From Glutamicibacter sp. PS (GTDB taxonomy: Bacteria > Actinomycetota > Actinomycetes > Actinomycetales > Micrococcaceae), in assembly GCA_031317595.1 (NCBI GenBank), contig JANCMB010000001.1:1110971-1174970 (forward strand): 64,000 bases of DNA, in the 5' to 3' direction. The notes under the pieces were generated by a model. It did not search any database and was not told the origin of the DNA. It saw only the letters and a list, made by a program, of their open reading frames with translations. Position numbers and translations under genes: made by a program. Numbering within the stretch: position 1 is the stretch's first letter; each line of letters opens with the position of its first letter. Below are positions 1 to 64,000 of the stretch, one piece after another.

Positions 1-158
1 TCTTTAAGATCGATGCGCATACCGTGGTGGTTCAGGCTTTGGCCGCGTTGGCCGAGCGTGGGGAGATTGACCAGGCGAAGGTCGCGCAGGCACACGCGGC
101 GTATCGGCTCAATGACCCGACCGCGGGTACCAGTGGGAACGCCGGCGGCGACGCCTAA
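1..158 (+). CDS. aceE: Pyruvate dehydrogenase E1 component, C-terminal fragment
   Basis: Only the last ~52 codons are inside the window (reading frame from base 3, stop TAA at 156-158). The visible tail runs FKIDAHTVVVQALAALAERG and ends after a segment like QAHAAYRLNDP. This matches the end of homodimeric AceE-type pyruvate dehydrogenase E1, where a VVV.AL..LA..G stretch and an AI..Y.INDP-like segment close the protein. AceE decarboxylates pyruvate with thiamine diphosphate and feeds the dihydrolipoamide acyltransferase to make acetyl-CoA. The position just upstream of the fatty acid synthase genes is typical of actinobacteria and links acetyl-CoA supply to lipid synthesis. The call rests on a short fragment, so it is good but not certain. 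Confidence 0.85.
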   Translation, partial: FKIDAHTVVVQALAALAERGEIDQAKVAQAHAAYRLNDPTAGTSGNAGGDA

Positions 159-185
159 CCCACACACCTCCTAGCGGATCATGCC

Positions 186-227
186 TTGAGGGTCGGAAAG
201 AACCAACTGGTTCTCTCCGACCCTCAA
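186..227 (+). terminator. Strong hairpin after aceE
   Basis: Two 19-base arms (186-204 and 209-227) are complementary with one mismatch and a 4-base loop (AACT). The hairpin lies 28 bases after the aceE stop and is followed by CTTATATCC rather than a clean T-run. It probably ends the aceE transcript. Confidence 0.75.
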
Positions 228-356
228 CTTATATCCAGCTAAAGTTCAGCTTTATTCGATGAATCTAGCTGATTATTTGCAGATCCTGCCCACCCCCACC
301 ACAACCGTGAGCCCTAGCGTTAAGACTGATGGTAGGTCACAAGGCAAGGGGGAACC

Positions 357-512
357 ATGGGTAACCAGCCAGTTCAAACAAACGTACGTACACCACTGAC
401 CAACGCTCCTGCCGCCCAGGAGCAGGTGCTGGCGGCGAGCAAGCTCGCCAATGAGATCGTCAAAGCCGCGGCGCAATCCTCACGACTACGGATCACGGCC
501 CGCGAAGTGTAA
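357..512 (+). CDS. Small 51-residue protein between two hairpins
   Basis: ATG at 357 has a strong purine-rich ribosome site (AAGGCAAGGGGG) just upstream and the frame is open to TAA at 510-512. The product starts MGNQPVQTNV and ends RLRITAREV. It is alanine-, glutamine- and valine-rich in the middle (residues ~18-40) and looks like one amphipathic helix; there is no signal peptide, membrane segment or cysteine. The gene is bracketed by the aceE terminator (186-227) and its own hairpin (522-554), so it looks like an independent short transcription unit between aceE and fasR. I do not recognise the family and no function is proposed. The ribosome site and the flanking hairpins are what argue that it is real. 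Confidence 0.6.
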   Translation: MGNQPVQTNVRTPLTNAPAAQEQVLAASKLANEIVKAAAQSSRLRITAREV

Positions 513-521
513 ACATATCTA

Positions 522-554
522 CCGGTGCCCGGCGGTTCTCCCGCCGGGCACCGG
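522..554 (+). terminator. GC-rich hairpin after the small gene
   Basis: Perfect 14-bp stem (522-535 with 541-554) and a 5-base loop TTCTC, ten bases after the stop of the 51-residue gene. There is no clear T-run after it. The next gene (fasR) starts at 600. Confidence 0.75.
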
Positions 555-599
555 CTTGCCGCAACGCGGTGTTCGCGAATTTTCCGTATGCTCTAGAGC

Positions 600-1814
600 A
601 TGGCCCAAGAGTCCGATCTCCCCACCAAGCAGCCGTCCCGGATGGCCAACCACCTGCCCAAACCCAGTCCGCAGACCATCAAGCGGCTCAAGTCGCATCT
701 GGGCGAACTTTCCACCACGGCACTTCGTTACTTGGAAAAGTCCTTACCGTGGTATGGCTCATTGGCACCCGAGGAACGCGCCGCTTTGGGTCTCGTGGCT
801 CAAAAGGGTATTGCGACCTTCGTGTCGTGGTACGAGGAGCCCGACTCAACGCCCGCCTGGGTCATGAGTGACGTTTTCGGGGCGGCACCGACCGAACTCA
901 CCCGGTCGATTAGCCTGCAGAAGGCACTGGCGTTGCTGCGCACGATCGTGGAACTTGTCGAATCCCAAGTCCCGGACATTGTGATCGAGTCCGAGCAGGC
1001 TCAGGTGCGCGAGGCGGTCTTGCGCTATTCACGTGAAGTAGCCTTTGCAGCCGCCGACGTCTATGCCCGGGCGGCAGAAACCCGCGGCGCCTTAGATTCA
1101 CGGCTCGAAGCCCAGTTCATAGATGCTGTCCTACGTGGAGAGTCGCAGGAGTCGCTCTCCTCCCGGGTGGCCGCCCTAGGTTGGCGTTCACAGAAGAACC
1201 TGCGCGTGATGGTGGGCATGACCCCCAAAATGGCACCGAGCACGTTCGTCAACGCCTTACGCCGCGTGGCCGCCCGGTATTCACGAGACTCACTCGTCAG
1301 CGTGCTAGGCGAACGCTCCATTATGGTCCTATCGGGCACCCGCTTTGACGAGGTAGACTTTCACCGCATGGCCCGACTCTTCGGCGATGGGCCAGTGGTT
1401 TACTCGCCGCTGGCGCCAAACATCAAGGACGTACACCACGCAGCCTTGGCGGCAATGTCCGGCGTCTCGGCGGCTCGTGCGTGGCCGCAGGCCCCTACGC
1501 CGGTCGCCGCCGACGATCTGTGGCCCGAGCGCGCCTTCAACGGAGACCCGCTGGCTCGCACGGCCCTACTCGAACGCGTCTACCGGCCACTTATCGAAGC
1601 CGGGAACGCCTTGGCCGAAACACTCTGCAGCTATCTCGCCCTGGGGTTTTCGCTCGAGGGTACGGCCCGTGAACTTTTCGTGCATGCCAACACAGTCCGG
1701 TATCGCCTCAAGCGCATCAGTGAGGTCACCGACTGGGATCCGCTCTCCGCGCGGGATGCGTTCGTTCTGCACACGGCGCTGTTGGTTGGCAGGTTGCAAC
1801 CCGAGGACGACTAA
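600..1814 (+). CDS. fasR: PucR-type regulator of fatty acid synthesis (FasR-like)
   Basis: The 404-residue protein has a C-terminal PucR helix-turn-helix at about residues 335-400: a segment LAETLCSYLALGFSLEGTA is followed by ELFVHANTVRYRLKRI and a closing WDPLSARDAF helix, the classic HTH_30 layout. The central part is the poorly conserved GGDEF-like domain of this family. In Streptomyces the homologue FasR sits directly in front of fabD and activates the fab operon; the same arrangement here, 170 bases before fabD, supports the same role. ATG at 600 has no convincing Shine-Dalgarno; a second in-frame ATG at 642 is possible. The family and position are clear; the exact regulatory target is inference. 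Confidence 0.85.
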   Translation: MAQESDLPTKQPSRMANHLPKPSPQTIKRLKSHLGELSTTALRYLEKSLPWYGSLAPEERAALGLVAQKGIATFVSWYEEPDSTPAWVMSDVFGAAPTELTRSISLQKALALLRTIVELVESQVPDIVIESEQAQVREAVLRYSREVAFAAADVYARAAETRGALDSRLEAQFIDAVLRGESQESLSSRVAALGWRSQKNLRVMVGMTPKMAPSTFVNALRRVAARYSRDSLVSVLGERSIMVLSGTRFDEVDFHRMARLFGDGPVVYSPLAPNIKDVHHAALAAMSGVSAARAWPQAPTPVAADDLWPERAFNGDPLARTALLERVYRPLIEAGNALAETLCSYLALGFSLEGTARELFVHANTVRYRLKRISEVTDWDPLSARDAFVLHTALLVGRLQPEDD

Positions 1815-1885
1815 ACCGCCCGGTTATGGGAACCACACAGTTTTTCGCGGTCAACAACACCGAAAATCGTGAATTCTCTGGGGTT

Positions 1886-1911
1886 GGATGCGATAGGCTT
1901 TTGTAGCATCC
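1886..1911. promoter_or_regulatory. Candidate operator upstream of fabD
   Basis: A 6-base inverted repeat GGATGC (1886-1891) / GCATCC (1906-1911), spaced by 14 bases, lies in the 170-base gap between fasR and fabD. It is the only clear dyad there and would suit a dimeric activator such as FasR. No good -35/-10 pair with normal spacing could be assigned. The binding role is a guess from position. Confidence 0.25.
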
Positions 1912-1984
1912 ATACAAACAGGGTTCGCGAGCTTGGTACTTAATTGCCGCGCGAAAAGAATCGACTATTTGGAAAGCTGGAAGA

Positions 1985-2905
1985 GTGCTAGCAATTGTAT
2001 GCCCGGGACAGGGCTCCCAGACCCCAGGTTTTCTCAACGAATGGCTCGACGTGCCAGGTGTGCGCGAACACTTGACCGAGCTCAGCGCCATTAGCGAGCG
2101 CGATCTCATTGCCTACGGCACCGAAGCCGACGAAGAAACCATCAAGGACACCGCCGTCGCTCAGCCGCTCATCGTGGCCGCCGGGCTAGCCAGCGCCCGC
2201 GCACTCTTCGGTAACGAGCTGCCAAGCTCGGCAATCCTGGCCGGACACTCGGTCGGCGAAATCACCGCCTCGGCAATCTCGGGTGCGCTTAACGAAGCCG
2301 ACGCCATGACCTTCGTGCGTGAACGTGCCAACGCCATGGCCCAGGCCGCCGCCGTCACTCCTACGGGCATGGCCGCCGTCCTCGGCGGAGACGCCCAAGA
2401 AGTCACCGATCGCCTGAACGAGCTGGGCCTGACCCCTGCAAACGCCAACGGTGGCGGTCAGATCGTGGCCGCCGGTACCCTGGAGCAGCTCGCGGCTCTC
2501 GGCGAGAATCCGCCGGCCAAGGCCCGCGTGATCCCGCTGAAGGTCGCCGGCGCGTTCCATACCGCGCATATGGCCCCGGCTGTGGGTGTGCTTGAAGAGC
2601 TCTCCGGCTCGCTGAACCCCGCCACTCCATCGCGCACCCTGCTGTCGAACTTTGACGGAGAGCCAGTAGCCGACGGCGAAGCGAATCTCGCCTCCCTCGT
2701 TGCGCAGGTCTCCCGCCCGGTTCGCTGGGATCTCTGCATGGAAACCCTGGCAGCACAGGGAGTGACCGGCCTGCTCGAGCTCTCCCCCGCCGGCACCCTG
2801 GTTGGACTGGCGCGCCGTGGGCTGAAGGGAGTCAAGACTCTTGCGGTCAAAACCCCGCAGGATCTGGACGCGGCTCGCGAATTTATCGCCGAACACGGCG
2901 CCTAA
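1985..2905 (+). CDS. fabD: Malonyl-CoA:ACP transacylase
   Basis: FabD moves malonyl groups from CoA to acyl carrier protein, supplying the elongation unit of type II fatty acid synthesis in the cytosol. The N-terminus has the family signature CPGQGSQ near residue 7 and the nucleophile motif GHSVGE near residue 86. The general-base region AGAFHTAHM follows near residue 193. At 306 residues it has normal length. The start is GTG at 1985, with GGAAG just upstream; no ATG fits. It is first in the set fabD-acpP-fabF and follows fasR. The usual next gene, fabH, is missing. Confidence 0.95.
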   Translation: MLAIVCPGQGSQTPGFLNEWLDVPGVREHLTELSAISERDLIAYGTEADEETIKDTAVAQPLIVAAGLASARALFGNELPSSAILAGHSVGEITASAISGALNEADAMTFVRERANAMAQAAAVTPTGMAAVLGGDAQEVTDRLNELGLTPANANGGGQIVAAGTLEQLAALGENPPAKARVIPLKVAGAFHTAHMAPAVGVLEELSGSLNPATPSRTLLSNFDGEPVADGEANLASLVAQVSRPVRWDLCMETLAAQGVTGLLELSPAGTLVGLARRGLKGVKTLAVKTPQDLDAAREFIAEHGA

Positions 2906-2991
2906 CGCGCTTCGGGACGTAACCCAAGGGGCGACGAGGCTTGTCTTGAACCAGTAGCAGGCACCTCTGCCCTAAGCTTTAACCCGGAAGC

Positions 2992-3014
2992 GTGAAAACC
3001 CGATAAGTTTTCAC
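2992..3014 (+). other. Inverted repeat in the fabD-acpP gap
   Basis: GTGAAAAC (2992-2999) and GTTTTCAC (3007-3014) form an 8-bp stem with a 7-base loop in the 185-base gap between fabD and acpP. There is no T-run. It could be an operator or an mRNA processing hairpin that lets acpP be expressed at a higher level than fabD. The gap has no gene and no recognisable remnant of fabH. Confidence 0.4.
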
Positions 3015-3090
3015 CTATTGGTGGCCTCCGAGAACGGTTGCCACTGCACACTGCCCGGCCTCGCCGGCACAAGAAAGAAAAGGAGCCGTA

Positions 3091-3330
3091 ATGGCTAGCA
3101 ACGAAGAAATCCTGGCGGGCCTCGCCGAGATCGTCAACGAAGAGACCGGCCTGGACGTTGCCGATGTGCAGCTGGACAAGTCCTTCACCGAGGACCTGGA
3201 CATCGACTCGATCTCGATGATGACCATCGTGGTCAACGCCGAAGAGAAGTTCGACGTGAAGATCCCGGACGAGGAAGTCAAGAACCTCAAGACCGTGGGC
3301 GACGCAGTGAACTTCATCGCTAACGCCTAA
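3091..3330 (+). CDS. acpP: Acyl carrier protein
   Basis: This 79-residue acidic protein carries the growing acyl chain on a phosphopantetheine arm. The attachment motif is DIDSISM with Ser40 as the modified residue; the surrounding helix II has the usual acidic residues for docking on the synthases. A strong ribosome site AAAGGAGCC precedes ATG at 3091. It lies between fabD and fabF, as in the actinobacterial FAS II locus. Length and composition are typical. Confidence 0.97.
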   Translation: MASNEEILAGLAEIVNEETGLDVADVQLDKSFTEDLDIDSISMMTIVVNAEEKFDVKIPDEEVKNLKTVGDAVNFIANA

Positions 3331-3444
3331 AGTTAAGTCCTTAGCCCCTCAGGGCAACCGTCGCGTGGAACTTGCCGCGCGCATCGGCCGGTACGTCAAG
3401 CCGGCCGCTCTAGTTTTTATTGCCTCCCAGTAGAGAGTTTGATG

Positions 3445-4683
3445 ATGGCGCGCAAAGTAGTGATCACCGGTCTCGGAGCCACCACCCCCATTGGCGGGGA
3501 CGTCCCAACCCTGTGGGAGAACGCCCTCAAGGGTGTATCCGGGGCAGCCACGCTGACCGATTCGTGGGTGGAGGAGTTCTCACTGCCGGTCACCTTTGCG
3601 GCGCGTGCGTCGACTCCTGCCAGCGAGACCCTCTCCCGCGTGGAGATGAAGCGCATGGATCCTTCCACGCAGTTCGCCGTGGTGGCGGCCCGCGAAGCGT
3701 GGAAGGACTCCGGTATCGAGGAGGTCGACCGCGATAAGTTGGCTGTGGCCTTCGCGACCGGTATCGGTGGCGTGTGGACCCTTCTTGACGCCTGGGACAC
3801 CCTGAAGGAAAAGGGCCCGCGTCGCGTGCTTCCGATGACCGTTCCGATGCTTATGCCAAACGGTCCGGCTGCGGCGGTCTCCCTCGACCTCGGTGCCGCC
3901 GGTGGCGCACACACCCCTGTCTCCGCGTGCGCCTCGGGCACCGAAGCGATGCACGTGGGACTGGATCTGATTCGTTCGGGTAAGGCCGATGTTGTCATGG
4001 TTGGTGGCGCCGAAGCGGCCATCCACCCGATGCCCATCGCAGCGTTCGCCTCCATGCAGGCGCTGTCCAAGCGCAATGACGACCCGGCCCGTGCCTCGCG
4101 CCCGTACGACGTTGACCGCGACGGCTTCGTCATGGGCGAAGGCGCCGGCGCACTGGTGCTGGAAGCCGAAGAGCACGCACTGGCCCGTGGCGCCCGGATC
4201 TATGCCGAGCTCGCCGGTTCCTCGGTCACTGCCGACGCCTACCACATCACCGCCCCGGACCCCGAGGGCCTGGGGGCAACCCGCGCGCTCAAGGCTGCCA
4301 TGTTCGACGGTCGAATCCAGCCGGAAGATGTCGTGCACGTCAACGCGCACGCAACCTCCACTCCGGTCGGCGATAAGCCCGAGTACACCGCCTTGCGCGC
4401 CGCTCTGGGCGACGCGCTCGATGATGTCTGGGTCTCGGCCACGAAGAGCCAGATGGGACACTTGCTCGGTGCCTCCGGTGCTGTCGAGTCGGTGCTCTCC
4501 ACCTTGGCCGTTTATCACCGCAAGACCCCGGTGACCATCAACCTCGACAACCAGGACCCGGAGATTCCGTTGAAGGTTGTCACCGGACAGCCAGCAGAAT
4601 TGCGTGAGGGTAGCATCGTTGCGTTGAACAATTCCTTCGGTTTCGGCGGTCACAACGCCGTGGTCGCGATCCGCAGCGTCTAA
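3445..4683 (+). CDS. fabF: 3-oxoacyl-ACP synthase II (KAS II)
   Basis: FabF condenses malonyl-ACP with acyl-ACP during fatty acid elongation. The thiolase-fold triad is visible: the nucleophile in SACASGTEAM, the first histidine in VNAHATSTPVGD and the second in MGHLLGASG; the glycine-rich end NNSFGFGGHN is also present. About 412 residues is normal. Three starts are adjacent (TTG 3439, ATG 3442, ATG 3445). ATG 3445 gives the best spacing to AGAGAG at 3432-3437 and the usual MARKVVITG beginning. It follows acpP by about 110 bases and is closed by a strong terminator, so it ends the FAS II operon. Confidence 0.95.
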   Translation: MARKVVITGLGATTPIGGDVPTLWENALKGVSGAATLTDSWVEEFSLPVTFAARASTPASETLSRVEMKRMDPSTQFAVVAAREAWKDSGIEEVDRDKLAVAFATGIGGVWTLLDAWDTLKEKGPRRVLPMTVPMLMPNGPAAAVSLDLGAAGGAHTPVSACASGTEAMHVGLDLIRSGKADVVMVGGAEAAIHPMPIAAFASMQALSKRNDDPARASRPYDVDRDGFVMGEGAGALVLEAEEHALARGARIYAELAGSSVTADAYHITAPDPEGLGATRALKAAMFDGRIQPEDVVHVNAHATSTPVGDKPEYTALRAALGDALDDVWVSATKSQMGHLLGASGAVESVLSTLAVYHRKTPVTINLDNQDPEIPLKVVTGQPAELREGSIVALNNSFGFGGHNAVVAIRSV

Positions 4684-4712
4684 GCGTACCGGCGGACACT
4701 TTAGTCACCTAC

Positions 4713-4749
4713 GGCGGGCCCCAGTAGCATCAAGCTACCGGGGCCCGCC
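4713..4749 (+). terminator. Terminator of the fab operon
   Basis: A 16-base stem (4713-4728 with 4734-4749, one mismatch) with a 5-base loop lies 30 bases after fabF. The stem is very GC-rich; only a weak T-rich stretch (ATTGGTGTATT) follows. Confidence 0.8.
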
Positions 4750-4781
4750 ATTGGTGTATTCCCCTTCACCACAGGCACTGG

Positions 4782-4795
4782 TATTCTCGGCCACA
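4782..4795 (+). promoter_or_regulatory. Possible -10 box for a leaderless transcript
   Basis: TATTCT at 4782-4787 ends 7 bases before the ATG at 4795, and no Shine-Dalgarno is visible. This spacing fits transcription starting at or next to the A of ATG, which is common in actinobacteria. No clear -35 element was found. Confidence 0.35.
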
Positions 4796-5370
4796 TGCGT
4801 ACCATTATTGCCACGGCTTTCATTTCCCTCGACGGCGTCATGCAGGCTCCGGGCGGTGAACCGGGCTACCGCAATTCGGGATGGACCATGTCCGCAACGG
4901 AATTCGATCCGGCGGCGTACGAGCTCAAGGGAAGCGAACAGGACGAAGCTGGCGCCATGCTGCTTGGCCGGAAAAGCTACCAGGCATTTAGCGGTGTCTG
5001 GCCGACGATGACCGAAGAGTTTCCGCGCTATAACGCCATGGACAAGTACGTGGTTTCTACTTCCCTGCAACCCGGGGATCTGGTCAATAACTGGGGTAAG
5101 ACCACGCTCCTGCGCTCGGCCGCTGATGTTGCGCGGGTGCGGGCAGAAGACGGTGCGCCACTGATCATTCATGGCTCGGGAACGCTCGTGCATTCGCTAC
5201 AGGAACATCAACTGATCGACCGTTATCACCTGTTGGTCTTCCCGGTGCTCCTTGGTGCCGGACTACGACTGTTCAGTGAGGCCGACCTGGACATGCAGAA
5301 ACTACAGCTGACCGCTCAGGCAACGTACCCGAACGGCATTCAGAAACAGGTCTTCGACGTGGTGCGCTAA
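4795..5370 (+). CDS. Dihydrofolate reductase family protein (RibD C-terminal-like)
   Basis: The 191-residue protein opens MRTIIATAFISLDGVMQAPG, the signature of the YyaP/YwjB-type DHFR-like group (RibD_C fold). Later segments LLGRKSYQAFSGVWP and VIHGSGTLVHSL-like (here IIHGSGTLVHSLQEH) are the nucleotide-binding GRKTY- and GSG-type motifs of that fold, and the end VLLGAGLRLFSE is typical. It is probably an NADPH-dependent reductase of unknown substrate; it is not the classical FolA. It is monocistronic between the fab terminator and DUF3145, with which it converges. Confidence 0.85.
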   Translation: MRTIIATAFISLDGVMQAPGGEPGYRNSGWTMSATEFDPAAYELKGSEQDEAGAMLLGRKSYQAFSGVWPTMTEEFPRYNAMDKYVVSTSLQPGDLVNNWGKTTLLRSAADVARVRAEDGAPLIIHGSGTLVHSLQEHQLIDRYHLLVFPVLLGAGLRLFSEADLDMQKLQLTAQATYPNGIQKQVFDVVR

Positions 5371-5392
5371 CTACCGCGAGCGTTGCGAGTGC

Positions 5393-5896
5393 TTAGACCA
5401 CCTGGTTGAGCCAGCGCACCGCGCTCTGCTCGCCGGCGTGCCGGAATGGTTCGAGTTCTTCATCCCACGCTTCACCGAGCGCGATGGACATCTCCTGAAA
5501 GAAGACGGCGGGGTTGCCATCGCCCTTCTCGTAGGCCCAACGGATCCGTTCTTCGTTGACCATAATATTTCCCGCCACATCGGTGGTGGCATGGAAAATA
5601 CCGAGCTCGGGAGTGAATGACCAACGGCTACCATCAACACCAGGGCTGGGCTCTTCGGTCACTTCGAAACGTAGGTGCTGCCATCCACGCATGGCTGAGG
5701 CTATGCGGGCTCCAGTACCGGGCTCCCCGGTCCACTGGTATTCGGCCCGCAGGAGTCCGGGCGCGGCAGATTGATCGGACCAGTCCAAATTCACGGCCCG
5801 ACCTAGCACTTCGCCGATCGCCCACTGCAGATGCGGGCACAGCGCTGCCGAGGCACTGTGAATGTAGATCACGCCTCGGGTCATCGATGCAGACAT
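5393..5896 (-). CDS. DUF3145 family protein
   Basis: The 167-residue protein begins MSASMTRGVIYIHSASAALC, continues PHLQWAIGEVLG and has the mid-segment WTGEPGTGARIASAMRGW. This is the pattern of DUF3145, a conserved actinobacterial family of unknown function that lies beside fabF in many genomes. The neighbourhood therefore fits. There is no signal peptide or membrane helix. No role is known; its linkage to FAS II suggests lipid-related work, which is inference. Confidence 0.85.
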   Translation of the reverse strand: MSASMTRGVIYIHSASAALCPHLQWAIGEVLGRAVNLDWSDQSAAPGLLRAEYQWTGEPGTGARIASAMRGWQHLRFEVTEEPSPGVDGSRWSFTPELGIFHATTDVAGNIMVNEERIRWAYEKGDGNPAVFFQEMSIALGEAWDEELEPFRHAGEQSAVRWLNQVV

Positions 5897-6022
5897 GCCA
5901 TCCTCCGTCTCGGTGTTGATCGTCTTCCCCTACGTCAAAACCACTACGGCGGATCCATTATGTCCGTTGGAATCTATTTTGCCTGACAGAGTGGGTATTT
6001 TGCCAGCCGATGCGCGAATTTC

Positions 6023-7003
6023 CTACGCACGTGGATGGGCTTGGCGGTAACTGTCCCGCAGCCGGTCTATCGAAACGTGCGTGTACAGCTGGGTGGTGGC
6101 CAGCGACGAGTGACCCAAAAATTCCTGCACCATGCGCAGGTCGGCGCCGCCGTCGAGCAAATGTGTGGCCGCCGTGTGGCGCAGAGCATGCGGTCCGCTA
6201 GCTGCGGTGTCACCCAGGGCATGCAAGCTGCGCGCAACAACCTCGCGAGCCTGGCGCACATTAAGACGCCCACCTCGGGCCCCTAGCAACAAGGCGGGTC
6301 CAGACTTTTGCCCGGCGAGCCGCGGTCGGTGTTCAGCGAGCCATCGGGCAAGTTCTGCCTGAGCCGGGGCGCCGAAAGGCACGGTGCGTTGCTTATCTCC
6401 CTTACCCGTCACACGCAGTGTTTGCGCCGAGCGATCCACGTCGTCGATGTCCAACGAGACCAATTCACCCACGCGCAATGCGCAGGAGTACAGCAACTCG
6501 ATGATGAGCCGGTCGCGGCTTTCCAGAGCCGTTTGTCTGGGAGAGCCCGTGTTGGTTGCGGTGTCGGCTGGTGAGCTGGGAGCTCGCGCTGACTGGTCGT
6601 CATCGAGAAGGCGGTGCACCTGCTCTCCCTGGAGCACATGGGGAAGTTTCCGCGGCTTCTTAGGAGCCACCAGTCGCAGCGACGGGTCGACCTGCACAAT
6701 GCCAAGACGCAGTGCCCACGCGAAAAAGTTCTTTGCCGCGGATACCCGCCGCGCCAGTGTCGAAGGGACCAGCGCTCGTTCGTGCATATCGGCCATCCAA
6801 GCACGCAACAAGGGTGCCGTTACCTCGCGCAGGAGTTTCACATTCCCCGCAGAGGCAATAAAAGTCAGCAGATCATTGAGGTCACCCCGGTAGGCGCGCA
6901 AGGTATTCTCACTTCGACCGCGCTCGAGCCTGAGGTGGTCGAGAAACTCCTCCAGTATGGCGGTGAACTGCTCGGGCACTGCGACCTCACGATCAATACT
7001 CAT
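6023..7003 (-). CDS. xerC: Tyrosine recombinase XerC
   Basis: XerC resolves chromosome dimers at dif together with XerD. The N-terminal SAM-like domain (EEFLDHLRLERGRSENTLRAY) and the C-terminal catalytic domain are both complete. Catalytic residues are visible in ALRVGEL (Arg), GKGDKQR (Lys), PHALRHTAATH (His-x-x-Arg), LGHSSLATTQ (His) and LYTHV (Tyr nucleophile). A ~25-residue Ser/Pro/Thr-rich insertion between the two domains (around residues 140-165) is longer than usual. I chose ATG at 7003 (MSIDREV), 11 bases after the dprA stop, rather than an upstream start inside dprA. It is last in yraN-comM-dprA-xerC. Confidence 0.92.
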   Translation of the reverse strand: MSIDREVAVPEQFTAILEEFLDHLRLERGRSENTLRAYRGDLNDLLTFIASAGNVKLLREVTAPLLRAWMADMHERALVPSTLARRVSAAKNFFAWALRLGIVQVDPSLRLVAPKKPRKLPHVLQGEQVHRLLDDDQSARAPSSPADTATNTGSPRQTALESRDRLIIELLYSCALRVGELVSLDIDDVDRSAQTLRVTGKGDKQRTVPFGAPAQAELARWLAEHRPRLAGQKSGPALLLGARGGRLNVRQAREVVARSLHALGDTAASGPHALRHTAATHLLDGGADLRMVQEFLGHSSLATTQLYTHVSIDRLRDSYRQAHPRA

Positions 7004-7014
7004 CACAGCCCAAT

Positions 7015-8226
7015 TTACCCCTTCGGACCGTGCTCTTGCGGTGCGAGGCACCACTGAGCGCCCTGCTGGCGAGCCAGACTTTGCCCGCCGAGGTACCTTA
7101 ACGCCGTCATCGCATGTCCGTCGCTGATTCCCGCGCGAGCGGCGATCTCGCTGACCGGTAGTGCGCGACGCACCTCTAGCGAGTCATAAACCATGCGCTG
7201 GGTCAGAGTGAGCGCGTCGGTGAGTCGGCGTATCGTTCCACCTGTGCCCGGCAGCACGCTTTCACCTAGGAGTTCGCGTGGTTCGCTGACCAATTGCGCT
7301 TGACCTTCAGCGATCAATCGGTGGGTCCCGGCAGAATAGGCCGAATACACGCTACCCGGCACGGCAGCGACGTCGCGGCCCAGATCCAGTGCATGACCTA
7401 CCGTGTTCAAGGCCCCGGAACGATAACGGGCCTCGGTCACCAAGGTAACGCGTGACAGCGCCGCAATGAGACGGTTGCGGTTCAGAAACCGGAAGCGCGC
7501 CGGTGGAGTTCCTGGCGGGACTTCCGAAAGGACGATCCCTGAGTGAATCACCTGTGTCAGCAGGCTACTATTGCCCGCGGGATAGAGTCGGTCAATACCG
7601 CCGGCCAGTATGGCGATGGTCGGCAGATTTTTCTTATCGACCGCAGCGGAGTTCAGTGCCGCTCGGTGGGCAGTTGCATCAACCCCGTAGGCGCCTCCCG
7701 AGACGATGGTGTTGCCAGCCCGATAAAGGTGCTCGGCAAAGTCTTGGGTAACTCGTTGTCCGTAATCGCTACAGTCTCGCGAGCCCACGATCGAAACGCA
7801 CCGATCGAGAGTGCACTGGACCATGCGTTGGACGCGCTTCGCACGCCACCACAAACAAAGCGGCTGCCCAAGCTGCAAGTCGCCTAGTTGCGTGGGCCAA
7901 AGGGGATCCCCGGGAATGAGCAGTCCTCCCCCGTTGCGTCGCAGAGTCTCGAGCAGCTTGTCGCTTCGGCCCGGTGAGATACGTTTACGCCACCGCTGAA
8001 GGGCGACCGGGAGGCTATGCGTATCTGCCGCGGTCGAGCTGAGGCCGAGAAGATCGTTGCAGCGACGCTGCAGATCCTCGGGCGGTGGATACCCAGAGGT
8101 GATCATCGCCAGACACTCCGCTGATCCAATTAGACTCAGCAGCGCTCCGCCCGCCAGATCATTAGGTTCGATCAACATGTTCAGCTCGGCACGAATTCGG
8201 TGCTCGGGCGTGATCTCGGCGCTCAT
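7015..8226 (-). CDS. dprA: DNA-processing protein DprA
   Basis: DprA binds single-stranded DNA and loads RecA during natural transformation; in actinobacteria it is widespread even without known competence. The Rossmann core has VGSRDCSDYG, SGGAYGVDATAHRAAL and the LAGGIDRLYPAGN motif, and the C-terminal winged-helix part (residues ~330-395) is present. The N-terminus is longer than in Bacillus. ATG at 8226 overlaps the comM stop by 4 bases (ATGA), so the two are translationally coupled. Confidence 0.93.
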   Translation of the reverse strand: MSAEITPEHRIRAELNMLIEPNDLAGGALLSLIGSAECLAMITSGYPPPEDLQRRCNDLLGLSSTAADTHSLPVALQRWRKRISPGRSDKLLETLRRNGGGLLIPGDPLWPTQLGDLQLGQPLCLWWRAKRVQRMVQCTLDRCVSIVGSRDCSDYGQRVTQDFAEHLYRAGNTIVSGGAYGVDATAHRAALNSAAVDKKNLPTIAILAGGIDRLYPAGNSSLLTQVIHSGIVLSEVPPGTPPARFRFLNRNRLIAALSRVTLVTEARYRSGALNTVGHALDLGRDVAAVPGSVYSAYSAGTHRLIAEGQAQLVSEPRELLGESVLPGTGGTIRRLTDALTLTQRMVYDSLEVRRALPVSEIAARAGISDGHAMTALRYLGGQSLARQQGAQWCLAPQEHGPKG

Positions 8227-9782
8227 CGGTTCTCCTTGGGCGCCCGGTCAAGGCGTTGGCGCAGCATTAGAGCCCGATCCAAATGTGTCGGGTCAGGCGC
8301 GGGCGCTCCGTCTAAATCCGCGAGACTCCACGCCACGCGCAGTACCCGATCGAACCCACGCGCAGAAAGATCCGGGGTATCAGCCAGAACACTCAGCGCC
8401 CGATGAGTGCTGCGGGGATACTGCAACTCCGCGCGCAACACATGGCCAGGAACCCGCGCATTGATCCTGAGCCCAAAGGGCCGAAGCCGCCGCACGGCTC
8501 GTTTTCGAGCCAATAGAACGCGATCGCGTACCGCCGCACTCGATTCACAACTCCCGGAACCTAGAAGATCGCGACCGGTGACCGGTTGCACGCTTAGCTG
8601 CAGATCTACTCGATCAAGTACCGGGCCCGAGAGCCTGGCAAAGTACCGTCGACGGGCGTTGGGCGTGCAGATGCATCCGGTGCCCTGCCCATAATTTCGT
8701 CCGCACGGGCAAGGGTTCGTCGCCAGAAAGAGTTGGAATCGAGCAGGTAACTGCTGTGCACCGTGAATTCTGGCCAACTCTATGTACCCGTCCTCGAGCG
8801 GCTGGCGAAGCGCGTCGAGCACACCAGTGGCGAATTCGGCGGCTTCATCGAGAAAGAGCACCCCGGCATGGGCCCGGGTGATCGCACCGGCGCGCAACTG
8901 GCCCGTACCGCCACCCAGTAATGCGGTGACCGAACTGGAATGGTGGGGAGCAACGAAAGGTGCGGTGCGTCGTAGTTTGGCTATGGCCCCCTGCGCGCCA
9001 GCGAAAAGAGATTCGATGGCGGTGACCTGTTGTGCGACATCGTCGTCGAGCGGCGGCAGGATTCCCGGCAGACAACGCGCCAGCAGCGTCTTGCCCGACC
9101 CCGGCGGGCCAGTCAGCAACATGTGGTGCCCTCCCGCAGCGGCCACCTCCAACGCCTGTTTCGCCTCGCATTGTCCATTGACATGGGCCAGATCCGCGCT
9201 GGCCTGAGTTGATCGCATGGCCTTCGGCGCCGCCGCACTGGACTCGTGTCGTCCCACGATTCGCAAGTCCTCGCATGGGACGCCTAGTTTGATGAGCACC
9301 TGGCTCAAATGGCTGGCCCCCGTGACGTGTATCCCGGGCACGAGACGTGCCTCCTGCGCATTGGCCTCGGCCACCACCACGTGGTCTATCCCGTGCTCCG
9401 AGGCGGCCAGCACGGCCGGGAGCACTCCGGGCACCGCGCGAAGTGTGCCATCAAGTCCTAGCTCGGCGAAGAACAACGTACGCGGTGGCACGGCGACTCG
9501 TGCATCGGCCCCTAGCGCGGCAATGAGCATGGCCAGATCAAAGGCAGATCCTCGCTTGGGTACATTGGCCGGTGAAAGGTTCAATGTCAGGCGTCGATTC
9601 GCCACCGGCACCCCGGTATTTCGGGCCGCGGCCTTGATTCGTTCGCGGGCTTCGTTAACCGAGGCGTCCGGAAGTCCCAAGATCGTGAAGCCCGGAATGC
9701 CCGCGCCGAGGTCGGCCTGCACCTCAACGACCCGCGCGACAACGCCAATGAATGCAATGGAATAGGTTCGGGCCAGACTCAT
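8223..9782 (-). CDS. comM: YifB/ComM family Mg-chelatase-like AAA+ ATPase
   Basis: ComM is a hexameric helicase that promotes branch migration in homologous recombination. The 519-residue protein has an N-terminal LonP-like domain (MSLARTYSIAFIGVVARVVE), Walker A GPPGSGKT, Walker B VLFLDEAAEF, a zinc-type motif NPCPCGRNYGQGTGCICTP and the C-terminal lid with R/A-rich helices. I chose ATG at 9782, which overlaps the yraN stop by 4 bases; a longer upstream frame has no conserved sequence. It is second in the four-gene operon. Confidence 0.93.
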   Translation of the reverse strand: MSLARTYSIAFIGVVARVVEVQADLGAGIPGFTILGLPDASVNEARERIKAAARNTGVPVANRRLTLNLSPANVPKRGSAFDLAMLIAALGADARVAVPPRTLFFAELGLDGTLRAVPGVLPAVLAASEHGIDHVVVAEANAQEARLVPGIHVTGASHLSQVLIKLGVPCEDLRIVGRHESSAAAPKAMRSTQASADLAHVNGQCEAKQALEVAAAGGHHMLLTGPPGSGKTLLARCLPGILPPLDDDVAQQVTAIESLFAGAQGAIAKLRRTAPFVAPHHSSSVTALLGGGTGQLRAGAITRAHAGVLFLDEAAEFATGVLDALRQPLEDGYIELARIHGAQQLPARFQLFLATNPCPCGRNYGQGTGCICTPNARRRYFARLSGPVLDRVDLQLSVQPVTGRDLLGSGSCESSAAVRDRVLLARKRAVRRLRPFGLRINARVPGHVLRAELQYPRSTHRALSVLADTPDLSARGFDRVLRVAWSLADLDGAPAPDPTHLDRALMLRQRLDRAPKENR

Positions 9783-10138
9783 TGGGTGACCTCGCGATGG
9801 TGATGCAGTGAGGGCTTCCCGTTGCCCCAATACACTTCGATCACGTCGATGCGCAGCGTGTTGACCCAGCACTCTTCGCTCTTGGCCCAGCACAGCAACA
9901 GGCGTTGAAGCCGCTGAAACTTCGCGGCGTTGACTGCTTCGAAACCGTCACCGTATCGGCGCGAGCTACGTGTCTTGACCTCGACGGCAAATACCCCGCG
10001 CTGGTCGCGGCAAACTAGGTCGAGTTCGCCGATGGAACATCGCCAGTTGCGCGCCAACACCTGCACGCCGTGACGCTGCAAGTAGGCGGCGGCGTAGTCT
10101 TCTCCTCGTCGCCCCAACTCCACATTGTGATTCCCCAT
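9779..10138 (-). CDS. yraN: UPF0102 family endonuclease-like protein YraN
   Basis: The 119-residue protein has the UPF0102 layout: LGRRGEDYAAAYL, then IGELDLVCRD and VFAVEVKTRSS. The GELD...EVK residues form the metal site of a restriction-endonuclease-like (Holliday-junction-resolvase-like) fold. The biochemical role is not settled. It heads the minus-strand operon yraN-comM-dprA-xerC; the promoter should lie in the gap above 10138. Confidence 0.92.
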   Translation of the reverse strand: MGNHNVELGRRGEDYAAAYLQRHGVQVLARNWRCSIGELDLVCRDQRGVFAVEVKTRSSRRYGDGFEAVNAAKFQRLQRLLLCWAKSEECWVNTLRIDVIEVYWGNGKPSLHHHREVTQ

Positions 10139-10693
10139 GAGCCGCTCCCTGTCCGCCGTGCTTCCTGAGATTCATCCTGCACGCGGTGTCCAGCACCGTG
10201 GACGGTCGCCTATCGAGTTGTGGGTAAAGGCGTAAAGCGACAGGTCAGCACGTGATAATCGGGGTGCGCATCGCTGGAATTACTCTCCCATTGAAGTCTG
10301 GCGGACTCTAGAATTCGTCAGCCGAAAAATCCGCCTGTGACCGCTTTCACGCGCCAAATACGCCATTGAAACGACATAATTTTCGACAACTCAAGATGCT
10401 CACGCTAAGCAAAAACCGCAGCCGCCCAACGCTGCTACGCGAAGCAACTCCCGGCACAGCGCGGCGCGTTCGGAAACAGCGGCTTCACCACCAACTTCGT
10501 CTGCAATTTATAACAGTTCCATAACTCCTGACTTTCCCCTGTATTTACAAGGATATTCAGGGCTCGGGACAAGAAATCTTGGAGCTATATCACCTCTCTC
10601 AGGGGTACCATTCATCGCTCTTTTGCTACCGTGGACAGTGGCGGCGACGCGTCCGACACGACCGCTAACGCACAAGAGAAGACAAGGATCAGA

Positions 10694-10718
10694 CTGGCAC
10701 TGCACATAGGAGTGCCAG
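10694..10718. promoter_or_regulatory. Dyad upstream of proV
   Basis: CTGGCACT (10694-10701) and AGTGCCAG (10711-10718) form a perfect 8-base inverted repeat with a 9-base spacer, about 30 bases upstream of the proV promoter. With no T-run it is better seen as an operator, perhaps for an osmotic-stress regulator. The regulator is unknown. Confidence 0.4.
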
Positions 10719-10745
10719 ATCATTGGTGTCTAAGTTCCGCGCTTG

Positions 10746-10773
10746 TTGACAGTTCGGGCGCGCGTGCTATCGA
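10746..10773 (+). promoter_or_regulatory. Promoter of the proVWX operon
   Basis: TTGACA at 10746-10751 is a perfect -35 box; TATCGA at 10768-10773 with 16-base spacing is the best -10. The proV ATG is 42 bases after the -10 box. Confidence 0.5.
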
Positions 10774-10814
10774 TGCTGGATCCATGTGAGGCAAGAACAA
10801 CCCGATAGACGGGC

Positions 10815-12089
10815 ATGGAGACTATGACCAGAAACGTGGCCGTAAAGGTAGATCACCTTTACAAGGTCTTTGGCCGCAAACCTAAAGACGCGGTCGAGAA
10901 ACTCAAAGCGGGACTAACCCGGGACCAGCTCCCCTCATCGACCACCGCAGCCGTCATCGACGCGTCCTTCGAGGTTCTCGAGGGAGAAATCTTTGTGGTG
11001 ATGGGCTTGTCTGGATCCGGTAAGTCCACTCTGATCCGTACGCTCAATGGCTTGTGGGAAGCCACCGACGGCTCGATCAGCATCAACCAAGAAGAGCTGA
11101 CTGGCATGTCGCCGGCCCGACTACGCGAAGCCCGGCGCACCAAAATTTCCATGGTGTTCCAGCACTTCGCGCTCCTCCCACATCGCACGGTGCGTGACAA
11201 TGTTGCCTACCCCCTTGAGCAAAATGGGGTCCCTAAAGCCCAGCGTTTGGCGAAGGCCGACGAAACGCTGAAGATGGTGGGGCTCGACGGCTGGGGCGAT
11301 AAGATGCCCAGCGAACTCTCCGGCGGTATGCAACAGCGTGTGGGCATTGCCCGTGCCTTGGCCGCAGACACCGATATTCTGCTGATGGATGAGGCATTCT
11401 CCGCCCTTGATCCACTGATCCGACGCGAGATGCAAGAACAGCTCATCGAGCTCCAGGGACAACTGGGCAAAACCATCGTCTTCATCACGCACGATCTCAA
11501 TGAAGCGATGTTCCTCGGTGACCGTATTGCGGTGATGCGCGACGGTCAGATTGTGCAGGTGGGAACACCCGAGGAAATCCTGACAGATCCGGCCAATGAC
11601 TACGTGGCGCAATTCGTCCAAGATGTCGATCGCGCCCGCGTGCTCAGTGCAGGTTCGGTCATGGAGCCTGCACGCGCACATATCACCGAACAGGCTGGGC
11701 CCCGTAACGCGCTACGCACAATGCGCGATAACTTTCTCTCCGCTACGGTGGTCACCAGCCGCGACCGCAAGGTCTTAGGCATGATCACCGACCGCGACGC
11801 TCTCAAGCTCTTGCGGCAGGGAGAAAACTCGCTCAGCTCGAAAATCAAGCCGCTGGACACGGTGCACCGAGATACTCCCCTGATCGACCTCTTCGTTCCG
11901 TCGGTAGAGTCACCTCTCCCGGTGACCGTGACCGATCAGGACGACCGGCTCCTGGGAGTCATCCCGCGTGTGACCCTGCTGGCGGCCCTTGCGGCAGCGA
12001 CTCCCCCGACCGAAGAAATGAGCGTGCTACAGGCGCCTCTTCCGGCCGACGTGGTGGACGCCGCACTGAACGCAGAAGGAGGGGAATAA
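10815..12089 (+). CDS. proV: Glycine betaine/proline ABC transporter, ATP-binding protein
   Basis: This 424-residue ATPase drives compatible-solute import. Walker A is GLSGSGKST, the signature is LSGGMQQRVGIARAL and Walker B is DILLMDEAFSALDP. After the ATPase domain (~1-270) there are two CBS modules (~275-400), which in OpuA/ProV proteins sense ionic strength. The N-terminus has the family insert (GRKPKDAVEKL). It starts the proV-proW-proX operon with a 3-base gap to proW. ATG at 10815 is used; an alternative ATG lies at 10824. Confidence 0.93.
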   Translation: METMTRNVAVKVDHLYKVFGRKPKDAVEKLKAGLTRDQLPSSTTAAVIDASFEVLEGEIFVVMGLSGSGKSTLIRTLNGLWEATDGSISINQEELTGMSPARLREARRTKISMVFQHFALLPHRTVRDNVAYPLEQNGVPKAQRLAKADETLKMVGLDGWGDKMPSELSGGMQQRVGIARALAADTDILLMDEAFSALDPLIRREMQEQLIELQGQLGKTIVFITHDLNEAMFLGDRIAVMRDGQIVQVGTPEEILTDPANDYVAQFVQDVDRARVLSAGSVMEPARAHITEQAGPRNALRTMRDNFLSATVVTSRDRKVLGMITDRDALKLLRQGENSLSSKIKPLDTVHRDTPLIDLFVPSVESPLPVTVTDQDDRLLGVIPRVTLLAALAAATPPTEEMSVLQAPLPADVVDAALNAEGGE

Positions 12090-12092
12090 CTC

Positions 12093-12989
12093 ATGGACGA
12101 ATTCCGTATCCCCATCGGCGAGGTAGCCGACACCGTCATCACGTGGATCGTGAACAACCTCAATGCCCTCTTCTCGGTGCTACGAACCATCTTTGACGAG
12201 ATGTACGGAGCGATTTTTGCGATCCTCGATGGCCCCGGATGGATCGTCATCACGATTCTGGCGGCCCTGATTGCGCTACTCTCGCGAGGCTGGAAGTTCA
12301 TGCTCGGTACCATCATCGGGCTCGTGGTCATCGTGGGAGTCGACCAGTGGGAGAACGCCATGTCCTCGCTGTCGTTGGTACTCGTCGCCACGTTCTGGGC
12401 GCTGGTAATCTCGATTCCATTGGGAATCTGGGCGGCGAAGTCCGATACCTTCTCGGCGTTGATTCGTCCAGTGTTGGACTTCCTGCAGACGATGCCCGCC
12501 TTCGTGTACCTGATTCCGGCGTTGTTGCTGTTCCGGGTCGGTGTGGCCCCAGGCATCGTGGCAACCATCATCTTCGCCATGGCCCCCGGCGTTCGCTTCA
12601 CCGAGCTTGGTATTCGCTCGGTGGATGCCGAGGTCGTCGAGGCCGGGCAGGCCTTTGGTTCGAGCCCCTCGCGCATCCTGCGGCAGATCCAGCTTCCGTT
12701 GGCGCTACCGACCATCATGGCCGGCGTCAATCAGGTCATCATGCTCTCGCTGTCGATGGTCGTGATTGCCGGCATGGTCGGCGCCGGAGGCCTCGGTGGC
12801 GACGTCATCAAGTCACTGAACCGTCTGGATACGGCGCTGGGTGTCGAGGCTGGTCTTGCCGTTGTCATCATTGCCATGATTCTCGACCGGCTGACCAATG
12901 CATTCGGCAAACACTCCGGACTCTTCGCCAAATTCCGCGCCCGTAAACCACATGTGGATTCGGTACCGCAGGACTCCATGAACGCCTAA
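12093..12989 (+). CDS. proW: Glycine betaine/proline ABC transporter, permease
   Basis: The 298-residue integral membrane protein forms the channel of the ProVWX importer. The first part is a non-conserved helix, then several hydrophobic segments, and the coupling loop motif EAGQAFGSSPSRILRQIQLP fits the EAA-G-P loop that contacts ProV. The start has a strong ribosome site (AAGGAGGGG). It lies between proV and proX. Confidence 0.93.
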   Translation: MDEFRIPIGEVADTVITWIVNNLNALFSVLRTIFDEMYGAIFAILDGPGWIVITILAALIALLSRGWKFMLGTIIGLVVIVGVDQWENAMSSLSLVLVATFWALVISIPLGIWAAKSDTFSALIRPVLDFLQTMPAFVYLIPALLLFRVGVAPGIVATIIFAMAPGVRFTELGIRSVDAEVVEAGQAFGSSPSRILRQIQLPLALPTIMAGVNQVIMLSLSMVVIAGMVGAGGLGGDVIKSLNRLDTALGVEAGLAVVIIAMILDRLTNAFGKHSGLFAKFRARKPHVDSVPQDSMNA

Positions 12990-13039
12990 AACCCCAAGTA
13001 TTCGCATCGTCTCGTGCGGTGCGTACGAAAGGAATCATC

Positions 13040-13930
13040 ATGAAGAAACCTCTAATGAAAACCACGGCGCTGGCCCTTGCTGGTCTGTTTGCGCTGACTT
13101 CGTGCGGCAGCGGTGGAGGCGATGCGCCAAGCGCCTCGGGTGAGAGCAAGGACATCACCATCGCCGTGTTCAACGGCTGGGACGAGGGTATCGCCACGAG
13201 CGAGCTGTGGAAGGCCGTACTCGAGGACAAGGGATACAACGTAGAACTCAAATACGCTGACCCTGCCCCGCTCTTCTCCGGTCTATCTACCGGCGACTAC
13301 GATCTGACGACCGACGTCTGGCTACCGGTCACCCACGCCACCTACCTCGAACAGTACGGGGACAAGATGGAAGACCTGGGTGCCTGGAACGACGAGTCCA
13401 AGCTCACCGTCGCGGTCAACAAGGATGCTCCGATCGACTCCTTGGACGAGTTGGCTGAGCACGCCGATGAATTCAACAACAAGATCGTGGGTATCGAGCC
13501 GGGCGCAGGTCTGACCGAGACCATGGAGAAGAAGGTCATCCCCGAGTACGGTCTGGATGACATGGACTTCTCGACCAGTTCGACCGCCGCGATGCTCACC
13601 GAGCTGAAGTCGGCCACCGATAAGGGCGAGAACATTGTGGTGACCCTGTGGGAGCCGCACTGGGCCAACGGCGTCTTCCCGATCAAGAACCTCGAAGACC
13701 CCAAGGGTGCCCTAGGCGGCACGGAATCGTTGCACAGCTACTCGCGCACCGGTTTCGCCGATGACTTCCCCGAGGTTGCCGGTTGGGTCGGCGACTGGAA
13801 GATGGATCTGGACACGCTCTACGATCTGGAAAATCTTCTCTTCGTCGAGAACGATACCGATGACTACCAGCCACTGGTCAAGCAGTGGATGGAAGAAAAC
13901 CCTGAGGTTGTCTCCGCCATGACCGAATAG
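13040..13930 (+). CDS. proX: Glycine betaine/proline-type substrate-binding lipoprotein
   Basis: The protein has a lipoprotein signal peptide (MKKPLMKTTALALAGLFALT ending in the lipobox LTSC) and an OpuAC-type binding domain beginning ITIAVFNGWDEGIATSELW. The aromatic residues needed for quaternary-amine binding are present in DVWLPVTHATYLEQYG and LWEPHWANGVFP. ATG at 13040 follows GAAAGGAATC. It delivers betaine-like solutes to ProVW. The exact ligand (betaine, proline betaine, carnitine) cannot be told from sequence. Confidence 0.9.
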   Translation: MKKPLMKTTALALAGLFALTSCGSGGGDAPSASGESKDITIAVFNGWDEGIATSELWKAVLEDKGYNVELKYADPAPLFSGLSTGDYDLTTDVWLPVTHATYLEQYGDKMEDLGAWNDESKLTVAVNKDAPIDSLDELAEHADEFNNKIVGIEPGAGLTETMEKKVIPEYGLDDMDFSTSSTAAMLTELKSATDKGENIVVTLWEPHWANGVFPIKNLEDPKGALGGTESLHSYSRTGFADDFPEVAGWVGDWKMDLDTLYDLENLLFVENDTDDYQPLVKQWMEENPEVVSAMTE

Positions 13931-13949
13931 TCGGTATTCGACCTTCAAA

Positions 13950-14007
13950 CCAGAGAACCGGTGTTCGCTGCCCTTATCATCAAGGGCAACGAACACCGGT
14001 TCTCTGG
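13950..14007. terminator. Bidirectional terminator between proX and DUF2469
   Basis: A very long stem of 26 bp (13950-13975 with 13982-14007, one mismatch) and a 6-base loop ATCATC sits between two convergent genes. It can end transcripts from both sides. Confidence 0.85.
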
Positions 14008-14020
14008 CTCTTAGCTGGCG

Positions 14021-14341
14021 TTAACTGCCCAGCCCCTCTTTAGGAATCTCAAGTTCTTCCCGGTTTAGTTCCTCGATATTGACGTCCTTGAACGTCAGAA
14101 CCTTGACCGACTTCACGAACCGACCCTGCCGGTAAACATCCCATACCCACGCGTCGGTCAGGCTCAATTCAAAGTAGACCTCGCCCTCGTTGGAGCGGGT
14201 GGCCACTTCCACCTGGTTCGCCAAATAGAATCGACGCTCGGTTTCTACGACGTAATTGAATAGCCCAACGACCGTTTTGTACTCGCGGTAAAGTTGCAGT
14301 TCAAGATCGGACTCGTAATTCTCGAGATCTTCTGCGCCCAT
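14021..14341 (-). CDS. DUF2469 family protein
   Basis: The 106-residue acidic protein starts MGAEDLENYESDLELQLYRE and has VVGLFNYVVETERRFYLAN, the pattern of DUF2469 (Mycobacterium Rv2901c), conserved in actinobacteria directly after rnhB. The start has a strong AAAGGAGAAT ribosome site. Function unknown; the tight link to rnhB and the signal peptidase gene is conserved. Confidence 0.9.
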   Translation of the reverse strand: MGAEDLENYESDLELQLYREYKTVVGLFNYVVETERRFYLANQVEVATRSNEGEVYFELSLTDAWVWDVYRQGRFVKSVKVLTFKDVNIEELNREELEIPKEGLGS

Positions 14342-14388
14342 CGTATTCTCCTTTGGTGGCGGTGACTGTACCGGCAGCCCTGTTCGCG

Positions 14389-15066
14389 CTACGTAAGATT
14401 CCAGCTACGCCGATGTAAGTGACAGGCCCCGTGCTCTGCGATCGCCTGACGATGACTTGCCGTCGCATAACCCTTGTTTTCCGACCAACCATACACGGGA
14501 AATTCCGCTGCATAGCATTCCATCAAGGTGTCTCGTTCGACCTTCGCGAGGATCGAGGCGCCGGCTATCCCTTGGCATTGCATATCGCCTTTGATTATGG
14601 TGCGCACCGGGACGCTCACCCCGGATTCTTCGGTCGGTGGCGCCAGCAGATCGAGCAGGGTGCTCTCCGGTGTCGTCAGCCAGTCATAGCTGCCATCAAG
14701 CAAAATTGCCTCTGGGGCGACCACACAGGCCGCGAGGGCTCGTGTGCCCGCCAGTCGCAAGGCCGCCGTCACACCTAGATCGTCGACCTCTTGGGCGCTG
14801 GCATGTCCAACGCCGTAACCGACGGCCCACGAATGGATCTCTTCGACGAAGCCCTGCCGTTTGGCCGCGGAGAGCAACTTCGAATCACGCAGTTCGGAAA
14901 ATGAGACCAGCGCGGTGGTGTCCAGCACGGTCGCGCCGACGCTGATCGGCCCGGCGAGGGCACCGCGGCCCACTTCGTCGACCGCCCCGATGTAGCGCAC
15001 TTGGTGAGCCGCAGCCAGCGCCAGTTCGTGCTCGAGGGTCGTTACCGTAACTGCTCGTCCTGCCAT
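14389..15066 (-). CDS. rnhB: Ribonuclease HII
   Basis: RNase HII removes ribonucleotides from DNA and RNA in RNA-DNA hybrids. The active-site beginning IGAVDEVGRGALAGP carries the Asp-Glu pair, and ILLDGSYDWL and KGDMQCQGIAGASILAKVERD carry the later acidic and GASI-K motifs. The C-terminal YGWSENKGYATASHRQAI is the usual G-x-x-x-N-K-GY-T element. At 225 residues it is normal. It starts 9 bases after the lepB stop. Confidence 0.95.
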   Translation of the reverse strand: MAGRAVTVTTLEHELALAAAHQVRYIGAVDEVGRGALAGPISVGATVLDTTALVSFSELRDSKLLSAAKRQGFVEEIHSWAVGYGVGHASAQEVDDLGVTAALRLAGTRALAACVVAPEAILLDGSYDWLTTPESTLLDLLAPPTEESGVSVPVRTIIKGDMQCQGIAGASILAKVERDTLMECYAAEFPVYGWSENKGYATASHRQAIAEHGACHLHRRSWNLT

Positions 15067-15075
15067 GACGCCTCG

Positions 15076-15783
15076 CTACGGTGTGTTGGGGGCAGGGACT
15101 TGGGCAAAGGTTTCGCTATGGGAATCAATGCCGCCCCAGCGGCTAATCGGCCACGAAATGACCGAGGCCTTGCCCTGGACACTATCGAGGTCAACGAAGC
15201 CCCCTTGGATATCCGTGTGGAAACGGGAATCGGCGCTCGCGGCACGGTGGTCACCCATGACCCAGATTTTCCCTTCCGGAACGGTGACCTTAAATTCCAT
15301 GTCGCTGGGTGCGTTGCCGGCGTACACGTAGGGCTCATCAATGACCGTACCGTTGATCGTCAACTTGCCGTCCGCGGAACAGCACTCGACGGTGTCCCCT
15401 GGCATTCCGATTATTCGTTTCACCAAATACTGTTCGTCGGCGGCCGGGAGCACGCCCACGAAGCTCAACGCGGATTCAACAAAGTTGGGATCTTCGTCCA
15501 AGGGCGGCAACCAATCGAGGTCATCCCGAAAAACCACCACGTCCCCGCGCTCGAGATCGAAGGGTCCGGGCACCATGAGGTTGGCGAAGATACGGTCGTT
15601 GATCTGCAGGGTATTTTCCATCGAACCCGAGGGAATGTAGTACGCCCGAAAGAAGAAAGTCTTGATGATGAGCGACAGTCCGATCGCAATGACAAGGATC
15701 AACAGGATCTCCCGGACCGAGCGCCAGATGCGATATGCGAGGCCGTGAGTTGCCTCAGGCGGGTTGACTGGTTCAGATGTCAC
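15076..15783 (-). CDS. lepB: Signal peptidase I
   Basis: Signal peptidase I cleaves Sec and Tat signal peptides outside the membrane. One N-terminal membrane helix (EILLILVIAIGLSLIIKTF) is followed by box B YYIPSGSMENTL with the catalytic Ser and by box D YLVKRIIGMPGDTV with the catalytic Lys; box E WVMGDHRAASADSR is intact. The start is GTG at 15783 with AAAGG upstream. A second, more divergent paralogue lies at 19494-20141; the two flank the protease and lipoprotein genes. Likely transcribed with rnhB and DUF2469. Confidence 0.95.
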   Translation of the reverse strand: MTSEPVNPPEATHGLAYRIWRSVREILLILVIAIGLSLIIKTFFFRAYYIPSGSMENTLQINDRIFANLMVPGPFDLERGDVVVFRDDLDWLPPLDEDPNFVESALSFVGVLPAADEQYLVKRIIGMPGDTVECCSADGKLTINGTVIDEPYVYAGNAPSDMEFKVTVPEGKIWVMGDHRAASADSRFHTDIQGGFVDLDSVQGKASVISWPISRWGGIDSHSETFAQVPAPNTP

Positions 15784-15870
15784 GATTCGAGTTTTACCTT
15801 TCGGGAGTTACTCTGTAACACTATCGCACCGCGGTGGGGATCTACCGATGGGCGCAATCATTAATGCACT

Positions 15871-15903
15871 GAGTCGGCCCATCCACGGAGGATGAGCCGA
15901 CTC
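15871..15903 (-). terminator. Hairpin after the propeptide-like lipoprotein gene
   Basis: GAGTCGGC (15871-15878) pairs with GCCGACTC (15896-15903), and inner bases CATCC/GGATG extend the stem. It lies 22 bases beyond the minus-strand lipoprotein stop. Confidence 0.65.
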
Positions 15904-15925
15904 GATGCTAAAGGTTTTCGTTCTC

Positions 15926-16501
15926 TTATGGTTTGGTCATCATCGCCGGTGAGGCTGGTCCGGCACTCTTCTTCAGTGTTACCGGAATATCCCCGATCGG
16001 TTTCTGCTCATTGAATAGCTTTTCGATGCTCTCGAACTGGCCAACGTCGACCATTAGGGTCAAGCCACCGTCTTCCGGATTCATGTAGTAGCCATGGATT
16101 GCGGTTTTCAGCGGGCCATCGAGGGTACCCTGCCATTCCATTACCTTTGTTATCGCCTCGTTGAGGTCGGCGGCGGAGTAGTCCACCACATGAGCTACCG
16201 CACCGGCGGCTTCGATCTCGGAAACCTTGGATTCGTCGGTTGTGGAGACATGCAGCTTTCCGTCACTGATCCAGGTCTGACCCAAGCTGGTTCCCAAAGA
16301 CTCGGTCAACCGCTCGGAGAGGTCCAACAGTTTTTCTTGATCCATCGATGACTCCTGCTGCGAGGAAGAGGCCGTTGGCTCGGGTTCTGAACTGTTTGGG
16401 GTTCCAGACCCATTGCCACAACCGCTCAAAAACAGCGCGGAGGCTACGGTGACTGCGGCAAGTCCGACGCCACTGAAGTGTTTGGATGTCTTGATGTTCA
16501 T
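15926..16501 (-). CDS. Lipoprotein resembling a free-standing alpha-lytic/streptogrisin protease propeptide
   Basis: The 191-residue protein has a lipoprotein signal (start MNIKTSKHFSG, lipobox LSGC at about residue 28) and a Ser/Glu-rich linker. From residue ~60 on, the segments SLGQTWISDGKLHVSTTD, KVSEIEAAGAVAHVVDYS, ADLNEAITKVMEW and AIHGYYMNPEDGGLTLMVDV follow the order and spacing of the Pro_Al_protease propeptide repeat (G-x-W-x-x-x-GKL-V--TD, A-GA-x-x-VV-YS, L--A---L, V-GWYVD----LVV-V) that folds streptogrisin and alpha-lytic protease. There is no protease domain. It is next to a large secreted S1 protease on the same strand, with a terminator between them. A membrane-tethered foldase or inhibitor is the natural inference; the propeptide match is by eye. 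Confidence 0.7.
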   Translation of the reverse strand: MNIKTSKHFSGVGLAAVTVASALFLSGCGNGSGTPNSSEPEPTASSSQQESSMDQEKLLDLSERLTESLGTSLGQTWISDGKLHVSTTDESKVSEIEAAGAVAHVVDYSAADLNEAITKVMEWQGTLDGPLKTAIHGYYMNPEDGGLTLMVDVGQFESIEKLFNEQKPIGDIPVTLKKSAGPASPAMMTKP

Positions 16502-16588
16502 AGATACACCTACCCAATAGAAGCTATGGCTTCCAAAATTAGTCGATATCCCAGCATAGAAGCAGAGAGTTTCATGTGTGATTCAAGT

Positions 16589-16627
16589 GATAATGCCCCC
16601 GTCACGAATGGTGACGGGGGCATTATC
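16589..16627 (-). terminator. Terminator of the S1 protease gene
   Basis: A perfect 17-bp stem (16589-16605 with 16611-16627) and a 5-base loop lie just beyond the minus-strand stop of the protease gene at 16666. Confidence 0.85.
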
Positions 16628-16665
16628 TACCTAGTCGGTCAGGGACACGCTAGGTTCGTTCCGGA

Positions 16666-19008
16666 CTAGCCGTGGCGACGGGTGCCGCGGCGAAGCATCA
16701 GGAAGAGTGCACCGATCAGTGCTAGTGCGCCACCGGCAGCAACCAGCGGAGCGGCGCTCGAACCGGTTTCAGCCAAAGGATCGTCCTTCTTAGGCTGTTC
16801 CTTCTTCGGTGCCTCGGACTTGCTTGGCTGCTCCGACTTGGTCGGCTCCTCGGTCGGAGTCGGCTTTTCGGACTCGGTCGGGGTTGCAGTAGGCTCGTCC
16901 GACTTGCTTGGCTCCTCGGTCGGCTCCTCAGACTCGGTCGGAGTTGCGGTCGGCTCTTCAGTCGGAGTCGGGGTAGCAGTCGGCTCCTCAGTCGGAGTCG
17001 GGGTAGCAGTCGGCTCCTCAGTCGGAGTCGGGGTAGCAGTCGGCTCCTCAGTCGGAGTCGGGGTAGCAGTCGGCTCCTCAGTCGGAGTCGGGGTAGCAGT
17101 CGGCTCCTCAGTCGGAGTCGGGGTAGCAGTCGGCTCCTCAGTCGGAGTCGGGGTAGCAGTCGGCTCCTCGGTCGGAGTCGGGGTAGCAGTCGGCTCCTCA
17201 GTCGGAGTCGGGGTAGCAGTCGGCTCCTCGGTCGGAGTCGGGGTCGGAGTTGGCTCAGGTGCGGCCACGATAACCGATCCCTGCGTGTTAGCCGAGACGT
17301 TGTAACCGTTCTTTGCCTTCAGAGTGAAGGAGAATTCGCCTTCGGTCTCTGGGGCATTGAAGGTAAAGGTGCCGTTGGATCCCACCTGGACGGTGGCAAT
17401 GACCTCGCCATTGACGATGACCTGAACGCTGGTGCCAGCAGCAGCGCCTTCGACCTTACCGGTGATGGTTGCGCCTGGCTCAACGGTTGCACCGTTCTCC
17501 GGGGTAACGACGACCGGAGCGTTCACGAAGAACTTCACCTGGTAGTTTTCGCCGGTGGCCGAGTTCAGGACGGACATGCCCTCCTGAAGGTCGGTGTACA
17601 TGGCCAAGTCGTCGGTGGTGTTTTCTACGGCGTCGTCGCCGGCGTGAGTCGCCGAGTTGATGCCAACAGCCTTGGTACCGATGAGCGCGGCGCCGCCCGA
17701 GTCGCCCTGGTCCAGAACGGTCTGGCCCGGGTTGGTGGAAGCGAAGCCGTTCACGACGCGGATGTCATTCTTGTAACCGCCAACGGTGAAGAGGCCTTCG
17801 TAGATGACCTCGCCACAGCTCCAGCCGGTGGTACGACCCACCGAGCATACCTCGGAGCCGATGACGGCCTTGGAAACACCGGTGACATTGACGGTCTCGT
17901 CGCGCTCGTCCTTGCCCTCGGCCCACTTGGAAACACCTGGCTGCATGTTCAGGTCGGCGTTGGTCTTGTCAATGGCCGAGATATCGGTTCCTGCGGCATC
18001 AACGATGTCTTGTTCGGTGGTGTTCTCATCCGGCACAACACCAGCGTGGTTCGGTCCACCAAACTGGGAGAAGGTGAACTGTCCCATTGGCACGCCGAGC
18101 GCGGTGTTCGGATCATCCGGCATATCCTGCTCGACCAAGGACACGAACTTGAAGGCGTCGTCCTGGGTGCAGTGACCGGCGGAGATCGCGGCATCCTTGC
18201 CATCGGTGGTCCAGCCACTGAAACCGAAGGAGCAGAGACCCTCGGCGGTGTTCTGAGTGGTTCCGGCACCGTAGCCCATACCACCAAAAACATCGTTGGC
18301 AGCAGCTGGCTTAGCGTGGACCTTGTCCTTGCCCTTACCATCAACTACGGCCTTGGTCTCGTTAAGTTCGACGTTCGGGGCTTGGCTAGCGAACTGCTCA
18401 AGCGTCAGTCCACCGCTTACCGAAGCGGTCGCAGCGGTCTTCTTCGACTTTTCGATCTGAGCCGGGCCGGCCGCGATGATCGTGAACTGTCCGGGAGTAC
18501 CGTCGCTGACCACAGCGGTCAGGCGGCTCAATTCCTTCGGAGCGACGTTCTCGGCCAACTCCTTGTAGACCTCGCCTACGGTCGAGACCTTGCCGACCTT
18601 GGCGACAAGCTTGATCGCCTTCGGGGCGGCGCTGGCGGCGACTACCTTAGCGGCGGCCTTCTGGTCCTTGGTGGCGACCTCGATGGTGGCCTTGCCATCC
18701 TTGACCGAGGCGCTGGCCTTGATGCCTTCTTCGGCTAGCTTCTGCTTGGCGTCCGAGACGGCGTTGCTGACCTTCGACTCTTCTAGATACTGATCTAGGT
18801 CCTTGCCGAGGTCTTCCTTGACTGCTTCTTTGAGACCACGAGTGTCCACACCGGAGTCGGTCGTGGTGGCCGGCGTCTGGGCGGCCGGCGATTCGATCGC
18901 CTTATCAGCCGCGACGGCAGGAGCGATGAAGCTACCGCCGACCACCAGTGCGGTGGCCGCGGCAGCAACGACGCCGCGCTGCGCGTTCTTCTTTTGTGGA
19001 TGTGGCAT
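16666..19008 (-). CDS. Cell-wall-anchored S1 family serine protease with PTE-rich stalk
   Basis: The 780-residue precursor has a signal peptide (to APAVA, ~residue 33), an alpha-lytic-type propeptide (~40-230), an S1 protease domain (~230-480) with AISAGHCTQ (His ~279), a probable Asp in TDISAID (~342) and DQGDSGGAAL (Ser ~437), and paired cysteines (SVGRTTGWSCG). A bacterial Ig-like domain follows (~500-590, beginning PVVVTPENGATVEPG), then a 10-residue Pro/Thr/Glu repeat stalk, a Lys/Glu-rich part and the sorting signal LAETG, hydrophobic helix and RRGTRRHG tail. The LAETG form suits an actinobacterial class E sortase; none is in this window. ATG at 19008 has GGGAGAAG upstream. The substrate is unknown. 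Confidence 0.88.
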   Translation of the reverse strand: MPHPQKKNAQRGVVAAAATALVVGGSFIAPAVAADKAIESPAAQTPATTTDSGVDTRGLKEAVKEDLGKDLDQYLEESKVSNAVSDAKQKLAEEGIKASASVKDGKATIEVATKDQKAAAKVVAASAAPKAIKLVAKVGKVSTVGEVYKELAENVAPKELSRLTAVVSDGTPGQFTIIAAGPAQIEKSKKTAATASVSGGLTLEQFASQAPNVELNETKAVVDGKGKDKVHAKPAAANDVFGGMGYGAGTTQNTAEGLCSFGFSGWTTDGKDAAISAGHCTQDDAFKFVSLVEQDMPDDPNTALGVPMGQFTFSQFGGPNHAGVVPDENTTEQDIVDAAGTDISAIDKTNADLNMQPGVSKWAEGKDERDETVNVTGVSKAVIGSEVCSVGRTTGWSCGEVIYEGLFTVGGYKNDIRVVNGFASTNPGQTVLDQGDSGGAALIGTKAVGINSATHAGDDAVENTTDDLAMYTDLQEGMSVLNSATGENYQVKFFVNAPVVVTPENGATVEPGATITGKVEGAAAGTSVQVIVNGEVIATVQVGSNGTFTFNAPETEGEFSFTLKAKNGYNVSANTQGSVIVAAPEPTPTPTPTEEPTATPTPTEEPTATPTPTEEPTATPTPTEEPTATPTPTEEPTATPTPTEEPTATPTPTEEPTATPTPTEEPTATPTPTEEPTATPTPTEEPTATPTESEEPTEEPSKSDEPTATPTESEKPTPTEEPTKSEQPSKSEAPKKEQPKKDDPLAETGSSAAPLVAAGGALALIGALFLMLRRGTRRHG
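16951..17250. repeat. 30-bp tandem repeat, about ten units
   Basis: Units of 30 bases start at 16951, 16981, 17011 and so on to 17221; eight internal units are identical or differ by one base, the first and last have drifted. They encode a decapeptide of Pro, Thr, Glu and Ala in the protease stalk. The near-identity at DNA level means copy number can change easily by slippage or recombination, which would alter the distance of the protease from the wall. Confidence 0.95.
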
Positions 19009-19493
19009 TAATGCTTCTCCCAAGTTGTTTGGTGCGAGTGCGAAACGGGAGTGTGCATCTCACCGGTCTGCGCACAGTACTGTTACCAAATCGAAACAAT
19101 ATCTGCTTGAGATTAGCCAATTCAAGCCGTCCAAGGGGGTAGAACTACCCATCGGACCGGTTTTCTGAGTGTTTGCTGGACGCGTGAAGCCATGTTTGCC
19201 GCCGTTACGCTCAACGGGATTCCGGAGTTATCTATCGGCGAACGCGAAAACATGCCTAATCAGCGATGTGTGTGTTGCGCTACAGCCGGAGAAGTCAGAG
19301 TTACGGGCAAAAACTTCTATCTTCAAGCTTTACTGCTGAGCAAGACGCCTAGAAAGCTCGGAGATTTTTCAAAATTTTTCTCAGGGTTCGCGTGTTACGC
19401 GGCCAAATCCACGACTCAGTCCACTCAAAAGTCGGCCTGAACAAGTCCTCATTACCGAGAAGCTCCTCCGGAACTGTAGACTCCGGCTACAAC
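19009..19493. other. Intergenic region upstream of the protease
   Basis: 485 bases between the protease start and the end of the second signal peptidase gene. It is less GC-rich than its neighbours, with A/T runs around 19365-19385. The one longer frame here (19192-19440, plus strand) has no ribosome site and no coding-like composition. It should hold the protease promoter; I could not assign boxes confidently. Confidence 0.5.
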
Positions 19494-20141
19494 TTAGCGC
19501 AAGGGTTTGCTATCAGATAACGGCCAAATAACTTTCGTCGCCTTGCCCAAGATGCGCTCGACCGGGATCATGCCACCGCCACTGGAACCGAGCAATGACC
19601 GCGAGTCCTCGGAACGTGCACGGTGATCCCCCATGACCCATACGCGGCCCTCTGGGACTTTCACCGTAAAGGGTTGCTCGCTTGGTGCGTTACCCGGATA
19701 TAGATAGGGTTCGTCAATGGACTGGCCGTTGATTTGCACTCGCCCATCCGGGCCGCAGCAAGAGACAGTGTCTCCGGCGACGCCGATAACCCGCTTGACA
19801 TAGGTGCTGTCCCCGCCAGTTAGCCGCAACGTACGGCCCATAAGTTGCAGGAAGTCATCCCGTTGATATGGATCGAACGATCCTCGGCCGTCTAAAACGA
19901 TCACATCCCCGCGCTCAACGGCGGTCTCATGGTATGCGGTACGGTCAACGCCGATGCTCTGTCCGGGGTTGATGGTCGGTTGCATCGAGACCGATTCGAT
20001 ACGAAAGACGTCGAAGACGGTATTACGCACGATTAGCGTCGCAATGAGGGCGAGGATTATAGCGAGAACGGCGAAGCGCCAGACCCAGGTAAGGGTCCGG
20101 CGCTTCGTTGTTGCTCGCTCTAGGCGGGCACTCCGATTCAT
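19494..20141 (-). CDS. lepB: Second signal peptidase I
   Basis: A 215-residue paralogue of the signal peptidase at 15076. One membrane helix (TLTWVWRFAVLAIILALIA) is followed by IESVSMQPTINPGQ with the catalytic Ser, YVKRVIGVAGDTVSC with the Lys, and WVMGDHRARSEDSRS. The start ATG at 20141 lies 13 bases after the rplS stop; no good ribosome site is visible, so translation may depend on coupling to rplS. In mycobacteria a single lepB follows rplS. Here the two copies are separated by the protease and lipoprotein genes, which suggests duplication or insertion. Confidence 0.92.
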   Translation of the reverse strand: MNRSARLERATTKRRTLTWVWRFAVLAIILALIATLIVRNTVFDVFRIESVSMQPTINPGQSIGVDRTAYHETAVERGDVIVLDGRGSFDPYQRDDFLQLMGRTLRLTGGDSTYVKRVIGVAGDTVSCCGPDGRVQINGQSIDEPYLYPGNAPSEQPFTVKVPEGRVWVMGDHRARSEDSRSLLGSSGGGMIPVERILGKATKVIWPLSDSKPLR

Positions 20142-20154
20142 TGAAAGAGTCGGA

Positions 20155-20514
20155 TTACTTCTTGCCACCGAAGTCGCGCTTCTCGCGGATGCGAGCAGCC
20201 TTACCGTGACGATCGCGCATGTAGTACAGCTTGGCACGACGCACGTCACCGCGGGAGACAACCTCGATCTTTTCGATGATCGGGGAGTGTACCGGGAAGG
20301 TACGCTCAACGCCGACACCGAAGGAGACCTTGCGAACGGTGAAGGTCTCACCAATGCCGCGGCCCTGACGGCCGAGCACGTAACCCTGGAAGACCTGAAC
20401 GCGGGAGTTTTTACCTTCGATGATGTTGACGTGCACCTTCAGGGTGTCGCCCGGACCGAAAGCAGGAACGTCGGAACGCAGCGAAGCTGCATCGACAGAG
20501 TCAAGAATATGCAT
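20155..20514 (-). CDS. rplS: 50S ribosomal protein L19
   Basis: L19 lies at the 30S-50S interface. The 119-residue protein starts [20 protein letters not shown], has the [16 protein letters not shown]-type motif (here [20 protein letters not shown]), [20 protein letters not shown] and the closing [21 protein letters not shown] follows AAGGAGATGC. The 248-base gap upstream holds its promoter and separates it from trmD. Confidence 0.98.
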
Positions 20515-20762
20515 GAGAGCATCTCCTTGGGATCAATGCCGCAGGTCACCTAACCCATGTTGCTTAGGCTCGTACCCCACTAAGTGGCGTCGGCCTCGTT
20601 GGAAGTTCTCGCCGCATGGCATTGGCACACGGCGCGGTGGTTTCTTCTACTCGCGCTCCCCCTGCGGCAGGAGACGAACAAAACACACCAAGAGTCAATT
20701 TTGCCACATCCGGTGCCGCTACGGCGAGTCTGGGCCGCGGCTTCAATTGTGGCGTTGGCCTC

Positions 20763-21599
20763 TTACTCCGCTGGGTCGATGTTCGCGGGCTCCGTTTCGT
20801 CTCCCCAGTCCAACTGGGATTTGGGGATGACCTTGCCATCTTGAACGGCAAAACCTGCATGCCAGAGTTGGTCCCGATCCTTGCGGTTCAAGGTGCTGGT
20901 ATCCAATTGCTGAATGAGGTCCGGCCGACGGGCGGCGGTGCGCTGAATCTGCAAATCACGACGGTACCGCGCAACCTTACCGTGATTGCCCCCAAGCAGC
21001 ACCTCGGGAACCTTCAGCCCACGCCATTCGGCGGGCTTGGTGTATACCGGGTACTCCAACAGCACATCCGAGTGCGACTCTTCGAGCAGTGAGTCCGGGT
21101 TGCCGATCACCCCGGGAATAAGCCGGGCAATCGCCTCAACCATGACCATCACGGCCACTTCCCCACCGTTGAGAACGTAATCGCCGATGGACACCGGCAG
21201 GACGCGGAAGTTTTCGTGAGCGTGTTCGATCACGCGCTCGTCAATGCCCTCGTAGCGTCCGCAGGCGAAGGCCAGATGCTCTTCTTCGGCCAGCGCATAG
21301 GCCAGATCCTGATTAAACACCGCACCGGCCGGCGAGGGGACGAGCAACAATGGCTTCTCTTCGCCCTGGCGGTTCTCCAGAATACGGTCGAGGGCTTCGC
21401 CCCATGGTTCGGGCTTCATCACCATGCCGGCGCCCCCACCATAAGGGGTGTCGTCAACCGTGCGGTGCTTGTCGTAGGTGAATTCGCGTAGGTCCTGGAC
21501 GTTAACCGACAGCAGGCCGTCCTCTTGGGCGCGGCCAATCAACGACAGCTCAAGCGGCTTGAGGTACTCCGGAAAGATCGTCACGACGTCGATGCGCAT
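20763..21599 (-). CDS. trmD: tRNA (guanine-N1)-methyltransferase
   Basis: TrmD methylates G37 of tRNAs reading CNN codons and so prevents frameshifting. The start [20 protein letters not shown], the knot motifs [32 protein letters not shown] and [17 protein letters not shown] are all present. At 278 residues it has a slightly long C-terminus. It lies 3 bases after rimM. Confidence 0.97.
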
Positions 21600-21602
21600 T
21601 AT

Positions 21603-22124
21603 TTAGGCCTCCTCGTCGTCGTTCAGTTCCAACAACCCGGCCGGAGGCGTAATGCTCAACGTACCGGCCTCGGTGTCGATGTCGGGTACGAATTCATCGA
21701 CAAAGGGAAGGTAGACTTCCTGTCCGTCGCTGCGCTCGAACACCAGCAAGTCTTGTGCCGGATTGGTGCGCAGTCCGGTCACGATACCGATCTGCGTGCC
21801 ATCGAACATGACCTTGAGGTCGAGCAGCTCGTGCTCGTACCACTGGTCCGAATCGTCATCCTCTTCTTCGTCACTGTCGAATTCCAAGCGAGCCTGACGC
21901 AACGTTTCGGCCGCATTTCGGTCGGCGATTTCCTCGAAGCCCAGGAGCAGAATCGACTTATTCCAGCGGGCCGACTTGATGGTCAGCTCGGCCACCGGTC
22001 CGTCGACCACCTGAAGCACCGTGCCTGGCGTGAAACGTTCTTCTGGAGCGTCAGTGAGGACCTGAACCGTCACTTCGCCGCGGATACCGTGCGGCTTGCC
22101 AATTCTTGCTACCTGCAGTCGCAT
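21603..22124 (-). CDS. rimM: 16S rRNA processing protein RimM
   Basis: RimM helps mature the head of the 30S subunit by binding S19. The start MRLQVARIGKPHGIRGEVTV is the family signature, followed by the PRC-barrel half with EWYEHELLDLKV-like sequence (here DQWYEHELLDLKVMFDG) and LPFVDEFVPDIDTEAG. There is an acidic insert DSDEEEDDDSD in the middle. The start is ATG 22124; AAGGAG lies 15 bases upstream, rather far. It is 3 bases before trmD. Confidence 0.95.
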   Translation of the reverse strand: MRLQVARIGKPHGIRGEVTVQVLTDAPEERFTPGTVLQVVDGPVAELTIKSARWNKSILLLGFEEIADRNAAETLRQARLEFDSDEEEDDDSDQWYEHELLDLKVMFDGTQIGIVTGLRTNPAQDLLVFERSDGQEVYLPFVDEFVPDIDTEAGTLSITPPAGLLELNDDEEA

Positions 22125-22207
22125 AGTGTGCGAATCATTCTCCTTGAATTCCCTGCCACGGGTCACGTGGGGACCGATAGACCGGTAGGTTATTTTAAGC
22201 GAACAAA

Positions 22208-22235
22208 GAGCCTCCGCCGAAATCGGCGAAGGCTC
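22208..22235 (-). terminator. Hairpin between the KH gene and rimM
   Basis: GAGCCT and AGGCTC plus CGCCG/CGGCG form an imperfect stem around AAAT in the 158-base gap between two co-directional genes. It may partly stop or process the rpsP-KH transcript before rimM-trmD. Confidence 0.5.
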
Positions 22236-22282
22236 CCTGTCGAAGATGAGATCATCTTGCGCATGACCTCTGACGTGTTCGG

Positions 22283-22522
22283 CTAGCGGCGACGATCCGT
22301 GTCGATTACATCAACACGAATCGGCTCCTTGGCCAGCGCAGCCATCACGGTACGTAGTGCTCGGGCGGTGCGTCCCTGACGGCCGATTACTCGACCGAGA
22401 TCTTCGGAATTCACACGAACCTCAAGCAGGTCGCCGCGGCGGGTGGACTTCAGGGCTACCTGAACGTCCTCCGGTTCCTCGACTACCCCGCGTACCAGAT
22501 GGTCCAACGCGTCAACGAGCAT
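22283..22522 (-). CDS. khpA: KH-domain RNA-binding protein (KhpA family)
   Basis: The 79-residue protein is a single KH domain: start MLVDALDHLVRGVVEEPEDV, then the core VNSEDLGRVIGRQGRTARAL carrying the GxxG loop (GRQG). KhpA-type proteins bind RNA and affect cell division and translation in Gram-positives. It is placed 2 bases after rpsP, the standard rpsP-khpA-rimM-trmD order. Confidence 0.93.
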   Translation of the reverse strand: MLVDALDHLVRGVVEEPEDVQVALKSTRRGDLLEVRVNSEDLGRVIGRQGRTARALRTVMAALAKEPIRVDVIDTDRRR

Positions 22523-22524
22523 GA

Positions 22525-22941
22525 TTACTCAGCCTCGGTAGCTTCAGCCTCGGCAGGAGCCTCGGTCTCGGCAACCTTCTCAGCCTTCGGGGTGATGGCC
22601 TCCGGAAGGATGACCGAGCCCTTGTTCGGAGCAACGAACTCAGCCTTAGGCTCGGCAACCTTCAGGGTGCCTTCCTGGCCTTCGATGCCCTTGAACTTCT
22701 GCCAGTCACCGGTGATCTTCAGCAAGGCGGCAACCTGCTCGGTCGGCTGAGCACCAACGGAGAGCCAGTACTGAGCGCGATCCGAATCGATCTCGATCAG
22801 CGAAGGGTTCTCGGTCGGGTGGTACTTGCCGATCTCCTCGATGGCACGGCCATCGCGCTTGGCGCGCGAGTCCATGATCACGACGCGGTAGAACGGTGCG
22901 CGCATCTTACCGAAGCGCTTCAGACGAATTTTAACGGCCAC
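22525..22941 (-). CDS. rpsP: 30S ribosomal protein S16
   Basis: The core (residues 1-85) has [40 protein letters not shown] and [22 protein letters not shown]-terminal tail of about 50 residues rich in Ala and Glu is typical of actinobacterial S16. I chose GTG at 22941 because it gives the normal beginning and an 11-base spacing from AGGAG; a GTG four codons upstream overlaps the ribosome site itself. It is first of the rpsP-khpA-rimM-trmD group. Confidence 0.96.
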
Positions 22942-23188
22942 TTTAGTGGTCACTCCTGTTTCTCAACAAAGGTCGAGCCATAGGTTCTGCTCCTGTGGGG
23001 CAGGCCATACTACTGTGACTCTAGAATGGACAGGATCCACCGCAGAGAGAGGGGCCGCGGCAAATCGAGTACCCTGCAATTATGCCAGAGAGTGCCAAAG
23101 TTGACCAACCGGGGCGCTTGTTAGCTACACCTCGTTGCGATTGGCCGCACCCTAGACATTATCGTCCCGGTGCCGAACCATAAAGAAC

Positions 23189-24376
23189 ATGAGCGAAGCT
23201 ACCTTCTCCCGGACAAAAATCGCCATCCTGGCCGGAGCGCGCACGGCCACCGGCCGCTACGGCGGACAATACGCTTCCCTTAGCACCACGGACCTGGGAA
23301 TTGCCGCCGCGCGCGGGGCACTGCAGCGAAGCGCCCTGTCACCCGAGGACGTCGACGAGGTAATCCTCGGCTGCATCGGCCAGGTGGGCCCCGAATCCTA
23401 TAACGCTCGCGCAGTCGCGCTGGGAGCGGGCCTGCCGCAAACCGCTCGCGCCATGAACGTCAACAGGCTCTGCGGTAGCGGACTGCAAGCGGTGTTCTCG
23501 GCGGCGCAATCCCTGGCTCTGGGGGTTAACGATGTCGTGCTCGCCGGAGGTAACGAGTCCATGACCTCCATGCCCTACCTTGACTATGCCGGCCACGGCG
23601 GACCGAAACTGTCACACCGCAAACTGCTCAACGGCACCCTGGCGATGCTGACCGATCCGTTCAGCAATCGGCATATGGGTACGACAGCAGAGAATGTGGC
23701 CGAAAAATTCGGCATCGACCGCAGCGCCCAAGATAACTTCGCGCTACGTTCGCAACAGCGGGCCGCCAGCGAGCGGGCGCGGCAGGTCTTTGCCGAAGAA
23801 ATTATTGATCAGAGCCTGCTGGGCCATTCCGAGCCCGAACGCGATGAGCATCCACGCCCCGACACCACCGGCAAATCGCTCGCAGCCTTAGCGCCGGCCT
23901 TCGCCGCCGAGGGCACGGTCACGGCCGGAAATTCCTCGGGCGTCAACGACGGAGCGGCGGTCATCGCCCTAGCGCGCCTCGCCGATGCCCAGGCGCAGAA
24001 CTTGCCCGTGCTAGCCACGCTGGAACATGTAGAGGTGACCGGTTATGAGCCGTCGCTCATGGGCTACGCCCCGGTCGCAGCCATCAAGGGCTTACTCGAA
24101 CGCACCGGCGTGGATCTCGAGCGGGTGGGTGTGATCGAACTTAACGAGGCATTTGCCGCACAGGCTGTCGCCGTCATTCGCGATGCTGGTCTAGATCCCG
24201 AGCGGGTCAACGCCTATGGAGGGGCCATCGCCCTCGGGCATCCGGTGGGCGCCACCGGCGCTATCCTGACTCTCCGCGCAGCCATGGAATTGGCTCGCGG
24301 TGAGCATGAATACGCCATCGTTTCCCTCTGCATTGGCGGCGGACAAGGGATCGCGGCACTACTCAGGCGCGGCTAG
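23189..24376 (+). CDS. Thiolase (acetyl-CoA C-acyltransferase)
   Basis: The 395-residue protein is a complete thiolase II. Nucleophile Cys is in NRLCGSGLQAVFSAAQ, the His in GGAIALGHPVGATGA and the second Cys in SLCIGGGQGIA. The start MSEATFSRTKIAILAGARTA is near canonical. It either makes acetoacetyl-CoA or cleaves 3-ketoacyl-CoA; sequence alone does not decide. Upstream is the divergent rpsP promoter region; downstream its TAG stop overlaps the stop of the VOC gene on the other strand by 4 bases. Confidence 0.93.
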   Translation: MSEATFSRTKIAILAGARTATGRYGGQYASLSTTDLGIAAARGALQRSALSPEDVDEVILGCIGQVGPESYNARAVALGAGLPQTARAMNVNRLCGSGLQAVFSAAQSLALGVNDVVLAGGNESMTSMPYLDYAGHGGPKLSHRKLLNGTLAMLTDPFSNRHMGTTAENVAEKFGIDRSAQDNFALRSQQRAASERARQVFAEEIIDQSLLGHSEPERDEHPRPDTTGKSLAALAPAFAAEGTVTAGNSSGVNDGAAVIALARLADAQAQNLPVLATLEHVEVTGYEPSLMGYAPVAAIKGLLERTGVDLERVGVIELNEAFAAQAVAVIRDAGLDPERVNAYGGAIALGHPVGATGAILTLRAAMELARGEHEYAIVSLCIGGGQGIAALLRRG

Positions 24377-25242
24377 GAAACTGCGACGCGCAACCGGTTA
24401 CGCCACGGATCACTGAACCGTAGCTCAGCTCCGGTGTGATGGTGTTCGATGCCGGCGTAGCTTAGTCGTTCGGCAAGCTGTCCCACCTCGTCGGCGTGGG
24501 GTAGCTGGATCAGCACCTCACCAAGCCCGAGGGTATCGCGCCGCGGCCCTGCCCCGCGCGAGTTCCACACATTCATGGCCATGTGATGGTGGTATCCGCC
24601 GGCCGAGACGAACAGCGCCTGGTCCCCCAGCTGGGAGGTGCTATCGAAGCCCAGGGTGTCGACGTAGAAGTCTTTGGCGGTGGCCACGTCACCAACTTGC
24701 AGGTGCACGTGGCCCACTGTGGCCGCGGCCTCAACCTGAGTCTGTAGCGCATTCTCGTTCAGGTGAGTCTGCAGGTAGTCATTGGGGTCGAGGGCGATGG
24801 TGTCCATCGCGACGCGCTCCCCGCGCCAGGTCCAGGTGTCCCGCGGCCGGTCGAAGTACAGCTCGATGCCATTGCCCTCCGGGTCGGTGAAGTAGAACGC
24901 CTCGGAGACAAGGTGATCCGAACTTCCCACAAAGGAGTGCGGATTGTATTGCGCGGCGGTGTAGACGGTAGCCGCCAGATCGCTGCGATTCTCAAAGAGC
25001 AGTGCCGTGTGGAAGAGTCCCGCCTCGGAACGCGCCGGCAACTGCAAACCCTTGCCGTCGTTGAGCTGCACCAGGTAAGTGGTGCCGCGGCCTAGGATGG
25101 TTGATTCGGAATTTTCACCGAGTACCTCGAGCCCCAGGGCACGCTGGTAATAGTCGGTAAGCCGCGCACGATCACCAACCTTGAGCTGAACGGTGCCCAT
25201 GGCCAGATCACTCGATAGCTTCACATCACTGCGTACGTTCAC
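24373..25242 (-). CDS. Two-domain VOC (glyoxalase/extradiol dioxygenase-like) protein
   Basis: Two vicinal-oxygen-chelate modules are visible: residues ~15-125 starting MGTVQLKVGDRARLTDYYQR, with LVSEAFYFTDPEGNGIELYF, and residues ~165-285 starting VGHVHLQVGDVATAKDFYVD, with FVSAGGYHHHMAMNVWNSRG. The layout matches the CatE-type group annotated as catechol-2,3-dioxygenase. Metal ligands (His in each module, Glu in GIELYF) can be seen. The substrate is unknown. It is divergent from the acyl-CoA synthetase and converges with thiolase. Confidence 0.85.
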   Translation of the reverse strand: MNVRSDVKLSSDLAMGTVQLKVGDRARLTDYYQRALGLEVLGENSESTILGRGTTYLVQLNDGKGLQLPARSEAGLFHTALLFENRSDLAATVYTAAQYNPHSFVGSSDHLVSEAFYFTDPEGNGIELYFDRPRDTWTWRGERVAMDTIALDPNDYLQTHLNENALQTQVEAAATVGHVHLQVGDVATAKDFYVDTLGFDSTSQLGDQALFVSAGGYHHHMAMNVWNSRGAGPRRDTLGLGEVLIQLPHADEVGQLAERLSYAGIEHHHTGAELRFSDPWRNRLRVAVS

Positions 25243-25464
25243 GGTTCTCTCCCCTACCCTTGTGGTGCCGATGCAACGAGTCTATCGAAATTTACTTGAA
25301 GCTTCAATAAAATATAGGTCACAGGATTCCATCCACCCCGCGAGCAATGCCGGACACCGCTGTCGCGGGCGCAATTCCACCACCACAAGCGCTTTCGCAG
25401 TATATTGACCAGTGACCGGACTCACATCCGGTTAAATAGTGCAGATATACGCGAGAGGCAGGCC

Positions 25465-27186
25465 ATGACAGTCACCCAACGGTTCCGCACCGCCCGAGAT
25501 CAGTTGCTAGAACTGCGCGAAAACTATGACCAGGCTCGCGCCGAGTTCCGCTGGCCGAGCTTCGAGACCTTTAATTTCGGAACCGATTGGTTCGACCAGG
25601 TAGCCGCCGACCCGCAGCGTGCACAGACCCCGGCGCTGATCATCACCGAATTGGATGGTTCGACCACCACCCGAACCTGGCGCGAACTGGCCGAGCGCTC
25701 GACCCAACTGGCCCGATGGTTAGCCGATCAGGGCGTGCAACGCCGGGATGGGATCGTGGTGATGCTCGGAAATCAGGTGGAGCTCTGGGAAACCATGCTC
25801 GCCGGAATTAAGATGGGCGCCATTCTCATACCGTGCACCGTACAACTGACTCCAGCCGATCTCACCGAACGTATCGAGCGCGGCGCCGCGCAATGGGTGG
25901 TGGTCAACGCCACAGACGCCGGCAAGTTTGAGGCGGTTGCGGGTGATTTCCGGCTGATCGTCATCGGCGAGTCCAGCGGGACCCAACTGAACTACGCCGA
26001 TTCCTTCACTGCGCCGGCTGACTTTGAACTCACCGAACCAACCGGAGCCGATGAAACCCTACTTCGCTACTTCACCTCGGGCACCACCTCACGCGCCAAA
26101 CTTGTCGAACACACCCACACCTCATATCCGGTGGGCCACTTGAGCACCATGTTCTGGATTGGGCTGGAGCCGGGCGACGTGCATCTGAACGTCGCGTCAC
26201 CGGGTTGGGCCAAGCACGCATGGTCGAACTTTTTCACCCCCTGGATCGCCGAAGCAACGGTCTTCGTCTATAACTACGAACGCTTCGACGCTCAAGCGCT
26301 GATGGAACAGATGGACGTACACCGGGTCACGAGCTTCTGCGCCCCGCCAACGGTCTGGCGTTTGCTGATTCAGGCAGATCTGAAACACCTGAAGCATCCA
26401 CCACGCAAGCTGGTTTCCGCTGGCGAACCGTTGAATGCCGAGGTCATCGATCAGGTGCACCGCGGGTGGGGCCAAACGATCCGTGACGGGTTTGGGCAGA
26501 CCGAAACGACGGTGCAGATCGCCAATCCCCCGGCGCAGCGGATCACCATCGGGGCAATGGGCCGCGCCATGCCCGGCTACGAGGTGATATTGCGCGACCC
26601 GGCCACCGGAATCGAAGGCGATGTCGGCGAAATTTGCCTCCGCACCGATCCCCGGCCGCTCGGCCTCATGAAGGGGTATCTCGCGGATGAAGAGAAGAAT
26701 GCCGAAGCGTTCCGCGACGGGGTATATCACACCGGTGATATCGCCGAACGCGACGAACAGGGAGTGCTGACCTATATAGGCCGCGCCGACGACGTCTTCA
26801 AATCCAGCGATTACAAGCTCAGCCCCTTCGAGCTGGAGTCCGTACTCATCGAACACCCGGCGGTGGCCGAGGCGGCCGTGGTCCCGGCCCCCGACGACCT
26901 GCGCCTCTCGGTGCCCAAGGCCTACGTTGTCCCGGCCGCCGGATATACCCCAGATGAAGCCCTCGCCGAAAGCATTTTGGCGCACTGCCGTGAGCACCTC
27001 GCCGCCTACAAGCGCATCCGACGTCTCGAATTCATGGATTTGCCCAAAACCATATCCGGCAAGATTCGCCGGGTGGAACTGCGCGGACTGGAAGTTCAGC
27101 ATCACCGTGAACAACGACGCCCGGAGCGGGAATACCGCGACGGCGATTTCCCTTCGCTCACCGGTCGTGGCGGCGCGGACCGCTGA
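25465..27186 (+). CDS. Acyl-CoA synthetase (AMP-forming, medium-chain/acetyl-CoA synthetase-like)
   Basis: The enzyme activates a carboxylic acid via an acyl-adenylate. The P-loop YFTSGTTSRAKLVEHTH, the aromatic/adenine motif DGFGQTETTVQIAN, the hinge YHTGDIAERDEQGVLTYIGR and the catalytic lysine region PKTISGKIRRVELR are all present. The 573-residue length and the sequence MFWIGLEPGDVHLNVASPGWAKHAW (given here in parts: MFWIGLEPGDVHLN and ASPGWAKHAW) point to the medium-chain acyl-CoA synthetase group. I chose ATG 25465 behind GAGAGG. An unknown gene follows after 9 bases, so they are co-transcribed. Confidence 0.9.
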   Translation: MTVTQRFRTARDQLLELRENYDQARAEFRWPSFETFNFGTDWFDQVAADPQRAQTPALIITELDGSTTTRTWRELAERSTQLARWLADQGVQRRDGIVVMLGNQVELWETMLAGIKMGAILIPCTVQLTPADLTERIERGAAQWVVVNATDAGKFEAVAGDFRLIVIGESSGTQLNYADSFTAPADFELTEPTGADETLLRYFTSGTTSRAKLVEHTHTSYPVGHLSTMFWIGLEPGDVHLNVASPGWAKHAWSNFFTPWIAEATVFVYNYERFDAQALMEQMDVHRVTSFCAPPTVWRLLIQADLKHLKHPPRKLVSAGEPLNAEVIDQVHRGWGQTIRDGFGQTETTVQIANPPAQRITIGAMGRAMPGYEVILRDPATGIEGDVGEICLRTDPRPLGLMKGYLADEEKNAEAFRDGVYHTGDIAERDEQGVLTYIGRADDVFKSSDYKLSPFELESVLIEHPAVAEAAVVPAPDDLRLSVPKAYVVPAAGYTPDEALAESILAHCREHLAAYKRIRRLEFMDLPKTISGKIRRVELRGLEVQHHREQRRPEREYRDGDFPSLTGRGGADR

Positions 27187-27195
27187 GCGTAGCTC

Positions 27196-28203
27196 ATGCC
27201 GGAGGAAATCGACTTCACGGATCTCGACCTGGTGTTGGCCGGACGGGATCGAGCGGTCTCGTCCCGTCTCGGCCAGACACTGGCACTGCGTCACGTGGTG
27301 GGCTTTGTCGAAAAACCGGTATTGCACCAAGACCATACGGTGGCCACCGCGCTATTACTCGGCGTTGATGGCCAAGAAGTTATCGTGGCCGACGACGAGG
27401 GCCGGATCGGCTACCGTCAGCTCGCCGCGGTTGCCGACAAGCTTCTGCTCGACGAACTCAATCCGGTGACCGCGTACGTAGGTGACCAGCTGGCGCGCGG
27501 CGAGGACTTGCGCTTTGACACCCAGCTGCCCGAGCTGAATCCCTGGACGCTATTCGTGGGCCGCGAGCTCAAAGCCGAGCACCTGATTCAGGCCAGCGCA
27601 GGTGCCGGACGGGTGTGCGTGGAGATCTGGCAGGAGCACGGGTGCACCTTTGCGCGCTACACCGGTTCACGGATGTTTCGTGGCTTCGCGTTCCCCGACG
27701 AGGCCGGAAAGGTCATAGAAATCGCCCCCGAAGCGGACGGAGTCGACCTGGTGTTATTTGCCGGCGGGCAGCGGTTCGATTTGACCTTGGCCGATGAGCT
27801 TCGGCCCATCACCGACTACCCACCGGGCACACCGGCCGGGAACCTGATGGGTGATTTTCGAGCGCAGTGGGCAGGGCTGACCACCGAAGCCATCGAACGG
27901 CTGACCCAGATCACCCACACGGAGCGAGCTGGAGAGCAGATAACCCACTCCGTGGCCAGCGGGGACCGCCGCCGGGCCGCGGCGGAGCTTTTCAGCATCG
28001 CTCTGGTTCCGTTCATGGCGCTGGAAATCGCCCTCCGCGGCGGGCTACCCATAGGCGCACGTCGCGTAGAGTTTGCCTCGCGCGGCCAAGCCATGAGCAC
28101 TTATCGGTCTCTCGTGGCCGCACACACCGGCAACAAGCCATCCTGGCTGGCCACCCGCCGCGCATTCAGGGATGTGCCCCGGCGCCCTCGCCGGGCTTCT
28201 TAA
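27196..28203 (+). CDS. Protein of unknown function downstream of acyl-CoA synthetase
   Basis: The 335-residue protein starts MPEEIDFTDLDLVLAGRDRA. I recognise no domain. It has no signal peptide or clear membrane helix except a mildly hydrophobic patch near residues 270-285 (IALVPFMALEIALRGG). Arg-rich at the C-terminus (RDVPRRPRRAS). The ATG at 27196 lacks a Shine-Dalgarno and is 9 bases after the synthetase stop, so translation is likely coupled. The pairing suggests work on the same acyl substrate, but this is only context. Its stop TAA overlaps the stop of the converging pseudogene by 4 bases. Confidence 0.75.
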   Translation: MPEEIDFTDLDLVLAGRDRAVSSRLGQTLALRHVVGFVEKPVLHQDHTVATALLLGVDGQEVIVADDEGRIGYRQLAAVADKLLLDELNPVTAYVGDQLARGEDLRFDTQLPELNPWTLFVGRELKAEHLIQASAGAGRVCVEIWQEHGCTFARYTGSRMFRGFAFPDEAGKVIEIAPEADGVDLVLFAGGQRFDLTLADELRPITDYPPGTPAGNLMGDFRAQWAGLTTEAIERLTQITHTERAGEQITHSVASGDRRRAAAELFSIALVPFMALEIALRGGLPIGARRVEFASRGQAMSTYRSLVAAHTGNKPSWLATRRAFRDVPRRPRRAS

Positions 28204-28796
28204 CGCCGATAGTCGGCCAGCAGGGGCAAGAAATCGGACTCGCTGAGGCGCACTTGCCCAAAGTCGCTCTCGGCAATCGACACCACCCGCTCTCCAAAGC
28301 GGGCCCGGGGCGAAACATGGTCGAGCGCTTCGCTCTTCCACTGCAGCACGGTGCGCTGCACCAAAGCCTCATCGGCGGTGGACTCGACTGGTTCAAAGGT
28401 GCTCCGTAGAGTGCCGGTAGGATCCGGGTCGAACAGCGCATCGGTGGCTAACCAGTGGAGCAGATCCTCAACACCGCGCCCGATCCACTATTCGAGCACG
28501 TAAAGATTCGTAGCCCCGTCCGCAACGAGGCAATACCCCAATTCGCGTGCGCCGGAATCGCCGACCACCACGCCCTCGGTGTATTCAACCCGTCCCACAA
28601 CACCGAGCCTGTCGGAAACTACGGAGGAGTCACTATCCGCACAATCCAGATACTCGACCTGCTCTACGGGACTAGCCGGTGTTTCCGCGGAAAACTGGGG
28701 AACTCGGTTCCACTGGCGGCGTATGTGGTGTGCATCCGGTCAGTAGTAGCGCACACACCCCAGCAGTGCCGTAACGGCTACCCTCTGCGTCCTCAT
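28200..28796 (-). pseudogene. Disrupted lipoprotein gene in the iron-uptake locus
   Basis: Read on the minus strand, the frame starting MRTQRVAVTALLG would continue into the lipobox ALLLTGC only after a +1 shift at a GGGG run near 28765; it then returns to the first frame near 28690 (SAETPASPVEQVEYLDC) and stays coding-like to RLSESDFLPLLADYRR and TAA. One in-frame TAG also interrupts it (after TNLYVLE, near 28490, before WIGRGVEDLLHWL). Two frameshifts and one stop make it a pseudogene rather than a sequencing slip. It sits directly after the second permease gene, so it was probably an uptake-related lipoprotein. The family is not recognised. Confidence 0.6.
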
Positions 28797-28826
28797 GCCC
28801 GGCAGCATGGCTATGCGCCATGCGAC

Positions 28827-29846
28827 CTAGGCTTTGACGCGCACCCGGCTACGATTGAGTACCAGATAGATCAGGTACGGCGCTCCGATGACCGCGGTGG
28901 CCACGCCGGCCGGGAGCACCACCGAGAAGGTTCGGGCCGCGATGAGATCGGCCAATAGCACGAAGATCGCTCCCACCAGCGCACTATGAAGTACCGGTGG
29001 AATGGTCGTGCGTGCCAGCATTCGGGCGGCGTGGCCACTGGCCAACGCCACAAAGGCTAGCGGTCCGGCGATGACGGTAGCGGCAATGGCGAGAATCGTC
29101 GCCACGCCAAGCACAATGAGGCGATCACGCGACAGATGCACCCCCAAGCCACGGGCGGTATCGGAATCCAGCGCCAGCACCTCGCGTTGATTACGCATCA
29201 GACCACCCAAAAGGGCCATTCCAAGAATGACTATCGGCATGCCACCCAAATCTTCCCAGGAGGCGCCGTTGACGGTGCCGGCCATCCAGGTCAGGGCTTG
29301 CTGTGCGTTGGTCACCTCGCCCAAGGTGAGCATCCACGAGGTCAAGGCCGCACAGAGCCCGCTGATTCCCATGCCCACTAGCACCAGTCGGCTGGACTCG
29401 AGCGAGGTGTGCCAGACCAATGCGAATACCGCGCCGGCCGCGAGCAGTCCGCCGAGGGTCGCTGCGATCGGAAGTCCGTAGACGCTCAGTCCGGCCGGCA
29501 GGCCCGAGACTTGGCTGGTGAAGGCCATCAGCGCAACCGCCCCGGCCGCCGCGCCATTGGTGATGCCCAGTATGTCCGGGCTGGCCAACGGGTTGCGCGC
29601 CACGGTCTGCGTCAGCGCACCGGCCACACCCAAACCGATTCCCGCGCAAACCGCTGCGATACTGCGCGGCAGACGAAATTCCCAGATGGTCAGTGCCGTG
29701 CGCTGATCCGGGGCCTGGCCTAACAAGGTGGTGAACACGTCGCCCGGGGCGATCGGGGTTCCTCCGACGCTGATATGCACGATCAGCGACACGAGGGCCA
29801 CCGCGGCGAGGGTCAGCGCGGTGATGAAGCTGTGCCGACGTTTCAT
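28827..29846 (-). CDS. Iron-siderophore ABC transporter permease (FecCD family)
   Basis: The 339-residue multi-span protein has the FecCD features WEFRLPRSIAAVCAGIGLGV, LTQTVARNPLASPDILGITN and LLADLIAARTFSVVLPAGVA. About nine to ten hydrophobic helices fit the family. It is translated with the upstream permease through a 4-base ATGA overlap. Together they form the channel for a ferric siderophore. Confidence 0.93.
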   Translation of the reverse strand: MKRRHSFITALTLAAVALVSLIVHISVGGTPIAPGDVFTTLLGQAPDQRTALTIWEFRLPRSIAAVCAGIGLGVAGALTQTVARNPLASPDILGITNGAAAGAVALMAFTSQVSGLPAGLSVYGLPIAATLGGLLAAGAVFALVWHTSLESSRLVLVGMGISGLCAALTSWMLTLGEVTNAQQALTWMAGTVNGASWEDLGGMPIVILGMALLGGLMRNQREVLALDSDTARGLGVHLSRDRLIVLGVATILAIAATVIAGPLAFVALASGHAARMLARTTIPPVLHSALVGAIFVLLADLIAARTFSVVLPAGVATAVIGAPYLIYLVLNRSRVRVKA

Positions 29847-30877
29847 ACGGACACCAACTTGCGCCGCCGTGCCACGTACACGAAGTACGGTGCGCCAATA
29901 ATGGCTACCACCACGCCCACTGGCAATTCACCGGGCCGGGCCAACACCCGGCCAAGGATGTCGCTGGAGACCAGCAACAACGGTCCCGCCGCGGCCGCCG
30001 CCGGTACGAGCCAACGATAATCGGCCCCGTAGAGTCGGCGGACCACATGTGGGACCAGCAGGCCCAAAAAGGCGATGGGACCGGCTAGTGTCACCGCGAA
30101 GCCAGAGAGCACCACGACGGCGCCCAACCCAATGACCCGGGCCCGGCCAGCGGTAATCCCCAGGCTACGGGCCGTGGCTTCGCCGAGGGTGAGAGCATTT
30201 AGCTGCCGTGCGTTGGCTACGGCGAGCACAATGCCGAGTAGTAGCAGCGGCCAGAGCGCTAGGAAGGCGTGATAGCCGTGCACCACGGAGCCGACCTGCC
30301 AAAAACGCAAGGTTTCCAGCGCCGCTTCGCTCAGCAGTACCAGGGTGGAGACGACCCCGGCACAGAGCGCGGTGACGGCGGCGCCCACCAGGATCAACGT
30401 CACCGGCGAGCCCCGGCTACCATCGACCTGTCCTAAGCCAAAGACGATCACCGCGGCCACGAGGGCACCGAATAGGGCCAGCAGGGCCTGCGGCCAGGGC
30501 TGCAGCGGGCCACTGACCGTCGCCACCGCAACGATGGCTAGCGCCGCGCCCTGATTAATACCGAGGAGACCGGGTTCGGCGATCGGGTTGCGGGTATGCC
30601 CCTGGATGAGGGTTCCGGCCACGCCGAGGGCGGCCCCGGCGGCGAGGGCCGTGACGGTACGCGGCCAGCGGATCTCCCGGATGGAGATGTCCGCAACCGT
30701 GTCCTGGGGCGTAAATAGCGCGTGGAGCATTTCTGCGGCGCTGGAGGTAGTGCTACCGACCCAGAGACTGAGCACAACGGCGCCGAGCACTCCGATCAGC
30801 AGCGCGGCCAGCCGGATCGGGCGTGAAAGACGGAGGGTGATGATGATCGATCCTTCATGAATGACAAGCTGATTCAC
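29843..30877 (-). CDS. Iron-siderophore ABC transporter permease (FecCD family)
   Basis: The 344-residue partner permease has IREIRWPRTVTALAAGAALG, TLIQGHTRNPIAEPGLLGIN and PGELPVGVVVAIIGAPYFVY. The frame starts with GTG at 30877, which has no ribosome site; AAGGA lies inside the frame near 30853 but is not followed by a usual start codon, so the N-terminus is uncertain. It is divergent from the binding protein and shares its IdeR-type box. No ATPase gene is in the locus; this part must be supplied elsewhere. Confidence 0.92.
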   Translation of the reverse strand: MNQLVIHEGSIIITLRLSRPIRLAALLIGVLGAVVLSLWVGSTTSSAAEMLHALFTPQDTVADISIREIRWPRTVTALAAGAALGVAGTLIQGHTRNPIAEPGLLGINQGAALAIVAVATVSGPLQPWPQALLALFGALVAAVIVFGLGQVDGSRGSPVTLILVGAAVTALCAGVVSTLVLLSEAALETLRFWQVGSVVHGYHAFLALWPLLLLGIVLAVANARQLNALTLGEATARSLGITAGRARVIGLGAVVVLSGFAVTLAGPIAFLGLLVPHVVRRLYGADYRWLVPAAAAAGPLLLVSSDILGRVLARPGELPVGVVVAIIGAPYFVYVARRRKLVSV

Positions 30878-30915
30878 GCCAGAAGGTGATTCATGCTACT
30901 GTTCGTGACGCGTAA

Positions 30916-30934
30916 TGAGTTTACCCTAACCTAA
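30916..30934. promoter_or_regulatory. IdeR/DtxR-type iron box
   Basis: TGAGTTTACCCTAACCTAA at 30916-30934 agrees with the DtxR/IdeR palindrome TTAGGTTAGGCTAACCTAA at 15 of 19 positions; the right half is perfect. It lies between the divergent permease and binding-protein genes, where an iron-dependent repressor would be expected to act on both. Confidence 0.75.
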
Positions 30935-30981
30935 TTTCATCACGTAATTCTTTTTGAACCATCATCACGAAAGGCACTCGC

Positions 30982-31983
30982 ATGCCAACTAACCTTCGAC
31001 GCGGTCTGACCGCGGTACTGGCTGCCGCGGCGCTGGCACTGACCTCCTGCGGCGGCTCGACGAGCCCGGAAAGCAACGAAACGCAGGCGGCCGGCGAGGC
31101 CGAGGGCTTCCCGCGGACCGTCAAGCACTTCCGCGGCAGCACCGAAATTGCCGAGCGCCCGGTGCGCATTGCAGCCCTGGACCCCTCCTACGTGGATGCC
31201 GCCCTGCTTCTGGATGCCGAGCTGGTGGCCTACACCGAATACCGCAAGTCCAGTAACCCATTCCCCGAGTACTTAGGTGATGTCAGCGCACTGACCGCCG
31301 ATGCCGTCAACGTTGGCACCATCGCCGAACCGGACCTCGAAAAGTTGCTGGCCGCCGAACCGGATCTGATCATCTCCGCCGATGTACGCCAGGGCGAGAT
31401 GTATGAGCAGTTGCAGAAGATCGCCCCCACCGTTTTCTCCGAGTCCACCGGACCGACCTGGAAGGAAAACGTGGTGCTGCTTGGCGAAGCCATCGGTAAG
31501 CAGGATGAAGCCAAGAAGGCCGTCGCCGACTACGAGGCACGCGCCGCAGCCGTGGGCAAGGAAATCCTGGCAAAGGATCCGGAGGCTACCTACTCGCTGA
31601 TTCGCTTTGCCGGCGAGGACACCGCACGCCTGTACGCCACCGATTCGTTCATCGGTGAAATCATGACCGATATGGGCATTCCGCGCCCCAAGGGCGCCCC
31701 GGATACCACCGAGTCGATCTTCGTGCCGCTGTCCCCCGAAGAGATCTTGAAGGCTGACGCCAAGGTGATTTTCCAGTCCACTTGGGCGCCCGAGGGTGCC
31801 GAAGGTGACGCCTCCCGCGATCAGGAGAAGAAGTTCACCTCGAACCCGCTGTGGAAGAAGCTCACCGGCGAGGTTCTCACCGTGGACGACTCGATTTTCC
31901 TCTCCTCGGTGTCGCTACAGGGTGCCGGCGAAGTGATCACTCAGGTCGCCGAGCACTTCGGAGTCGACCCGCAGCTGCCGTAA
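30982..31983 (+). CDS. Iron-siderophore substrate-binding lipoprotein
   Basis: A 333-residue periplasmic-binding (FepB/FhuD-type) protein: lipoprotein signal ending LALTSC, then FPRTVKHFRGSTEIAERPVR, VDAALLLDAELVAYTEYRK, LAAEPDLIISADVRQGEMYE and FIGEIMTDMGIPRP. The start has GAAAGG. It captures a ferric siderophore and hands it to the two permeases encoded divergently. The iron box lies 48 bases upstream. Confidence 0.92.
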   Translation: MPTNLRRGLTAVLAAAALALTSCGGSTSPESNETQAAGEAEGFPRTVKHFRGSTEIAERPVRIAALDPSYVDAALLLDAELVAYTEYRKSSNPFPEYLGDVSALTADAVNVGTIAEPDLEKLLAAEPDLIISADVRQGEMYEQLQKIAPTVFSESTGPTWKENVVLLGEAIGKQDEAKKAVADYEARAAAVGKEILAKDPEATYSLIRFAGEDTARLYATDSFIGEIMTDMGIPRPKGAPDTTESIFVPLSPEEILKADAKVIFQSTWAPEGAEGDASRDQEKKFTSNPLWKKLTGEVLTVDDSIFLSSVSLQGAGEVITQVAEHFGVDPQLP

Positions 31984-32009
31984 GGTCTGCGAGCCGCAAC
32001 ACACCAAGA

Positions 32010-32047
32010 GGCCAGTGCGCCGGAAGACCAGTCCCGGCCCACTGGCC
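32010..32047. terminator. Hairpin between convergent genes
   Basis: GGCCAGTG (32010-32017) pairs with CACTGGCC (32040-32047); the loop can fold further. It sits between the siderophore-binding protein (plus) and the symporter (minus). Confidence 0.5.
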
Positions 32048-32075
32048 CTTGCCATCTGATGGTGAGTTTGGCTAG

Positions 32076-33494
32076 CTATCGCAAGGAAGCGTGGGTGCCA
32101 CTCTCGACGCGAGGACTCCGCGGCTGGGTCAATAGCGAGAGCACCACGAGCACCACCAGCGTGATCGGCAGGGAAATGATGATGGCATTGACCTGCTCGG
32201 AGAGACCCTGCACCTCCCAGGTGATGGTGACGACGCCACCGACAATCATGGCCACGGCCACCGCCACCCCGGTGGCGCGCTTCCAGAACAGCGCCGCGAA
32301 AAGCGCCGGGGTGATGGCCACGCCATACATGGTGTACGCGTAGATCTGTAGCGCGAGCACGCTCGGGAAGAACTGCACCATGACATAGGCCAGCAATGCC
32401 ACGCCCAGCACGCCCATGCGCCCAATAACCAGCGCCTGCCAGTCGCTGACCTCACGGCCCCGGATCTGTCCGACCAGATCGTGCACGATATTCCCGGAAC
32501 AGGTCAGCAGGTACGACGACCCGGTGGTCACGATCAGCGCGAAGGCGCCGGTCAGCAGCAGGCCACCGAGCATCAGTGGACTGAATTCGGCACCCGCCAA
32601 CGACAGGATGGCCATATCGGCTTCGATCCCGGGTTGTAGTACCGAAGAACCGGACGCCAGCAGAATGATGGGCGCAATCACGATCGCGGCACCAATAAAG
32701 AAGAAGATGGTGGCGGTACGCGCCGTATTTGCACTAGCTGCCGCGGCCAAGCGCTGATACATATTTTGGTCGCCGAGAATCAACAGGAACAGCGGCAGGA
32801 AGTACCCCAATAGTTGGAGCGGGGTCAGCCCGCCGGTGACTGTCAGCTTGATCGGGTCTAGGGCATTGACATAGCTGGAAATACCCCCGAGGTCCACCGC
32901 GAACACGTAGATTGCCAAGGCAATGAGGGACACCGCGACAATGAAGATCGACAGGAAGTCGGTCCAGGCCACCGATTTCAGCCCACCACCGAGGGCCAGG
33001 AAGGTAATAAGTACCGCCGCGACAATGGTTCCCTGCACCGGGGTGAGCGGAGTGATCAGGCTGATAATGTACCCGGCGCCGGTGAACTGGTAGGCGGTAA
33101 TTCCGATGAAAGCCACCAGAATGATTACCGTGGCGATGATCCGCACCGGCTTGCCAAAGCGCACTTCCAGTAATTGCGGGATCGTGTACTTCGAGAGCTG
33201 GTGCACTCGCTTGGCGAGGAAAAACAGCACGATGATGCCCGCGAACGTTCCAGCGAAGAAGAACATCCCCGCCCACGGACCGTATTGGTAGATGAAACTA
33301 GCCGCACCGATGATCGAGCCCGAGCCAACGAAGGTGGCCAAGAGCGTACCGGCGAGTACCGGAGCGGGAAGTGAGCGACCGGCCAGCAGGAAGTCCTCGC
33401 CGCTGGCGACCGACTTCGAACGGCTGAACCACAGCCCTACGCCGATCATCAGCGCGATGTATCCCACGAGGATGAAAATATGAGTGATTTGCAT
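32076..33494 (-). CDS. Sodium:solute symporter (SSS family)
   Basis: The 472-residue protein has about 13 hydrophobic helices and SSS-family sequence GEDFLLAGRSLPAPVLAGTL, FVGSGSIIGAASFIYQYG and GGGLKSVAWTDFLSIFIV. These transporters use Na+ to import sugars, amino acids, urea or nucleobases; the ligand is unknown. ATG at 33494 follows CGGAG. It is in a module with an RpiR-type regulator and a divergent amidohydrolase, so it may import that enzyme's substrate. Confidence 0.9.
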   Translation of the reverse strand: MQITHIFILVGYIALMIGVGLWFSRSKSVASGEDFLLAGRSLPAPVLAGTLLATFVGSGSIIGAASFIYQYGPWAGMFFFAGTFAGIIVLFFLAKRVHQLSKYTIPQLLEVRFGKPVRIIATVIILVAFIGITAYQFTGAGYIISLITPLTPVQGTIVAAVLITFLALGGGLKSVAWTDFLSIFIVAVSLIALAIYVFAVDLGGISSYVNALDPIKLTVTGGLTPLQLLGYFLPLFLLILGDQNMYQRLAAAASANTARTATIFFFIGAAIVIAPIILLASGSSVLQPGIEADMAILSLAGAEFSPLMLGGLLLTGAFALIVTTGSSYLLTCSGNIVHDLVGQIRGREVSDWQALVIGRMGVLGVALLAYVMVQFFPSVLALQIYAYTMYGVAITPALFAALFWKRATGVAVAVAMIVGGVVTITWEVQGLSEQVNAIIISLPITLVVLVVLSLLTQPRSPRVESGTHASLR

Positions 33495-33554
33495 GGAAGA
33501 ACTCCGAGTGACTGAAAACTATCGTCACTCATTGTGACCCACATCAACCTCGCG

Positions 33555-33574
33555 TGCAATGTTTTTTGCAAAAA
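33555..33574. promoter_or_regulatory. TTGCAA-type operator upstream of the symporter
   Basis: TGCAA at 33555-33559 and the palindrome TTTTTGCAAAAA at 33563-33574 lie between the regulator gene and the symporter. The same TTGCAA core occurs four times upstream of the amidohydrolase, which suggests control of both genes by the RpiR-type regulator. Confidence 0.45.
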
Positions 33575-33596
33575 CGAAGCAAAGGTTCCGACGCGC

Positions 33597-34445
33597 CTAG
33601 GTGGGATCCACCAGGTCTAGGACGCGCCATAACCCCTCGATGTCGCGCAGATTTCGAACCGTGGCCTCGGTGTCACGAGCGGCAAGCTCGGCGATCACCG
33701 CCTGGGTTACACTCATCGCCGCGGTCATCGAGGTGACGAAGCTGGCTCCCTCGCTGGGAACAATGACCGCCTCATCCGACAGATCGGACAGCGCGGTGCG
33801 CCGATCGGCAATGACCACAATGTGTGCCCCGCGTTCCCGGGCTAGTTTGGTCACCTCCAAGATCCACGTGGTCGACCGCCATACCGCGCAACTGACCACG
33901 CAATCGCCGGGCTGCAAGAGTCTCATGCGGCTTACTAGACCGGTACTCATGGCGGTATGCAGTTCAATGTCGTGGCCGAGGTACTGGCCGACATGCGAAA
34001 GTTGAGTTCCCGGCGCCGCATAGCTTCCGGTGGCCATGACGAAGGTCCGCCGCGCGGTGGCAATCGCCTCGGCAATCCGCTGAATCTGCGGCACATCGAT
34101 CTGCGCGGCAAAAGCCCGCAGGTTGGCCATATCCGCCTCGAGACTGGCTTGAGCCGGAGAATCATGGGGGTGCTCATGCTCCTGGAGTAGCTGCTCGGTG
34201 GAGAGCGTCGCCAAATACCGGTGACGGATTTCGTGCTTGAGCGCCGGCCACCCCCTGAAACCCAAGAACTGCGCGGCACGCACGACCGAGGCGACGTTGA
34301 CCTGGGCCCGGTCAGCGATCTTTTGCGCCGAGAGATCAAACGTCCCACCCGGGTCTTGGCGCAACACTTCGAGCACTCGTTGCGTGGCCTGAGAGGTTTT
34401 TCGTCCTCCCACCAGCGCTTCGAGCCATACGGCTAATTCAGACAT
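33597..34445 (-). CDS. MurR/RpiR family transcriptional regulator
   Basis: N-terminal HTH_6 (residues 1-75: TFDLSAQKIADRAQVNVASV, RAAQFLGFRGWPALKHEIR) and a C-terminal SIS sugar-phosphate-type domain (residues ~115-250: ARRTFVMATGSYAAPGTQL, PGDCVVSCAVWRSTTWILEV). These regulators sense a phosphorylated or amino-sugar-like ligand, though RpiR members also control other pathways. It lies between the symporter and the divergent amidohydrolase and probably controls both. Confidence 0.9.
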   Translation of the reverse strand: MSELAVWLEALVGGRKTSQATQRVLEVLRQDPGGTFDLSAQKIADRAQVNVASVVRAAQFLGFRGWPALKHEIRHRYLATLSTEQLLQEHEHPHDSPAQASLEADMANLRAFAAQIDVPQIQRIAEAIATARRTFVMATGSYAAPGTQLSHVGQYLGHDIELHTAMSTGLVSRMRLLQPGDCVVSCAVWRSTTWILEVTKLARERGAHIVVIADRRTALSDLSDEAVIVPSEGASFVTSMTAAMSVTQAVIAELAARDTEATVRNLRDIEGLWRVLDLVDPT

Positions 34446-34477
34446 AGGGCCATTCTCCCGTCTTTCGAGTCAATCAC

Positions 34478-34527
34478 TTGCAATCTACGACAGGACTTTG
34501 CAAGACTCTTTGCAAAGATCATTGCAT
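34478..34527. promoter_or_regulatory. Cluster of four TTGCAA-like boxes
   Basis: TTGCAA at 34478-34483, TTTGCAA at 34497-34503, TTTGCAAA at 34509-34516 and ATTGCAT at 34521-34527 fall within 50 bases of the regulator-amidohydrolase gap. Centre spacings are about 20, 12 and 12 bases. A similar palindrome occurs at 33563-33574. This is the most likely operator of the RpiR-type regulator. Confidence 0.55.
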
Positions 34528-34548
34528 AACCTGAGGAAAGAGCATTCC

Positions 34549-35799
34549 ATGCGAATCCAAGATCGTCTCGAAAAAATCAACAATGCCACCGTGCTGGACA
34601 CGACCGATTTCGCGCTACACCCGCATCGCACCATCGTGATTCGCCAAGGGACGATCGCCGAGATTCGGGCGACCGACGATTCGGACCGGCCCGGGCCAGC
34701 AGTACTCGACGCCGACGGGCGCATCGCCATGCCCGGACTCATCGATGCCCATGTCCACGTAACGGCCGCCACCGCTGGACTTGGCGACATTGCCCATGCC
34801 TCACCGAACTACATCGCCGCGCAAAGTTCGCGCATCATGCAGCAGATGCTGGCTCGCGGTTTCACCACCGTCCGCGACGTCGCCGGTGCCGACTACGGCC
34901 TGGCCCAGGCGGTGGAAGAAGGACTATTCCGAGGACCACGGCTGATCTTCGGTGGTAAGGCGCTATCACAGACCGGCGGACACGGAGATATGCGCGGACC
35001 GGGCCAGTCCCAAGTGGACAATCACCGGTGTTGCCCGGCCATCGGAGTAGTCTGCGATGGTGAGACGGCCGTCCGCACCGCGGCCCGCGATCAACTACGC
35101 ACCGGTGCTCACCACCTGAAGATCATGCTCTCCGGTGGCGTGGCCTCCCCCACCGACCGAGTCGATTCCATTCAGTTCTCCGACGCCGAGATCCGTGCCG
35201 CAGTCGAAGAGGCAGAGGCCTGCAACCGCTACGTCACCGGGCATGCCTATACGGCACGAGCGGTGAATCGCGGACTGCGCCTCGGCGTACGGTGCATCGA
35301 ACACGGAAACCTGATCGACGACGAAAGCGTAGAACTCTTCAAGGAGTACGGAGCGTTCTTGGTGCCTACGCTGGTGACCTACGTGCATCTGAAACGCGAT
35401 GGAGCGGCCACCGGGCTACCAGTTGAAAGTCAGCGCAAGGTCGATCATGTGCTGGCCGCCGGGCTTGAGGCCCTCGACCGGGCCACCCGCGGTGGGGTCA
35501 AAATCGCTTTCGGCACCGACCTACTGGGTGCGATGCACGAATACCAGAGCGAAGAATTCGAAATTCGCGCTCAAGTGCAGTCCAGCGAGGAGGTACTTCG
35601 TTCGGCTTCGCTGACCGCCGCCGAACTGATCGGTGCCGAGGGAAAGCTCGGTGTCCTAGCCCCCGGCGCCCATGCAGACATCCTCCTGCTCAACGCCGAC
35701 CCACTGGCCGATGTCACGGTTCTCGCACATCCCGAGCAGAGCATCGACCAGATTATTAAGGCCGGCGTGCTGGAAGTTGATCACGCGGCGAGCCGCTAG
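34549..35799 (+). CDS. Amidohydrolase family protein (imidazolonepropionase-like)
   Basis: The 416-residue enzyme has the TIM-barrel metal-hydrolase features: DAHVHV (His-x-His), LKIMLSGGVASP-type metal-Lys region (HHLKIMLSGG), GHAYTARA and CIEHGNLI (His), and FGTDLLGAM (Asp). These fit the imidazolonepropionase/Xaa-Pro-dipeptidase-like branch that cleaves N-acyl amino acids and dipeptides such as Xaa-Arg/His. I chose ATG 34549 with GAGGAAAG upstream. It is divergent from the RpiR regulator and probably acts on the substrate imported by the symporter. Confidence 0.9.
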   Translation: MRIQDRLEKINNATVLDTTDFALHPHRTIVIRQGTIAEIRATDDSDRPGPAVLDADGRIAMPGLIDAHVHVTAATAGLGDIAHASPNYIAAQSSRIMQQMLARGFTTVRDVAGADYGLAQAVEEGLFRGPRLIFGGKALSQTGGHGDMRGPGQSQVDNHRCCPAIGVVCDGETAVRTAARDQLRTGAHHLKIMLSGGVASPTDRVDSIQFSDAEIRAAVEEAEACNRYVTGHAYTARAVNRGLRLGVRCIEHGNLIDDESVELFKEYGAFLVPTLVTYVHLKRDGAATGLPVESQRKVDHVLAAGLEALDRATRGGVKIAFGTDLLGAMHEYQSEEFEIRAQVQSSEEVLRSASLTAAELIGAEGKLGVLAPGAHADILLLNADPLADVTVLAHPEQSIDQIIKAGVLEVDHAASR

Positions 35800-35837
35800 G
35801 TTCCCGCCGAGGTTCCTTCTGCGCCGACCCCATAGGC

Positions 35838-35864
35838 GGCCGGTTGGCACGAACGCCACCGGCC
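35838..35864 (+). terminator. Hairpin after the amidohydrolase gene
   Basis: GGCCGGTTGGC pairs with GCCACCGGCC (one bulge) around ACGAAC. It lies between convergent genes, 39 bases after the amidohydrolase stop. Confidence 0.5.
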
Positions 35865-35919
35865 ATCCACGAGGTCTGTCGCACTGGCTCGGCCAGCTAC
35901 GGCGTGGTCGATGGAGCGC

Positions 35920-37146
35920 CTAGGCTCGTCGCCTTCGTCTCACGCCGCGCACAACGGCAATCACGACATTGGCTAGCGCGTCCAGATAGCCGAGGACCAG
36001 AATCGTGATGAGTAACCACGTCGGAAGCCACAGCTGTTGCCAATCGATGCCCACGAGCACGAACGTGAAGACCAGTGCCTCGAGCACACCCCAGAGCAGC
36101 TGCAGACCGGGCCTCCACGACATTGAGTTGAAGACGCTCGGTGTCTCGCTGCTCTTGCGCAGTTCGGTCGCGGTGGCTCGACCTAGTGCTTTCGCGAAGC
36201 CCACCGATTGGATGGCTACGGAGCCCGCGGGCGCTCCACACTGTTCCAACAACTCGGCCGCTTCGGTCCGGTGGCCGAAACCGGCCAGAACCTGTTCCAC
36301 CGCCTGTTGACTTCCGAAGCCGGGCAACACTTGCTTGAGTAGCTCAATGTGCTCGGCTGTGACACCGACGCCGCTTAGCTCCTCGAGGCCTTCGACATCC
36401 ACCGAAACATAGTGGCTTTCAAGTGCCTGAAGTTCGCTCAAGGCCTCGGTACCAGGCTCGGGTTGGATCGCGGCACTGGCCATGACCGGCCAGATATGCA
36501 CCCACGCGGGTGCCCCGATGAGCTTCTTGGATTGCTTGGTGAACCAAAAGCTCGCCACATACCGTACTCCGGAGCGACTGAACATAATGGCCGGATACTG
36601 ACCAGCTCCGGGCCCATCATCGGGCATGAACTCATCACACACCGCCAGCGCCGAGCCCTCCGACTCCCCTGACTCCAGTAGATGCCAGGTGGTTTTAGTC
36701 GCCGAGGCAAGGATGAGCATGTCGGCCTCGTTGAGCTTGCCGGTCAGCACGGTACGCCCGGAAGGAGTGGCTTCGAGCCGCGGATCGGCAATGGGTTCGC
36801 CGCTTTGCGCCTCGAGGTCATCTTGGTCCACGTACAGGGCACCGGTGCCAAATTTCAGGGCGAGGGCGAAGTCCTCCACCTGTTGTCCGAGCCGGACGTT
36901 GCCCTCGGCGGTGGTCAACAGGATCAGCCCCTCGGCGTTAACCGCGATACCGACTTCCACAATGACCAAGCCATTCCAGGGCACCGGTCGGGAGATCAGC
37001 GCAATGACCTCACGCAGCGCAAGCACGGATCGCACGGCCTGCTCGGCCTCCTGCGCGGAGGTGTCCTGGAAGATAAGCGTCAGGGCGGCAACCAGCGATT
37101 CAGGCTGGTCGCCGCCCTGTACATCTAGGTGGCTACTTATTGCCAA
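35920..37146 (-). CDS. Membrane-anchored protein of unknown function overlapping ffh
   Basis: The 408-residue protein has a large soluble N-terminal part (1-340) and two hydrophobic helices near the C-terminus (LLWGVLEALVFTFVLVGI and LWLPTWLLITILVLGYLD), then an Arg-rich tail VRGVRRRRRA. No domain is recognised. The only usable start is TTG at 37146, which overlaps the last 14 bases of ffh and has GAGAAG just upstream inside ffh. Translation coupling to ffh follows from that. The middle (residues ~240-320) has short Gly- and Ala-rich helices with a repeated LPGFGSQQAVEQVLAGFG-like pattern. Function unknown. Confidence 0.7.
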   Translation of the reverse strand: MAISSHLDVQGGDQPESLVAALTLIFQDTSAQEAEQAVRSVLALREVIALISRPVPWNGLVIVEVGIAVNAEGLILLTTAEGNVRLGQQVEDFALALKFGTGALYVDQDDLEAQSGEPIADPRLEATPSGRTVLTGKLNEADMLILASATKTTWHLLESGESEGSALAVCDEFMPDDGPGAGQYPAIMFSRSGVRYVASFWFTKQSKKLIGAPAWVHIWPVMASAAIQPEPGTEALSELQALESHYVSVDVEGLEELSGVGVTAEHIELLKQVLPGFGSQQAVEQVLAGFGHRTEAAELLEQCGAPAGSVAIQSVGFAKALGRATATELRKSSETPSVFNSMSWRPGLQLLWGVLEALVFTFVLVGIDWQQLWLPTWLLITILVLGYLDALANVVIAVVRGVRRRRRA

Positions 37147-38698
37147 GATACTTCTCGAAGCCCGCCGGTAGGTTCAGGCTCGACGCGTCGAAATCCTCCG
37201 GTACGTTCCCCGCCCCGAAGGCTGACCCGCTGGGGGCGTTAGCCTTCTTGGTCTTGGCCTCAAGCTCGGCCTGTGCGGCCTTGGCCGGGTTACCGTACTT
37301 CTGCTTCTTGCCCTTGGCCTTACCCTTGGCCTTGCGAGCCGCACCCTTGCCGGCACCGGGCATCCCCGGAATACCGCCACCGGCGGCCATCTTCTTCATC
37401 ATCTTCTGCGCCTCGGTGAAACGCTCAAGCATCTGGTTGACCTCGGAGACCGAGACGCCCGAACCCTTAGCAATACGGGCACGGCGCGAACCATTGATGA
37501 TCTTCGGTGCCACACGCTCATGCGGAGTCATCGAACGAACGATCGCCTCGACACGGTCGATCTGGCGCTCATCGAACTGTTCGAGCTGCTGACGCGAAAT
37601 CTGCGCACCGGGCATCATGCCCAGCAGCTTCTTCATCGAACCCATCTTCTTGATCTGGGCCATCTGGGCGAGGAAGTCGTCCAGCGTGAAGTCTTCCTGG
37701 TCGGCGAACTTCTTCGCCATCCGCTCGGCTTCGCCCTTATCCCAGTTCTTCTCGGCCTGCTCGATCAGGGTAAGCACATCGCCCATGTCCAGGATGCGGC
37801 TGGCCATGCGATCCGGGTGGAAGATCTCGAAGTCGTCCAGGTTTTCACCGGTAGAGGCGAACATCACCGGCTTGCCGGTGACAGAGGCGACCGACAGGGC
37901 GGCACCACCACGTGCGTCACCATCGAGCTTGGACAGCACCACGCCGGTGAAGTCCACGCCCTCGTGGAAGGCCTGCGCGGTGTTGACCGCGTCCTGACCG
38001 ATCATCGCGTCGATGACGAACAGCACTTCATCCGGGTTGATGGCGGCGCGAATGTTTGCGGCCTGCTCCATCATTTCGGCGTCCACACCGAGGCGTCCGG
38101 CGGTATCGACGATCACCACGTCATGCAGCTTGGCTTTGGCCTCCGCCACACCGTCGCGGGCCACCGCCACCGGATCACCGGTGACGGCGTCGAACTCGGA
38201 GGACACTCCCGGATGCGGGGCGTAAACCGGCACACCGGCTCGCTCACCGTTGATCTGCAACTGCTTGACTGCGTTCGGGCGCTGCAAGTCACAGGCCACG
38301 AGCATCGGGGTGTGCCCCTCGGACTTGAGGTGCTTGGCGAGCTTACCGGCCAGCGTCGTCTTACCGGCACCCTGCAGACCGGCGAGCATGATCACCGTCG
38401 GAGGGTTCTTCGCCAGGTTGATGCGACGAGTTTCGCCGCCGAGGATGGCCTTGAGCTCCTCGTTAACGATCTTCACGACCTGCTGACCCGGGTTCAGCGA
38501 CTCGGAAACCTCGGCGCCGAGGGCGCGCTCCTTGATCTGGGCCACGAAGGCGCGCACCACGGGTACGGCCACGTCGGCGTCCAGCAGAGCGCGGCGGATT
38601 TCGCGTACCGTACCGTCGATATCGGCCTCGGTGAGCTTACCCTTGCCTCGCAGGTTCTTGAAGGTAGCTGTCAGGCGATCGGAAAGTGAATTGAACAC
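37133..38698 (-). CDS. ffh: Signal recognition particle protein Ffh
   Basis: Ffh binds SRP RNA and signal sequences and delivers ribosomes to FtsY. N domain FNSLSDRLTATFKNLRGKGK, G domain with GLQGAGKTTLAGKLA, VDTAGRLGVDAEM and TKLDGDARGGAALSV, and a Met-rich M domain (MKKMAAGGGIPGMPGAG) followed by a Lys/Gly-rich tail. The start is GTG at 38698, as the FNSL beginning shows. In relatives ffh follows glnD; here the neighbours differ (see findings). Confidence 0.97.
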   Translation of the reverse strand: MFNSLSDRLTATFKNLRGKGKLTEADIDGTVREIRRALLDADVAVPVVRAFVAQIKERALGAEVSESLNPGQQVVKIVNEELKAILGGETRRINLAKNPPTVIMLAGLQGAGKTTLAGKLAKHLKSEGHTPMLVACDLQRPNAVKQLQINGERAGVPVYAPHPGVSSEFDAVTGDPVAVARDGVAEAKAKLHDVVIVDTAGRLGVDAEMMEQAANIRAAINPDEVLFVIDAMIGQDAVNTAQAFHEGVDFTGVVLSKLDGDARGGAALSVASVTGKPVMFASTGENLDDFEIFHPDRMASRILDMGDVLTLIEQAEKNWDKGEAERMAKKFADQEDFTLDDFLAQMAQIKKMGSMKKLLGMMPGAQISRQQLEQFDERQIDRVEAIVRSMTPHERVAPKIINGSRRARIAKGSGVSVSEVNQMLERFTEAQKMMKKMAAGGGIPGMPGAGKGAARKAKGKAKGKKQKYGNPAKAAQAELEAKTKKANAPSGSAFGAGNVPEDFDASSLNLPAGFEKYLGNK

Positions 38699-39037
38699 GT
38701 GCCGGGCACTTCTTTCGATAGGTCTGTGGGCGCGCATGAAAACGCACAGGACTCGACTTACAAGAATATCAACAATCGGCCCAGCGACTAATCGAACCCG
38801 CGTTGCTGTGCCAAATATCTTTCTCACTCTGCTATCGGCCGCCCCGCTCCGGCGATCGTCACCACCGAGCACCCGCTAGGCGCAGGCCTGCGACCACTCA
38901 CGTGGGCCGCGGACTTTTCAGAACGTTGATGTTTCCCGAACGTTACCCGTGAGTCCCGAGAACCTGTTGAGAGCCACTGTGCACTGACTTAGCGTGAGAG
39001 ATCCGAGCAACACCCTGCACACGGAGGAGGAATTCAG
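38699..39037. other. Intergenic region between ffh and the SDR gene
   Basis: 339 bases, divergent. The direct repeat GAACGTT occurs at 38921-38927 and again at 38938-38944, 17 bases apart; each copy contains the palindrome AACGTT. This is a possible operator or stress-promoter element for the SDR gene. Nothing gene-like is seen here. Confidence 0.45.
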
Positions 39038-39961
39038 ATGACGACACCCGAGCACACGCCCCCACACAATGAGACCCAGATGGCGCTCGATAACCCAGTC
39101 ACCCGATACCCCAAGATCGAACCACCTAAGCAGGACCAGCCCGAACCGGGCCTCGACGCCAAACTCGAACCGCGCGCGGACCACGGTGAGGAGAGCTACC
39201 AAGGCACCGGACGTCTGAAGGGACGCAAGGCGCTGATCACCGGTGGCGACTCGGGCATCGGTGCCGCCGTGGCCATAGCCTTCGCCCGCGAAGGGGCCGA
39301 CGTGGCCATCGCCTATCTTCCGGCCGAAGAAGAGGACGCCCGCAAAATCCTGCGCGCCATCGAGGCCGAGGGGCGCCAAGCGGTCGCCCTGCCCGGGGAT
39401 TTGCTCGAGGTGGAATACCGCAACGCGCTAGCCGATGAGGCGGCCCGTCAGCTCGGAGGTCTCGACATTCTGGTGAACAACGCCGGCAAGCAAATCGCCA
39501 TTGAACGGCTCGAAGACCTCAGCGACCAGCAGGTGATTGAAACCTTCCAGGTGAATATCGTGGCCATGTTCGCCATCACCCGCGCCGCCTTGAAGCATCT
39601 ACCGCAGGGCGCAAGCATCATCAACACCACCTCGGTTCAGGCCTACGAGCCTTCCCCTACCTTGTTGGATTACGCCTCAACCAAGGCCGCGATCAACGCC
39701 TTCACCAAGGGCCTGGCCGTGCAACTGGCACCTCGGGGTATCCGCGTGAATGCGGTGGCCCCGGGCCCAATTTGGACGCCATTGCAGGTCTCGGATGGCC
39801 AACCGAAGGAGAAGCTGCCGACATTCGGGCACAATGTGCCATTGGGCCGTGCCGGACAACCGGTGGAACTGGCTCCGGCCTACGTGTTCCTTGCCTCGGC
39901 CGAATCGAGCTATGTGATCGGCGAGACGCTCAACGTCAACGGCGGTAAAGCCACCCCATAG
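39038..39961 (+). CDS. SDR family oxidoreductase (YghA/YhdF-like stress type)
   Basis: The 307-residue protein is a short-chain dehydrogenase with a ~55-residue N-terminal extension (PKIEPPKQDQPEPGLDAKLE) that is typical of the general-stress YghA/YhdF group. Cofactor motif is TGGDSGIGAAVAIAFAREG, then NNAG in ILVNNAGKQIAIE, catalytic Ser in INTTSVQAYEPSP, and YASTK with Tyr and Lys. ATG has an excellent AGGAGGAATT site. In Bacillus the group is under the general stress regulon. Substrate unknown. Confidence 0.92.
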   Translation: MTTPEHTPPHNETQMALDNPVTRYPKIEPPKQDQPEPGLDAKLEPRADHGEESYQGTGRLKGRKALITGGDSGIGAAVAIAFAREGADVAIAYLPAEEEDARKILRAIEAEGRQAVALPGDLLEVEYRNALADEAARQLGGLDILVNNAGKQIAIERLEDLSDQQVIETFQVNIVAMFAITRAALKHLPQGASIINTTSVQAYEPSPTLLDYASTKAAINAFTKGLAVQLAPRGIRVNAVAPGPIWTPLQVSDGQPKEKLPTFGHNVPLGRAGQPVELAPAYVFLASAESSYVIGETLNVNGGKATP

Positions 39962-39966
39962 TCGCC

Positions 39967-40018
39967 ACACACCCAGGGTGCCAGTAATCCGTCCGGATTG
40001 TTGGCGCCCTTGGTGTGT
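39967..40018. terminator. Bidirectional terminator after the SDR gene
   Basis: A 25-base imperfect stem (39967-39991 with 39994-40018) lies between convergent genes. Confidence 0.7.
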
Positions 40019-40044
40019 CTTCCCTCTGCCGCGCACCACGCCGG

Positions 40045-41145
40045 CTACCGATCCCGCAAGTCATCCGCCGAGGAATCGAGCTCGAGGTTTCGCCGTTCAT
40101 ACTCCCGCTGGCTGAAGGTCGCACGCTGCACGGACTGCACTTCGTCGAAGCTCGAACCGATGGCTCCGCCGAGCGTACCGAGCGAGGCGGCAAGCCATGC
40201 CAGGTTCAGATACTCACGGATCGTCGCCTCATGGTCGAGTTCAAAAGACAGGAACGCCTGATCGATGATGACCAGCGAACCCAGTAGTAACGCGATAAAC
40301 AACAGCGCATACATGGCGGCGGCCGCCAACACCACGGTGAACACCGTCGCTACGTTATACAGCAGCAGTTTCTCCTTTCGTCGTGTGCCCGTGGGCCTTT
40401 CCCATAACTGGTTATGGAACAACAACCAAGTGCTGAGCACCAGGATGCTCAAGACCGTGATCAGACCCAACCGCCACGGACTGAGGTAGTCAGCCATGGA
40501 CCAGATACTCGTATAAAACACGCCAAACGCTCCGGTAGCCGCCGCACCGGCGAGCGCCGAGGAAAGCCGCGGCACCAGCCGCCAAGGACGATTAACGAGG
40601 ATCATTCCCATCACGAGCCAGATTCGTCCGCGCAATCCTTCAATGCTGTCGCAGTGATCTCCGGCATCATTGGCGTCATCCAGTCGCCCCTTGACGCTCA
40701 GGGCTTTAACTAGCGGAGCGGGTTCGGGCCCGGGCTTTGGGCTGCCGTTGAGTTCGGCGAGAACTTCCATAAAGGCTTTGATGACCGAGCGGCGGCGGGG
40801 AGGTCCGAGGCTTGGCAGGACCACGGTAGCCGCCGCGAAACGAGTATTGATGATCGAGCGCACCGGACGGCCCTGTTCGTACTGGGGCACGTCGGTCAGG
40901 TAGATGACGAAGTCCCAGCCAAACTTCTCGCGCATTTCCGATACGTGTTTATTGAGAATGACCTCGCCGGAGTCGTTCATCGGTAGGGTCACCGAGTCGA
41001 CGGCGACCCTCCATCGGGCATGATCGAGGTGGGTCTCGTTGAGCTTTTCCTCTAGGCGTTCGACGACCCGGTCGGCCAGGGACTGCGCAATGCCGGGGTC
41101 TGCCAGCAGGCCGACCGATCGGGTGGGAAGATCTGGTTTGTTCAT
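40045..41145 (-). CDS. Multi-span membrane protein with N-terminal soluble domain, unknown function
   Basis: The 366-residue protein has a soluble region (1-190) beginning MNKPDLPTRSVGLLADPGIA and including WDFVIYLTDVPQYEQGRPVR, then four hydrophobic helices: LVMGMILVNRPWRLVPRL (short), ALAGAAATGAFGVFYTSI, LGLITVLSILVLSTWLLFH and the pair VATVFTVVLAAAAMYALLFI / LLLGSLVIIDQ. The tail is charged. I recognise no family by sequence; no catalytic motif is clear. ATG 41145 has GAGGTG. Monocistronic by position. Confidence 0.75.
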   Translation of the reverse strand: MNKPDLPTRSVGLLADPGIAQSLADRVVERLEEKLNETHLDHARWRVAVDSVTLPMNDSGEVILNKHVSEMREKFGWDFVIYLTDVPQYEQGRPVRSIINTRFAAATVVLPSLGPPRRRSVIKAFMEVLAELNGSPKPGPEPAPLVKALSVKGRLDDANDAGDHCDSIEGLRGRIWLVMGMILVNRPWRLVPRLSSALAGAAATGAFGVFYTSIWSMADYLSPWRLGLITVLSILVLSTWLLFHNQLWERPTGTRRKEKLLLYNVATVFTVVLAAAAMYALLFIALLLGSLVIIDQAFLSFELDHEATIREYLNLAWLAASLGTLGGAIGSSFDEVQSVQRATFSQREYERRNLELDSSADDLRDR

Positions 41146-41237
41146 CAAGCACCTCGGGTTCTAGGGTGTCAGTGGCATGGTCGGCGCATCGTCCGGGTGG
41201 GACGGCGGATCCGGCCCTTGGGCATCTGGCTCGCTGA

Positions 41238-41978
41238 TTAGTCGATGCGTGCCCCCTGCCTGTCGAGGGCCGCCAGGTAGTCGGCGAAGCCTTCCCGCAA
41301 GCGGCCGCGCAGGCGTCCGGATGTAATGGCCTGCAACTGTGCGGAGGCGTCGATGCGGTAACCGGCGGTCCGCAGGGCCGCCACTAGTGCCACGTCTTCA
41401 CGGGCCGCTAAGGGCGGAAAGCCTCCGACGGCTTCATAGGCCGCCGCGCTGACACCTAGGTTGGCTCCGTGGATATGGTGGTGGCCATCCACCGGCCGGT
41501 AGGCGGCGCGCCACAGCCGGTAGAGTTCGGCGTCCAGTTCCTGCCGGTCGGGCTGCACCGTTCCGGCTACGGCGTCGGCTCCGGCCGCCCGGCGACCGGC
41601 CATGGCCGTTAGCCAGTGCACCGGCACCCGTGTATCGGCATCCGTGCAGGCCAGCCACACCGATTGAGGGTGCGTGCGTTGACCGAGTCCTTGGAGCGCG
41701 AAGCGTACTCCGGCGGCCCGGCTGGCCCCGACATTGCCAAGCTGCACTTCAAGCATGGATAGTCGCGGGTCGTCTAGCATCTGGTCTTGCAGGATCCGGG
41801 AGGTTTGATCCGTGCAGCTATCAAGGACAAAGGTGGCCCCGATGGTGACCCGTGGGTGTTGGGCGGTGAAGTGGTCCATGGCGGTTCGCACCGAACGTAG
41901 ACAGCCGGCAATGAGTTCTTCTTCGTTATGTGACGGGATGACAACGGCCATGGCCTCTAAGGGGTTACGCAAGTTCAC
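41238..41978 (-). CDS. Glycosyltransferase family 2
   Basis: A 246-residue GT-A-fold transferase: VVIPSHNEEELIAGCLRSV at the start, then the acidic DxD region TDADTRVPVHWLTAM, and a HGANLGVSAAAYEAVGGFPP acceptor-type segment. The start is GTG at 41978, overlapping the end of the deacetylase/methyltransferase gene by 14 bases, so the genes are coupled. It belongs to a three-gene unit with the PIG-L/methyltransferase fusion and an acyl-CoA dehydrogenase. It probably uses a nucleotide sugar on a shared product. Confidence 0.85.
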   Translation of the reverse strand: MNLRNPLEAMAVVIPSHNEEELIAGCLRSVRTAMDHFTAQHPRVTIGATFVLDSCTDQTSRILQDQMLDDPRLSMLEVQLGNVGASRAAGVRFALQGLGQRTHPQSVWLACTDADTRVPVHWLTAMAGRRAAGADAVAGTVQPDRQELDAELYRLWRAAYRPVDGHHHIHGANLGVSAAAYEAVGGFPPLAAREDVALVAALRTAGYRIDASAQLQAITSGRLRGRLREGFADYLAALDRQGARID

Positions 41979-43338
41979 CCCCGGGTTTCTGGAAGACCTC
42001 CAGCAGGAAGTCCTGTTCCCGGTGCTGGAGTAGCCGCGGCCAGTCCAGGGCCTGGGCCATCCGGTGCACGGCCTGCCCATCTAGCGGCCACCCTTCTATG
42101 GGGTGTAGCCAATGGCAGAGTAGAAGTTCGCCTCCGGGCCGCAGGACCTCGGCGCTGTGCCGGAGGGTTTGGGCTAGTTCGTCGGCGGCTAGGAAATACC
42201 CGATTTCGCTCAGTACCACCAGATCCATTGAGTCGGGTTCGAGCGGTGGCCATTGCCCGGGCAACGTCGCTTGCACAAGGGTTACATGCGCTAGGTCCGC
42301 AACCTGGGCTAGGGCTTGGGCCACGGCGGTGGCGCTAGCATCCACGCCGACAAGCCGGTCGCTGCGCGCGGCCAATTCGGCGGTCTGCAGCCCGATGGAG
42401 CAACCTAGCTCCAGAACGGCGCCGTAGTGGGCGCGCGGTAGCGAGGCGAGCACAATGTCCTGTTTACGTTGCTCGTAGCGGCTACTGCGGTAATCCCACG
42501 GGTCGCCACGCTGAAGATAGAGGTCTTCGAAAACCAGTGCGGCGACGGCAGCGTCCTTCTCGCCCAGCCAGGTGACGCGGAAGGTTTCCTGCGCACGATG
42601 AAAATGCTCGAGAACGTGCCGATCGAGCAGCACTTCGTCGCCGGGTAGCTCCGAGAGCGGTTGGACTTGACTCTGGTGGGCGGCGAGGGCGGTTTCTTTG
42701 GCTACGTGGTCGGCCTGGGGCAATTCGAGCCGGTGCCAATGGGTCCAACGGTTGTCGTTCTCCGGGTGCGCCCAATTCCAGTACCAGATGGGGAATTCTA
42801 GGTGGGTCACCGACGCCTGGGCCGCTAGGCGGGCTACCAGTCGGCCGAGCACCTCGTGGTCGGTGTGTCCATCCTCGCGGTAGGTGCTGGCCACCACACA
42901 TGGACCTTCGCCTATGAGTTCACCGAGCAGGGTTTCAAGCTCTGCTTCATGGGACGCCAGCTTGCCATCGGGCAAGCCGGGACAGCGAAGGTGCAAGTTG
43001 CCCGGCCCGGCGGCGCTCTCACCTAACGCCTGCATGGCCGCGCGCAGTTCGGCTTCACGCAGGGTTGCTAGCTGTTGTGGGGTGTGCGTCGTCGAGTCCG
43101 GGTGCGAGCCCTCGCCCATGGTGCACACGACGACGGTCACCTCGAGGCCCATGCCCAGCGCGCGGTGGATGAGTCCGCCGGCGCCCAGGGTCTCGTCATC
43201 GGGGTGAGCTGCCACCACGTGCAATCGTGTGGCGCCGTCGAAGACTCGAGCGAGGTCGATCGGCGGCAACTCTTCCAGGCCGTGCTGCGCCCAAAGTTGC
43301 GCGGCGGTTCCGGTGTCACGATGGCTGAAGCTCACCAT
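41965..43338 (-). CDS. Bifunctional PIG-L family deacetylase / SAM-dependent methyltransferase
   Basis: Residues ~35-240 are a PIG-L deacetylase (VVAAHPDDETLGAGGLIH with the metal-binding AHPDDE, TYREDGHTDHEVLGRL with the His). Residues ~265-450 are a class I methyltransferase of NodS type (RSSRYEQRKQDIVLASLP, VLELGCSIGLQTAELA as motif I, DLVVLSEIGYFL). Removal of an N-acetyl group followed by N-methylation of the freed amine is the natural reading of the fusion, by analogy with NodB/NodS chemistry; this is inference. ATG at 43338 overlaps the acyl-CoA dehydrogenase stop by 7 bases. Confidence 0.85.
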   Translation of the reverse strand: MVSFSHRDTGTAAQLWAQHGLEELPPIDLARVFDGATRLHVVAAHPDDETLGAGGLIHRALGMGLEVTVVVCTMGEGSHPDSTTHTPQQLATLREAELRAAMQALGESAAGPGNLHLRCPGLPDGKLASHEAELETLLGELIGEGPCVVASTYREDGHTDHEVLGRLVARLAAQASVTHLEFPIWYWNWAHPENDNRWTHWHRLELPQADHVAKETALAAHQSQVQPLSELPGDEVLLDRHVLEHFHRAQETFRVTWLGEKDAAVAALVFEDLYLQRGDPWDYRSSRYEQRKQDIVLASLPRAHYGAVLELGCSIGLQTAELAARSDRLVGVDASATAVAQALAQVADLAHVTLVQATLPGQWPPLEPDSMDLVVLSEIGYFLAADELAQTLRHSAEVLRPGGELLLCHWLHPIEGWPLDGQAVHRMAQALDWPRLLQHREQDFLLEVFQKPGGELA

Positions 43339-44393
43339 GAAAACACCCCTTGAGTGGCCCGCTCGGTAAGCACCATGCGTCCGAGAGCCGCGTCATCACG
43401 GGCGGCGTGATGTTGGCGAAGGTAGATGCCCAAGTCGGCGACGCGCCGGGCATGCACTTCATCAGTGGCCAACGGACCGGGGCCGGTGGCCTCGGCGCTA
43501 ATCTGCAACACCCGTTGACACACCGAGGCCACATGGCCGCGGACCCGGGCGGCCGTGAGTGAGTCCAGTGAACCTTCGTCGGCTCGTAGCGCGGCCTGAC
43601 CCAAGAGTTCGGCGGCGCCACACGTGAGCCGGTCGGCCTCACCGATCCAAGTCAGAGCAAGCTGGTCCGGTTCCCGCCGCCGGGCGCTGTCAATCAGGTG
43701 CCGCAGCACACCCACGGCTCCCCCGAACCAGCAGGCGGCGACTCCGACTCCACCGACGGCAAACCCCTCACGCTCGAGATACCATCCCGTTTCGCCCACC
43801 GGGGTGGCGCACGCCCCGTCGAATTGCACCGAACCACTGGGGAGGTGCGCCATACCGCGACTGACCCACTGCGAGGGAAGCACGCTGACACCCAGGCCGT
43901 GCATCGGCACCGCAAACAATCGACGCCCCTGCGCGGTGTGCGCGGTGATCAGCGCGTGCGAGACGCGTTCGGCCAAGGAACACCACGGTTTGACTCCATG
44001 CAGAGTCCAGAAACCACGAGTGGCGGGCTTCGCTTCAAGTTTCATATTCGGGCCCTCGGCCGCGTAAACACCCCACGTCCTTCCCGGCTGCCAAGGCAGA
44101 TCGGCTTGGCGCAGAATAGCGGCGGCGTCTAGATGCGGTTCCAAGGTTCGAGCCGCCACCAAGTCAATGGCCGCAACGGTCGCCAGCATCTCCCACAATC
44201 CGCGGGTCTGTCCCGTTCCCGGAACGGGAGGATCCATGATGTCTGCTGCCAAGGCCCGCAGCATCGGTTCGGGGCTGCCGTCACTCTGCGTGGCCGCTTC
44301 AAGAACGGCGTCGGCGCCCGGCCACCATGAGGTTTCTGCCGGCGGGTCCGGAACGGTGGTGGGCTTGCTGAATGTCACTGCCCGATGGTCCAT
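43332..44393 (-). CDS. Acyl-CoA dehydrogenase family protein
   Basis: The 353-residue protein has family sequence: TWGVYAAEGPNMKLEAKPA, TRGFWTLHGVKPWCSLAE (FAD-domain beta region) and the C-terminal helices ending ARRVADLGIYLRQHH and ALGRMVLTERA. The canonical catalytic Glu region is not clear to me. It is somewhat shorter than standard ACADs. It begins the three-gene unit with a strong AGGAGGAATTCT site. Its oxidation substrate is unknown; the neighbours suggest a sugar- or amine-linked acyl intermediate. Confidence 0.8.
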   Translation of the reverse strand: MDHRAVTFSKPTTVPDPPAETSWWPGADAVLEAATQSDGSPEPMLRALAADIMDPPVPGTGQTRGLWEMLATVAAIDLVAARTLEPHLDAAAILRQADLPWQPGRTWGVYAAEGPNMKLEAKPATRGFWTLHGVKPWCSLAERVSHALITAHTAQGRRLFAVPMHGLGVSVLPSQWVSRGMAHLPSGSVQFDGACATPVGETGWYLEREGFAVGGVGVAACWFGGAVGVLRHLIDSARRREPDQLALTWIGEADRLTCGAAELLGQAALRADEGSLDSLTAARVRGHVASVCQRVLQISAEATGPGPLATDEVHARRVADLGIYLRQHHAARDDAALGRMVLTERATQGVFSW

Positions 44394-44864
44394 AGAATTC
44401 CTCCTGAACTTTGGCTCAGTCTAAAGAACTCGCAATCAGCTCGCCCCAATACTGTTAAGCACCTGAGAATACGCTGACTAGTGTGTTTGCCTTTGCGCAA
44501 AAGGCCGCAGAAATCACCTGGTTAGTGCAGTGCAACGCGGCGGCTGACTCGCACATCGCAGTGTGACCAGTAGATCTAACCGCTGTGCTTGACGAGGAGC
44601 GGCACCCGCCCGCGGGCGTGCAGGTCTGTTGACAGACAGGAGGGCACCCCACAGTGGGGTGCCCTCCGAACCGGAGAACGAGCCGGTGGCACGATCCCCG
44701 CCTGTTCGCTTTCTGCACCGGCACTAGCCGCCAGTAAGTGGATAGCTACTGGAGATGACCCCGGCGGCTCCGGTTTTCATCAATAGATTCAGCTACCCCT
44801 GAAAACGAATACTGGATAAGTGACGCGTGGATTGGGAGCACCACGCGTTGGGAAGCAACGTCCG
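44394..44864. other. Intergenic region with hairpin
   Basis: 471 bases between the acyl-CoA dehydrogenase start and the following minus-strand gene end. It holds the promoter of the three-gene unit and a strong hairpin (44639-44667). I see no gene. Confidence 0.6.
44639..44667 (-). terminator. Perfect 13-bp hairpin
   Basis: Arms 44639-44651 and 44655-44667 pair perfectly with a 3-base loop. It lies downstream of the minus-strand gene at 44865-45305 and upstream of the acyl-CoA dehydrogenase promoter, so it insulates them. Confidence 0.7.
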
Positions 44865-45305
44865 CTACGACAGGAGCGACGTCTTCTTCTTACTCGGCCG
44901 TCCACTATCGCCCGATGCGAACACCGGGATCCAGTGGGCGACCGCGCTGTGCTGCCAATACTCCACGCGGAAGGTAGCAACGCCGTCGTGTGCCACCTGC
45001 TCAAACAGCGACTGGATCGTCGCGTCTGCAGGGTGGGCCTCAACAACTGCTAGCCCGGCGTTTGGAACGGACACGTGCATGAAATTTAGTTCGCCGTTGT
45101 CCTCATTGAGCAGTGCGATAAGCACTGCCCGTCCATGCACGGATGCCAATCCCATGGTGTCGCTCAATAGCTCCTTGGGCGTCGCGATGACAATGGGCAT
45201 CCCCTGCACCCAGCCATATTGGCTCAGGTGTTCCCGACCTTCCCGTGATCCGAGTACCTCGGCCACTAGATCGGCGGTCCTGGATCGAACGATGCGTCCT
45301 GGCAC
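44865..45305 (-). CDS. Small protein of unknown function
   Basis: The 146-residue protein begins at GTG 45305, chosen because GGAGG lies 8 bases upstream; a GTG five codons earlier overlaps that site. Sequence segments such as VQGMPIVIATPKELLSDTMG, VHGRAVLIALLNEDNG and VSVPNAGLAVVEAHPADATI suggest an alpha/beta fold with a Lys-rich tail. It has some look of SseB-type proteins but I cannot assign it. Confidence 0.55.
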   Translation of the reverse strand: MPGRIVRSRTADLVAEVLGSREGREHLSQYGWVQGMPIVIATPKELLSDTMGLASVHGRAVLIALLNEDNGELNFMHVSVPNAGLAVVEAHPADATIQSLFEQVAHDGVATFRVEYWQHSAVAHWIPVFASGDSGRPSKKKTSLLS

Positions 45306-46030
45306 TTTTGAAACCTCCACTTTCTACGTAACTGTCCGAGTACTCCCCATGAGTCACGCTGCACCACCTTTGGACCTTCAATTGGCGCTACTGCACCAAT
45401 CCGAAATCCGGAATAGGCAAGCAGAGTGTTATTTCAACTTATCCTGAAACTCCAGATAACGGAACGATAAACCTGCGGAGTTTAAAAAAATTTCATGTCA
45501 GCCAGGACTTGTAGACGAATGGATAGCGTCTGTGGCCGACCGTCGATAACGACGGCAGAATTTATCATCAATTTGTCTGCATCAATACCACTGAGCGATC
45601 AAAACTGCTCAAGACTGTGGATTGACGTATTACAAGAGGCCAGGATGAGGGTTTTCTTCGTCCCGTACGCCACGGACACCTTGCCCGCACCGCCATTAAC
45701 TACGGCCCATACTGACGACGCTACGGGGCGCGCCTTGTGATTCGCTGACCGGCAACACTAAATCAACGGCATAACGGAAAATGCCGAAATTTCGGGGGCA
45801 GAATGCCCGCTCATCACGTGCACCAACCAGTAGACCCGACGTCGGCGCGAAGGCACGACCTCCCGCGTCAATGCACACTCGCTTTGCTCCTCCTAAAGGG
45901 AACCTTGGAAACACATGAGAATTTAGGTTTTGGTTTTCGCTCCCGACACAGCCCTAGTAACGTCCGAAACAGACGGTGCGTTCTTAACACCCACCGTCCG
46001 CCATCTCAACTTCACTGCAAGGGAGAAAAC
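45306..46030. other. A+T-richer intergenic region upstream of dps
   Basis: 725 bases with more A/T than the flanks (for example around 45425-45500 and 45550-45640). It contains a possible short frame (ATG 45645, 31 codons, RBS-like AGAGG) but composition does not support a gene strongly. It must hold the dps promoter and perhaps the promoter of the minus-strand gene. No tRNA, IS or att-like structure was seen. Confidence 0.5.
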
Positions 46031-46540
46031 ATGTCGAACACGAAAAGCACTCCGGCGAGCAAAACCCGCAAAGAAAATGCTGAAGGTGGCTTCGTCGCCC
46101 CGGCAGTCCTGCGCGACTCGTTGCAGTCGGTGCTGATTCAACTGCTCGACTTGCAGCTGGTAGGCAAGCAGATCCACTGGAACGTCGTGGGCCCCAACTT
46201 CCGAGATCTTCATAAGAATCTCGATGAGATCGTCGCCATCGCTCGCCGCGGTTCCGACGAGATTGCCGAACGTATGCGTGCCATGCACGTAACTCCGGAC
46301 GGGCTGGCCGCCACCATCACCAAGTACACCGAACTGGATCAGCCTTCGAACGGGGAGATCCTGACCACCAACGCCGTGGACCTCATCGTCAAGGCCTTGG
46401 AAGCAACCGTCGGGGTCATGCGTGAGGTACATGATCCGGTGGACGAGGCGGACCCAACCACCGCGGATATTCTGCACGAGTACATCGCCGCCCTTGAACA
46501 GCAGGCCTGGTTCATCAGCGCCGAGACGCGCAAGCCCTAA
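46031..46540 (+). CDS. dps: DNA-binding ferritin-like protein Dps
   Basis: The 169-residue protein forms a 12-mer that stores iron and protects DNA. The ferroxidase signature KQIHWNVVGPNFRDLHKNLDEIV carries the His and Asp/Glu ligands. A Lys-rich N-terminal tail (MSNTKSTPASKTRKENAE) fits DNA binding. ATG 46031 has a good AAGGGAGA site. It is a single-gene unit with its own terminator. Confidence 0.95.
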   Translation: MSNTKSTPASKTRKENAEGGFVAPAVLRDSLQSVLIQLLDLQLVGKQIHWNVVGPNFRDLHKNLDEIVAIARRGSDEIAERMRAMHVTPDGLAATITKYTELDQPSNGEILTTNAVDLIVKALEATVGVMREVHDPVDEADPTTADILHEYIAALEQQAWFISAETRKP

Positions 46541-46555
46541 CCTGCCATAACCCAA

Positions 46556-46592
46556 GTGCGCAGGACCGAAGCAATGCTTCGGTCCTGCGCAC
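46556..46592 (+). terminator. Terminator of dps
   Basis: A perfect 17-bp stem (46556-46572 with 46576-46592) with a 3-base loop and a following CGTTTTAT: a classical Rho-independent terminator. It also faces the convergent ybdK gene. Confidence 0.9.
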
Positions 46593-46656
46593 CGTTTTAT
46601 CTGCACCTCGTTGGCTAGGGCCACGCGGTCTGTCTGGCCCAGGCCAGCGGTACTAC

Positions 46657-47736
46657 TTACATGCGCATCTCGCTGTGCGCATTGGCCAGTACCTGACTGA
46701 TGGAGCCTCGTGCAAAGGCTTCTCGTTGGCGCACTGCGCCATTTCCAACCTCCAGAATGTTGCGTAGCGAATGCACCGCAAAGTCGTAGTCCCCACTGGC
46801 GCGTAGCGCCGTCTCGCAGGTGCGCAGTAGCTTAGACATCAGGTCTCGCGGAGTGACCGTGCAACCGTCCCAGGGGTTAATGTGATTTCCGGTCAGCCCA
46901 TGCTTCGCCGCCTGCCAGAAGGCAAGATCCAGTACTTCGGGCAAGAACTGCGGCAGCTCGCTGCCTGATTGCAACGCTGTGTCGACCAGCGCGCGAGTTA
47001 GCACGGCCAGGAGTACCGACTCCTGCGCGCGAAGTTGGGAGTCTGCCACACGTAATTCGATGGTCGGGTGGTTTTCCGATAGCCGCACGGACCACCCGAT
47101 GTGTCCTTGGTCGGTTACCGCCTCGGTCTGGATAAGGGTCTGTAGGCGCCGCTCGTAATCGGCCGCGTCGGCAAAGGCTGGCGGGATCCCCTGCACCGAC
47201 CACTTCCGGTAGTGAATATTCCGCCAAGACAAAAACCCACTGTCGGTGCCACGCCAGAGGGGTGAATTCGCACCCAGTGCACACAAAAGCGGTAGCCACG
47301 GCCGCAGAAAGTTCAGTGCGATAACCCCGGCTGTCCGATCTGGGATCGAGACATGTATATGTAATCCACACATGTAGTGCTCGTTGGTGATTCCCGGTAT
47401 TGACGCGTCGATCTCGCGATAACGCTGATTATTAGTGACGGCTGAACTCTTCTGCGCGATCATTGGAGCCGCGCCGAGCCCGGCGACAATCATCGAGGAT
47501 CCTTCGGCGTGCTGCGCCAAGGCGTGACGAAAACTGCTGAGTTCTTCGATGGCCTGATTTCTGTCCTCACAGATCGCGCTGGCATATTCGAGCTGGCACG
47601 CCAACAATTCATGTTGCACCTGCCCAGCGCGTTGCGCGTCGAGCAATTCCTTGAAAGGGTTCGGGTCCGGTTCGGCGGGAAGCCCAGTCTCGGCATCCAA
47701 CATGAAAAATTCTTCTTCAATACCAAAGCTGCTCAT
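46657..47736 (-). CDS. Glutamate-cysteine ligase-like carboxylate-amine ligase (YbdK)
   Basis: A 359-residue GCS2-family enzyme that joins a carboxylate to an amine with ATP; YbdK-type members make gamma-glutamyl compounds weakly. The N-terminus SSFGIEEEFFMLDAETGLPA and the centre HYMCGLHIHVSIPDRTAGV, TIELRVADSQ and GNHINPWDGCTVTPRD match the family. ATG follows AAGGGGG. It converges with dps. In an actinobacterium that uses mycothiol its product is uncertain. Confidence 0.92.
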   Translation of the reverse strand: MSSFGIEEEFFMLDAETGLPAEPDPNPFKELLDAQRAGQVQHELLACQLEYASAICEDRNQAIEELSSFRHALAQHAEGSSMIVAGLGAAPMIAQKSSAVTNNQRYREIDASIPGITNEHYMCGLHIHVSIPDRTAGVIALNFLRPWLPLLCALGANSPLWRGTDSGFLSWRNIHYRKWSVQGIPPAFADAADYERRLQTLIQTEAVTDQGHIGWSVRLSENHPTIELRVADSQLRAQESVLLAVLTRALVDTALQSGSELPQFLPEVLDLAFWQAAKHGLTGNHINPWDGCTVTPRDLMSKLLRTCETALRASGDYDFAVHSLRNILEVGNGAVRQREAFARGSISQVLANAHSEMRM

Positions 47737-48064
47737 GGCAATCCCCCTTCTGTCGACCGAGGGCCGATACGTCCATGTGGCGGGCGGTCACCCGGGCGCT
47801 AAACCCATGTCATCAGAGTTTCACCCGGTGAAAGACGCTACAAGACCACTCTGCCCAGAAAACTCCCGAAATATGCTGTGCTTTGGGGTTGAGCGCTACC
47901 CGTTTGGGGGGACTTGTGCTATGTAAACTGCCTGCTCATTCCCAACGGTCGGCCCGTATCTTACAGATGCCTGAATGCTCTAGCGCGCCCGGGCATGGTT
48001 GCCTAGCCTGTACGTTAACGAGCGCAAGCTTCGAGCAACCTATGGTCAGGCGAGAGGTGAGAAT
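47737..48064. other. Intergenic region between ybdK and DUF7218 gene
   Basis: 328 bases, divergent. No gene-like frame was found. Promoters of both genes should lie here. Confidence 0.5.
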
Positions 48065-48334
48065 ATGGCAAGCACGAACGACTCCAGCCGCATCAAGGAC
48101 GAAGAACTGTACGACGAGTTGCGCGAGGAGGGGAACTCCAAGCAGAAGTCGGCACGCATCGCTAACGCCGCGGCTCGTGACGGACGCTCGAAAGTGGGCA
48201 AGCGCGGTGGAAAATCCGGTAGCTACGAAGACTGGACCGTGGATGAACTCAAGTCTCGGGCCAAAGAAATCGGCCTGAAAAATTACTCGAATAAGCGTAA
48301 GCAGGAGCTCGTCGATATGCTCCGCAACAGCTAG
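48065..48334 (+). CDS. DUF7218 / Rho N-terminal domain small protein
   Basis: An 89-residue basic protein: KDEELYDELREEGNSKQKSA and RIANAAARDGRSKVGKRGGK form the DUF7218 part, and SYEDWTVDELKSRAKEIGL with KRKQELVDMLRNS is a Rho-N/SAP-like helical hairpin. Such proteins are stress-associated in actinobacteria; the fold suggests nucleic-acid binding. ATG 48065 is preceded by GAGAGGTGAG. It starts a plus-strand set of three small genes. Confidence 0.8.
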   Translation: MASTNDSSRIKDEELYDELREEGNSKQKSARIANAAARDGRSKVGKRGGKSGSYEDWTVDELKSRAKEIGLKNYSNKRKQELVDMLRNS

Positions 48335-48438
48335 CACGTGGTTAGCGGTAGACGGACAGTTTCTACTACCAACTGCATCTGACAGCACCACCACAGACCC
48401 AGCGCACAAGCCACGTGGCGGAAGGAAGGACAAAGAAC

Positions 48439-48690
48439 ATGACCTCACCAAATGCACAGGAGTCGCCGCACCGGCCACGCCGCGGTCTGTGGTTGCTCAT
48501 CGGCGGCATTGTCGTCGCCGGTTTCTTCCTTACCTTCCTGCTCATTTCGCAGAGCGCGGCCACGTCACTAACGCCCATGTGGATCGGCGTGGCCTGGGGT
48601 GCCCTCATGGCGGTCTGGGGGCTGTACCGGCTACTCAAAGGGCCCAGCAAGCTCGACCACCCGCAGGGTGGCACCGACGCTGGCTCCTGA
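48439..48690 (+). CDS. Small two-helix membrane protein
   Basis: An 83-residue protein with two hydrophobic helices (LLIGGIVVAGFFLTFLLIS and WIGVAWGALMAVWGLYRLL) and a polar C-terminal tail. ATG at 48439 follows AAGGAAGGACAAA. No family is recognised. It lies between the DUF7218 gene and the isochorismatase. Confidence 0.7.
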   Translation: MTSPNAQESPHRPRRGLWLLIGGIVVAGFFLTFLLISQSAATSLTPMWIGVAWGALMAVWGLYRLLKGPSKLDHPQGGTDAGS

Positions 48691-48831
48691 GCACGTAGGT
48701 AATCGCGGGTCCCGTCGGTAGGTGCTGGCGGGGCTCGGCGGCGCACCTTAGGCACATGGTACTCAGTGCCGCCCTAGTTGTACTTGGGATCGTGACTTAC
48801 GGCGATCCCCAACGCATTGAGGGTGAGGATA

Positions 48832-49422
48832 TCGTTGAGAATCTGGAAACCGGAGTATTTTAGGCAGCCCGCCCTGATTCTGATCGATATGCAAAATGCC
48901 TTCTTCGAGGCACCGGAGTTAGCTCAACAACGACGGCAGGTGGTCGACGAATGCAACCGACTCATAGATGCGGCGCGGGATCACGGGCTGCTGATCGTCA
49001 ACGTACGCACCATCCACCAACGCGATAAGTCCACCTGGACTCTGAGCATGTTAGAAGACGACCAAGGTTTCCTCTTCGAAGGAACCGAACAGACCCGCAA
49101 CCTGCCCGAACTGCACATCGGTGATTGCCCGCAGATCATCAAACACCGCGATAGCGCGTTTTGGCAGACTGGCCTCGATGAACTGCTCCGCGCCCACCAG
49201 ATCGGCTCCCTGATTCTGGCTGGCGTAGCCTCCGACTCATGCGTGGCCTCCACGGACGGAGATGCATTTGCAGCGAACTACCGCGTGGCCATCGCTAGGC
49301 AAGCGGTCGCCTCCGCCGACCCGGATTTCGAGCCGAGCACGCTACATCAACTGGAGGTGCTTCACCGCCAACCCGCTCTCGATACGCAAACACTACTCGA
49401 CGCGTTGGAGAATCAGGAGTAG
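48832..49422 (+). CDS. Isochorismatase-family cysteine hydrolase
   Basis: The 196-residue alpha/beta hydrolase has ALILIDMQNAFFEAPELAQ (Asp), CPQIIKHRDSAFWQTGLDEL (Lys) and ILAGVASDSCVASTDGDAFA (Cys), the three catalytic positions of the family. These enzymes cleave amide bonds such as nicotinamide or ureidomalonate-type. The N-terminus is uncertain: TTG 48832 with GAGGA upstream is preferred over TTG 48817 or GTG 48823. Confidence 0.85.
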   Translation, partial: SLRIWKPEYFRQPALILIDMQNAFFEAPELAQQRRQVVDECNRLIDAARDHGLLIVNVRTIHQRDKSTWTLSMLEDDQGFLFEGTEQTRNLPELHIGDCPQIIKHRDSAFWQTGLDELLRAHQIGSLILAGVASDSCVASTDGDAFAANYRVAIARQAVASADPDFEPSTLHQLEVLHRQPALDTQTLLDALENQE

Positions 49423-49573
49423 CACTAAGATCCTCACTTTCAAGCCCTCCATGTACTGATCGCCCGATGGCCACCATAGGTTCAATCACAACCCACGAGC
49501 GATGTGCGTGGCGGCACCTGCCGCGAATGACCGGGCCTACGACCGGGACGGAATGGTGGGATCGTCCGTGGCA

Positions 49574-50254
49574 TTACGCACGCGTGATGGGCTGGTCGCC
49601 CCACGCCGACTGCATGATCAAATCCTGCCAGTCAGGCAGTTCACCGGCCGGTAGATGCCGACGAAGTACCTGTCCTGGGAAGCTCAACGGACTAGCCTTC
49701 GCGGGATTATCCGTCGCCTGTGTAAGGATCGCGTCGGTGATCGCATAGGCCAAGTCTTCCCGCGGGAAGGCCGCATGAACACGCTCAGCAAAGTCGGACG
49801 GCAATTGCGCGCTGTCCCGACCTAGCACATCGAGCGCGGCTCCCGCCTGGGTCAAGGCGGCTACCGGTCCCTTGCGGTGTGCGATTCCATCTGAGGTATG
49901 CAAGGCCACAGCATCCCACACCACCGAAATACGCTCCTCGTCCACGCTGTGTTCTTTAAGGAACCGGGCAGCCAGATCCGCGCCGTCGACCTCGAATCGC
50001 TGATTTCCATTACCTGTTTCGCAGAGTCCAACGTCGTGAAGCAAGCAGCTTAAAAACAGAGTTTCGTCATCATAGTCTGCACCAGGGCGTAATTCCTGCT
50101 GGCCTGCCAGTTCCCGGGCGAAGAGGTAACTGCGTAGGCTGTGCCGATAAAGGAAACCGGGCTCAATCGCGGCAACAAAATCCAGGGCCTGGGACGATAA
50201 TTCCGTCTGCGGCATGTGAAAAATGGTACGCAGATCGGCGGTAAGGACGTTCAT
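49574..50254 (-). CDS. HD domain-containing protein
   Basis: A 226-residue metal-dependent phosphohydrolase-fold protein: GFLYRHSLRSYLFARELAG (His) and FLSCLLHDVGLCETGN (His-Asp) are the metal ligands, with AVALHTSDGIAHRKGPVAAL further on. This family includes cyanamide hydratase-like enzymes; the substrate is unknown. Start ATG has GAGGAG. It converges with the isochorismatase and is divergent from the GlxA-type regulator. Confidence 0.85.
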   Translation of the reverse strand: MNVLTADLRTIFHMPQTELSSQALDFVAAIEPGFLYRHSLRSYLFARELAGQQELRPGADYDDETLFLSCLLHDVGLCETGNGNQRFEVDGADLAARFLKEHSVDEERISVVWDAVALHTSDGIAHRKGPVAALTQAGAALDVLGRDSAQLPSDFAERVHAAFPREDLAYAITDAILTQATDNPAKASPLSFPGQVLRRHLPAGELPDWQDLIMQSAWGDQPITRA

Positions 50255-50388
50255 GGTGGGCTCCTCAGGGCGGGCGGGTTCATCCCCGATTTTTCATCCC
50301 CGATTTTGCGGGGTTAACTCGATTCTGGAGCAGATTTCAACCCACCAACAGTGGCCAGACTGCCACGATACGTTAATATCTAGCCAAG

Positions 50389-51342
50389 ATGAATGTGGCT
50401 GTGCTCGCCCTTGACGGGGTCCTTCCGTTTGAACTCTCAATCCCGGGTCAGGTATTCGGTGCAGCCAATGAAGTTGCTAGCCTCGAGCATTATCGAATTC
50501 AGGTCTGCGCGCCACATCGAACCGTCACGACCTCCTCGGGTCACGGCTCTTTTCACATTCAACTCCAGCACGGGCTCGAGGCCGTAGCCCAGGCGGACAC
50601 AATTATCCTCCCGGCCCACGCGGACTTCCTCGACACTCCCCCTGCCCCGGTAACGCTGGCTCTGCGCGCAGCTGCTCAGCGCGGTGCACGACTCGCCTCA
50701 ATATGCGTTGGCGCCTTCACACTTGCCGCGACGGGTCTACTCGACGGGCAGCGCGCGACTACCCACTGGCAACACGCTCATGAGCTCTCCCGTCGGCATC
50801 CGCAGGTGGAGATAGACAGCAACGTCCTTTTCATTGACAACGGTGCAGTATTGACCTCAGCGGGGGTCGCGGCCGGGTTGGATTTGTGCCTCCATTTAGT
50901 CCACCAAGACTTAGGCGCGGACATGGCTGCGGCCACCGCCCGCGCCACGGTAATGCCGTTGCAGCGCGACGGCGGGCAGGCCCAGTTCATCGAACACACC
51001 TGGCCGGCAACGACCGGCACATCGACGTTGGAATCAACCATGCGTTGGATGTCCGCCAACGTACACCGTGCACTGAGCCTTCAGGACATCGCCGAGCACG
51101 CGGCTCTAAGCGTGCGCAGTCTCAACTGACATTTTCGCGCTCAAACCGGCACCACACCGCAACAGTGGCTACTTCGCCACAGAATCCGGCATGCCCAACG
51201 CCTCTTGGAGACAACCGATCTCTCGGTCGAGAAGATCGCAGATTCGAGCGGTTTTGGAACCGCCGTGACACTGCGTCACCACTTCGCCCGCATTATCGGC
51301 ACATCCCCCTTGGCCTATCGAGCAGCTTTCCGTCCCCAGTAA
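50389..51342 (+). pseudogene. GlxA-family regulator (DJ-1/PfpI + AraC HTH) interrupted by one TGA
   Basis: The first 246 codons encode a DJ-1/PfpI-like domain (NVAVLALDGVLPFELSIPGQ, ASICVGAFTLAATGLLDGQR) and the first helix of the AraC HTH (LSLQDIAEHAALSVRSLN). Then comes TGA at 51127-51129. In the same frame coding continues to the normal end: HFRAQTGTTPQQWLLRHRIR, AQRLLETTDLSVEKIADSSG, FGTAVTLRHHFARIIGTSPL, AYRAAFRPQ, TAA at 51340-51342. The expected residue at the TGA is Arg, so a CGA to TGA change is the simplest cause. The truncated protein lacks most of the DNA-binding domain. The dyad GTGGC/GCCAC at 50351-50366 lies upstream of the start. Confidence 0.85.
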
Positions 51343-51724
51343 CGCAGGCGGAGCCGCAACTTCCACCCACTGGCCGCGGTGACCGCGCGGTGAAGACGTC
51401 AGTGCCCGTCATCGTTCTCCGGCCCTACTGGGCCGCAAGGAATCGAGCGCTCACGTGCCGCGCACAACCACCAATCGTCACATGACGGACTGGCGCGCCC
51501 TTGTGGAACTACCGCGGTTGCGGACACTGCCGGTTGAGCGCCCGGTGCCACCACAAAGGCTAGGGTCAGCTGAGCTCACTCAGGGCAGCGAGCGGCTACG
51601 ATACCGGCCCGAGAAGGCACCTGTCGCATTCCATGAGTGCAGCGGGATCCATTAGACATTGGCGGGTCTCCATTGGTCCCACTAAAAAGACCTTCGTGTA
51701 CGGTGAACTTGAACGTGTTTGTCA
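51343..51724. other. Intergenic region
   Basis: 382 bases between the broken regulator and the cation transporter gene, which converge. No gene or recognisable remnant was found. Confidence 0.5.
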
Positions 51725-52699
51725 CTAGGCCACCTCACGAGGTTGGAGCGCAAAGTCCGGCAGTTCATCGACTGGTGCGATAACCACGTCGTAGGCCTTC
51801 CAGTCCGCCTCTTTTAGGTCCTCTCGCACCTGATACAACCGATCCTCAGTGAGCTCGCCGACAATAGGTACCACGAAGGCTTCAATATGCATCACCTGAC
51901 CCAGCTCTCGGGCACGGATGGCAAAGTCCTCGATCCACCCATAGGTCTTCAGCTGCGCTTCCATCGCAGTAATCAACGGGTGCGGATCGGTGCCATCGAA
52001 AGAGGTGGCTCGGCGATCTAGCAGGTCCACGACCGCCGACTTCGTGTTCGTCCATCCGTCTTGAATGATGCCGGCGGAAATCACCAGTGCCGCGGCACCG
52101 TCCAGCCACCAGATACCAAAGGCAATGCCTCCAACACCGATAACCGATGCCAGGTTGGTCTGCCAGTCGGCCTTGGCCATCTTCGCGTCCGCATGTAACA
52201 GTTTGTTGTGCAGCGGCTTCGACGCCTTGATCTTCAACCGGCCGAGGATCACCGCCGGTACCGAAAGCACGACCATGACGGTGATCATCAACCAGCCTTG
52301 CCAGATGGTGTGGCCGAAAAGATTCATGGTACCGATGGTGGGATGCTCGGCCTTGACCAGACCCGACACCGCTTCATACACCAGCATCGCACCCACTGCG
52401 AGCAAGGCTACGCCGGCGACGAGGTGTCCGGCGCTCATGCTGCGGTGATAGCCATAGGGATGGGTTGGGCGCCGTGGCTTACGCACCACAAGACATGCGA
52501 TCAGAAAGGCCAGCTGCGGAAGAACGGAAAGCATGTCTTCCACCCAAGCCGTGCGCATGGCCTGCGAGTTACCGACCACCAGCGCCACGGCGGTAATTGT
52601 GCAGGCCGCATATCCGATGCTGGCCCACTCGAGACGGGTAGCCCGGCGCATCTGCTGTTGTTGTTCGCGCGGTAAATGAGTGCCGGCTTCGGGGATCAT
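51725..52699 (-). CDS. Cation diffusion facilitator family transporter
   Basis: The 324-residue protein has the CDF layout: six hydrophobic segments starting EWASIGYAACTITAVALVVG, the metal site region HADAKMAKADWQTNLASVIG (Asp in transmembrane helix 5) and a C-terminal cytoplasmic domain (GWIEDFAIRARELGQVMHIE). CDF proteins export Zn2+, Fe2+, Mn2+ or similar in exchange for protons. Histidine/aspartate pattern does not decide the metal. ATG overlaps the stop of the upstream lipoprotein gene (ATGA), so the pair is coupled. Confidence 0.9.
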   Translation of the reverse strand: MIPEAGTHLPREQQQQMRRATRLEWASIGYAACTITAVALVVGNSQAMRTAWVEDMLSVLPQLAFLIACLVVRKPRRPTHPYGYHRSMSAGHLVAGVALLAVGAMLVYEAVSGLVKAEHPTIGTMNLFGHTIWQGWLMITVMVVLSVPAVILGRLKIKASKPLHNKLLHADAKMAKADWQTNLASVIGVGGIAFGIWWLDGAAALVISAGIIQDGWTNTKSAVVDLLDRRATSFDGTDPHPLITAMEAQLKTYGWIEDFAIRARELGQVMHIEAFVVPIVGELTEDRLYQVREDLKEADWKAYDVVIAPVDELPDFALQPREVA

Positions 52700-53193
52700 G
52701 GCATCTCCTGAGTCTGGTCAAGGAAATATTCCAGCTCACTCAAGAAGGCGTTCTCCCCCGGCGGGACCAAGAGCACCAGTTTTTCCTTCTTACCCTTCTC
52801 GTCGGTGATCTCGGCATAGGGACGCGTGATTCCTACCTTCTCCGACCACGGGGTTTTACTGCTGATTCCCCCAACCACAAGATCCAGCTCGTTTTCCTCG
52901 AGCTTTTTCACCAGGCTTTCTTCGCCGCCGAGCACAAATTCCGGCTGAGCTCCAAGATGCGCGGCGAACTCCTTGCTCAGTTCCACATCGCGACCGCCCA
53001 AGGAACCGCCATCGATCTTCACGAGCTGCTCATGCGGGGTGACGCCCACGCGCAGGGTGTCGTTGCGCACCGAATCCAGCGTTCCTTCCGGATCCATCGG
53101 CAACGACGAGGCACACCCACTGAACGCCAAGGCCAACCCGCCGCAGATGAGGGCCACAACACCACGTTGCCGCCGAACTCTCTTCGACCTCAT
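52696..53193 (-). CDS. Substrate-binding lipoprotein coupled to a CDF transporter
   Basis: The 165-residue lipoprotein (lipobox FSGC after MRSKRVRRQRGVVALICGG) has an amino-acid-binding (SBP_bac_3-type) N-terminal half: RVGVTPHEQLVKIDGGSLGG, RDVELSKEFAAHLGAQPEFV, ENELDLVVGGISSKTPWSEK. About 165 residues is shorter than a full SBP (~250), so the second lobe is incomplete. ATG 53193 follows GGGAGGAAG. It shares a 4-base overlap with the CDF gene. A metal- or ligand-sensing role for the exporter is inference. Confidence 0.8.
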   Translation of the reverse strand: MRSKRVRRQRGVVALICGGLALAFSGCASSLPMDPEGTLDSVRNDTLRVGVTPHEQLVKIDGGSLGGRDVELSKEFAAHLGAQPEFVLGGEESLVKKLEENELDLVVGGISSKTPWSEKVGITRPYAEITDEKGKKEKLVLLVPPGENAFLSELEYFLDQTQEMP

Positions 53194-53362
53194 TGAGCTT
53201 CCTCCCGTTACTCGAAGTACTACCCATCCACTCTGTGTTGCTTTGAACATACTGAGCAGCGTGCCGCGAACCCAGCACTCGCGGGGAACTGTCAGGATGC
53301 ACAGCATCACTGTGGGATGCGACCCCGCAAGGCGGCCGCATCCCACTGAGACTTTGACGTCA

Positions 53363-55468
53363 TTACTCAGCGACCGGGAAGCGCTCCCAGGCACGGTGCG
53401 ATGCCAACAGCTCTTCCATCGAATCCCCTACCGCGGAGAGCTCGACGGTTCCAACCCCGGGCGCGTCATCCACAATGCCCGCGGCGTCCAGCAACCCATC
53501 GCACTGCCCATCGAGGCAGAGGATCGCCTTGCTGTGCCGGTAGACCTCGTTCACCAGCAAGGACACGCGGGGATCCAGCGGGACCGCACCGGCCGAGGGT
53601 GCCCCCGCCTTGGCGTCGAGCGGAACTACGGAGTCTCCTGCCGGTGGCAACGGTCCGATGAGGATGAGCGCGTCAAACTCGATGGATCGGGCGGTAAGGT
53701 AGGTGCGATCGATTTCCTGGCCGGCGGCGGTCTTCCCGCCCTGCGAGGACACCAACAGCGGACTCATGCCGCGATCGGCGAGCGCCTGGGTGATCTGCTC
53801 CAGTCCATCCTCGTTGCCGCGGTTGAATACGATCCCAACCTTCCGGCCATCGACCGGCCAGGTCCCGCCGATCTGCGAAAGGGCCGGGCTGGTCTCTGTG
53901 GCTGAGGGTTCTTCGCCCACCGCCGGTGCCTCCAGCCCCAGTGCGCCTGCCACCGTGGCGGCCAGCTCCCCGTCGATCTGTGCCAGACAGTCGATTTGGC
54001 GCTGACGCACGGTGTTATCGGTGCACTTGCCGAGTTCGAACGAGTACGCCTGTTGAATGTGGGCGCGTTCATGGGCGGTCATGCTTTGATAAAACAATCG
54101 CGCCTGGCTGTAGTGGTCGGAGAAGCTCGCTGGTTCCTTACGCAGCTTCTGCGCGGCCGGTAACTCTTGCGGGAAGTCCAGCGGGGCGTGCTCGCCGGAG
54201 GTGACCTGCGCCAGGTATGGGCACCCGCCATCCATGGAGTTGGGTTTGTAGGGTGCGATCCCCTGCGGCACATTGTGTTGGTGGTAACCGTCGCGGAACA
54301 TGTCGTTGACCGGCGAATGGGGCCGGTTGATCGGAATCTGCGCAAAGTTTGGCCCGCCAAGACGAGTGATCTGCGTATCCAAGTACGAGAAGAGCCGGGC
54401 CTGCAATAGCGGGTCGTCGGTCACGTCGATGCCCGGGACAAGGTGACCCGGGTGGAAGGCAACTTGTTCGGTCTGGGCAAAGTAGTTCTCGGGGTTCCGG
54501 TTCAGCTGCATCTTTCCCAGTGCCTGTACCGGGGCGAGTTCTTCGGGGACGAACTTCGTCGGGTCGAGCAGGTCGATCCCCTCGAAGACGGCGGTCCCAT
54601 CGTCCGGGAAGATCTGCACCCCCAATTCCCACTCTGGATACTGCCCCGCATCGATGGCCTCTGCGAGGTCACGCCGGTGGAAGTCGGGGTCGGCACCCGC
54701 GGCGAGCTGGGCTTCTTCCCAGGTGAGCGAGTGCACGCCAAGGCGAGGCTTCCAATGGAATTTCACCAGTGAGGACCGGCCTTCGGCGTTGATCACCCTG
54801 AAGGTGTGAACACCGAATCCCTCCATCATCCGGTAGGAGCGCGGGATGCCGCGATCGCTCATATTCCACATGGTGTGCGCCTGCGCCGGTGTGTGCAGGG
54901 AGACGAAATCCCAGAAGGTGTCGTGGGCGGACTGCGCCTGAGGGATCTCCAGATCCGGGTGCGGTTTGACCGCGTGCACCACGTCGGGGAATTTGATGCC
55001 GTCCTGAATGAAGAAGACCGGGATGTTGTTGCCCACCAGGTCGAAGACGCCCTCTTCGGTGTAGAACTTGGTGGCAAAGCCACGGGTGTCACGGGCCGTA
55101 TCCATGGACCCTCGTGATCCAACCACCGTGGAGAAGCGAACGAAAACGGGTGTGGCCCGCCCGGGCTTCAGAAAGTCGGCTTGGCACAATTCTTCGGCGT
55201 TGCCGTAACTGGTGAAGACACCATGGGCGCCGGCTCCGCGCGCATGCACCACTCGCTCGGGAATACGCTCATGATCAAAGTGCATGATCTTCTCGCGCAG
55301 GTGGTGATCCTGCAGCAAGGTGGGGCCGCGCTCGCCGGCCTTCAGAGAATGATCGGTGTCGTAGACCGGTGCGCCTTGGGCCGTCGTTAAGCTCTCGCTG
55401 TCCTGGCCCGGACCGGAAATTTTAGGGGTTGGGGTCGGCGAAGATTGCTGGGCTGGTTCGTTAGTCAA
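53363..55468 (-). CDS. katE: Large-subunit catalase (HPII type)
   Basis: The 701-residue protein is a clade-II catalase with a C-terminal glutamine-amidotransferase-like domain (~545-701). The heme-pocket His lies in ERVVHARGAGAHGVF, the Asn in VGNNIPVFFIQDG and the proximal Tyr in ARLFSYLDTQITRLGG. Start is TTG 55468 with AGGAG 6 bases upstream. It removes hydrogen peroxide in stationary phase or stress. Between catalase and the SBP lipoprotein lies a 169-base gap. Confidence 0.96.
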   Translation of the reverse strand: MTNEPAQQSSPTPTPKISGPGQDSESLTTAQGAPVYDTDHSLKAGERGPTLLQDHHLREKIMHFDHERIPERVVHARGAGAHGVFTSYGNAEELCQADFLKPGRATPVFVRFSTVVGSRGSMDTARDTRGFATKFYTEEGVFDLVGNNIPVFFIQDGIKFPDVVHAVKPHPDLEIPQAQSAHDTFWDFVSLHTPAQAHTMWNMSDRGIPRSYRMMEGFGVHTFRVINAEGRSSLVKFHWKPRLGVHSLTWEEAQLAAGADPDFHRRDLAEAIDAGQYPEWELGVQIFPDDGTAVFEGIDLLDPTKFVPEELAPVQALGKMQLNRNPENYFAQTEQVAFHPGHLVPGIDVTDDPLLQARLFSYLDTQITRLGGPNFAQIPINRPHSPVNDMFRDGYHQHNVPQGIAPYKPNSMDGGCPYLAQVTSGEHAPLDFPQELPAAQKLRKEPASFSDHYSQARLFYQSMTAHERAHIQQAYSFELGKCTDNTVRQRQIDCLAQIDGELAATVAGALGLEAPAVGEEPSATETSPALSQIGGTWPVDGRKVGIVFNRGNEDGLEQITQALADRGMSPLLVSSQGGKTAAGQEIDRTYLTARSIEFDALILIGPLPPAGDSVVPLDAKAGAPSAGAVPLDPRVSLLVNEVYRHSKAILCLDGQCDGLLDAAGIVDDAPGVGTVELSAVGDSMEELLASHRAWERFPVAE

Positions 55469-55722
55469 TGCACACTCCTAGCTCTGATCCAAAACGTGCT
55501 GGATGTTTGCCACGCTAGGTAATGAAAGCACCGGAAGCCAGCGCGCCCAATAATTCTCACGGTTCTCACATAAAAACACCACAGCCGCTCTAGGTGAGCA
55601 CTATTGATCCAGCTACCGGAGCTTCAACGCGTAGCTCGCCTCGGCGGGTGCATAGTAGGTCGCGACACTCGCACTGGGCCTCGCGCCCTAGGTAGAGAAC
55701 GAGTCCGGGCGATACTGGATGG

Positions 55723-56394
55723 ATGGATCGAACCTTATTCGAAGCCGACGCATTAGAGGTTGCACCGAAGCTACTGGGCGGGGTGCTGCGCGTGAACAGC
55801 GTCGAGGGCGTGGTGGGGATACGGCTTACGGAGGTCGAGGCCTATCACGGAGTGGGCACGCCCGGGCCCTACGATGCCGGGTCGCATTCGCGGAACCGGC
55901 GTACCGAACGCAATGCCGCAATGTTCGGAGAACCGGGGTGCGCCTACGTGTATTTGTCCTATGGGATCCATTACGCCCTGAATCTTGTCTGCTCCCCGCC
56001 GGGCATCGCCTCTGCGGTCCTGCTGCGCGCTGGAGAAGTCATTGAGGGTGTGGCGTTAGCCCGGGCGCGACGCACCAGCGGGATTAGCGACCACCAGCTG
56101 GCCCGCGGGCCTGGCAATCTCGGCCAGGCCCTAGGGGTCACGCGCGCGGAGCACAACGGGCGAGATCTGGGCGAAGATCCCTTTGAGTGGGAACCGCCAG
56201 CTAGCGCTCCCACACATTTCGCCCGCGGGCCGCGCGTGGGTGTCGCGTTGGAAGCCGGTGGGCCACAGTTCCCGTGGCGGTTCTGGATTCCTGGCGAGCC
56301 CAGTGTCTCTTCTTTTCGTCGTGGCCGCAACGCTCCGGCCTGGAAATTCCAGCCGGAGCGTGATGTGCTGCCGTGGTCATTCCTGCAGCCCTAG
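55723..56394 (+). CDS. 3-methyladenine DNA glycosylase (AAG/MPG family)
   Basis: A 223-residue enzyme that removes alkylated purines. The fold motifs are LTEVEAYHGVGTPGPYDAGS (catalytic Glu), YGIHYALNLVCSPPGIASAV and ARGPGNLGQALGVT. C-terminal FRRGRNAPAWKF is normal. No Shine-Dalgarno is visible before ATG 55723. Its stop TAG overlaps the stop of the converging gene by 4 bases (CTAG). Confidence 0.93.
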   Translation: MDRTLFEADALEVAPKLLGGVLRVNSVEGVVGIRLTEVEAYHGVGTPGPYDAGSHSRNRRTERNAAMFGEPGCAYVYLSYGIHYALNLVCSPPGIASAVLLRAGEVIEGVALARARRTSGISDHQLARGPGNLGQALGVTRAEHNGRDLGEDPFEWEPPASAPTHFARGPRVGVALEAGGPQFPWRFWIPGEPSVSSFRRGRNAPAWKFQPERDVLPWSFLQP

Positions 56395-57032
56395 AAGCTC
56401 CATGTCCAACCGCCGGTCTGATCCGGGTCATAGATCACCTGACCGGTGGCGTACGGCGAGTCAAGCATCAGTTGTCCGCGCACCTCTTTGCCGGCTCCAA
56501 CGGCAATGTCCAGCGGATTCTCCAGAGCACAGGAATAACTGGCGACGGTGTCGAGCTGGTTATTCAAGGCCGCACCGGGACCCGCAGAAGTCGCGAAGAC
56601 CGAGGCGTCCAGTGGCATCAGGGCGATCTCTTCTTTCACCGCCTTGGCGGCCGAGGCGTCGAGCCGGGCGCTGACCTCAAGCAGAAGGAAGATTCCGTTC
56701 TCCGGCGTAATGGTCGTACCATAGCCGCGCAGTTCGCAACTATCGAGCGCCTTAACGCTATGGACGGTGATCTCGAAGGAAGGCTCCGTTTGCCCGTCAA
56801 CGGTGAGTTTGCCCGGCTCCCCCAGGTCCTTGAGCACATTGGCCTTTGTGTCGGTGTGCACCTGTGCGCCGGTTTGCGGATCCTTGGCCGCCACGTCGGC
56901 GGTGCTGCGCAAGGCCTGATCCCCCGGTGATCCGGCTACCGCGCGATCGGCCTGATCCCCTAGGAGCACTCCGCTGGAGCTGACCGCGAATAAGGCTGCG
57001 GCAGCGAGGGTAATTTTATGGATCGTTTTCAT
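56391..57032 (-). CDS. Secreted protein of unknown function
   Basis: The 213-residue protein has a signal peptide (MKTIHKITLAAAALFAVSSS) and a beta-rich secreted domain with TEPSFEITVHSVKALDSCEL, ENGIFLLLEVSARLDASAAK and ALNNQLDTVASYSCALENPL, two cysteines ~90 residues apart probably forming a disulfide. It resembles DUF4352-type Ig-like extracellular proteins but the match is weak. It follows the SH3-GGCT gene by 37 bases, so the two form an operon and may act together outside the cell. Confidence 0.7.
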   Translation of the reverse strand: MKTIHKITLAAAALFAVSSSGVLLGDQADRAVAGSPGDQALRSTADVAAKDPQTGAQVHTDTKANVLKDLGEPGKLTVDGQTEPSFEITVHSVKALDSCELRGYGTTITPENGIFLLLEVSARLDASAAKAVKEEIALMPLDASVFATSAGPGAALNNQLDTVASYSCALENPLDIAVGAGKEVRGQLMLDSPYATGQVIYDPDQTGGWTWSF

Positions 57033-57069
57033 CAGAATCGTCAATCCCTTCAGGTCTCGTAGCCGTTGG

Positions 57070-58614
57070 CTACGAGCGTTTGAGGAAGTCACCGGAGTCG
57101 ATATAGCGGCCGGACTCCTTGACCACCCGCTCCGAAAAGTCGGTGGTCTTATAGGTCCAAGATTGTGAACCATCGGTCATCGTCACCCGCTGGCGGGTAT
57201 ACATGGGACGACCATCGTATTTGAGCTGGCTTTCATAGACGTCGAGTTTCTCCAGCATGCCCGGTCCTCGTGACGGTGAATACTGGAACTGCTCGGCCAC
57301 CACGCTCTTGGGTCCATCGGTCAAGAAGGTCCAATTCGGGTTCCACAGTTGATATAGCGAGGTATTGGCTATACGTTGATCCATGACTTTTTGTTGCCAA
57401 CCGTCCATGACGTTGTACGCCGACTGTCCGGTGCGCAAGGTTCCATACACGGCCACCGAATAAGGGGCTGCGCGTACCAAATCGTTGGCTGCGATCACGT
57501 AACCGGTGTACTTGCCGTAGTTCACCCGTACCCAGCCACCAGGCGCCGTACCGGTGACCGTAACCTTCATGCCGGGGTTCATCCAGAGGATCGCGGAGTC
57601 ATAGGGGTAGGCTTTCGGAGTTTTTCGCAACGGCACACGATGTTCGGTGAAACGGCCATAGGGGTCGACCGAGGTGGTCGGTGGCACACAGTCCGGTTGC
57701 GGACGGTTGGTGACGTCGGTCCACACCCAGCGCCCGTTGTGCCAGACCTCGTCTCGGCGGTTGACCGAACTCCACCGTGAGTAGCGCACCCTGGTACCGC
57801 AGGCGATGCTACCCACCCGTTGCGCGGTGTTCTTATCCGCCCGGTCGTAGGTGGCTCCGTTACGTTGGGCGTAGCGGTATTCGGCACGCGGTGCGCTGCG
57901 ATCGGTGTTCGAGGCCCACACCCAGCGCCCGTTATGCCAGACCTCATCACGCCGGTGCGTCGCATTCCAGGTCGCAAATTTCACCTTGGTGCCCACGTGG
58001 AGCGTGCCGACGGCCTTATCGCTGCCGGGATCGGCTCGGTCATAGACGGTGGCCGTGTATTGGGCGTAGCGGTACTCGTTCGTCGGTGGATAGCGGTTGG
58101 TGGCCGAGGTCCAGACCCAGCGTCCGTTGAGTTTAATGTTGTCGCGCTTATTCACCGCGTCCCAGGCCCGGTATTCGACCTTGGTGTATTTGCGGATCGT
58201 TCCCACTCGCTGGCTGGTGGCTCTGTCGGCGCGATCGTAGGTGGCGCCGGTGTATTGCGCGTAGCGGTATTGGCTGGTGCTCGCCGTGCCGTACCTGATG
58301 TAGTTGGTGTGGACCCAGCCATTTCTTGAGCCCCAGATGGCCTTGGCCCAGTCGCCGCTCACGCTACCGGTGAGCCAGATTTTACTGCCGTTGGCGATGA
58401 CGCCGAGCGAGGTCGAGCTGCTCGTGGGTTGCGAACGCAGATGCAGGTTTGCGGTGGTCGTGGCCGATCCGACGAATGCTGCGTTGGCCTCTGATTCCTC
58501 GATGACAGTCGACGGTGTGGCCACGGTACCAGCTCCAGCCGGAGATACCACCATGCTCAGCGATGCCACGATGGCTAGCAACATCAGTATGAATTTCGGG
58601 TGACGGTACGTCAT
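57070..58614 (-). CDS. Secreted SH3-repeat protein with gamma-glutamylcyclotransferase-like domain
   Basis: The 514-residue exported protein (signal MTYRHPKFILMLLAIVASLS ... SPAGA) has an N-terminal SH3-like domain (TANLHLRSQPTSSSTSLGVI), three homologous ~60-residue modules each starting YRYAQ and ending GRWVW, a further SH3-like domain (RVPLRKTPKAYPYDSAILWM) and a C-terminal GGCT/AIG2 fold (SVAVYGTLRTGQSAYNVMDG, MLEKLDVYESQLKYDG). SH3 modules bind peptidoglycan; GGCT-like enzymes release 5-oxoproline from gamma-glutamyl compounds. A role on peptidoglycan stem peptides, which have a gamma-linked glutamate, is attractive but inferred. ATG 58614 follows AGAGGGA. Confidence 0.75.
   Translation of the reverse strand: MTYRHPKFILMLLAIVASLSMVVSPAGAGTVATPSTVIEESEANAAFVGSATTTANLHLRSQPTSSSTSLGVIANGSKIWLTGSVSGDWAKAIWGSRNGWVHTNYIRYGTASTSQYRYAQYTGATYDRADRATSQRVGTIRKYTKVEYRAWDAVNKRDNIKLNGRWVWTSATNRYPPTNEYRYAQYTATVYDRADPGSDKAVGTLHVGTKVKFATWNATHRRDEVWHNGRWVWASNTDRSAPRAEYRYAQRNGATYDRADKNTAQRVGSIACGTRVRYSRWSSVNRRDEVWHNGRWVWTDVTNRPQPDCVPPTTSVDPYGRFTEHRVPLRKTPKAYPYDSAILWMNPGMKVTVTGTAPGGWVRVNYGKYTGYVIAANDLVRAAPYSVAVYGTLRTGQSAYNVMDGWQQKVMDQRIANTSLYQLWNPNWTFLTDGPKSVVAEQFQYSPSRGPGMLEKLDVYESQLKYDGRPMYTRQRVTMTDGSQSWTYKTTDFSERVVKESGRYIDSGDFLKRS
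57700..58280. repeat. Three degenerate in-gene repeats
   Basis: Three imperfect ~190-base units encode the YRYAQ ... GRWVW modules of the SH3-GGCT protein. The protein-level repeats are clear; the DNA copies have diverged, so recombination between them is less likely than in the protease stalk. Confidence 0.7.
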
Positions 58615-58789
58615 GGTCCCTCTTTCGGGCGCGACACGTCTTCCTTGGCAGACGCCGATGATATTCACGCGCCGGTTGTGAGTGATGAAACCCCACCATG
58701 ACACGAGACCGCCATTAATTCAAGACCTTGGAATTGTTGAGGCCAAGACGCAACCAAGAAGTTACCTTTCATTCTCGCGACACAAAACA

Positions 58790-58832
58790 GCGGCCGAGCC
58801 AACAAGGATTTGCTCCTTGTCGGCTCGGCCGC
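58790..58832 (-). terminator. Terminator of amt
   Basis: A 19-bp stem (58790-58808 with 58814-58832, one mismatch) and 5-base loop lie 37 bases beyond the amt stop. Confidence 0.8.
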
Positions 58833-58869
58833 TTCTGATGCGATACGCGAGCTGCCTGTCAGCTGGTGG

Positions 58870-60087
58870 TTAGCGCTGCAGCTGGTAGCCTTCTTCGTCG
58901 TGTTCGTGGCTGTCGATACCAGCCTGTTCCTGTTCAGCGCTGATACGCCATGGGACGATCTTGTTGATGACGGTGGCGATCACCCAGGTGGCTACCGCCG
59001 AGAAGATAATGACCACTGCACACATCACAAGCTGCGAGACCAGCAGTTGGAACCCGCCACCATAGAAGAGTCCGCCGGCACTTTCCTCGCTCGGCAGTGC
59101 AATGAAGCCCAGGGCCACGGTGCCGATCAAACCGGCAACCACGTGCACTCCGACAACGTCCAGCGAGTCATCGTAGCCCAGCTTCCACTTCAGATTCACG
59201 GCCCAACTCGAGGCGGCACCGGCAACGAAGCCCAACACCAGGGCCATACCCGGAGAAACGTTGGCACATGCCGGGGTGATGGCCACCAGACCGGCGACCA
59301 GGCCGGAGGCGACACCGGTCGAGGTGGGGCGCGAGCCACGAACTCGTTCGATAACAACCCAACCAAGAACTGCGGTGGCCGGAGCGGCCAAGGTGTTGAC
59401 CCAGATCAGGCCGGCTTCCTCGACGGTGGTGGCAGCACCAGCATTGAATCCAAACCATCCGAACCAGAGCAGCGCGGCACCGAGCATCACCAACGGGGTG
59501 TTGTGTGGCTGCGGACGATCATGGAAGTTGTGGCGCTGGCCGAGCTTCAGGGCTAGAACCAGAGCGGCGATACCGGCATTGGTGTGAACCACGGCACCAC
59601 CGGCGTAGTCGATGGCTTCACCGAAGATGCTTCCAATGGCACCGTCTGCACTGAGCAGCCCGCCACCCCAGACCCAGAAGGCCACCGGTGCGTAAACCAG
59701 CGAAACCCATACCGGCACGAAGATCAACCATGCGCTGAAGCGCGTACGGTCGGCGATGGCGCCGGAGATAATAGCCACCGCGATCATGGCGAAGGTTCCA
59801 GCGAATCCGGCGGCCAGCAGGTCAGCCGGGTCGGTGTTCTCCAGTGCAAATTCGCTGAGGGGGTTGCCGATGAATCCGGCAATGGCCGGTTGTCCGGCCA
59901 CCAACGAGTAGCCCCAGAGAACCCAGACCACTGCGCTTAGTGCGGCGGCCGAGAAGCTCATCAGCATCATGTTGATGACGCCAGTCGAACGAGTCATGCC
60001 ACCGTAGAACAGTCCGAGTGCCGGTGTCATCAGAAGCACGAGCGCCGCAGCCAGCAGCGTCCATAAATCAGCGGTTGAAAGGTCCAT
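58870..60087 (-). CDS. amt: Ammonium transporter
   Basis: The 405-residue protein has 11 hydrophobic helices and AmtB signatures: LMTPALGLFYGGMTRSTGVI, WVLWGYSLVAG, FAVHTNAGIAAL-type pore His region (GGAVVHTNAGIAALVLALKL), FGWFGFNAG and DDSLDVVGVHVVAGLIGTVA with the second pore His. ATG has AGAGGGGA. In corynebacteria amtB is followed by glnK and glnD; here amt is followed by a terminator and then other genes. The C-terminal tail is short and acidic (SHEHDEEGYQLQR). Confidence 0.95.
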   Translation of the reverse strand: MDLSTADLWTLLAAALVLLMTPALGLFYGGMTRSTGVINMMLMSFSAAALSAVVWVLWGYSLVAGQPAIAGFIGNPLSEFALENTDPADLLAAGFAGTFAMIAVAIISGAIADRTRFSAWLIFVPVWVSLVYAPVAFWVWGGGLLSADGAIGSIFGEAIDYAGGAVVHTNAGIAALVLALKLGQRHNFHDRPQPHNTPLVMLGAALLWFGWFGFNAGAATTVEEAGLIWVNTLAAPATAVLGWVVIERVRGSRPTSTGVASGLVAGLVAITPACANVSPGMALVLGFVAGAASSWAVNLKWKLGYDDSLDVVGVHVVAGLIGTVALGFIALPSEESAGGLFYGGGFQLLVSQLVMCAVVIIFSAVATWVIATVINKIVPWRISAEQEQAGIDSHEHDEEGYQLQR

Positions 60088-60269
60088 GGCAGGTTATCCC
60101 CTCTTGGGATCACAGTGATGAAAAGTTGTCTCACAGTTCACGTCTTCGTTGCCGTAAACCGTGATTCCATCATTGCGGGCCGATGTTTCACCTTAACTGC
60201 GCAAGTGTTTCGTTCTGGTGACTTCTCACCACCTGGTGTTACACCCTTGTTTCGCCTTGCTCACGGCCG

Positions 60270-62396
60270 CTAACGCACCCAGAGAGATGAATCCGGTAGC
60301 TCTTCACGCATTCGTTTCTCGAGTTTCCCCGAAAGGCTGGCGGAGAACGTTTCGCTCAAATGCGAGTGGTCAAAGTAGGCGATCACGCCACCGATGACGC
60401 TGTAACAGGTTTCATCCTTGCAGAACGCGTCGTTGAGGTTCACCCGCCCAATATCGGGGTCTTTCAGCGCCGCGACCGCCTGATACTGCGGATCCATCGG
60501 TTCCCAACTGTCCCGGTCCGCACTGCATTTCGTGACCGCTTTTTCATCGGCGGCGGCAACACAGTCGGGCACGTTCTTCATGGTTTCACCGGGCCACGGG
60601 GTATCGCGGATGACCATGATTTTCGCACCAGTGGCCTTCCAGTCTTTCAGCGTCTGCTTATAGGCTTCTTCGGCTGGCTTCTCGCTGCCATCCAGCGAAT
60701 AACCTTCCACCGGCAGTGATTGGCGGTTCGAGGTGATGATCAGGTCATAGCCCTTCTCACGGAACTGCTTGGTCACCCAGTCTTCATACTCGGCGCACCC
60801 TTCGGTCTTCGCCTCCGAGTCGAAATCCTGTTCTTCAGCCATCACCGCGCAACGGCTGGCCACATAGGTGTCCACGCTCCAGTCATTGCGGTCGGCCATA
60901 ATTTGCACCGCCGGCAACCAATGTCCGGCGTGGGAGTTACCCACCAACGCCACCTTAGTTTTCCCCTTGCCGTAGTTACATACCGGTCGCTCGGAAAAGT
61001 CGGTGGTTTGGCTGGCGAAGCAATCATCGGCGTAGGCGTCCGGTTTGTCATTTTTGGCCACCACTGGCGCTGGGGCAAGCTCATCGAGTCCTGCCGTCGC
61101 TTCAACGCAATCCTCACTACTTAAACCGTTGGCGGCAAAGCAGCGAACCCCAAGATCCTTTTTGACCTCGGTGACCGAGGCCCTCACGTCTTGCACCGAA
61201 CTGACGTTGTGCTGTGCCACGGCGTTGAATCCGCCGGCGGTCAGTGCGAGACACAGCGAACCCACGGCGAGGAAGCGTGGAGCCGAGAGCCATGCTGGGG
61301 AATCCAGGTACTTCCGAAAACGGGTTTCCACTAAACGCTGGGTCAGCACCGAGAGCACGAAGGCCAAGAGGAGCAGACCGATTTTCTGGACGGCTTTAAA
61401 GTCTGCTAAGAGGTAGGGGGCCAAGACCAGCAGCGGCCAGTGCCAGAGGTACAACGCATAGGAATGATCGCCCAGCACACGCATTGGCCCCCAACCCAGA
61501 AGCCTTGCCGGCGAGTATCGGTGGGTCCCATGGCTCAGGATCACCAACGCGGTGCCCAATACCGGCAACAGGGCAATGTAGCCGGGAAACGGAAGTTCGC
61601 CGGTGAACAGTAGCGCGCTGCCAAAAATCGCCGCGAGGCCCACCCAGCTGGCCACGGCGCTCAGCGCGTCGGCCTTCGGGGCCACCGCCCGCGCGCCAAG
61701 TGCCGCCACGAGGGCGCCGACGGCGAACTCCCACGCACGGGTGAAGGTGGAGAAGTAGGCAATCCCGGAGTCTTCGCTGGTTTGCAGCACGCTGAAGATC
61801 AACGAGCCAAGGAAGATGACACCCACCGCGCCGAGAACGGCGGTGCGTAATGGGATGCGGCGCTTCAGCGCGATGAAGGCCACGACACCGATGAGCACCG
61901 GCCAGACGAAGTAGAACTGCTCCTCCACCGCCAGTGACCAGAAATGCTGGAAGGGGCTTGGCGCATCGGCTTCGGCCATATAGTCGACCTTGCTCGTGGC
62001 AAGGTACCAGTTTTGCATGTAGAAGGTGGCCGCTAGGGCCTGAATCCCCCAATCCTGCCACACGGTTTCCGGGGCCAGTAACCAGATTCCTAGGACGCTG
62101 AGCAGAATCACCAGAAATGACGCCGGTAGTAGGCGTTTGACGCGGCGCATCCAGAAGGAAATGACCTGCTTAATGCCCTGTGGCGGAGCTTTAATGAGGT
62201 GAGCGGTGATGAGGAAGCCGGAGATGACGAAAAAGACATCTACACCGATAAACCCGCCCGGCAACCGGTGTGGCCAAAAATGGTAGAGCACCACCGCGGC
62301 TACTGCGATCGCACGCAGCCCTTGGATATCGGCACGAAAACCTCGGACGGTACTGGCAGTCATCGGCTGACGCTGCTTTTGCTGGATCAAACTCAC
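60270..62396 (-). CDS. OafA/YrhL family acyltransferase with SGNH domain
   Basis: The 708-residue protein has an N-terminal membrane acyltransferase-3 domain (~1-380; GFRADIQGLRAIAVAAVVLY, DVFFVISGFLITAHLIK, FWSLAVEEQFYFVWPVLIGV) and a C-terminal extracytoplasmic SGNH-type domain (~430-708; VALVGNSHAGHWLPAVQIMA, YFDHSHLSETFSASLSGKLE). These proteins O-acetylate cell-wall polysaccharide or glycolipid. GTG at 62396 has AAGGA upstream and is kept as start; ATG 62363 is an alternative. Confidence 0.9.
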   Translation of the reverse strand: MSLIQQKQRQPMTASTVRGFRADIQGLRAIAVAAVVLYHFWPHRLPGGFIGVDVFFVISGFLITAHLIKAPPQGIKQVISFWMRRVKRLLPASFLVILLSVLGIWLLAPETVWQDWGIQALAATFYMQNWYLATSKVDYMAEADAPSPFQHFWSLAVEEQFYFVWPVLIGVVAFIALKRRIPLRTAVLGAVGVIFLGSLIFSVLQTSEDSGIAYFSTFTRAWEFAVGALVAALGARAVAPKADALSAVASWVGLAAIFGSALLFTGELPFPGYIALLPVLGTALVILSHGTHRYSPARLLGWGPMRVLGDHSYALYLWHWPLLVLAPYLLADFKAVQKIGLLLLAFVLSVLTQRLVETRFRKYLDSPAWLSAPRFLAVGSLCLALTAGGFNAVAQHNVSSVQDVRASVTEVKKDLGVRCFAANGLSSEDCVEATAGLDELAPAPVVAKNDKPDAYADDCFASQTTDFSERPVCNYGKGKTKVALVGNSHAGHWLPAVQIMADRNDWSVDTYVASRCAVMAEEQDFDSEAKTEGCAEYEDWVTKQFREKGYDLIITSNRQSLPVEGYSLDGSEKPAEEAYKQTLKDWKATGAKIMVIRDTPWPGETMKNVPDCVAAADEKAVTKCSADRDSWEPMDPQYQAVAALKDPDIGRVNLNDAFCKDETCYSVIGGVIAYFDHSHLSETFSASLSGKLEKRMREELPDSSLWVR

Positions 62397-62593
62397 CTAC
62401 GTGTTGGTCCTTCGCTGTCGCTGTGACCGGAACTCCGATCCGGTCGCGGGCAAGGGAAGGCGCCGGCCCGACGCTACCCCAGATACATTTGTACCGAACA
62501 AATCTGAAATGTAACTGAAAAGTTACCTCAGATTCGAATATGAGCTTCGAACAAACGAACGGTTGGAGGGCCAGCGAAAGCTTAAAGGAGCAA

Positions 62594-62622
62594 CGACCCC
62601 ATCCGGACATCGGATGGGGTCG
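62594..62622 (-). terminator. Terminator of ftsY
   Basis: A perfect 12-bp stem (62594-62605 with 62611-62622) and 5-base loop follow the minus-strand ftsY stop; a T/C-rich stretch comes after it on that strand. Confidence 0.8.
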
Positions 62623-62649
62623 CAGCAGGCTTGATCGCTTAGGAGGAAA

Positions 62650-63840
62650 TTAGCCTTCCAGCAGTGCGTCGACGAATGCCTCGGGATCGAAGGGAGCCAG
62701 ATCGTCCGGGCCCTCGCCGAGACCGACGAGCTTGACCGGAACGCCGAGCTGGCGCTGAATGGCCACCACGATGCCGCCCTTGGCGGTGCCGTCCAACTTG
62801 GTCAACACGATGCCGGTGACGTTGACAACCTCGGAGAACACCTTGGCCTGGCTCAGGCCGTTCTGACCGGTCGTGGCGTCGAGCACCAGCAGGACCTCAT
62901 CCACGGAGGCCTTCTTCTCGACCACACGCTTGATCTTGCCCAGCTCGTCCATCAGGCCGACCTTGTTCTGCAGGCGTCCGGCGGTGTCGATCATGACGAT
63001 GTCGACCTCCTGGTCGATACCGGCGGTAACCGCCTCGAACGCCACGGAGGCCGGGTCGGCGCCGTCGATATCGGACTTGACGGTCGGTACGCCCACCCGG
63101 TCACCCCAGGTAGCCAGCTGTTCCGCGGCGGCGGCACGGAAGGTATCGGCCGCGCCCAGAAGCACGTCCTTGTCCTCGGCCACCAGCACACGGGCCATCT
63201 TGCCGATGGTGGTGGTCTTGCCCACGCCGTTCACGCCCACAACCATGATGATGCTCGGGCGGTCCGGGTGCGGGGCCGGGATGTGGTTACGATCCATGCT
63301 TGGGTCGACCAGCTTCAGCAGCTCTTCACGCAGCATGGCCTTAACGCGCTGCGGATCGCGGCTCCCTTCGATCTTGACGCGCTCACGCAGCGCGTCGACC
63401 AGTTCCATGGTCGGCTCGGTGCCCAGATCCGCCAGCAGCAAGGTCTCTTCGATTTCGTCCCAGACGTCCTCGTCGATCTTGTCCTGGCTCAGCAACGCCA
63501 GCAGACCCTTGGAGAAGACGTTGGTGGACTTGGTCAGGCGGGCGCGCAGACGCGCCAAACGGCCATCGACCGGCTCCGGGGTTTCCAGCAGGCTGGCCGG
63601 TTCCTCGACCGTTTCGGCCGGAACCGGGGCCGGTTCACGCAGCGTCGGCGCTAGATCCGCATCGACTTCGTCTTCGGGTTCGGCCACCGCAACCGGTGCA
63701 CTGGGCTGGTCATCGGCGTCGCGTTCGCTGGTGTACGGAGTCTTTGGTTTACGGCCCTTGGCAACGAAGGCAAAGATACCAATGCCGAGCAGCGCCAAGA
63801 CCGCAACAATGATAATGGGAATTAATAACTGTTCGGTCAT
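62650..63840 (-). CDS. ftsY: Signal recognition particle receptor FtsY
   Basis: FtsY docks SRP-bound ribosomes at the membrane. The 396-residue protein has an N-terminal membrane helix (LLIPIIIVAVLALLGIGIF), an acidic linker (DEVDADLAPTLREPAPVPAE), and the NG domain with GVNGVGKTTTIGKMARVL, DTAGRLQNKVGLMDELGKI and TKLDGTAKGGIVVAIQRQL. I chose ATG 63840; a GTG lies one codon upstream. The MFS gene at 63924 is divergent. Confidence 0.96.
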   Translation of the reverse strand: MTEQLLIPIIIVAVLALLGIGIFAFVAKGRKPKTPYTSERDADDQPSAPVAVAEPEDEVDADLAPTLREPAPVPAETVEEPASLLETPEPVDGRLARLRARLTKSTNVFSKGLLALLSQDKIDEDVWDEIEETLLLADLGTEPTMELVDALRERVKIEGSRDPQRVKAMLREELLKLVDPSMDRNHIPAPHPDRPSIIMVVGVNGVGKTTTIGKMARVLVAEDKDVLLGAADTFRAAAAEQLATWGDRVGVPTVKSDIDGADPASVAFEAVTAGIDQEVDIVMIDTAGRLQNKVGLMDELGKIKRVVEKKASVDEVLLVLDATTGQNGLSQAKVFSEVVNVTGIVLTKLDGTAKGGIVVAIQRQLGVPVKLVGLGEGPDDLAPFDPEAFVDALLEG

Positions 63841-63923
63841 CACTGGTAAATGGTCTCACAGACTAGACTTACCGTGGCAGTTGAGCCGCGCAACAAACAA
63901 GATAGGAAGCCACGCATCTCGTG

Positions 63924-64000
63924 ATGACATCCGCCGCCGAAAGACAGCGCACCCGTGAACCGATCCCCCGCGAAATTCAGGTGTTGATCGTCGCCGCATT
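63924..64000 (+). CDS. MFS transporter, N-terminal fragment
   Basis: The first 25 codons run off the window. The sequence MTSAAERQRTREPIPREIQ is followed by VLIVAA, a typical cytoplasmic stretch leading into the first helix of actinobacterial MFS transporters. GTG 63921 is an alternative start. The assignment rests on little sequence. Confidence 0.55.
   Translation, partial: MTSAAERQRTREPIPREIQVLIVAA

Follow-up and report, generated by a model that had tools for sequence, protein, structure and literature searches.

A free-standing lipoprotein homologous to alpha-lytic/streptogrisin pro-regions beside S1 protease genes in some Micrococcaceae

Results

The window analysed here, a stretch of 64,000 nucleotides from Glutamicibacter sp. 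PS, carries a gene for a lipoprotein whose mature part is, as judged by homology, a pro-region of the alpha-lytic/streptogrisin type without a protease, and the gene is paired with that of an S1 protease. The homology, the predicted fold, the lipobox and the conserved pairing were established by computation. The lipoprotein gene and its parts are as follows.

15926..16501, minus strand: lipoprotein gene, free-standing alpha-lytic-type pro-region (open reading frame, homologues, canonical-propeptide profile, Foldseek)
16418..16501, minus strand: lipoprotein signal peptide with lipobox FLSGC (sequence; lipobox-type cysteine in 40 homologous loci)
16418-16420, minus strand: lipid cysteine Cys28 (sequence)
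16340..16417, minus strand: Ser/Thr/Pro-rich tether from the lipid cysteine to the folded domain, probably disordered (low pLDDT)
15965..16339, minus strand: folded pro-region of two subdomains, each helix-strand-strand-helix-strand (pLDDT block means 88-97 over model residues 31-150; Foldseek matches 2PRO/3PRO/4PRO)
15929..15964, minus strand: C-terminal tail GPASPAMMTKP, like the protease pro/mature junction in many related loci (by eye)

The minus-strand open reading frame has an ATG start, encodes 191 residues and occupies exactly the span that the first-pass annotation had assigned to a lipoprotein, and the four propeptide motifs quoted there are all present in the translation in the order that it gave. 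The window protein has the signal peptide, lipobox and cysteine of a bacterial lipoprotein; a low-complexity tether precedes a folded portion of about 125 residues. The lipobox-type cysteine was found in 40 of the 40 loci read (one, L070, was missed by the search pattern and recognised by eye). Models of LptM, LppK and other lipoproteins in Pfam and NCBIfam gave weak matches at the signal-peptide end only, far below their cut-offs. Domain searches found no protease domain in the 191-residue frame, in agreement with the earlier reading, and the pro-region is therefore not placed in cis to a protease. Homologues are present in 18/18 genomes of the genus, the other 17 having 43-52% identity to the window protein; these genus-wide homologues and the lipobox-type cysteines of the 40 loci speak against a chance reading frame.

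The AlphaFold2 model of the lipoprotein, built from 15 sequences, had a mean pLDDT of 81.4 and showed an identical order of helices and strands in its two subdomains. Foldseek against the PDB placed chains of 4pro, 3pro and 2pro, all alpha-lytic pro-regions, at ranks 1-7 (E 1.9e-6 to 8.0e-5; TM 0.48-0.57 when normalised to the query length and 0.50-0.66 when normalised to that of the target), and the eighth match was unrelated (E 3.4e-3). The lipoprotein is thus predicted to have the pro-region fold over both subdomains.

The match to Pfam PF02983 (Pro_Al_protease) that the earlier assignment implied was not obtained. The window protein was unmatched, 0 of 17 alignment members (the window protein included) matched at E up to 10, and no match above the gathering cut-off was found anywhere in the window's genome. 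In 10/10 canonical propeptides the PF02983 match covered the C-terminal subdomain only, from the helix beginning [HR]-[SNTP], and the strongest conservation of the lipoproteins lies in the N-terminal subdomain (LG..Y...WI..LHV..T..AGA); the model misses the lipoprotein because it covers the subdomain in which the lipoprotein is not best conserved. The W-x-V-D...N-x-V-V-V signature, which falls in the PF02983 region of canonical propeptides, is lost from the C-terminal subdomain of the lipoprotein.

The homology was recovered by profiles of whole propeptides. A canonical profile was prepared from 23 propeptides from families elsewhere in the class, collected via PF02983 with the start of the mature protease attached (30 loci minus 6 short ones and 1 in the wrong frame). 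It matched 41/41 lipoproteins and 0/246 reversed and shuffled decoys; the lowest E value, 1.9e-12, belonged to the window protein and the highest was 3.3e-6 (search space 25000). The reverse search, at E up to 10, listed 23/23 canonical sequences and 0/138 decoys; 20 of the canonical sequences passed the inclusion threshold. Alignment of the lipoproteins to the canonical propeptides by hhalign gave a probability of 98.6 (E 5.7e-15), which was 98.3 over 117 aligned columns when the mature protease part was trimmed and 98.1 over 91 columns with another alignment pair. As a control on whole genomes, 13 selected genomes, 9 with the lipoprotein and 4 without, were scanned with a profile built from ten canonical propeptides. 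In the window's genome (G000) the lipoprotein gene was the sole match at E up to 10 (3.6e-10), and the lipoprotein was the best match in all nine carriers (E 2.3e-10 to 2.8e-4); three of the genomes without it gave no match and the fourth, G197, gave one at E 0.08. Sequence homology places the lipoprotein in the alpha-lytic/streptogrisin pro-region superfamily. The first-pass reading thus stands in part: it holds for a free-standing, lipoprotein-type relative of the pro-region beside S1 proteases. Of its own refuting conditions, the absence of a PF02983 match applied, with the coverage of that model as the explanation, whereas the predicted fold and the neighbourhood bore the reading out.

The features of the neighbouring protease gene are listed below.

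16666..19008, minus strand: S1 (alpha-lytic-like) protease precursor (motifs, PDB sequence matches)
18298..18837, minus strand: the protease's own divergent pro-region, beginning with the GLKEAVKEDLG helix, borders approximate (hhalign; moderate-confidence model)
18172-18174, minus strand: catalytic His (AGHC motif)
17983-17985, minus strand: likely catalytic Asp (chosen from conservation and place)
17698-17700, minus strand: catalytic Ser (GDSGG motif)
16669..16776, minus strand: LAETG-type sorting signal, hydrophobic stretch and basic tail (sequence; NCBIfam TIGR01167)

The neighbour is assigned to the S1 proteases because of its AGHC and GDSGG motifs, its conserved Asp and its phmmer matches to solved alpha-lytic-type proteases (best E 1.8e-5), which bears out the earlier description of an adjacent same-strand S1 protease with its own propeptide, a divergent one. 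H246, D309 and S404 are invariant in a 12-row alignment; none of the Pfam trypsin models matched. The gene starts with ATG, and the frame stays open back to an in-frame TTG at 19023. The product consists of a signal-like N-terminus, the divergent pro-region, the catalytic domain and, towards the C-terminus, a region that matches Ig-type domains weakly, followed by PT-rich repeats and the LAETG-type sorting signal. TIGR01167 scored 15.3 bits, just short of its cut-off of 15.9, and an L[APS]xTG motif lies near the C-terminus of 41/41 sampled proteases with a lipoprotein neighbour; the protease is a probable candidate for sorting to the wall. Its stalk, with PTPTEEPTAT-type repeats, is encoded by a near-perfect 30-base tandem array at about 16960-17265 on the minus strand (by eye); the repeats of relatives are of other kinds, among them PTEPTEPTE and SSDKPE.

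The protease's own pro-region was aligned to canonical propeptides by hhalign with a probability of 88.8 over 55 columns (31/40 precursors), and it carries low-complexity inserts in several genera. The model of the precursor had a pLDDT of 56, with block means of 64-82 over the stretch 31-150, where the elements follow one another in a similar order. A PDB search with this low-confidence model returned for the most part unrelated chains, among them adhesins and domains of the Ig-like or fibronectin-like type, and nothing firm on the own pro-region. Direct homology between the own pro-region and the lipoprotein was set aside as weak only (hhalign probability 1.5 to 37).

Two strong hairpins were found around the lipoprotein gene by folding energy against shuffled sequences, and the gene is thus bracketed on either side.

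16589..16627, minus strand: hairpin between the protease and lipoprotein genes, terminator-like, without a long U run (-36.9 kcal/mol for 61 nt, z -7.4, 0/200 shuffles)
15871..15903, minus strand: hairpin just 3' of the lipoprotein gene (-34.7 kcal/mol for 76 nt, z -5.6, 0/200 shuffles)

A consensus promoter/terminator scan of 15780-16800 reported no feature, these hairpins notwithstanding. In 27/39 protease-lipoprotein gaps there is a 14-bp stem with no more than one mismatch, a raw count without a shuffled control. Because of the intergenic hairpin and these stems, simple co-transcription of the two genes is doubtful, and each gene perhaps has its own transcript.

The distribution was studied in 295 Micrococcaceae genomes, at E up to 0.01 for the lipoprotein profile and up to 1e-10 for the protease. 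The lipoprotein profile matched 68 genomes. Four were set aside: G126 (checked) and G110 had protease-sized frames, and the short partial matches of G112 (a 108-residue frame) and G262 (28 columns) were rejected as unconvincing. The remaining 64 come from six genera. The protease is present in 62 of them: in 60 the two genes share a contig and lie within 3 kb of each other, and in two they are on separate contigs; the recurrence of orphan copies beside S1 proteases in the family, raised in the first-pass annotation, is thereby confirmed. The two lipoprotein genomes without the protease are G233, an 88% complete genome with the lipoprotein gene near a contig end, and G190. The protease occurs alone in 26 of the 88 genomes that have it, and 205 genomes have neither gene (Fisher p for co-occurrence 5e-40, uncorrected for kinship). 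Forty loci were read over as much as 15 kb: in 39 the protease gene immediately precedes the lipoprotein gene on the same strand, and the fortieth begins at a contig end. In G190 (locus L176) a 105-residue lipoprotein remnant at 3606-3920 (minus strand) stands beside a 484-residue protease-like frame at 3942-5393 (minus strand), which starts like the protease precursors and has no S1 motif pair, as if both genes had decayed together.

In this genus and in genus g23 the pair appears to be lodged between two genes for signal peptidase I.

15076-15783 and 19494-20354, minus strand: two signal peptidase I (lepB-like) genes around the pair

The lepB neighbours were not found in the 15 loci from the other four genera, where the pair is kept. 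Wider samples comprised 396 genomes of the order and 394 of the class, partly overlapping the family sample. Among the matches listed, those outside Micrococcaceae were frames of at least 349 residues; 57 order- and class-wide frames were re-read, of which 53 had both S1 motifs, 3 were cut by the locus edge and 1 was the G112 fragment. Because matches elsewhere lie in long frames, mostly with S1 motifs, the detached pro-region appears, in the samples covered and at the sensitivity used, to be restricted to some Micrococcaceae.

A tree of 57 protease domains requires 6 changes of the label 'has lipoprotein', at least 4 of them being forced by well-supported branches. The sorting-type motif was present in all 41 sampled proteases with the lipoprotein versus 13/16 without; the three lacking it (L159, L160 and L161) all come from genus g23 and have no lipoprotein neighbour. 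The 16 proteases read that are without a lipoprotein neighbour have an own pro-region of like kind (by eye), shortened in L159 and L161, in which its N-terminal part is absent. Against canonical propeptides, own pro-regions scored a median of 12.9 bits with the lipoprotein (40) versus 3.85 without (16; p 0.095), which is the wrong direction for complementation because the own pro-region scores no worse when the lipoprotein is present. Against the lipoprotein profile the scores were near zero (0.75 with versus -0.65 without, p 0.011). Complementation between the parts of a split propeptide was therefore found unsupported, the lipoprotein-free proteases that were read having a like pro-region by eye and those with the lipoprotein showing no excess decay.

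Co-evolution of lipoprotein and protease by distance correlation was likewise discarded, as there was no excess over controls. The raw correlation of the lipoprotein with the protease was 0.81 versus 0.92-0.95 with four neighbouring genes (25 rows), the partial correlation 0.25 versus 0.30 and 0.20 with one and the other lepB gene (25 rows), and the within-genus partial correlation 0.27 versus 0.37 and 0.33 for the lepB controls. A G-[PILM] motif is present in the C-terminal tail of 40/40 lipoproteins. The pattern search recovered 35 of 40 pro/mature junctions of the protease, and in 20 of these the GPA motif that precedes the mature enzyme looks, by eye, like the tail, a likeness that was not significant by hhalign (probability 1.5).

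Discussion

Alpha-lytic protease is a textbook example of a protein whose folding is driven by its pro-region, and action of this pro-region in trans is known from engineered constructs. The PrtM/PrsA lipoproteins beside wall-anchored proteases of lactic acid bacteria are needed for protease maturation and are chaperones of the prolyl isomerase type, unlike a pro-region. The lipase foldase Lif/LipH is not known to be related in fold to the alpha-lytic pro-region. According to the available text of PMC2829044, the alpha-lytic pro-region catalyses folding of its protease and pairs with a protease hairpin in a five-stranded sheet, the junction lying across the active site. Folding and inhibition of the protease are both ascribed to it in the accessible part of a 2008 survey of prokaryotic serine proteases, where the prodomain comes up solely as a component of trypsin homologues (PMC2605481).

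The lipoprotein is like the alpha-lytic pro-region (2PRO, 3PRO, 4PRO) and the streptogrisin propeptides in collinear sequence and in the predicted fold of both subdomains; it differs in being a separate gene with a lipobox, no protease in cis, a diverged C-terminal subdomain and no PF02983 match. The stand-alone subtilisin propeptide-like inhibitors (MEROPS I9), as described in the available part of the report on SUB1-ProM, a potent inhibitor, are likewise free-standing genes near protease genes, whereas their proteases belong to family S8, their propeptide fold is another one and the examples named there are eukaryotic, with a lipid anchor unmentioned in that part (PMC6993865). Lif/LipH, in the accessible text of PMC13381987, is likewise a membrane-anchored, linker-borne partner of an exported hydrolase; its client is a lipase, however, and its place the Gram-negative periplasm. 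No earlier report of a free-standing alpha-lytic/streptogrisin propeptide, or of a natural conserved trans version, was found among the papers listed by searches of open-licence PubMed Central.

The function of the lipoprotein, including binding, inhibition, foldase action and the route of export and anchoring, is what we infer from here on. The explanation we prefer, by a little more than even chance, is that a membrane-tethered pro-region works in trans on the S1 protease next to it, itself probably sorted to the wall, and inhibits it, aids its folding or does both. The neighbour is the more likely partner than other exported proteases, because it is the sole match to the protease family profile in the window's genome at E up to 0.01. 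In favour of the explanation are this single match, the canonical-profile and hhalign results, the predicted fold, the conserved pairing and the sorting-type motif of all 41 sampled partners; against it count the 26 genomes with the protease alone, the protease's retained pro-region with its scores in the wrong direction for complementation, distances no more closely tied to the protease than to lepB, the hairpin between the genes and the divergence of the C-terminal subdomain. The lipoprotein would sit on the outer face of the membrane, held by its flexible tether. The protease would cross the membrane unfolded, fold with the aid of its own divergent pro-region and be handed over to the cell wall by sortase. 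Binding would follow the alpha-lytic pro-region, with the last subdomain on the C-terminal barrel and the tail in the active site; the bound protease would be kept inactive near the membrane, and its folding perhaps also assisted. A lipid-tethered copy would act at the site where the protease emerges from the membrane. A bolder form, which we hold as tentative and rather doubtful, is a natural two-protein S1 zymogen, in which the canonical pro-region would have been split off as a lipoprotein and would fold and inhibit the wall-anchored protease from outside in repeated rounds, setting where at the envelope it becomes active.

Two narrower forms of the preferred explanation, whose probabilities overlap, divide its two functions between them. 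A pure inhibitor or guard would never aid folding and would block protease misplaced near the membrane, a role with which the lipid anchor is compatible. It has a precedent in the stand-alone propeptide-like inhibitors known for subtilases from the available part of PMC6993865, and the G-[PILM] tail, with its resemblance to the GPA motif at the junctions, would suit it; the tail extends beyond the motif, though, and could simply be cut, and the hhalign comparison lends the likeness no significance. We regard this form as quite possible, if short of an even chance. A dedicated foldase would instead have taken over the canonical pro-region function, the protease's own pro-region being a remnant and folding failing without the lipoprotein, as with a Lif-like steric chaperone of the membrane. 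The lipoprotein's rank as best canonical-profile match in all nine carriers, with the adjacent protease unlisted at E up to 10, and the divergence and low-complexity inserts of the protease's pro-region speak for it. An obligate foldase is argued against by the 26 genomes that have the protease alone, by the divergent pro-region that the protease retains, which in the 16 lipoprotein-free proteases read is of like kind by eye (two of them shortened), and by own pro-regions that score no worse alongside the lipoprotein. The foldase is accordingly judged unlikely, and the inhibitor or guard is favoured over it by roughly two to one.

A further reading is that of a repurposed domain, an old pro-region fold with another task at the membrane, for example as protease substrate or sensor, for which the linkage would have been kept. 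The disappearance of the W-x-V-D...N-x-V-V-V signature from the C-terminal subdomain is consistent with such a change of use. The signature of the N-terminal subdomain and the linkage to the protease are, however, kept across six genera, and the prediction shows the fold retained as a whole; this reading is considered improbable.

Conclusion

A detached, lipoprotein-type pro-region beside a protease that seems destined for the cell wall suggests that, in these soil bacteria related to Arthrobacter, the cell controls its protein-cutting enzyme with a second, detached copy of the pro-region, an action in trans that is a little better than evenly likely. If this is true, the pair would be a natural system for separating the foldase role of a pro-region from its inhibitor role, and it would show one way in which a Gram-positive cell may protect its membrane from a protease of its own wall.
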